From Nitrospirota bacterium (GTDB lineage: Bacteria > Nitrospinota_A > UBA7883 > JACRGQ01), in contig JAJRYD010000021.1 in assembly GCA_024275955.1 (NCBI GenBank), positions 1-21,225 of the forward strand: a stretch of DNA of 21,225 nt, written 5' to 3'. Made by a program: the position numbers and the translations under genes. This document shows, piece after piece, positions 1 through 21,225 of this stretch. The notes under the pieces were generated by a model. It was not told the origin of the DNA, ran no database searches, and saw only the letters and a program-made list of their open reading frames with translations. Numbering within the stretch: the first letter of the stretch is position 1; every line of letters begins with the position of its first letter.

Positions 1-519
1 AACTACGAGTTTACTGCTCTTAGGTCGGAAATAGACAGAATTGCCACTACCGCGGAATTTAACGGGCAAAATCTTGTAGATGGTTCGCTTTCAAACGACG
101 GCATTTCGCCGTCTGTCGTTATTCAGATAGGTATTCAGGCAAGCTCGAACGACAGAATCAACCTGAATACAGCAGTCGACCTCACCGCTATCACTTCTGC
201 TTCGCTTGCCATTGACACGCTAAGCGTTACCGGCGTTGCCGAAGCGCTTTCCGCACTTAGCAGGCTCGACACCGCCATAGGAACAGTTGTTGACGGTAGA
301 GGTAGGTTAGGCGCGGTGCAAAATAGGCTGACTCATACTCTTGGAAGCCTTGCGATAGCTTCTCAGAACCTGCAGGCCGCTGAATCGCAGATACGGGACG
401 CCGACTACGCTTCGGAAATATCCGAGTTTACCAAGAACCAGATACTTTCGCAGGCATCGACGGCGATTCTCGCGCAGGCGAACCTGGTTCCGCAAACTGT
501 ACTGCAGCTACTCGGATAA
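1..519 (+). CDS. fliC: Flagellin, C-terminal part (5' end outside window)
   Basis: Major subunit of the flagellar filament, exported through the flagellar type III apparatus. The frame is open from base 1 to the TAA at 517-519, giving 172 residues. It begins in the conserved N-terminal D1 region (NYEFTALRSEIDRIA, then EFNGQ) and ends in the canonical flagellin C-terminus (AAESQIRDADYASEIS, then QASTAILAQAN and VLQLLG). The portion from NYEF to the stop is exactly the same length, 172 residues, as in the complete flagellin at 18123-18977. Much of the protein is identical, but the two genes differ at many synonymous sites, so they are older paralogues kept by purifying selection, not a recent copy. 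There is no hypervariable D2/D3 insertion, so this is a minimal flagellin. FlaG-like, fliD and fliS follow on the same strand. Confidence 0.97.
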   Translation, partial: NYEFTALRSEIDRIATTAEFNGQNLVDGSLSNDGISPSVVIQIGIQASSNDRINLNTAVDLTAITSASLAIDTLSVTGVAEALSALSRLDTAIGTVVDGRGRLGAVQNRLTHTLGSLAIASQNLQAAESQIRDADYASEISEFTKNQILSQASTAILAQANLVPQTVLQLLG

Positions 520-546
520 AGGACTTAAAAACAGGAGGGATGAACC

Positions 547-882
547 GTGGAACTGACTAGTAAAAACGTAAGCGTTTCCGCCAGTCTGGCCAAACGCCCG
601 GCTGACCAGTCGCGGCCCGACATTCCTGGAATTAAGCATAAACCTGGTGAAAGGCTTGAAAATGGGCCACCCCGGGTGGAAGGTAGCCGCTCCGAAAAAG
701 TAGTGAACGTCTTAAAGGAACGGGTTAGATATTCCGTCGACAGGGCAAGCGGGAAACTGGTTATGGAACCGGTCCCGAGCCGGGAGAGTGGCGGAAGATT
801 CTTAGATTCCAGAGATGTCATTGATTTAGAAGGCCGTAATGCTAAACAACGACATGGTACCCTGGTTGACAGGGTAGGCTAA
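547..882 (+). CDS. flaG: FlaG-like flagellar protein
   Basis: A 111-residue protein between a flagellin gene and fliD, the usual place for flaG. FlaG proteins are small and affect filament length; their biochemical role is poorly defined. The N-terminal ~50 residues are polar and low-complexity. The C-terminal half has a FlaG-like core (VVNVLKERVRYSVDRASGKL, then VMEPVP) recalling the family pattern of a beta hairpin with a D-x-x-T/S-G turn, although the usual IRQIPPE motif is not clearly present. The start is GTG at 547, preceded by a strong AGGAGGG Shine-Dalgarno at 533-539 with a 7 nt spacer. The gene lies 27 nt downstream of the flagellin stop and is followed at once by a terminator. The call rests on context more than on sequence. 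Confidence 0.66.
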   Translation: MELTSKNVSVSASLAKRPADQSRPDIPGIKHKPGERLENGPPRVEGSRSEKVVNVLKERVRYSVDRASGKLVMEPVPSRESGGRFLDSRDVIDLEGRNAKQRHGTLVDRVG

Positions 883-932
883 AAAAGGGTCCGGCCTGCC
901 TCTCCGGTTGGAGGGGCATGGCCGTCCTTTTT
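881..932 (+). terminator. Rho-independent terminator after flagellin-flaG
   Basis: A long GC-rich hairpin overlaps the flaG stop. AAAAAGG (from 882) pairs with CCTTTTT (ending about 932). Inside it CGGCC pairs with GGCCG, GCC with GGC, and CTCC with GGAG around a GGTT loop. The 3' arm ends in a T-tract, so it should end the flagellin-flaG transcript before fliD. Confidence 0.85.
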
Positions 933-981
933 CCAGTTTTGATGTTTAAGTCGATAATTTTCAGGCGGTTTTAAAAAAGCC

Positions 982-1009
982 TCAAGATAGTTTTTCCAAG
1001 TCCCGATAA
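982..1009 (+). promoter_or_regulatory. Possible sigma-28 (FliA) promoter for fliD-fliS
   Basis: CCCGATAA at 1002-1009 matches the sigma-28 -10 consensus GCCGATAA at 7 of 8 positions. TCAAGATA at 982-989 is a weak -35 (consensus TAAAGTTT) with a 12 nt spacer instead of 11. A second -10-like GTCGATAA at 950-957 has no good -35. The position, after a terminator and about 30 nt before the fliD start, fits a promoter, but the -35 is poor. Confidence 0.42.
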
Positions 1010-1039
1010 GTTAACCAACAAGGGAATTTGAGGAAAAAA

Positions 1040-2659
1040 ATGGCAGTTACAATTGATGGTTTAGTCTCCGGTCTTGATACAACAGGAATTGTTACAGCTC
1101 TTCTTGAGCTTGAGAGACGGCCTATAGCTCTTTTTGAGAATAAACAGGTAAAAAATGATGACAAGCTTGCCGCATGGCAGGAGATAAACACCAAGCTTCT
1201 CTCTTTTGAGACAGCGGCACAAAAGATTAACAGTGCGAGCGAGTTTCAAGCGGTATCAGCATCTTTCCAAAACAGCGATACTTCGAAATCAAACAACATA
1301 ATCGACCTTGCTGTTACCTCTAATATTGAACCGGCAAGCTACAATCTAACGGTAAATCAACTGGCACAGGGGCATAAGGTTGCTTCCGACCAAAGCTTTT
1401 CGTCAACTACCGACCGCATCAGCGAGCTTCAAACTGTAACTATCGCTACAGTTACATCTGGCACATTTACATTTCAGGCCAATACGCTTCAAGGAATGGC
1501 AGATGAGATTAACGCCGCGAATATCGGAAGAACCGCTACGATTGTAAATACCAGCGGTTCCGGTACACCAAGCTACAGGCTGATAGTTGCCAGCGATGGA
1601 GTTGGTGCGGACTGGGAATTCTCTGTCCTTCCCGGCGGTTTTGGCTCTCCTAACGTCAGTTTCTCAACCACATCTCAGGCACAAAACGGATTGATTACGC
1701 TTGATGGCGTCGAGATAGTAAGAAACTCGAACTCTTTTAACGATGTCATAAGCGGAATGGCGATCACCGTTCGTGAGACAGGTAGCGGAATAATAACCGC
1801 GAAGAATGATGCCGACGCGATAATTAACAACGTAGAAAATTTTGTCAACAGCTACAACGAGTTGATGGTAGATATTGCCTCTAAATCGTCATACAACGTC
1901 AGTAAAAAAGAGGGCGACGTACTTTTTGGAAACAGCACACTGCGAAATATTCAAGAAAAACTGAGGGGAATAGTAACAGGCCGTGTGTCTGGTCTTTACG
2001 AAGGCTATGATGCCTATTCTTCTCTGGCCCAAGTCGGTATTAAATCCGACTCTTCCAACCAACTGCAAATCGACAAAACGGTTTTGAGGGCGGCGATTGA
2101 AAGCGATGTTGATGCCGTAACAAAACTTTTTGTTTCGTCCGGTTCGGGGACCTACACCTTCACGCAGGCAACCGGAGCGACTGCCGCCGGCAAGTACGAA
2201 ACTCAGGTTATCTCTTCCGGCGGACAAAACGTACTTCAGGTAAGAAGCTCCGGCAGTAACGACTGGATAACAATGGAAGGTTCTGGAAGTTTTTGGAACG
2301 CTCCGAAAGGTTCAATAGCCCATGGTTTAAGCTTAAGGACATCTAGCTCCAACCTAACCGTCGGTGATACAGGTATTATGGATATCTCCGTAGGTATCGC
2401 CGAGCGGATAGCGTATGAGACAGGCTACATTACCGAGTATTCGAGACAGGGTGCCGTCTATAACGAGCGGTACCATCTGGAAAAATCGAACTCTGAGCTG
2501 GACGACCAGATAGTCAGCCTTGAGAACCGGATTGCGGTAAAACAGAAATCTCTTTCTCAAAAATATTCACAACTGGAAGTAACTCTGTCCGGCCTAAAGG
2601 GGCAGGGAGACTACCTTACGCAACAGTTAGCAAGTCTGCCAAAATCAATGGGCCGATAA
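1040..2659 (+). CDS. fliD: Flagellar filament cap protein FliD (HAP2)
   Basis: FliD forms the cap at the filament tip and guides folding of newly exported flagellin. The protein has 539 residues from ATG 1040. That start is preferred over the in-frame TTG at 1028 because GAGG at 1030-1033 sits 6 nt upstream and because MAVTIDGLVSGLDTTGIV is the typical FliD N-terminus. The FliD_N region follows (LLELERRPIALFENKQ, conserved pattern AWQEINTKL). The variable middle is rich in Ser, Thr and Gly. The C-terminal FliD_C coiled coil runs from about residue 470 (LDDQIVSLENRIAVKQKSL) to the end, with polymerisation heptads. fliS follows 22 nt downstream, probably in the same transcript. Length is slightly above the usual 450-500. 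Confidence 0.95.
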   Translation: MAVTIDGLVSGLDTTGIVTALLELERRPIALFENKQVKNDDKLAAWQEINTKLLSFETAAQKINSASEFQAVSASFQNSDTSKSNNIIDLAVTSNIEPASYNLTVNQLAQGHKVASDQSFSSTTDRISELQTVTIATVTSGTFTFQANTLQGMADEINAANIGRTATIVNTSGSGTPSYRLIVASDGVGADWEFSVLPGGFGSPNVSFSTTSQAQNGLITLDGVEIVRNSNSFNDVISGMAITVRETGSGIITAKNDADAIINNVENFVNSYNELMVDIASKSSYNVSKKEGDVLFGNSTLRNIQEKLRGIVTGRVSGLYEGYDAYSSLAQVGIKSDSSNQLQIDKTVLRAAIESDVDAVTKLFVSSGSGTYTFTQATGATAAGKYETQVISSGGQNVLQVRSSGSNDWITMEGSGSFWNAPKGSIAHGLSLRTSSSNLTVGDTGIMDISVGIAERIAYETGYITEYSRQGAVYNERYHLEKSNSELDDQIVSLENRIAVKQKSLSQKYSQLEVTLSGLKGQGDYLTQQLASLPKSMGR

Positions 2660-2681
2660 TAGAGAGGGAGAGAAAAATTAA

Positions 2682-3104
2682 ATGACTCAAAGAAGACTGC
2701 AGGCCTATAAAGATAATGAAGTAACTACCGGAAGCGGGCTGAAACTTGTCATGCTTATGTACGATGGAGCTATCCGCTTCCTTAAAGAATGCGACAAGAA
2801 AATAGAAAGCGGCGATATAGCCGGACGGGGGATGTACATATCCAAAGTTCAAAAAATAATTTCAGAACTCCAAGAATCACTCAATAATCAAAAGGGCGGG
2901 GAGGTAGCCAAAAACCTTGAGCGGGTATACTCCCTTATTCTTTCCAAGCTTACTCAGGCAAACATCAACGGCGACAGAGAATTAATCGTACAATCAATCC
3001 TCATTTTAGAGAATCTCCGACAGGCATGGAGCCGGATAAAAGCGGAAAATCCGAATAACGGCACAATGGGTAAAACCTCTGCCAAGGTTGCCCTGAACCT
3101 TTGA
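2682..3104 (+). CDS. fliS: Flagellin export chaperone FliS
   Basis: Cytoplasmic chaperone that binds the flagellin C-terminus, prevents premature polymerisation and delivers flagellin to the export gate. The protein has 140 residues, normal for FliS. It carries the early YKDNEV segment and the signature LVMLMYDGAIRFLKE in helix 1-2, then helical segments ending with NLRQAWSRI. It starts at ATG 2682 with a GAGAGGGAGAG purine-rich ribosome site. It lies 22 nt downstream of fliD, the usual fliD-fliS order. Its clients are probably the two flagellins in this window. Confidence 0.94.
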   Translation: MTQRRLQAYKDNEVTTGSGLKLVMLMYDGAIRFLKECDKKIESGDIAGRGMYISKVQKIISELQESLNNQKGGEVAKNLERVYSLILSKLTQANINGDRELIVQSILILENLRQAWSRIKAENPNNGTMGKTSAKVALNL

Positions 3105-3152
3105 GCACGCTCAAATTCCTTTGGCGGGCCGGGTCGCCATGCCCGGTTCGCC
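3100..3152 (+). terminator. Double hairpin after fliS
   Basis: Two hairpins follow each other. TTTGAGC/GCTCAAA (3100-3106 with 3109-3115) overlaps the fliS stop. An 11 bp RNA stem lies at 3123-3133 with 3142-3152 (GGCGGGCCGGG with CCCGGTTCGCC, two G-U pairs) and an 8 nt loop. No T-tract follows, so it may be a weak or Rho-assisted terminator or an mRNA 3'-end stabiliser. Confidence 0.55.
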
Positions 3153-3233
3153 TAACTAAATGATTCTCCACTGCTCAATTAGCCTTTCTGGATAATAATG
3201 CAATAAAAACAGTTTCTTAACTAATTCGCCGTC

Positions 3234-3370
3234 TATCCTCTGGGACCGTTTCCAAAAGAGTTTTTTGAGCATTTTAAGGGGAGGTTCATTTTCTAACTTC
3301 TTACAAATAGAGTCTTTAGGGATTGGTAATTTGTAGAAAAATCGAATTTATCTCATTGGGCGACAGCCCC
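3234..3370 (-). repeat. ~137 bp dispersed repeat, copy 1 (inverted relative to copies 2 and 3)
   Basis: On the minus strand this begins GGGGCTGTCGCCCAATG and ends near CCCAGAGGATA. It shares a 36 nt exact match with copy 2 (3322-3357 here against 4659-4694), plus a second exact stretch of about 31 nt containing AAAATGCTCAAAAAACTC. Copy 3 at 19107-19234 is more diverged. Copy 1 and copy 2 bracket the two hemerythrin genes as inverted repeats with their GGGGCT ends facing inward. The ends resemble insertion-sequence termini, but no transposase is attached, so a degraded IS end or a MITE-like repeat is likely. Confidence 0.8.
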
Positions 3371-3550
3371 CTTTTTATAATGCAGGGCAAGCAGACAAAG
3401 CAATAATTGTTTCGGCATTCAGCATAGCGCAATGTTAGAATGGTTCCCGTAGGTACTGACTGGTTAAGATTACCTGTAAAGATTGCGTCGTAGCTTTACA
3501 GCTTTTCCAGCAGGCTATTTTTAAACTGCATTAACGTTAGGAAGGCTTTA
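3371..3550. promoter_or_regulatory. Leader region of hemerythrin genes with 8 bp perfect inverted repeat
   Basis: This gene-free stretch lies before the first hemerythrin. It holds a perfect inverted repeat, CTGTAAAG (3474-3481) and CTTTACAG (3494-3501), with a 12 nt centre, followed by CTTTT. It could be an operator or an RNA hairpin (attenuator-like) 50 nt before the start codon. No convincing -35/-10 pair is visible. AGGAAGG just before ATG 3551 is the ribosome site. Confidence 0.4.
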
Positions 3551-4009
3551 ATGAGCAGTAACCCAGAGAGTGCCATGACGCTTCAGATGCCAAAGCTGGA
3601 GTGGACGGATGAGTACGCAATCGGCATTTCCACATTCGACAACCAACACAAAGTTTTGTTCGAATTTATAAACGACCTACGCGACATTATGATGAGCAAA
3701 AGAACCAACCTGAAAGCTGTCGATAAAACCTTTCTTTCGATTCTTGACTACACGCTTACCCACTTTCTGGAAGAGGAAATCTTTCTGTATAAAATAAGCT
3801 ATCCCAATTTCAACAGGCACAAGAAAGATCACGATAATTTCATAAGAGAAGTAAAAGACCTATATGTAAGATTTAAAGCAGGGGAGGGCGGCAACAGAAT
3901 AATCTGCGCGGAAATAACCGCAATCCTTACCGAATGGATACAGGGCCATATAATGAAAGACGATCTTGAGTATGCAAAATTCGCCTCGGAAAATGGCGTT
4001 AGTCTGTAA
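3551..4009 (+). CDS. Bacteriohemerythrin 1
   Basis: Small cytoplasmic di-iron oxygen-binding protein of the bacteriohemerythrin family, 152 residues. All seven metal ligands expected for the family are visible: H33 (FDNQHK), H71 and E75 (THFLEEE), H90 and H94 (HKKDH), H133 and D138 (HIMKDD). The N-terminal W18 (LEWTDEYAIGIS) is also family-typical. There is a short, variable N-terminal extension of about 14 residues before the core. The ribosome site AGGAAGG lies about 5 nt before ATG 3551. A second hemerythrin follows 68 nt downstream on the same strand, so they are probably cotranscribed. The family is linked to O2 sensing, storage or delivery, often in motile bacteria of oxic-anoxic interfaces; which role applies here cannot be told. 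Confidence 0.93.
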   Translation: MSSNPESAMTLQMPKLEWTDEYAIGISTFDNQHKVLFEFINDLRDIMMSKRTNLKAVDKTFLSILDYTLTHFLEEEIFLYKISYPNFNRHKKDHDNFIREVKDLYVRFKAGEGGNRIICAEITAILTEWIQGHIMKDDLEYAKFASENGVSL

Positions 4010-4077
4010 CATTTTGAGCAACAGAACAAAAGGGAGATGAGGTTGGTGCGGCTTTTGTTGCCGTGGAAGGGTTTAGG

Positions 4078-4500
4078 ATGGCACCAAAGAACGAAATAAC
4101 AGTTGAATGGCAAGAGGACTATTCCACAGGGATAGCCAAGCTGGACGAACAGCACAAAACCATCATAAGCTACCTAAACGAATTCAACGCTCTCGCTATG
4201 AGCGATGATAAAAGAGCTATTAGCGCCATCCTTATAAAACTTCTTGGATACACTCTTACACATTTTCTTGATGAAGAAATCAGCATGTATGCCGCTCGCT
4301 ACACCGAGTTCGAAAAACATAGAAACGAGCATAATCGATTTTTCTTTGAGTTACGCTCCCTCTATATCAAATTTGAAGGTGGAAATAACAGCCGGCTGGT
4401 CTGCGCGGAAATCGCCTCTACACTGAAAGAGTGGTTTATAACCCATATTTCCGATACCGATAAAAAATATGGGCCTTTTCTGGCTTCGCTGGAACCTTAA
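4078..4500 (+). CDS. Bacteriohemerythrin 2
   Basis: Second hemerythrin-domain protein, 140 residues from ATG 4078. This start has GGAAGG at 4065-4070 with a 7 nt spacer and gives a compact N-terminus (MAPKNEITVEWQEDYSTGI). An in-frame GTG at 4063 would add five residues but has no ribosome site. The complete di-iron ligand set is present: H26, H62, E66, H81, H85, H123, D128, the last two in HISDTDKKYGPFL, the standard family C-terminus. It is clearly homologous to the preceding gene (shared YTLTHFL, VCAEI/ICAEI, LKEW/LTEW), so the pair arose by tandem duplication and then diverged strongly. The oxygen- or redox-related role is known for the family only. Confidence 0.93.
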   Translation: MAPKNEITVEWQEDYSTGIAKLDEQHKTIISYLNEFNALAMSDDKRAISAILIKLLGYTLTHFLDEEISMYAARYTEFEKHRNEHNRFFFELRSLYIKFEGGNNSRLVCAEIASTLKEWFITHISDTDKKYGPFLASLEP

Positions 4501-4862
4501 ATCCAGAACAACGGCAAACTAAGCGCGGAGGCCTTAGTATCCGCCGGCCGAGAGTTTTGAAAATTTATCCTGCGGGAACTGCCTTCTGCAAAACAGGCGG
4601 CAAAAAAATATCTTCACTGATAAGCTCTTCAGCGCGGCACTTGCTGGGGCTACTGCCGAATGAGATAAATTCGATTTTTCTACAAATTACCAATATCTAA
4701 AGGCTCTATTTTTGAGGAACAGAAAATGAACTTCTCCTTAAAATGCTCAAAAAACTCTTTTGGAAACAGAGGATATGGATGACCGACCTCCCTTTATCGA
4801 GTGTTGGTTAACTCATTAGAATATAATTTTACTTATTCTAAACAGTCCCTTGCTATGCCGCG
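4501..4862. other. Convergent intergenic region between hemerythrin 2 and gspN
   Basis: This ~360 nt stretch has no gene. It contains a short inverted repeat ACTAAG/CTTAGT (4518-4523, 4533-4538) after hemerythrin 2, repeat copy 2 (4646-4775), and an AT-rich perfect inverted repeat TTAGAATA/TATTCTAA (4816-4823, 4834-4841). No typical terminator with a T-tract is visible for the + strand. Confidence 0.6.
4646..4775 (+). repeat. ~130 bp dispersed repeat, copy 2
   Basis: It begins GGGGCTACTGCCGAATG and ends AACAGAGGATA. It is in direct orientation with copy 3 (19107) and inverted with respect to copy 1 (3234-3370). Compared with copy 1 it lacks a few bases (a 1 nt deletion near 4713 and a 6 nt GGTCCC segment near the far end). 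No intact ORF crosses it. Confidence 0.8.
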
Positions 4863-4883
4863 AAAAGCCTCAAATATCGAGGC
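4863..4883 (-). terminator. Terminator of the T2SS operon
   Basis: On the minus strand GCCTC-GATATTT-GAGGC is followed by TTTT. The hairpin (4867-4883) overlaps the gspN stop codon at 4870-4872. It is short but correctly placed to end the 12-gene gsp transcript. Confidence 0.65.
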
Positions 4884-5802
4884 GCGGTTTTTCGAATGTT
4901 CCCCGAAGCGGTATACGGTAAGAGCCGTCCGGCCTCAGCAGTTTTGTATTAACAGATAAAACCGTTTTTAAAATTCCTGACGGTTTAGAAATCACAATAA
5001 ATCCGCTCAAAGGAGTTTTCTCCATCCGTTTTGCGAGCATGGTGGTAACTTTTAGGTTCACCCTGCCAAGCTTAGTCTCGGCAAAACAGTTTTTCGTTGT
5101 CAGCTTTCGTTTGTGTACCGTTACCTTGCAGGTAGCTTCTTTTGGCGAGATCATCTTACCAAGATTGCCACCGGGGAAAAGGCTGTCCAGCTTAAGATCG
5201 AAAAAAGCAAACTTTATCTCGCCTTCCAGTTTTTGAATATCTCCTTCTGGCACGGTAAACCTGCCGCTGGAAGTTAAAAAAATATCTACAGGGAGTTCCC
5301 CTTTTTCCGGTATTAACGCTTTATGGATAGGAAATTTTACCGACTCTATATCTATCTCCACTTTCCCACCTTTTTCGAACCTACCGGCAAAATCTAGCGT
5401 TAGCTCTCCGCCCTCTTTCTCCGCGTAAAAACGGAGACTGGGACTGCCTTTTAAAAGAGAAAAAACAAGCAGACGAACTTTAAGATAATCGACATTCCCA
5501 TTAAGAGCCGGTCCGAGATTATTCACCCAAAGGTTTTCAAAAGTGAGGCCAGACGGAAATGAAAAACCTGTTTTCCCGATTTTTAGGGTTATACCTGCCT
5601 TATCATACGCCATCTTTTTTAATTTATTTTCAAGTGGCATGGTATCGAAATTGACTATTGTAAAAAAAATAAGCGCGGCAATAAAAAGAGCCGAATAAAA
5701 TGCCAGTCTTTTTCCTTTGGCTTTTTCGCTTCTTTTAAAAATAGATTTGAGCTTATCGGCAATTCGGGCACGAACGCTGAATGTTTCTGTTACAGCCTGC
5801 AT
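4870..5802 (-). CDS. gspN: Type II secretion system protein GspN
   Basis: Last gene of the operon, 310 residues. It has a basic cytoplasmic N-terminus (KRSEKAKGKR), one membrane segment at about residues 31-49 (LAFYSALFIAALIFFTIVNF) and a long periplasmic beta-rich domain with AsmA-like character (repeated G-x-L-x-L/V patterns, a late SGFIVISKPSG, terminal LRGTFEKPRLDI). This is the GspN type usually found next to gspM in deltaproteobacterial T2SS operons. Its precise role in the inner-membrane platform is unclear. It starts 1 nt after the gspM stop (TAATATG), so it is translationally linked. The call is strengthened by its position. Confidence 0.85.
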   Translation of the reverse strand: MQAVTETFSVRARIADKLKSIFKRSEKAKGKRLAFYSALFIAALIFFTIVNFDTMPLENKLKKMAYDKAGITLKIGKTGFSFPSGLTFENLWVNNLGPALNGNVDYLKVRLLVFSLLKGSPSLRFYAEKEGGELTLDFAGRFEKGGKVEIDIESVKFPIHKALIPEKGELPVDIFLTSSGRFTVPEGDIQKLEGEIKFAFFDLKLDSLFPGGNLGKMISPKEATCKVTVHKRKLTTKNCFAETKLGRVNLKVTTMLAKRMEKTPLSGFIVISKPSGILKTVLSVNTKLLRPDGSYRIPLRGTFEKPRLDI

Positions 5803-5803
5803 A

Positions 5804-6289
5804 TTAAAAGCCCTTAATCAGGGTAAGGCTCACTTCCAGCTTATCTTTTTTCTCGAACGACCGCTTGACAACCGCCCTCTTTACGATGATTCCCGATGGA
5901 GAAAGCTTGAGGTTTTTCAAAAAATCGACAAAAGAGTACAGCTCTACGCCGGCAATGGAGAGAGTCAATTCTTTCCCTCCCTGCTTTGGCGAAATCTTCT
6001 CTATACTTTTCCCCAGCCCCGATTTTCTCGCCAGCCTCTCAACTTCTAAAGTGAGATTAGCAGATGGAGAACCGTGAAAAGCAGGCGGAGCGCTTTTAGA
6101 AATCGCGGTATATCTCTCCGCCGCGGCAGTAATATCTCCCAGCTTCTCTCGCGCTTTTGCCAGTTTCCTGTCCAACTCGTCCGATTTTTCAATCATCGAA
6201 AAAACGATCAGAGAAATCAACACCAGAGCGCCGGCAAATAGAGCGAGCTTAAGGCTCTTCTTTCTGTTAATATTTTTAAAAGCGTTCAT
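5804..6289 (-). CDS. gspM: Type II secretion system protein GspM
   Basis: Inner-membrane platform component, 161 residues. There is a short basic N-terminus (NRKKS), one transmembrane helix at about residues 13-31 (LKLALFAGALVLISLIVFS), a coiled-coil stretch (DELDRKLAKAREKLGD) and a C-terminal ferredoxin-like GspM/PilO fold (LTLSIAGVELYSFVDFLKNL). GspM partners with GspL and through it with the GspE ATPase. Its start overlaps the gspL stop by 4 nt (ATGA). The family is divergent, so topology and context carry much of the call. Confidence 0.85.
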   Translation of the reverse strand: MNAFKNINRKKSLKLALFAGALVLISLIVFSMIEKSDELDRKLAKAREKLGDITAAAERYTAISKSAPPAFHGSPSANLTLEVERLARKSGLGKSIEKISPKQGGKELTLSIAGVELYSFVDFLKNLKLSPSGIIVKRAVVKRSFEKKDKLEVSLTLIKGF

Positions 6290-7572
6290 TTCAGTCTTAC
6301 CCTAAATGACACGGAAGTTTTATCGGTAGAAGCGGAAGACTCTGCTATCTCAGCTTTTTCGTATCGTCCCATTTTCTCAAGGCTTTTTCTAACCTCTTCG
6401 GCCTCATCAAAAGTTTTAGCTTTGCCGTTAAGGCTCAGGCCTCTCTCGCTAAAAGATATCTCATCTATAAACAGTTCCGGCTTCTTTGGCATCTTTGCAG
6501 AAAGCTCTCTTAATATCCAGAGAAAATCTGTCCGTTCCCCCTCTAAAAGCCCGGCGCCTTTCATTTTTGCCTCCAGCGCTCCTAGTTTCTGCTTTAGCTG
6601 AAAAAGTGGCTTAACAGGTTTCGATTTTGGGAAAACCGATTTAAAAACTTTCACTACCTCTGCCTTAGTTTCTTCTAGCTCAACCGATTTTGAGTAGTTG
6701 CCGGCAAGCAGATAGCCAATTCCGATAAAGCAGGCTAAGGCAAACCCTACAGCCTGTAGCCTTAAACCCGATGTGAGCTTTAGAGAAAAGCCGGTATGAT
6801 GGGAAAAATTGAAAATTGCCTTTCCGCTTGCCCCGCAAACTGCAAGACCGAACGGCACCATCGGTTTTTCTGTCTTTTCGGTATCACCGTCATAAAACAG
6901 CTCCGCCGATCGACCTCCTATAAATATTTTTTCCGGTTTTGGGATTTGCCGTTCCTCAAGTGAGGCAAGAAAAAGTTTCAATCCGCTTACTTTGGTTTCC
7001 GAAACATGAAAATCGAGAGTGCCTCCGCTATCGCTTAAGACGAGCATTCTTTCTTTTTCGGCGTTTAGCACAAGTTTTTCTTCGCTTGAACAAAAACGGT
7101 CGGCAAAGCTTTTTAGCGCGGTAATGTCCGGCACCAGCACCGATGCCTCTATGCCGGCATCTTTAAGCACGTTGCGGTATTGGATAATTTTTTCTTTTAA
7201 AATCGCGCATGCAAAAACATTCGCGCTCTCACCAGAAGCAGGAGCGATATAGGCAGAGGTTTCCAACTCCTCCACAGGATATGGGAGAATTCCATCCAGC
7301 TCGAACGGAAGCGCCGCTTTTATCGCCTTTTCCTTTTTGAAAGGGAACGAAAGATACCTAAACGAAAAATCTTCTAAAGGAAGGCCGACAAACCAGCGAA
7401 TGGAGGGATGCCCAAACGTCTTGGATGCTTCGGCGATAGCCTTTCTTAATCCGCTTTCATCCGAATAGACTGCCGAAAAATGCTCCTCCGCCTTCAGCTC
7501 CTCTCCGGCTTCCGTTATCGACAGAGCCTCGACGCTATGCGGTTTTATCCAGAGTGATATATATTCCGCCAT
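6286..7572 (-). CDS. gspL: Type II secretion system protein GspL
   Basis: Bitopic inner-membrane protein linking cytoplasmic ATPase GspE to the periplasmic part of the platform, 428 residues. The N-terminal actin-like cytoplasmic domain covers about residues 1-260, with the typical LPLEDFSFRYLSFPF and ALPFELDGILPYPVEEL segment also seen in PilM-like proteins. The transmembrane helix is at about 272-291. The C-terminal periplasmic part is PilN-like: a coiled coil (ELEETKAEVVKVF), then a ferredoxin-like domain ending in VSFRVRLK. Its ATG directly follows the gspK stop (no gap), and its stop overlaps gspM. Confidence 0.9.
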   Translation of the reverse strand: MAEYISLWIKPHSVEALSITEAGEELKAEEHFSAVYSDESGLRKAIAEASKTFGHPSIRWFVGLPLEDFSFRYLSFPFKKEKAIKAALPFELDGILPYPVEELETSAYIAPASGESANVFACAILKEKIIQYRNVLKDAGIEASVLVPDITALKSFADRFCSSEEKLVLNAEKERMLVLSDSGGTLDFHVSETKVSGLKLFLASLEERQIPKPEKIFIGGRSAELFYDGDTEKTEKPMVPFGLAVCGASGKAIFNFSHHTGFSLKLTSGLRLQAVGFALACFIGIGYLLAGNYSKSVELEETKAEVVKVFKSVFPKSKPVKPLFQLKQKLGALEAKMKGAGLLEGERTDFLWILRELSAKMPKKPELFIDEISFSERGLSLNGKAKTFDEAEEVRKSLEKMGRYEKAEIAESSASTDKTSVSFRVRLK

Positions 7573-8499
7573 CTAGAGAACCCTGTAGTAAAGAAGTTTT
7601 GCCCTGTTGCTACTCAATCTTTTGTAAACCGCCTTAACCGTTCTAGTCACTTCGCCGGCGGTAATTGTAGATTCAACCGAAAACGTGCTGGAGCCAAAAG
7701 TTATCTTCGCAGTTATATCAGTCCAGAATGCCGTATCCATGCCTGCTATAACATCTTTTACCTCATTGAGATTTTTAAAAGGCATTTCGCTTCGAGCCTC
7801 TAAAATATCGGTAGCAATAGCTGTGGTAATTTCATCGCTGAGCGCCATCAGCAGTTCCCAAGAAGCGGTATTTATATTTATCCGCGCGTCGCTGGGCGAG
7901 ACTGTTAGGTGAGGAGCCAAAAAGGTAAATGCTTTCTGCGTAACGCCGTTTACCCGCTTTAGCTCCTCAATGGAGTCGAGCTTGCCGTTCTTGCAAGGGT
8001 AAGGCATCGGAAGACCGCTGTAAAAGCCATATTCGTATTCTCCCGAATCGTTTTTATCGAGCCAATCTATTACCGCGTCGGCTATCGTTTCGTCAAGATT
8101 AAGATTAGCAAGAAGTCTTTTGAAAATAGCCAAAAGTTTTTGATTAGGTTCGTCGCTAGTGGTCTCTACAAGATAGTTGAGGTTCAGCTTTCCCGACTCA
8201 TCCCTGATGTTCACAAAGGCAAAGTTATCGCCAAACGGAACAGGAATCGTCTGCGCCCATTGTTCCCCAAGATGGTCGGTGCCACCCCCATCTTTTAGAT
8301 CCTGCAATATTATTTCGCGGCCTGCCTGTGCGCCGGCTCTGGCGGCGGTAGTAGCGGTAACATCATCACGAAAGGAAGCGGCAATCGAATAATCTACATA
8401 CGTTCCAAAAAGAAAGTCGGTAACAGTAATTGTCAGCATAACGACGACCAGCAGTGTCAGCACCAGAACCGCTCCCGATTCGTCTCTCAGCTTACGCAT
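7573..8499 (-). CDS. gspK: Type II secretion pseudopilin GspK
   Basis: Large minor pseudopilin that caps the pseudopilus tip with GspI and GspJ, 308 residues. The leader is short, 9 residues (MRKLRDESG), followed by AVLVLTLLVVVM. As expected for GspK, mature position 5 is not glutamate. The membrane helix spans about 11-30. The large periplasmic domain carries the T2SSK features RDESGKLNLNYL, AVIDWLDKND and helix-hairpin-helix-like ININTASWELLMAL. The normal leader here contrasts with the very long leaders of H, I and J. The start overlaps the gspJ 3' end by 8 nt. Confidence 0.93.
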   Translation of the reverse strand: MRKLRDESGAVLVLTLLVVVMLTITVTDFLFGTYVDYSIAASFRDDVTATTAARAGAQAGREIILQDLKDGGGTDHLGEQWAQTIPVPFGDNFAFVNIRDESGKLNLNYLVETTSDEPNQKLLAIFKRLLANLNLDETIADAVIDWLDKNDSGEYEYGFYSGLPMPYPCKNGKLDSIEELKRVNGVTQKAFTFLAPHLTVSPSDARININTASWELLMALSDEITTAIATDILEARSEMPFKNLNEVKDVIAGMDTAFWTDITAKITFGSSTFSVESTITAGEVTRTVKAVYKRLSSNRAKLLYYRVL

Positions 8500-9364
8500 A
8501 GTTCGGCAACCTCACGACAGCGCTGAAAAAATAATCCCGCCTCCCGTCGTTAAGAGTAAGTTCGATCAAAACCAGTTTTGGCATTATCTTTTTTGCTTTT
8601 GAATCCCAGCCGTCTATCCATCCTTCCGTTTGGTTCTGGTAATATCTTATTTTCAATTCGCTCACCAGCTCCGTTATCTCGAACGAAATACCCCCAAGCT
8701 CTACGCTTGCTTCGATAACATCTGATTCTCTTCTCATCAAGACTTCCGCCCCCTCAGATGGAACGACAAAGTAATAGCCTATTTCCGACTGGTCTGTTAC
8801 AGGCCTGTTCGGGCGATAATATAGATGCGTAAAAGCGGTGAAGTGTATTTCGTCATGGAATTTTCCATCGCTGGTTCTCGTTTTTCCTAGAAACGCTCCT
8901 CTCTTGCTCTTTTCCAGCAATGTCGCCGACGATAGGTCTTTGCTCATCCTTTTAACGATAAACCTTCCAACCTGCTGAACATCCATTCTTGTTTTTGCGC
9001 TTTGCCCAGCCGAAAGAGTGTTGGTAAGCGTGCCGTAAATAAAACTGAAAATGATACCGAATATGGCGATGGAGATTAGAATCTCTATCAACGTAAACCC
9101 CATACTCGGCATGAAGGCGGTAGTGCCGTTGGCAGTTCTCGCAGGCGGCCGCGCTCGGCGTAGAGGCCGTAGCACGGCAGGCGGTAGCCGCAACGCTATA
9201 GGTATGGTCTTTTGCATTTCTACAAAAAGCTTGCTTACCGCTTGCGAGAAGCAGACCCGCAGTGCGGGCGTTTGAAGGCGAGGCGCTAATAGCGTGCTAC
9301 CGTATGCTACCTTGCCATTACAAAGCCCTCTAGAAAACGGGACAATCTTTTTTCCAAACATCAT
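8492..9364 (-). CDS. gspJ: Type II secretion pseudopilin GspJ with 89-residue repeat-derived leader
   Basis: Minor pseudopilin of the tip complex, 290 residues from ATG 9364. The prepilin-peptidase site is SMG|FTLIEILISI, giving a mature protein of about 201 residues with Glu5 present and a normal GspJ body (FIVKRMSKDLSSA, then RRDYFFSAVV at the end). The 89-residue leader is about ten times the usual length. Residues ~26-86 are encoded by the palindromic repeat family (RVCFSQAVSKLFVEMQKT). ATG 9364 overlaps the stop of the upstream 113-codon ORF (ATGA), with AAGAGG just before it. An in-frame ATG at 9112 (MPSMG|FTLIE) would give a 5-residue leader but has no Shine-Dalgarno, so the true start is uncertain. 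Confidence 0.88.
   Translation of the reverse strand: MMFGKKIVPFSRGLCNGKVAYGSTLLAPRLQTPALRVCFSQAVSKLFVEMQKTIPIALRLPPAVLRPLRRARPPARTANGTTAFMPSMGFTLIEILISIAIFGIIFSFIYGTLTNTLSAGQSAKTRMDVQQVGRFIVKRMSKDLSSATLLEKSKRGAFLGKTRTSDGKFHDEIHFTAFTHLYYRPNRPVTDQSEIGYYFVVPSEGAEVLMRRESDVIEASVELGGISFEITELVSELKIRYYQNQTEGWIDGWDSKAKKIMPKLVLIELTLNDGRRDYFFSAVVRLPNYA
9101..9295 (-). repeat. Palindromic repeat unit inside the gspJ leader
   Basis: It contains the full unit 9147-9268 (~122 bp) plus flanking modules. On the + strand the core is TACCGCTTGCGAGAAGCAG followed by the palindrome CCCGCA-G-TGCGGG (9256-9268). It shares modules with the array at 9388-9666 and with the gspI and gspH leaders. On the gene-proximal side the module matching CTCGGCAT reaches to the codon before the cleavage-site glycine (GGG at 9098-9100). 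Confidence 0.88.
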
Positions 9365-9702
9365 GCCTCTTGTCTCAATCTCTGCCGGTAGCTGTTGCCC
9401 GTGGCAGATACGGTGCTTACCGCTTGCGAGAAGCAGACCCGCGGTGCGGGCCGCTCTGAATGTGGGGCCGGTAGCCGCAACGCTATAGGCATGGTCTTTT
9501 GCATTTCTATAAAAAGCTTGTTTACCGCTTGCGAGAAGCAGACCCGCGGTGCGGGCCGCTCTGAATGTGGGGCCGGTAGCCGCAACGCTATAGGCATGGT
9601 CTTTTGCATTTCTATAAAAAGCTTGTTTACCGCTTGCGAGAAGCAGACCCGCAGTGCGGGCCGCGGGTGATAGATAAAGTTTATTATTTCTCTTCTCATC
9701 AT
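9361..9702 (-). CDS. Repeat-built ORF between gspI and gspJ (possible displaced gspJ leader)
   Basis: A 113-codon ORF made mostly of two full and one partial copy of a 35-residue repeat (RVCFSQAVNKLFIEMQKT, then PIALRLPAPHSERPAP). It begins with MMRREIINFIYH at ATG 9702, whose codons overlap the gspI stop (ATGATGA), and ends with a TGA overlapping gspJ ATG 9364. No known domain is seen and a dedicated function is not assumed. The start MMRRE at a coupled gspI-gspJ junction is what one would expect of an original gspJ start codon, so this ORF may be the 5' part of the gspJ leader. Repeat expansion would have put it out of frame (the frames differ by 338 nt), with gspJ now reinitiated by coupling. 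It may be translated without functional consequence. Confidence 0.5.
   Translation of the reverse strand: MMRREIINFIYHPRPALRVCFSQAVNKLFIEMQKTMPIALRLPAPHSERPAPRVCFSQAVNKLFIEMQKTMPIALRLPAPHSERPAPRVCFSQAVSTVSATGNSYRQRLRQEA
9388..9666 (-). repeat. Tandem array of 105 bp repeat
   Basis: CGCTTGCGAG begins at 9421, 9526 and 9631, an exact 105 bp period (35 codons). The two complete units are almost identical and the third is partial, ending at the CCCGCAGTGCGGG palindrome. A degenerate piece lies at 9388-9420. The orientation matches all other copies in the gsp operon. The unit is shorter than the 122 bp form in gspJ because the segment between GGCCGCTC and GGTAGCCGC is reduced. Confidence 0.95.
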
Positions 9703-10373
9703 TTTATCGCGTAGTCTTCAAGTTTATAGATTTCGCTATCGCCATGCTTTACTTCCACCACGACAAGCCGGACATTTTCAAACTCGGTTTCTGTTATCGT
9801 TCTACGAAGTCTAAAGCGCGGGTACCGCTCATCCTCCAGCCACTCTCCCTGAACTATCGGCAGGTTAGGCTCGATTGCGATGAGCGCTACCCTTTCGTTC
9901 GCCAGCATTACCGCCGAGGTAAGTATCTCGCTTTGGGAAGATGTTACAAGAGTACGGTTAAAAACCGTCAGCAGAGTTACAAGCACTATGCTTATGATAG
10001 AAATAGATATCACTATCTCTATAAGCGTAAATCCCCCCACGCTTAGCGCAGAGCCGGTTTTCGCTGGCGGTATAAATTCTCTTTTTAACTTTAAAAAATA
10101 ATCGCCCCGCACCGCTGTTGCCTGACGGCGAGACACTGATGGCACGGCACTCATAATACGGGCCGCGCTTAGCGCAGAGGCAGTAGCCGTAGTGCGGTAG
10201 ATACGGTCTTCCGTATTTTTACAAAAAGTTTGTTTACCGCTTGCGAGAAGCGAACCGGCAGTGCCGGCCGCGCTTAGCGCAGAAGCGGTAGCACGGTAGG
10301 CAGTTGCCGCACGCGGTAGATAAAGTTTATTGCCGTTGTGAAACTCCGATTGGGCTGTGGCAGTTTCATACAT
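9699..10373 (-). CDS. gspI: Type II secretion pseudopilin GspI with 114-residue repeat-derived leader
   Basis: Minor pseudopilin of the tip complex, 224 residues. The prepilin-peptidase site is SVGG|FTLIEIVISI, giving a mature protein of 110 residues, normal for GspI, with Glu5 and the conserved MLANERVALI-type region after the helix. The leader is 114 residues, Ala/Thr/Ser/Arg-rich, built from at least three repeat modules (SLLASGKQTF, TATASALSAA). ATG 10373 overlaps the gspH stop by 1 nt (TAATG), which supports this distal start through translational coupling. A GTG three codons before the mature Phe (V112) and an ATG at codon 74 are possible internal starts without a clear ribosome site. 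Confidence 0.87.
   Translation of the reverse strand: MYETATAQSEFHNGNKLYLPRAATAYRATASALSAAGTAGSLLASGKQTFCKNTEDRIYRTTATASALSAARIMSAVPSVSRRQATAVRGDYFLKLKREFIPPAKTGSALSVGGFTLIEIVISISIISIVLVTLLTVFNRTLVTSSQSEILTSAVMLANERVALIAIEPNLPIVQGEWLEDERYPRFRLRRTITETEFENVRLVVVEVKHGDSEIYKLEDYAIK
10038..10345 (-). repeat. Palindromic repeat units inside the gspI leader
   Basis: At least three modules. One starts at 10038 with CACGCTTAGCGCAGAG. A full unit lies at 10161-10267. A partial one starts at 10266 with GGCCGCGCTTAGCGCAGAAG. The palindrome at 10255-10267 is CCGGCA-G-TGCCGG, a compensated variant of CCCGCA-G-TGCGGG in other copies. GCGCTTAGCGC occurs twice in full (10165 and 10270 areas). The module at 10038 directly abuts the two Gly codons (10032-10037) of the cleavage site. 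Confidence 0.88.
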
Positions 10374-11203
10374 TATACCGCTTTCCTCAAGCTTGGCTGG
10401 CAGTACGGTACCGGCAAGGCCTCTCCAATGTTGCGGGCTTCTATTTCCAGATATTCAAATTTTATATCGCCTTTTTTTATTTTTACTCTGCCGGTAAGAG
10501 GGTCGACTATAAGAGAGAGTTTTCTTTTCTTTTTATCGGCAAGCACTATTACCGCCTTTTCCGTAAAACCTTCGGCAAGAAAATGCAGGTTCGCCTCGTT
10601 GCCGACAATAGCACCGCTAAAGAGGGTGGTAAACTTTTCTATATGAATACCGTTGCTAAGCTTTTTGCCGGAAAACAGCGAGAAACTGATTCGCTCGAAT
10701 TGATCTTCGCTGTTTAAAAAGCTTGCGAAATAGTCTCCGCTTTTAGTATTAAAGCTTAACCGCAAAAGTTTTTGAGACGCGCCGGCCTGCGTATGCATAT
10801 AGGTGATGACGCGGGCGATGCGCCTGCCTTCGCTTGTCAGCTTCATAGCGCCGATGTTTCCGATTTTGGGAAGAGTGAATGCCGCAAAAAGGCTGATAAG
10901 AACGATTACGACAGTAAGCTCTATAAGGGTGAACCCGCCCGTAGCACGGGAGGCGGTGGTAGCAGTGCTATAGATATGGTCTTTCGCGTTTCTACTAAAA
11001 GCTTGTTTACCGCTTGCGAGAAACAGATACGCAGTGCGGGCCACGCTCGGCATAGAGGCTGTAGCACAGCCGGCACCTGCCGCACGCGGTAAATATGACC
11101 GTTTAATCTGAAAGAGTTTATCTGTCGCTTGCAAAAAGCAAACATGCAACAGGTGCGCCTGACGGCGAGGCGCTGGTTGTCCTATAAGCAAAACTTTTCT
11201 CAT
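10373..11203 (-). CDS. gspH: Type II secretion pseudopilin GspH with 90-residue repeat-derived leader
   Basis: Minor pseudopilin that joins the tip complex to the GspG filament, 276 residues. The prepilin-peptidase site is RATGG|FTLIELTVVIVL, giving a mature protein of 186 residues with Glu5 and a GspH-like body (MKLTSEGRRIARVITYMHTQA, late LIVDPLTGRVKI). The leader is 90 residues, starting MRKVLLIGQ, which looks like a native pseudopilin N-terminus. ATG 11203 has TAGG upstream and lies 36 nt after the gspG stop. No ATG or GTG lies in frame within ~35 codons of the cleavage site, so translation must pass through repeat sequence. The first repeat module is read as VCFLQATDKLF, the second in another frame as LASGKQAF. 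Confidence 0.88.
   Translation of the reverse strand: MRKVLLIGQPAPRRQAHLLHVCFLQATDKLFQIKRSYLPRAAGAGCATASMPSVARTAYLFLASGKQAFSRNAKDHIYSTATTASRATGGFTLIELTVVIVLISLFAAFTLPKIGNIGAMKLTSEGRRIARVITYMHTQAGASQKLLRLSFNTKSGDYFASFLNSEDQFERISFSLFSGKKLSNGIHIEKFTTLFSGAIVGNEANLHFLAEGFTEKAVIVLADKKKRKLSLIVDPLTGRVKIKKGDIKFEYLEIEARNIGEALPVPYCQPSLRKAV
10940..11175 (-). repeat. Palindromic repeat units inside the gspH leader
   Basis: Two units in tandem. One (10940-11040) contains TTTACCGCTTGCGAGAAACAG and GCAGTGCGGG. A more diverged one (11041-11175) contains TGTCGCTTGCAAAAAGC and ends in CGCCTGACGGCGAGGCGCT. The module GTAGCACGGGAGGCGGT begins one codon away from the cleavage-site glycines (10934-10939). Protein-level comparison with the gspI leader is extensive (YLPRAA, ATAS, LASGKQ, IY.T). 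Confidence 0.87.
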
Positions 11204-11239
11204 TTTTAATAAACCTACGATTTACAGATACTGCCCGTT

Positions 11240-11689
11240 CTATTCCAGATCCCAAATGTTGATATCGGCGTTTTTGCCTTCTCCGCCTTCCTCACGGTCG
11301 GCCCCGTAAGAAGAGAGGTCGAACTCGCCATGCTCGCCCGGTGAAAGGTAGATATAGTCGTTGCTCCATGGGTCTTGCGGGATTTTCGCAAGGTAGCCGC
11401 CGTCCTTAAAGTTCGTCGCCCTTTCTCCCTGCTCCGGCGGTGTAATAAGCGCGCTTAAGGTTTGGTCGGTAGAAGGATAAAACCCGTTATCTATTTTAAA
11501 AAGGCTTAGCGCGCCGTCCAGCTGTTTAATCTGCACTGCCGCTTTTGTGCGCCTTGCTTCCTCCGGTCTGCTTACTATTTTTGGAATTATTATTCCAGCT
11601 AGGATGGAGAGGATTATCACCACCACCATTATTTCTATCAGAGTAAAGCCGTCTCTTTCCCGTAACTTTGCATATCTTTTGATTTCCAT
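11240..11689 (-). CDS. gspG: Type II secretion major pseudopilin GspG
   Basis: Main subunit of the pseudopilus, 149 residues. The leader is a normal 14 residues (MEIKRYAKLRERDG) with cleavage before FTLIEIMVVVIILSILAG and Glu5 present. The body is family-standard: RTKAAVQIKQLDGALSLFK, DNGFYPST, LITPPE, LAKIPQDPWSNDYIY and the calcium-site loop near the C-terminus (SSYGADREEGGEGKNADI). The strong ribosome site GGGAGG lies 6 nt before the ATG. It is the most conserved pseudopilin of the operon and carries no repeat, unlike gspH, gspI and gspJ downstream. Confidence 0.97.
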   Translation of the reverse strand: MEIKRYAKLRERDGFTLIEIMVVVIILSILAGIIIPKIVSRPEEARRTKAAVQIKQLDGALSLFKIDNGFYPSTDQTLSALITPPEQGERATNFKDGGYLAKIPQDPWSNDYIYLSPGEHGEFDLSSYGADREEGGEGKNADINIWDLE

Positions 11690-11699
11690 AAATACCTCC

Positions 11700-12914
11700 C
11701 TAGCCTATAAATTGGCTTATTTCAAATATAGGCAACAGTATAGCCATAACTATGAATCCTACAATAAGTCCCATACTGGTAATTAACGCCGGCTGTATGA
11801 GCGACATCAGCACCGCGATGCGGTTTTCCAGTTCCGCCGACTGGTCTTTCGCAACTTGCGCAAGCAGTTGTGCCGACTGCCCCGACTTTTCGCCGGCTGA
11901 TATCATCTGGAGAGCTACCGGAGGGAAAAGGCCTGACTTTTCCAGCGAAGCTGTTATCGCTCCGCCTTCGCGGATTGTTTCAGCCGCTTCTCCAATGGCA
12001 TCGGCGTAAAGGGCGTTGCCGGCTATCTCTTTTGAAAGTTTTAAGCTGTTTAAAAGCGGAACGCCAGACGCAAGAAGCACCGATGTGGTATGGCTCCAGC
12101 GCGCCAGCACCGAAGCTTTAACAAGCGGCCCCGCAAGCGGCGTACGTAGTGAAACTTTGTCAAACAGCCGTTTGCCTTTTTCGGTTTTTAAAAATCTGCC
12201 GAGTGCCAGAAGCGCCGCCACCAGCGCAACGCCGATAACGTAGCCGTAATTAACCGCGATGTTAGTGACGGCGATAAGAATGGTTGTGGAAAGCGGTAGT
12301 GCCTGCTCTAGATCTTCGAATATAACCGTAATTTTAGGGACGATGTAAACAACAAGAAAGATAATTACGCCGATACCGATTACCGCCATTACAACGGGGT
12401 AGACGGTAGCGCTTTGTATCTCGCTTTCACGGCGCAGAGCTGTTTCCTTATAGTCGGCTATTTTTGTCAGCACTTCGGCCAGATTGCCGCCCGTTTCACC
12501 AGCGCGCACCATCGCTGTTGTTAGAGTGTCAAAGATGGCGGGATGTTTTTCCATAGCTTTGGCAATAGGCTCTCCCTGCCTTACTTCGCTTTTAAGTTCG
12601 TTTATTACTTTTTTCAAAAGTTTTGAGCCTGTCTGTTTTTGAGTAGCGTCGAGTGTTTCCATCAAGGTTATACCGGCGGTCAAGAGTGAGGCTGTTTGCC
12701 GGAAAAACGAAGTCATCTCTTTTTGCGGCACGCTTCGCTCGAAAAGAGCAAAAGAGAACAGGCCTTTCCCATCCTTTACCCGCTCCTCGTTTATAGATGT
12801 TACATAAATTCCGTTTGCCTTTAGCCTGCTACGCGCCTCTTTTAGCCCCACCGCGTCAAGACTGCCGGAGCAGTTCTTTCCATCGGCGTTTAGCCCTTGA
12901 TACCCGTAAAGCAT
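11700..12914 (-). CDS. gspF: Type II secretion platform protein GspF
   Basis: Polytopic inner-membrane protein of the assembly platform, 404 residues. It has two tandem T2SSF domains. The first begins near FFRQTASLLTAGITLMETLDA, the second near LARWSHTTSVLLASGVPLLNSL; both carry the family pattern of a helical bundle followed by a membrane segment. Membrane helices lie at about residues 170-192 (VMAVIGIGVIIFLVVYIVP), 222-240 (VIGVALVAALLALG) and 376-398 (near the C-terminus). The start overlaps the gspE stop by 1 nt (TGATG), with GAGGAG upstream; gspG follows after 10 nt. Confidence 0.95.
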   Translation of the reverse strand: MLYGYQGLNADGKNCSGSLDAVGLKEARSRLKANGIYVTSINEERVKDGKGLFSFALFERSVPQKEMTSFFRQTASLLTAGITLMETLDATQKQTGSKLLKKVINELKSEVRQGEPIAKAMEKHPAIFDTLTTAMVRAGETGGNLAEVLTKIADYKETALRRESEIQSATVYPVVMAVIGIGVIIFLVVYIVPKITVIFEDLEQALPLSTTILIAVTNIAVNYGYVIGVALVAALLALGRFLKTEKGKRLFDKVSLRTPLAGPLVKASVLARWSHTTSVLLASGVPLLNSLKLSKEIAGNALYADAIGEAAETIREGGAITASLEKSGLFPPVALQMISAGEKSGQSAQLLAQVAKDQSAELENRIAVLMSLIQPALITSMGLIVGFIVMAILLPIFEISQFIG

Positions 12915-14491
12915 CAGACAATCTCCTCGGCAGGGTTTTCGTCAGTAACCCTTAGCACTTCGTCGAGCGTTGTCGCTCCTTCGAACATTTTACGAAGGCC
13001 GTCATCGCGCAAGGTTTTCATCCCGTCGGCGATAGCCCTGCCCATAATCTGGTTCGACTCCGCCCCTTTTATCACAAGCGACCGTATAGAATCGGTTACC
13101 GGCAGATACTCGAAAATGCCGGTACGCCCCTTGTAGCCGGAATTCATACATTCCTTACAGCCGGCAGCTTTGTATATTTTTTGAGTGATAAAAAGGTTGT
13201 CTATGCCAAGAGATTTAAGTTCCGCGCTTTCTAGCGTGGTTTCCTCTCTGCAGTTTTTGCAAAGAATCCTCACGAGCCTTTGCGCTAAAATCGCTTCAAG
13301 CGACGAAGCTATTAAAAACGGCTCCACCCCTATATCGACAAGCCTAGTAAGCGCGCCGGCGCTGTCGTTCGTATGAAGGGTGGATAAAACAAGATGCCCC
13401 GTAAGCGAAGCCTGCACAGCTATGCTTGCCGTTTCCGTATCGCGTATTTCGCCTACCATTATCACGTCTGGGTCCTGTCTTAATATGGAACGAAGGCCGT
13501 CGGCAAAATTCAAGCCTATCTGCTGGTTCACCTGCATCTGTCCTATGCCGCGCACCTGATACTCGACAGGGTCTTCTACCGTTATCACATTTTTCTCTTC
13601 GCTGTTTATGCCGCCAAGAACACTGTAGAGGGTTGTCGTTTTTCCGCTTCCGGTAGGGCCGGTTATAAGCACTATGCCGTTTGAAAGAGATAAGATTCGC
13701 TCCATCGCTGTCATCTGCGCGCTATCCATACCAAGCTGGTCGAGGTTTATAAGGTTTCTGCTTTTGTCAAGAAGCCTCATCACAACTCTTTCCCCAAAAG
13801 TGGTAGGGATGGTGGAAACTCTCACGTCTATCTCTCTGCCCGCTGTTTTTAGCGAGATGCGTCCATCTTGCGGTAGCCGCTTTTCGGCTATATCAAGACC
13901 TGCCATTATTTTCACGCGGGAGACTATCTGCGGGTGAATCCGCTTTGGCGGAGAGAGTACCGTGTAAAGCAGGCCGTCTACACGCATACGGACAGCGAGC
14001 GAATCTGCGTAGATTTCTATATGAACGTCGCTCGCTTTTTCCTTTATCGCCTGCTGTAAAAGCGAGTTGAGTAGCCTTACTATCGGCGCTTCTTCGTCGG
14101 TATCGAGAAGATCTATCGACGTTTCCAGCTCGTGCGCTATCGATTCAAGGCTTGGGCTTTCGACTTCGCTCATAAATTCGGATACGTCGCCGGAGCTTAT
14201 TTCGTAGGCGCGGTTTATAAACTCGGTAACAAGTATCGGCGAGGCTACCGTAATCGACACAGGCAGTTGGTATATTTTTGCAATATCGTTAACGGCATGA
14301 TGGTCAAGCGGCCTTGAGGTAAGCAGGTACAGCCGTCCGTCCAAAACCTTTATAGGAGTCATCTCGTTTTTACGCGCAAAGCCTATCGGCAGTTTTTTTG
14401 CCAGCTCCGCCGCCTCTTCCGGCGATGGGAGAGTGTCTATATACGACAGCTCCAGCTTTTCGCTCAAAAGTTTAAGGTCGCTCATATTCAC
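12914..14491 (-). CDS. gspE: Type II secretion ATPase GspE
   Basis: Cytoplasmic hexameric ATPase that powers pseudopilus assembly, 525 residues. The N-terminal N1/N2 domains cover ~1-260. Walker A is GPTGSGKT at 278-285 (K284). The Asp box is VITVEDPVEYQ at ~302-312. Walker B is DPDVIMVGEIRD at 340-351 with E348. The His box is HLVLSTLHTND near 366-376. The zinc-binding CM domain has C411, C414, C445 and C448 (CKNC, CKEC). All catalytic elements are intact and the length is normal. The ATG overlaps the gspD stop (ATGA) and the stop overlaps gspF by 1 nt. Confidence 0.97.
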   Translation of the reverse strand: MNMSDLKLLSEKLELSYIDTLPSPEEAAELAKKLPIGFARKNEMTPIKVLDGRLYLLTSRPLDHHAVNDIAKIYQLPVSITVASPILVTEFINRAYEISSGDVSEFMSEVESPSLESIAHELETSIDLLDTDEEAPIVRLLNSLLQQAIKEKASDVHIEIYADSLAVRMRVDGLLYTVLSPPKRIHPQIVSRVKIMAGLDIAEKRLPQDGRISLKTAGREIDVRVSTIPTTFGERVVMRLLDKSRNLINLDQLGMDSAQMTAMERILSLSNGIVLITGPTGSGKTTTLYSVLGGINSEEKNVITVEDPVEYQVRGIGQMQVNQQIGLNFADGLRSILRQDPDVIMVGEIRDTETASIAVQASLTGHLVLSTLHTNDSAGALTRLVDIGVEPFLIASSLEAILAQRLVRILCKNCREETTLESAELKSLGIDNLFITQKIYKAAGCKECMNSGYKGRTGIFEYLPVTDSIRSLVIKGAESNQIMGRAIADGMKTLRDDGLRKMFEGATTLDEVLRVTDENPAEEIV

Positions 14492-16560
14492 ATAACGCCT
14501 TCGGCAAACATTTCCGGCTCTGCTTCAAACAGTGTTTTTTCTCTGCCTACTTTCCCTAGTTTTAGTTTTTTATTTTCTGCCTCCGCGTTCTTTTTAATAT
14601 TTCCTGCCGGAATGTTTGGTCTGCCTGCCGTGGGGGCTTCTTTTATATCTTTATTTTCTTCCCCGCCGGTCATATCTTCTCTCCCCCGCATTTTTCTCAT
14701 ATCTTCCCGCCGCCTCTTTGTGAGCGTTTCCATATCTTCATCGCTATTGATGATATGCGGGGTAAGGAAAATAAGAAGATTGTTTTTGACCGCCACTGTT
14801 TCTTTGCTTTTAAAGAGCCAGCCGAGCAGAGGTATATCGCCGAGGAGCGGCACCTTGCTTATATTTTCCTGCGAGTCGTCTCTTATGAGGCCGCCTATTA
14901 TTATGTTCTGCTTATTTTTGACCGTAACGGTGGTTTGCGCCCTTCGCTCGAAGGTAATTATGTCGGACGCTTTGGCAAGCTGTACCTTGTTGATGCTCGA
15001 AATTTCCTGATAAATATCGAGCTTTACATAATTATCTTCGTTTATCTGCGGTTTTACCCTTAAGGTTATACCTACATCTTTTCTCTCTATATTCGTAATA
15101 GGGGTGGCGCCTGTTGTCTGCGCGGAGCTTTTTACGAACGGCACGTTTTCGCCGACGAAAATTTCCGCTTCCACATTGTCGGTAGTAAGTATGTTGGGGG
15201 TGGAGAGTATGTTGACGCCTGCCTCGGTGCGTAAAGCTGTCATCAGCCCGCCGAGATTGATAAATGTCTTTTCTCCAAACTTAATCGTTCCATCGACTAC
15301 GCCGAGCGTGAGGCCGGCGCCGGTGTTTAGTGGGTTTTGGGCGGCACTATTGATGTTCCCGAAGTTGGTGCCGCCAAACCCCTGCACGCCTGAGTCGTTA
15401 AAGTTGCTTGTGGTTCTCCACTCTATTCCGAACTTGGAGGTGTCGTCGGTGCGGATTTCCATTATAAGCGCTTCCACGAACACCTGCCGTCTTCTTACGT
15501 CGAGCTTTTTGATTATATTTTCGAGCGTGGCAAAGTTTTCCGGCGAGGCGGTTATCAAAAGCGCGTTGGTAAATTTATCCGCCACCACCTCTACTGTTCC
15601 TTTTCTTGCCGACCCTGTTTTTTTGCCTTTTCTACCTTTTTTATTTATTACGCTTTTTGTGATATTGTTTATCACCTTCGCGAGTTCTTCCGCGTCGGCG
15701 TTTTTTAAATAAACGACATGCAGTTCATCTCTTCCGGGGGGCGATTCTATATCAAGCTGGTTTACAAGGTTTTTTACCTTGCTTACATAGAGGTCGTTTC
15801 CGATTATAACGATAGCGTTAATTCTTTCGTCGGCTATAACCTTTGACGGCATATTTGGTTTTTTCGAGCCTTTCGGGTTTAGTATCGCGTCTACTTTATC
15901 CGCGATGTCGCGCGCAGAGGCATACCGCATATGCCGAACGGTGACACTGCTCTCGAAACCTTCCACATCGAGCTGTTGTATTACCTTTAATATTCTCGTC
16001 CTGTTGCCGGCAAGGTCTACAAGTATCAGCATGTTGGTGGGAGAGTAGGCGACTATATAGCTGGTAGAAGGTATGAGCGGCCTTAGTACATTTACAAGGT
16101 TGCCGGCAGAGACATATTTTAGAGGGATAAGCTGGGTTATCATATTGTCGCGCATATCTTTTGTGGGGCGCGCCCCTATACGCACGGCACCCGCCTTTTG
16201 CCGCGCTTCGGCTACCGGCATTATCTTTACCGCGCTCCCTGCTTCTACGGCGATGAAACCGTAAGTTTCCAGTATAGATTCGAAAACCTTATATGCTTCG
16301 TCCTTTGTAACCATTTTGGGGGAAATAATGGTTACCTTGCCTCTTACCTTTTCATCTATAATGAAGTTTCTGTCTGTAAGCTCGGACATATATTTGACCA
16401 CTACTGCGATATCTACATTTACGAAATCCATCGAAACTTTTTGCTCTTCCGCATCGGCCGACGTTGAAAAGATTACGCCCAAAAGAAAAAGAGCCGAAAT
16501 GAAAAAGTTTTTCTTCGCGCTAAAATTAAGAAGTGTCGGACTGAAACAGTTCTTTTTCAT
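14488..16560 (-). CDS. gspD: Type II secretion outer-membrane secretin GspD
   Basis: Forms the outer-membrane exit channel, 690 residues. A signal peptide of about 37 residues (basic KKNFF, hydrophobic ISALFLLGVIF, cleavage near SADA) precedes the N0 domain (MDFVNVDIAVVVKYMSELT). The N1, N2 and N3 domains follow (LIPLKYVSAGNLVNVLRPL, VRHMRYASARDIADKV, VVYLKNADAEELAKVI). The secretin domain includes RRQVFVEALIMEI, ILSTPNILTTDN, VGENVPF and the end signature KVPLLGDIPLLGWLFK. A Lys/Glu-rich tail of ~75 residues follows; whether it holds an S-domain pilotin site is unclear, and no gspS is seen. The ribosome site AAAGGAAA lies before the ATG; gspC is 11 nt upstream. Confidence 0.96.
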   Translation of the reverse strand: MKKNCFSPTLLNFSAKKNFFISALFLLGVIFSTSADAEEQKVSMDFVNVDIAVVVKYMSELTDRNFIIDEKVRGKVTIISPKMVTKDEAYKVFESILETYGFIAVEAGSAVKIMPVAEARQKAGAVRIGARPTKDMRDNMITQLIPLKYVSAGNLVNVLRPLIPSTSYIVAYSPTNMLILVDLAGNRTRILKVIQQLDVEGFESSVTVRHMRYASARDIADKVDAILNPKGSKKPNMPSKVIADERINAIVIIGNDLYVSKVKNLVNQLDIESPPGRDELHVVYLKNADAEELAKVINNITKSVINKKGRKGKKTGSARKGTVEVVADKFTNALLITASPENFATLENIIKKLDVRRRQVFVEALIMEIRTDDTSKFGIEWRTTSNFNDSGVQGFGGTNFGNINSAAQNPLNTGAGLTLGVVDGTIKFGEKTFINLGGLMTALRTEAGVNILSTPNILTTDNVEAEIFVGENVPFVKSSAQTTGATPITNIERKDVGITLRVKPQINEDNYVKLDIYQEISSINKVQLAKASDIITFERRAQTTVTVKNKQNIIIGGLIRDDSQENISKVPLLGDIPLLGWLFKSKETVAVKNNLLIFLTPHIINSDEDMETLTKRRREDMRKMRGREDMTGGEENKDIKEAPTAGRPNIPAGNIKKNAEAENKKLKLGKVGREKTLFEAEPEMFAEGVM

Positions 16561-16571
16561 TAATATTTCCT

Positions 16572-17501
16572 TTATTGCAGTTCTACCGTTAAAGTTTTGT
16601 TCGCCTTATTTCTTACCAAGTCAATGGTAAAGTTGCTTTCATTCTTTAGAGCCGTTAGGAGTGCCAGCCCTTGCTCGGCAGAGTTTATCGGCTGGCCGTT
16701 AACTCTTTTTACGACATCCTGATTTTTTAGACCTATCTTTTGATAAATGCTTCCCTTAATAATCTGGAAAAGCCTGAAACCTTCTATCTGTCCGTTGGGG
16801 TTTTTGTGCGGTACAGCGCGCACCTGAACCAGCAGTCTGCTCATATCTTTCATCTCTTTTTCGAGATACGCCCTATCCATTACCACCTGTCCTTCGCCTA
16901 CCGCCCGTATGCTCCCTGACTGCGACGCTTGGGACGCTCCTTTTTGAGAGCTTTTTTTGGACGCTTTTGGGAAACCTTTTTTAATATCTATGGAAAGTTT
17001 TTCCATACGCCCACTGTTGTCGATGAAAACAGTGAGCCTATCGACTCTTACAATGACGGCGTTATTCTGCACCGAATCGGAGACCTTGTATAGAGTCTGC
17101 ACTTTGCTTGCCTTGTCCATTATTACCGCCGCGTTTTTTGTCGGGTCATCGGTAATTATGGTTCCTAAAAGCTCTATATTAAGGCTGGTGCGGGGAGCTA
17201 TTATCGGCTCTGCCGCTTTTAGCGATAGCTCCACCGCTCTACCAGCCTCCCTTGAGCGGTTAAAAATATTATTCTTGACGATTATGGAATAGTCGGTGAG
17301 CGGTTTCCCAACCTTTCCTATAAAAGCCGATTTTGGGGAGAATATAACAGAATCAGGCTTTAAAAAGGAGGAGATAGCCATGTTTACCCAAAAAGATGCC
17401 GTCCATGCCAAAAGCAGGATAACAGTTATATTTATCAATAAGATAGCTCTGCCGTCAGCGAGCAGTCTTTCTATGTTTCTTGCTAATATAAACCTCATCA
17501 C
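16572..17501 (-). CDS. gspC: Type II secretion protein GspC (PDZ type)
   Basis: First gene of the operon; the bitopic inner-membrane clamp that links the platform to the secretin and helps choose substrates, 309 residues. There is a short cytoplasmic N-terminus, one membrane helix at about residues 20-42, and a homology-region domain (YSIIVKNNIFNRSRE, then LNIELLGTIITDD). A Ser/Lys/Gln-rich linker covers ~175-200. The C-terminal PDZ domain covers ~215-309 (GFRLFQIIKGSIYQKIGLKN, then DVVKRVNGQPIN). The frame opens with GTG at 17501 followed directly by ATG at 17498; neither has an obvious Shine-Dalgarno, so either could be the start. No confident promoter was found upstream. Confidence 0.92.
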   Translation of the reverse strand: MMRFILARNIERLLADGRAILLINITVILLLAWTASFWVNMAISSFLKPDSVIFSPKSAFIGKVGKPLTDYSIIVKNNIFNRSREAGRAVELSLKAAEPIIAPRTSLNIELLGTIITDDPTKNAAVIMDKASKVQTLYKVSDSVQNNAVIVRVDRLTVFIDNSGRMEKLSIDIKKGFPKASKKSSQKGASQASQSGSIRAVGEGQVVMDRAYLEKEMKDMSRLLVQVRAVPHKNPNGQIEGFRLFQIIKGSIYQKIGLKNQDVVKRVNGQPINSAEQGLALLTALKNESNFTIDLVRNKANKTLTVELQ

Positions 17502-17757
17502 CAGTAGTTAGACGGACAACGGCTGGAGAAGTTCCATCAAAAATGAGGGAAATATTCACTTTGGACAGTTCAAAAAAGTAAGGTTTACCAAGCTATGCGG
17601 CAAGCAAAGGCCGGAGAAGCCTTTGGGGGGCCTTTTGCGCAGATAGGAGAGGAGCCTGCTTGCCTTCTCTTTTTGCGAATAGCTGTCTGTTTTGACCTAT
17701 GGCGTGGAGGCCTTCACCGGATATTTTTTGGTTTTGAAAATAATTTTACATATGGGG
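17502..17757. other. Divergent intergenic region, gspC side
   Basis: No supported gene. It holds a GC-rich stem AAAGGC/GCCTTT (17606-17611, 17619-17624) followed by another GGCCTTTT that could pair alternatively. The gsp promoter must lie here or further upstream, but I see no convincing -35/-10 pair on the minus strand. Short ORFs crossing it have no family resemblance or ribosome site. Confidence 0.5.
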
Positions 17758-17784
17758 TTAATTTTTGGGGGCTAATGTCGATAA
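17758..17784 (+). promoter_or_regulatory. Sigma-28 (FliA) promoter of the second flagellin
   Basis: TTAATTTT at 17758-17765, an 11 nt spacer, then GTCGATAA at 17777-17784. The enterobacterial sigma-28 consensus is TAAAGTTT-N11-GCCGATAA, so this matches 6 of 8 and 7 of 8 with the exact spacer. Class-3 flagellar genes such as flagellin are classical sigma-28 targets. Transcription would start near 17790, about 330 nt before the flagellin ATG. Confidence 0.72.
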
Positions 17785-17789
17785 GAAAA

Positions 17790-18122
17790 GCGGGAAAGAA
17801 GAAAAAAATTTTAGTTACTTAAAAATGGGTGGCGCTTCTTTAGTAGCAGGCGCGAAACAAGGCCGGAATAAATTCCGGTGTTTCCTGATTGGGGACGAAT
17901 CTCCCTTTACGGGAGAGGTGCGTCCGCGGGGAAGCGGTCGTCAGATTAAAAGGAGGGATGGAAAGTACCAGTCTGGCGGTTGCGGTTTTGGAATGAAAGT
18001 TTTTGAGTTTTAAAAGTCGACCCGTAAAGAAAAGCGGGAAGATAAATATGGGCCAAACGGTTTTGGCCTTAACGACAAAGAGTTTGGAACGTGACTCTTT
18101 GGAAGCATGGAGGAGATGAGAT
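17790..18122 (+). promoter_or_regulatory. Long structured 5' leader of flagellin mRNA
   Basis: About 330 nt with a run of near-perfect hairpins: CCGGAAT/ATTCCGG (17863-17878); GGACG/CGTCC enclosing TCTCCC/GGGAGA (17893-17925); GGCCAAA/TTTGGCC with CGGT loop (18051-18068); CAAAGAGT/ACTCTTTG (18076-18101). A further CCCGT/GCGGG stem lies near 18020-18037. The flagellin ribosome site GGAGGAG (18109-18115) follows. An AGGAGGG-ATG at 17951-17960 and the GGA motifs near the ribosome site are possible CsrA contacts, by analogy with other flagellin leaders. No known riboswitch class was recognised. Confidence 0.5.
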
Positions 18123-18977
18123 ATGGCGTTAAGAGTTTACAATAACCTTTTCTCGGTAGCGACACAAAGGCACCTTGCCAATAATAATAACAACCTTGCC
18201 AGTTCGCTTGAGAAGCTGGCATCGGGGCTGAGGATTAACCGCGCATCGGACGACGCGGCCGGTCTTGCTATTTCTGAATCGCTGAGGGGCGATATACGCT
18301 CTCTTAATCAGGCGATAAGAAACTCGAACGACGGTATAGCGATGATCAATACCGCTGAAGGAGCGCTATCCCAGCAGTCAAGCATCCTGATAAGGATGAG
18401 GGAGCTTTCTTCGCAGGCGGCTACAGGTACCGTTGGTTCAGCTGAAAGGCAGACAATTAACTACGAGTTTACAGCGCTTAGGGACGAGATAAACCGTCTT
18501 GCGGAAGTTTCGGAGTTTAACGGCCAAAAACTGACCAATGGCTCACTGGCTAACGACCCCACGGTAGCGTCGGTAACGATACAGATAGGCCTGCAAAATA
18601 CAGCCAACGACAGAATCAACCTTAACACCGCTATAGATCTTACGGCGATTAACGCATCTTCTCTTGCTATTGATATTTTAAGCCTTACCGGCGCGGCGCA
18701 GGCGTTAACGGCGCTTGGAGTTATAGATACTGCTATAGCAACAGTTGCCGATGGACGCGGTAGGCTTGGTGCTACGCAGAACAGGCTTATACATACTCTA
18801 GGCGCTCTAGCTGTTGCCGTTGAGAACCTTAGCGCGGCAGAATCGCAGATAAGAGATGCCGACTATGCATCTGAAATTTCCGAGTTCACGAAAAACCAGA
18901 TTCTTGTGCAGGCATCAACGGCGATCTTAGCGCAGGCTAACCTTGTTCCTCAAACTGTTCTACAACTTCTAGGGTAG
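18123..18977 (+). CDS. fliC: Flagellin (complete)
   Basis: Filament subunit, 284 residues. The N-terminal D0/D1 is canonical (MALRVYNNLFSVATQRHL, LEKLASGLRINRASDDAAGL, INTAEGALSQ, RMRELSSQAATGT), as is the C-terminal D1/D0 (ESQIRDADYASEISEFTKNQ, then VPQTVLQLLG). The central region is short, so D2/D3 outer domains are absent. Ribosome site GGAGGAG with a 7 nt spacer. It has its own sigma-28 promoter and long leader, and its C-terminal 172 residues align without a gap to the flagellin at 1-519. It lies on the far side of the gsp operon from the other flagellar genes. Confidence 0.98.
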   Translation: MALRVYNNLFSVATQRHLANNNNNLASSLEKLASGLRINRASDDAAGLAISESLRGDIRSLNQAIRNSNDGIAMINTAEGALSQQSSILIRMRELSSQAATGTVGSAERQTINYEFTALRDEINRLAEVSEFNGQKLTNGSLANDPTVASVTIQIGLQNTANDRINLNTAIDLTAINASSLAIDILSLTGAAQALTALGVIDTAIATVADGRGRLGATQNRLIHTLGALAVAVENLSAAESQIRDADYASEISEFTKNQILVQASTAILAQANLVPQTVLQLLG

Positions 18978-18987
18978 ATAAACGGTA

Positions 18988-19011
18988 GGGGCCTTTTTTT
19001 AAAAAGGCCCC
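18988..19011 (+). terminator. Hairpin after flagellin
   Basis: Perfect 11 bp inverted repeat GGGGCCTTTTT/AAAAAGGCCCC (18988-18998, 19001-19011), 11 nt after the flagellin stop. There is no T-tract downstream, but the U-run inside the stem may serve on the + strand with an alternative pairing. Probably the flagellin mRNA 3' end. Confidence 0.7.
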
Positions 19012-19081
19012 TCATGCCGCCCGAATAACCCCGTTATTGCTTATCGGCTTAGCTAAAAATTTTCATTAGGCATATTTTGCC

Positions 19082-19093
19082 GGTTCCTCTAAA
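19082..19093 (+). repeat. Solitary fragment resembling the MITE terminal repeat
   Basis: GGTTCCTCTAAA is a 12 nt exact match to the terminal inverted repeat of the MITE at 19620-19736 (right-end version GGGTTCCTCTAAAAAT on the minus strand). No partner end was found nearby, so it may be a relic or chance. Confidence 0.3.
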
Positions 19094-19106
19094 GCTTTAC
19101 TTTAAT

Positions 19107-19234
19107 GGGGCTGTTGCCGAATGGAAAAAATTCGATTTTTCCACAAATCGCCAATCTCTAAAACCTCTCTTTTAAAGAAGTTAGAAAATGAGCTTTTCTT
19201 TAAAATGCTCAAAAAACTCTTTTGTCAACAGACC
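19107..19234 (+). repeat. ~128 bp dispersed repeat, copy 3
   Basis: It begins GGGGCTGTTGCCGAATGG and ends near CAACAGACCC. It is clearly related to copies 1 and 2 (shared TTCGATTTTT, AAAATGCTCAAAAAACTC) but more diverged. An ORF starting at 19121 reads through it (IRFFHKSPISKTSLLKKL), and a frame of copy 2 reads similarly (IRFFYKLPISKGS), so the family may descend from the 5' end of a transposase gene; the encoding IS is not identified. Confidence 0.72.
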
Positions 19235-19367
19235 CTTAATCGCAGGCACTTGCACTTTCTGTGCGGAGAGGCTCCCACAAAACTATCAAGCTGTTTTCCA
19301 AAACAAACGATAAGAATGTAAAAGGTTTGGGAAAAGCGGCAGATTTAAAAAAGATGGAGTAGCTAAG

Positions 19368-19538
19368 ATGAAAAGTGAAAAAGTAGAAAATGAAACATTT
19401 ATTGTAATGCAGGAATATTTCGGTGCCAAAATAGCCGCGACGCATATTAAACAGTTTCCACCCGAACCAAGCGGTGTTGTCGTCAAAAGTTCACGGATGG
19501 CCAAAAGAAAATTCGCCGCTGAAAAAAACGAAGCATAA
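19368..19538 (+). CDS. Small hypothetical protein, 56 residues
   Basis: ATG 19368 to TAA 19536-19538, with GGAG 8 nt upstream, a good ribosome site. The product begins MKSEKVENETFIVMQEYFGA and ends KRKFAAEKNEA. It is charged and has no signal peptide, membrane segment or recognisable motif. It stands alone between the third repeat copy and the MITE. The reading frame and ribosome site are reasonable, but without homologues it could be spurious. Confidence 0.45.
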   Translation: MKSEKVENETFIVMQEYFGAKIAATHIKQFPPEPSGVVVKSSRMAKRKFAAEKNEA

Positions 19539-19545
19539 TTTCTCT

Positions 19546-19600
19546 AGCGTGCCGGCATTGCCTATGGCAGACAGGTAAGATAGCGTGCTAAGCACCGCCA
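19546..19600 (-). repeat. Possible degenerate copy of the gsp-leader repeat
   Basis: TTGCCTATGGCAGAC resembles TTGCCCGTGGCAGAT at 9396-9410. TAGCGTGCTA matches 9289-9298 exactly. GTGCTAAGCAC is a perfect 5 bp palindrome with a 1 nt centre, analogous to GCGCTTAGCGC in the gspI leader. The matches are short, so the relation is tentative. Confidence 0.35.
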
Positions 19601-19619
19601 AAATACCAAACTCTTTTTA

Positions 19620-19736
19620 GGGAACCTCTAAAAATCTATTTTTGAAGTTCTGACTTTTGGTTGGTCGAATTATAGATGGGAATCTAGTGCTATTGTCGAA
19701 ACCGATGGATAAAATCACTTATTTTTAGAGGAACCC
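19620..19736. mobile_element. MITE-like element abutting the ispD stop codon
   Basis: A 117 bp element with 16 bp imperfect terminal inverted repeats: GGGAACCTCTAAAAAT on the left, and on the right (reverse complement) GGGTTCCTCTAAAAAT, with 2 mismatches. It is flanked by the direct repeat TTTA (19616-19619 and 19737-19740), a likely 4 bp target duplication. It has no coding capacity. The right-hand TTTA contains the ispD TAA stop (TTA on the + strand, 19738-19740). The termini recall IS5-family-type ends, from memory only. Confidence 0.72.
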
Positions 19737-19737
19737 T

Positions 19738-20412
19738 TTAGATATTTTTGCCGGCTAGGAAGCTACCGGCAAGCTCTAGGTCGGCAGGTGTTGTTACCTT
19801 TATATTTGCCTGCTCTCCTTCTACCCAAGCTACTTTCACTCCTATACTTTGTAGCATAGATGTTTCATCTGTCCATTCGGTACCGAGGCTAAGACGGGTA
19901 TAGGCATCTAGCAAAACGGTTCGTTTGAAAACCTGAGGTGTTTGAACCTGAAGTATATTTTCGCGTTCAATGGTACCACCTAGAAACTGGCCGTCCTTAA
20001 GCTTGAGTGTGTCGGTTGCCCGAATGGCGGCTGTGGCGGCTCCATGCTTCTGGGCCGCTACTATCGTCCTTTCCAGTAGTGCCGTCGTGAGGCAAGGCCT
20101 AGCGGCATCATGGATAACCACTATTTCCGCTTCGGTCGCCTTAACGCCGTTCGAAACAGAGACAGCTCTTGCCGCCCCTCCAGAGATGACCGAATCTACT
20201 TTTCCAAAAGAGGTGTACCGCTCTTTTACCGCCTCGACATCTGCTAAAGGAACTACGAGACAAACCGACCCAATCATCTCGCTCGCTGTGATAGCTTTCA
20301 GCGTCCACCAGAGCAGTTCCCTGCCTTCTAGCTGAAGGTACTGCTTTGGCCTGTTTCCCATTCTTTTCCCAAGCCCGGCGGCCGGAATAACGGCGGTGAT
20401 TTTCGCTGGCAT
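19738..20412 (-). CDS. ispD: 2-C-methyl-D-erythritol 4-phosphate cytidylyltransferase IspD
   Basis: Cytoplasmic enzyme of the MEP isoprenoid pathway that joins MEP and CTP to give CDP-ME plus pyrophosphate, 224 residues, normal length. The nucleotide-binding signature is PAAGLGKRMGNRPKQYLQL (R17, K23 as the expected catalytic residues), followed by the conserved VIHDAARPCLT, ATDTLK, QTPQVF, WTDETSML and terminal NIKVTTPADLELA. It starts at ATG 20412, 40 nt after the carD stop, the usual carD-ispD pairing. No ispF follows; instead a MITE directly borders the stop codon. Confidence 0.96.
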   Translation of the reverse strand: MPAKITAVIPAAGLGKRMGNRPKQYLQLEGRELLWWTLKAITASEMIGSVCLVVPLADVEAVKERYTSFGKVDSVISGGAARAVSVSNGVKATEAEIVVIHDAARPCLTTALLERTIVAAQKHGAATAAIRATDTLKLKDGQFLGGTIERENILQVQTPQVFKRTVLLDAYTRLSLGTEWTDETSMLQSIGVKVAWVEGEQANIKVTTPADLELAGSFLAGKNI

Positions 20413-20452
20413 TAGCTCTGTCCGTTAATTGGAGAGAAACGAGCTTTAGCTC

Positions 20453-20953
20453 TCAGGAAGCAAACGCCTCGTCGAGCAGGTCGCCAGCTTTTGCCTTGTC
20501 GATGCCTTTCGCTTCCGCTACTTCGAGCATCAGGAGTAACCGCACATTTTCGTACATCCTCTGCTCGCCAAACGAAAGCTCTTTTCTAGACATAATGTGG
20601 GTAAGTTCTCTTAGAATATCGGCAAGCTCGTAAGCCGACCCCGATTTGATTCTGTCTAGATAGCTTTTTTGTCTCTTGTGCCAGTTAAGCACGTTGTCTT
20701 TCTTGGAAGTACCTTTTTTCAAAAGTTTTACGATTTTGGCTACTTCCTTTTCCTCGATTACGGAACGGATTCCGATTTTAAACGCAGATTTAGCAGGAAC
20801 CTGAATCGTAAGATCTGACTCATCAAGCCTTATGGTGTAAAAAGGTGTTTTCGATCCATTTGTCTGAATCTTTTCCACTTTTACCACTACACCTATCCCG
20901 TGAGCAGGATATACCACCTTTGCGCCCTTCTTAAGGGCTAAACTTTTCTCCAA
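20453..20953 (-). CDS. carD: CarD/CdnL-family RNA polymerase-binding regulator
   Basis: Transcription factor that binds the RNA polymerase beta subunit and stabilises open promoter complexes, 166 residues. The N-terminal RNAP-interaction domain covers ~6-65 (LKKGAKVVYPAHGIGVVVKVE, then TIRLDESDLTIQVP). The C-terminal DNA-binding helical domain includes the conserved VLNWHKRQKSYLDRIKSGSAYELADILREL pattern (N, W and R/K positions) and LSFGEQRMYENVRLLL. The start is TTG at 20953 with AGGTGG 6 nt upstream; an upstream ATG at 20969 is out of frame. ispD follows 40 nt downstream. Confidence 0.95.
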   Translation of the reverse strand: MEKSLALKKGAKVVYPAHGIGVVVKVEKIQTNGSKTPFYTIRLDESDLTIQVPAKSAFKIGIRSVIEEKEVAKIVKLLKKGTSKKDNVLNWHKRQKSYLDRIKSGSAYELADILRELTHIMSRKELSFGEQRMYENVRLLLMLEVAEAKGIDKAKAGDLLDEAFAS

Positions 20954-20989
20954 TTATTCCACCTCTCATTTTAATAGTATGACCTTGTG

Positions 20990-21018
20990 ATGCTACCATA
21001 AAATCTATTGAATGTAAA
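20990..21018 (-). promoter_or_regulatory. Sigma-70-type promoter for carD-ispD
   Basis: On the minus strand TTTACA (21013-21018), a 17 nt spacer and TAGCAT (20990-20995). This is 5 of 6 and 4 of 6 matches to TTGACA/TATAAT with ideal spacing. Transcription would start near 20983, about 30 nt before the TTG start. Confidence 0.5.
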
Positions 21019-21078
21019 GGAGAAATGCGCGAGACAAATTGCCTCATATTTCGTCTAACCCGTTAATGGAGGATGAAT

Positions 21079-21225
21079 ATGGGCACGAAATCGAAGAAGG
21101 AGTATCTAAACAAGATACGAGAGAGATACAGGCAAGCCGGTATTGATGGCAAATCAGCAATACTCAACGAGTTTTGCCTTGTTTGCGGCTACAACCGCAA
21201 GTACGCAATAACCGTTCTCAACCGG
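21079..21225 (+). CDS. Integrase-core transposase, N-terminal fragment (continues past window)
   Basis: An ORF of 49 codons from ATG 21079, open to the window end. The ribosome site GGAGG (21068-21072) has a 6 nt spacer. The sequence (KKEYLNKIRERYRQAG, KSAILNEFCLVCGYNRKYAI, TVLNR) matches my recollection of the N-terminal helix-turn-helix region of integrase-catalytic-domain transposases common in environmental Proteobacteria. The catalytic DDE domain would lie outside. The gene diverges from carD. An imperfect palindrome GAGACAAATTGCCTC (21033-21047) in the gap may belong to the IS end. Confidence 0.7.
   Translation, partial: MGTKSKKEYLNKIRERYRQAGIDGKSAILNEFCLVCGYNRKYAITVLNR

What the first reader, a model, noticed from the sequence alone, without database searches (positions are those of the whole stretch)
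9101..11203. Palindromic repeat family inserted in the cleavable leaders of three pseudopilin genes (gspH, gspI, gspJ)
Seen: the leaders of GspH, GspI and GspJ are 90, 114 and 89 residues, while GspG and GspK in the same operon have 14 and 9. The extra coding sequence is made of one family of ~105-122 bp repeats in the same orientation (core CGCTTGCGAGAAGC plus a 6+1+6 palindrome). Known: prepilin leaders are usually short and are removed by prepilin peptidase; Rickettsia palindromic elements are a precedent for repeats inserted in frame in genes. Inference: a selfish or regulatory repeat has colonised the one part of these proteins that is discarded after processing, so its cost at protein level is erased. 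I know of no described repeat with this target preference.
Basis: partly seen in the sequence, partly recalled or inferred. Interest (0 to 1): 0.88.

Follow-up and report, generated by a model that had tools for sequence, protein, structure and literature searches.

The report
Intergenic repeats filling three pseudopilin leaders
In this uncultured Nitrospinota bacterium, a family of short palindromic repeats that normally sits between genes also fills the start of three secretion-pilus genes, in the leader that the cell cuts off and discards; this looks like tolerance of passengers in throw-away protein sequence, not a repeat that seeks out leaders.

Summary
Between the start regions of gspH, gspI and gspJ and the codon for the Gly before the prepilin cut lie 267, 339 and 602 nt built almost wholly of one mosaic palindromic repeat family; relatives have 11-77 nt from the previous stop to the cut. 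In gspH and gspI the repeats end 2 nt before that codon. In each array exactly one of three frames is free of stops, and it is the pilin's. GspH has no ATG/GTG/TTG within 36 codons of the cut, so its long leader is unavoidable if the gene works; gspJ could still start 4-5 codons upstream.
A model of the family finds 54 further copies in the genome: 49 intergenic, the other 5 touching only the 3' ends of genes, many 1-16 nt from a stop codon. Eight prepilins have ordinary leaders without repeats. No copies were found in 23 other Nitrospinota genomes.
Best reading: a REP/BIME-like, gene-end-associated repeat family spread locally into a packed operon where leaders were much of the dispensable DNA; selection kept the arrays readable. 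A Syntrophobacterales genome shows an unrelated high-copy repeat inside a forced 61-codon pseudopilin leader, so leaders may be a wider refuge for repeats.

The parts
10937..11190 (-). repeat array in the gspH leader: two full elements (11068-11155, diverged; 10951-11040), preceded by a GCGCCT-CGCCGTC-AGGCGC palindrome
   Evidence: covariance model R1 63.5 and 99.2 bits; R2 hits 11041-11119 and 10947-11005
10373..11203 (-). gspH; leader of 90 codons if started at ATG 11203, at least 37 whatever common start codon is used; prepilin site GGFTLIE at 10936
   Evidence: ORF, N_methyl, start-codon listing
10037..10333 (-). repeat array in the gspI leader: 3'-half element 10269-10333, full element 10178-10267, variant element 10037-10097
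   Evidence: R1 95.6 bits; R2 28.0, 49.3 and 21.1 bits
9699..10373 (-). gspI; leader of 114 codons from ATG 10373 (which overlaps the gspH stop and has GAGG upstream), or 27 from a GTG; prepilin site at 10034
9361..9702 (-). repeat-only ORF of 113 codons between gspI and gspJ, overlapping both by ATGA; starts with MMRRE, resembling the native gspJ start of relative G006 (MMMRDLR)
9383..9660 (-). two tandem 105-nt elements (9571-9660, 9466-9555; 99% identical) and one truncated copy (9383-9450)
   Evidence: R1 111.8, 108.2, 37.8 bits; identity
   Evidence: R1 111.4 bits, R2 48.1 bits; RNA fold z = -2.9
8492..9364 (-). gspJ; ATG 9364 or 9361 (GAGG just upstream) gives an 87-89-residue leader, ATG 9112 a 5-residue one; prepilin site at 9100
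11240..11689 (-). gspG, 14-residue leader, no repeat (internal control)
7573..8499 (-). gspK, short leader, no repeat (internal control)

Best explanation
The repeats belong to a genome-specific family of mosaic palindromic elements about 100-140 nt long that works like REP/BIME elements: mainly extragenic, made of short hairpin modules, often placed just behind stop codons (shown). In the packed gsp operon, where spacers are about 0-40 nt, elements entered the leader-coding stretches of gspH, gspI and gspJ, multiplied there locally, and displaced the native leaders up to the Gly(-1) codon (position and copy relatedness shown; order of events inferred). Because a prepilin leader lies in the cytoplasm and is cut off by prepilin peptidase, these arrays cost little at protein level; selection only had to keep a start codon in phase and the frame free of stops (inferred from the frames). 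GspH and probably GspI are then made with long repeat-encoded leaders; GspJ is made either from ATG 9364 by reinitiation behind the repeat-only ORF or from an ATG close to the cut. No leader-seeking insertion is needed.
For: Stop-to-cleavage gaps of 304, 339 and about 600 nt here against 11-77 nt in relatives and a median of 32 nt over 160 junctions in 65 loci. Most gsp copies are closer to each other (76-99%; one diverged copy about 60%) than to outside copies (49-71%), pointing to local spread. Census: 62 R2 hits at E < 0.01, 54 outside the operon, 49 intergenic by a codon-hexamer gene caller and 5 overlapping only the 3' end of an opposite-strand gene; 14 of 28 opposite-strand stop codons lie 1-16 nt from the element's 3' end. 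Stops per frame over the arrays: gspH 0/2/6, gspI 0/6/4, gspJ from ATG 9364 0/6/3, the pilin's frame being the open one each time; over the whole 602 nt the gspJ-phase frame is also open. Stop-free stretches of those lengths make up 3.8%, 2.7% and 3.9% of element-bearing intergenic DNA, product about 4e-5; with only the 'which of three frames' argument, 1/27. Nearest start codon to the gspH cut is 37 codons away. Leaders are cytoplasmic, of variable length and removed by the peptidase (PMC10191384).
Against: The gsp copies share ancestry and their consensus has two open frames out of three, so the open frames are weaker evidence than the product suggests. A hexamer coding score does not favour the repeat leaders and picks later starts. 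About 30 nt of leader each at three neighbouring genes is a tiny target: if the three entries were independent, leaders would be far over-represented relative to intergenic DNA, which would favour targeting; the relatedness of the copies is the argument that they were not independent. No close relative with a partly filled operon was available, so the order of events is inferred.
Confidence: 0.66

Rival explanations
1. Ordinary intergenic repeats, short leaders: the arrays are untranslated spacers and the real starts lie just before the cut; the long leaders are an annotation effect.
For: Elsewhere the family is intergenic; gspJ has ATG at 4-5 codons and gspI GTG at 3 and 27 codons; the hexamer caller trims the repeats.
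Against: gspH has no ATG, GTG or TTG within 36 codons; gspI's GTG at 3 codons would leave almost no leader; the pilin frame is open through all three arrays while the other frames are not; gspI's ATG 10373 has a GAGG site and overlaps the gspH stop.
Confidence: 0.2
2. Leader-seeking selfish element: the repeat recognises a feature of prepilin genes, for example the GG(G/A)TTYAC cleavage-site DNA, and inserts next to it.
For: Element 3' ends stop 2 nt before the Gly(-1) codon in gspH and gspI, and a degenerate 3' hairpin abuts it in gspJ; three of three adjacent minor pseudopilins are hit.
Against: 54 other copies, none at a prepilin site; eight GFTLxE sites in the genome without repeats; DNA behind the 3' hairpin of other copies shows no shared target (by eye).
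Confidence: 0.06
3. Regulatory use: the hairpins act in the polycistronic mRNA to set the low stoichiometry of the minor pseudopilins H, I and J relative to G, by ribosome stalling, processing or reinitiation.
For: Only the H, I and J junctions carry arrays; two of three tested gsp units fold better than all 200 shuffles (z -2.9 and -3.1); ATGA overlaps fit reinitiation; E. coli REPs within 15 nt of a stop codon lower translation (PMC12306157, citing earlier work).
Against: The third unit folds no better than shuffles (z +0.4); no covariation test was made; no Rfam family; not found in relatives, which have the same operon.
Confidence: 0.15
4. Assembly artefact in a metagenome-derived contig.
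For: The genome is fragmented (56 contigs) and near-identical tandem 105-nt copies are prone to mis-assembly; several copies lie near contig ends.
Against: Three separated arrays differ by 20-40%, coding frames on both sides are intact, and the family is seen in more than 50 other places of the same genome.
Confidence: 0.04

Closest known systems
REP elements and BIMEs with RAYT transposases (enterobacteria, pseudomonads)
   Same: short hairpin modules in mosaic clusters, mostly extragenic, enriched just behind stop codons; the same genome has a true RAYT (NF047646, E 2.6e-24) flanked by inverted GTGGCACAGGC-N7-GCCTGTG repeats
   Different: the gsp family has other palindromes than the RAYT-flanking repeat, is longer (about 100-140 nt) and shows no constant GTAG/GTGG head; here it runs into coding leaders
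Rickettsia palindromic elements (RPE)
   Same: 105-146-nt palindromic repeats with open frames, found in frame inside conserved genes (reviewed in PMC2229807)
   Different: RPE insertions are reported in 19 reading frames of varied genes; this family is extragenic except at one operon and gene 3' ends, and the coding copies lie in a part removed from the mature protein
ERIC/IRU and 107-bp Correia elements with in-frame fusions
   Same: small non-autonomous repeats fused in frame to ORFs (PMC2229807)
   Different: no terminal inverted repeats or target duplications were seen here
Type 4 prepilins with long natural leaders (T4b pilins, Streptococcus sanguinis major pilins)
   Same: long cytoplasmic leader removed by prepilin peptidase (PMC10191384)
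   Different: those leaders are not described there as made of dispersed repeats

Membership tests
REP/BIME | short imperfect palindromes able to form hairpins | tested here: met
   CCCGCAYTGCGGG-like and CCACGC..GCGTGG-like ends in most copies; fold z -2.9 and -3.1 in two of three gsp units, +0.4 in the third
REP/BIME | extragenic location | tested here: met
   49 of 54 copies outside the operon intergenic, 5 touch gene 3' ends; the gsp copies are the exception
REP/BIME | mosaic clusters of modules | tested here: met
   5' and 3' halves found apart and in new orders, tandem pairs
REP/BIME | constant GT(A/G)G or CGTC tag 5' of the palindrome | tested here: inconclusive
   GTGG, GTAG, ATAG or CTAG before the 5' palindrome in some copies, GCGG, AACG or other letters in the rest
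REP/BIME | cognate RAYT gene flanked by inverted copies of the same repeat | tested here: not met
   the RAYT on contig C11 is flanked by a different repeat, GTGGCACAGGC-N7-GCCTGTG; one family member lies about 0.4 kb away. A second RAYT-like gene on C29 was not resolved
Rickettsia palindromic elements | insertion in frame in many unrelated conserved genes | tested here: not met
   coding copies only in one operon and at gene 3' ends
MITE | terminal inverted repeats and target-site duplication | tested here: not met
   different palindromes at the two ends; no shared flanking duplication seen in the listed copies (by eye)

The most novel reading that the evidence does not exclude
Prepilin leaders are a general refuge for dispersed repeats: since everything before Gly(-1) is discarded, unrelated high-copy repeats are repeatedly read through as leader peptides in unrelated bacteria, and the repeat-encoded leaders here are really translated and cleaved. 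Besides this operon, a Syntrophobacterales pseudopilin with no start codon nearer than 61 codons has, inside that leader, a repeat with more than 40 further matches in its genome.
Probability: 0.35. Interest if true: 0.68.

Novelty: new variant of a known kind. Interest (0 to 1): 0.5.

Why it matters
It gives a natural test of how far a prepilin leader can be altered, and a simple principle: parts of proteins that are removed before the protein acts should collect selfish or neutral DNA in packed genomes, just as spacers do. It also warns gene annotators that very long prepilin leaders may be repeat-derived. The rule can be tested at scale in public genomes.

Tried and rejected
Target preference for prepilin genes: rejected by the genome census and by eight repeat-free prepilins. 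The gsp family as the RAYT-mobilised REP: the RAYT of contig C11 has its own, different repeat. One intragenic R1 hit on contig C8 (23.7 bits) lies in an uninterrupted DsbD-like gene and is taken as a false positive. Presence of the family in relatives: none among 23 other Nitrospinota genomes. Match to plasmids or Rfam: none. The Pfam P53 hit to the repeat-only ORF (E 5e-7) is read as chance similarity. Loci from Desulfonema limicola (L113), a Nitrospirae MAG (L117) and UBA6106 (L131) looked like further cases, but there the repeat overlaps only the edge of the leader or lies just before it, or a nearer start codon exists, so they are not counted. A first scan of named genomes with single-sequence GspD found nothing; an alignment of GspK worked.
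Full report
Where the window lies. The window is one whole contig of a 2.45-Mb, 56-contig genome (98% complete). The region is a type II secretion operon on the minus strand, with gspG, H, I, J and K at 11689-7573. NCBIfam models support the names of H, I and J weakly but in the right order (TIGR01708, TIGR01707, TIGR01711, each best or near best and below its curated cut-off); the prepilin cleavage motif is above its cut-off in all three.

The observation. The repeats are real, all on one strand, and far beyond chance. A model of the 90-nt conserved part (R1) finds clear copies in the window at 11068-11155, 10951-11040, 10178-10267, 9571-9660, 9466-9555, 9383-9450 (truncated) and 9179-9268; a second model of the 3' half (R2) adds 10269-10333 and 10037-10097. 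So the stretch before each cleavage site is almost entirely repeat: two elements in gspH, three in gspI, and at least four in the 602 nt between the gspI stop and the gspJ cut.

Relation to the genes. The distance from the stop codon of the gene before to the cleavage-site codon is 304, 339 and about 600 nt for H, I and J, computed from the coordinates. In relatives it is 11-77 nt (computed), and over 160 neighbouring pseudopilin pairs in 65 named loci the median is 32 nt, with 8 above 200 nt. The element 3' hairpin ends 2 nt before the Gly(-1) codon in gspH (18 of 19 nt match) and in gspI (16 of 17 nt match); in gspJ a degenerate hairpin, CATGCCGAGTATGG, abuts it, read by eye. The native start codons seem to lie upstream of the arrays: gspI ATG 10373 has GAGG upstream and overlaps the gspH stop, and the sequence after the gspI stop, ATGATGAGAAGAGAA (MMRRE), resembles the MMMRDLR start of gspJ in relative G006. 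For gspJ this native start is out of phase with the pilin (602 nt), and translation must restart, either at ATG 9364/9361, which overlaps the stop of the repeat-only ORF and follows GAGG, or at ATG 9112.

Are the long leaders translated? For gspH no ATG, GTG or TTG lies within 36 codons of the cut, so a leader of at least 37 residues is needed unless a rare start codon is used. In each array exactly one frame lacks stops and it is the pilin's: H 0/2/6, I 0/6/4, J from ATG 9364 0/6/3. In element-bearing intergenic DNA of the same genome, stretches of these lengths are open in 3.8%, 2.7% and 3.9% of positions, about 4e-5 together. This overstates the case because the gsp copies are related and their consensus has two open frames; the fully conservative figure, right frame in three of three, is 1/27. 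A few of 229 pseudopilin sites in other genomes also have no start within 36 codons (listings), so forced long leaders are uncommon but not unique.

What the repeat is. R2 was searched against the whole genome: 62 hits at E < 0.01, 54 of them outside this contig. A gene caller trained on codon hexamers from 240 kb of this genome places 49 of the 54 between genes; the other five overlap an opposite-strand gene by 18-39 nt at its 3' end. Of 28 cases with an opposite-strand gene on the element's 3' side, 14 have the stop codon within 16 nt. Eleven of the outside copies were used to build R2, so the rest are the independent part of this census. The family is therefore extragenic and gene-end-associated, as REP elements are in E. 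coli (PMC12306157). A random 240-kb sample held no exact core, so the close copies are concentrated in the gsp operon, and identity among most gsp copies exceeds identity to outside copies: local spread. The family was not found in 23 other Nitrospinota genomes.

Target preference. Eleven GFTLxE prepilin sites were recognised in the genome; three carry arrays, eight have leaders of 8-17 residues and none. With 54 copies elsewhere and none at a prepilin, there is no sign of a preference. The operon is packed, with spacers between about 0 and 40 nt, so leader codons were much of its dispensable DNA; this, with local spread, is enough to explain the pattern. I could not exclude that three independent entries happened, which would be a strong over-representation.

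Mobilisation. The genome has a REP-associated tyrosine transposase on contig C11 (NF047646, 85.8 bits against a cut-off of 80) flanked by inverted GTGGCACAGGC-N7-GCCTGTG repeats, the arrangement that defines RAYT genes (PMC2817692). That repeat has another palindrome than the gsp family, although one gsp-family element lies about 0.4 kb away. So a REP system is present, but it is not shown to move this family.

A wider lead. In the Syntrophobacterales genome of locus L137 a pseudopilin has no common start codon nearer than 61 codons from the cut, and positions 104-193 of that leader match more than 40 other places of its genome at 74-97% identity. This is an unrelated repeat in an unrelated phylum. 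Three further candidates were weaker and are not counted. Two cases do not make a rule, but they make it testable.

Verdict. The repeats and the long ORF leaders are as described; the proposed leader-targeting element is not. What remains is a REP/BIME-like extragenic family that, in one packed operon, occupies the discarded leaders of three pseudopilins with the reading frame preserved. It works like known extragenic repeats that occasionally enter coding sequence, such as Rickettsia palindromic elements (PMC2229807), with the twist that the coding copies sit where the protein is thrown away. A search of open-access papers for prepilins together with extragenic repeats showed no report of this among the titles listed, which is weak evidence of novelty because subscription papers are not held.

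Noticed in passing
G000 genome-wide; e.g. L195 about 1990-2180, L051 about 5290-5450: A second, more abundant intergenic family, MITE-like, with inverted ends GGGRCTGTTKCC ... GGCAACAGCCCC; terminal words found in about 15 intergenic regions of a 240-kb random sample.
   Followed up: partly
L195:1378-1972 (G000 contig C11): A true RAYT gene flanked by inverted GTGGCACAGGC-N7-GCCTGTG repeats in a Nitrospinota genome.
   Followed up: partly
9361-9702 (-): Repeat-only ORF that passes Pfam's cut-off for the P53 DNA-binding domain (E 5e-7); SQAVNKLFIEMQKTMPIALRL merely resembles a p53 segment, a likely source of false annotation.
   Followed up: partly
L137:56-238: Syntrophobacterales pseudopilin with a forced 61-codon leader holding a repeat with more than 40 further genomic matches.
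   Followed up: partly
L117:2780-2908; L131:2455-2604; L113:2821-2928; L134:3170-3269: Other pseudopilin leaders whose translations resemble dispersed-repeat peptides (PPIPPLVKGGKGGF, PPLPLRERVRVRG, FSIFDFRFSIYESRITN, IARSGATKQS); start codons ambiguous.
   Followed up: partly
G000: C29:112391, C11:49743, C24:26459, C39:6557, C38:7447: Five elements overlap the last 18-39 nt of an opposite-strand gene, so they seem to supply the C-terminal codons and possibly the stop codon of those genes.
   Followed up: no
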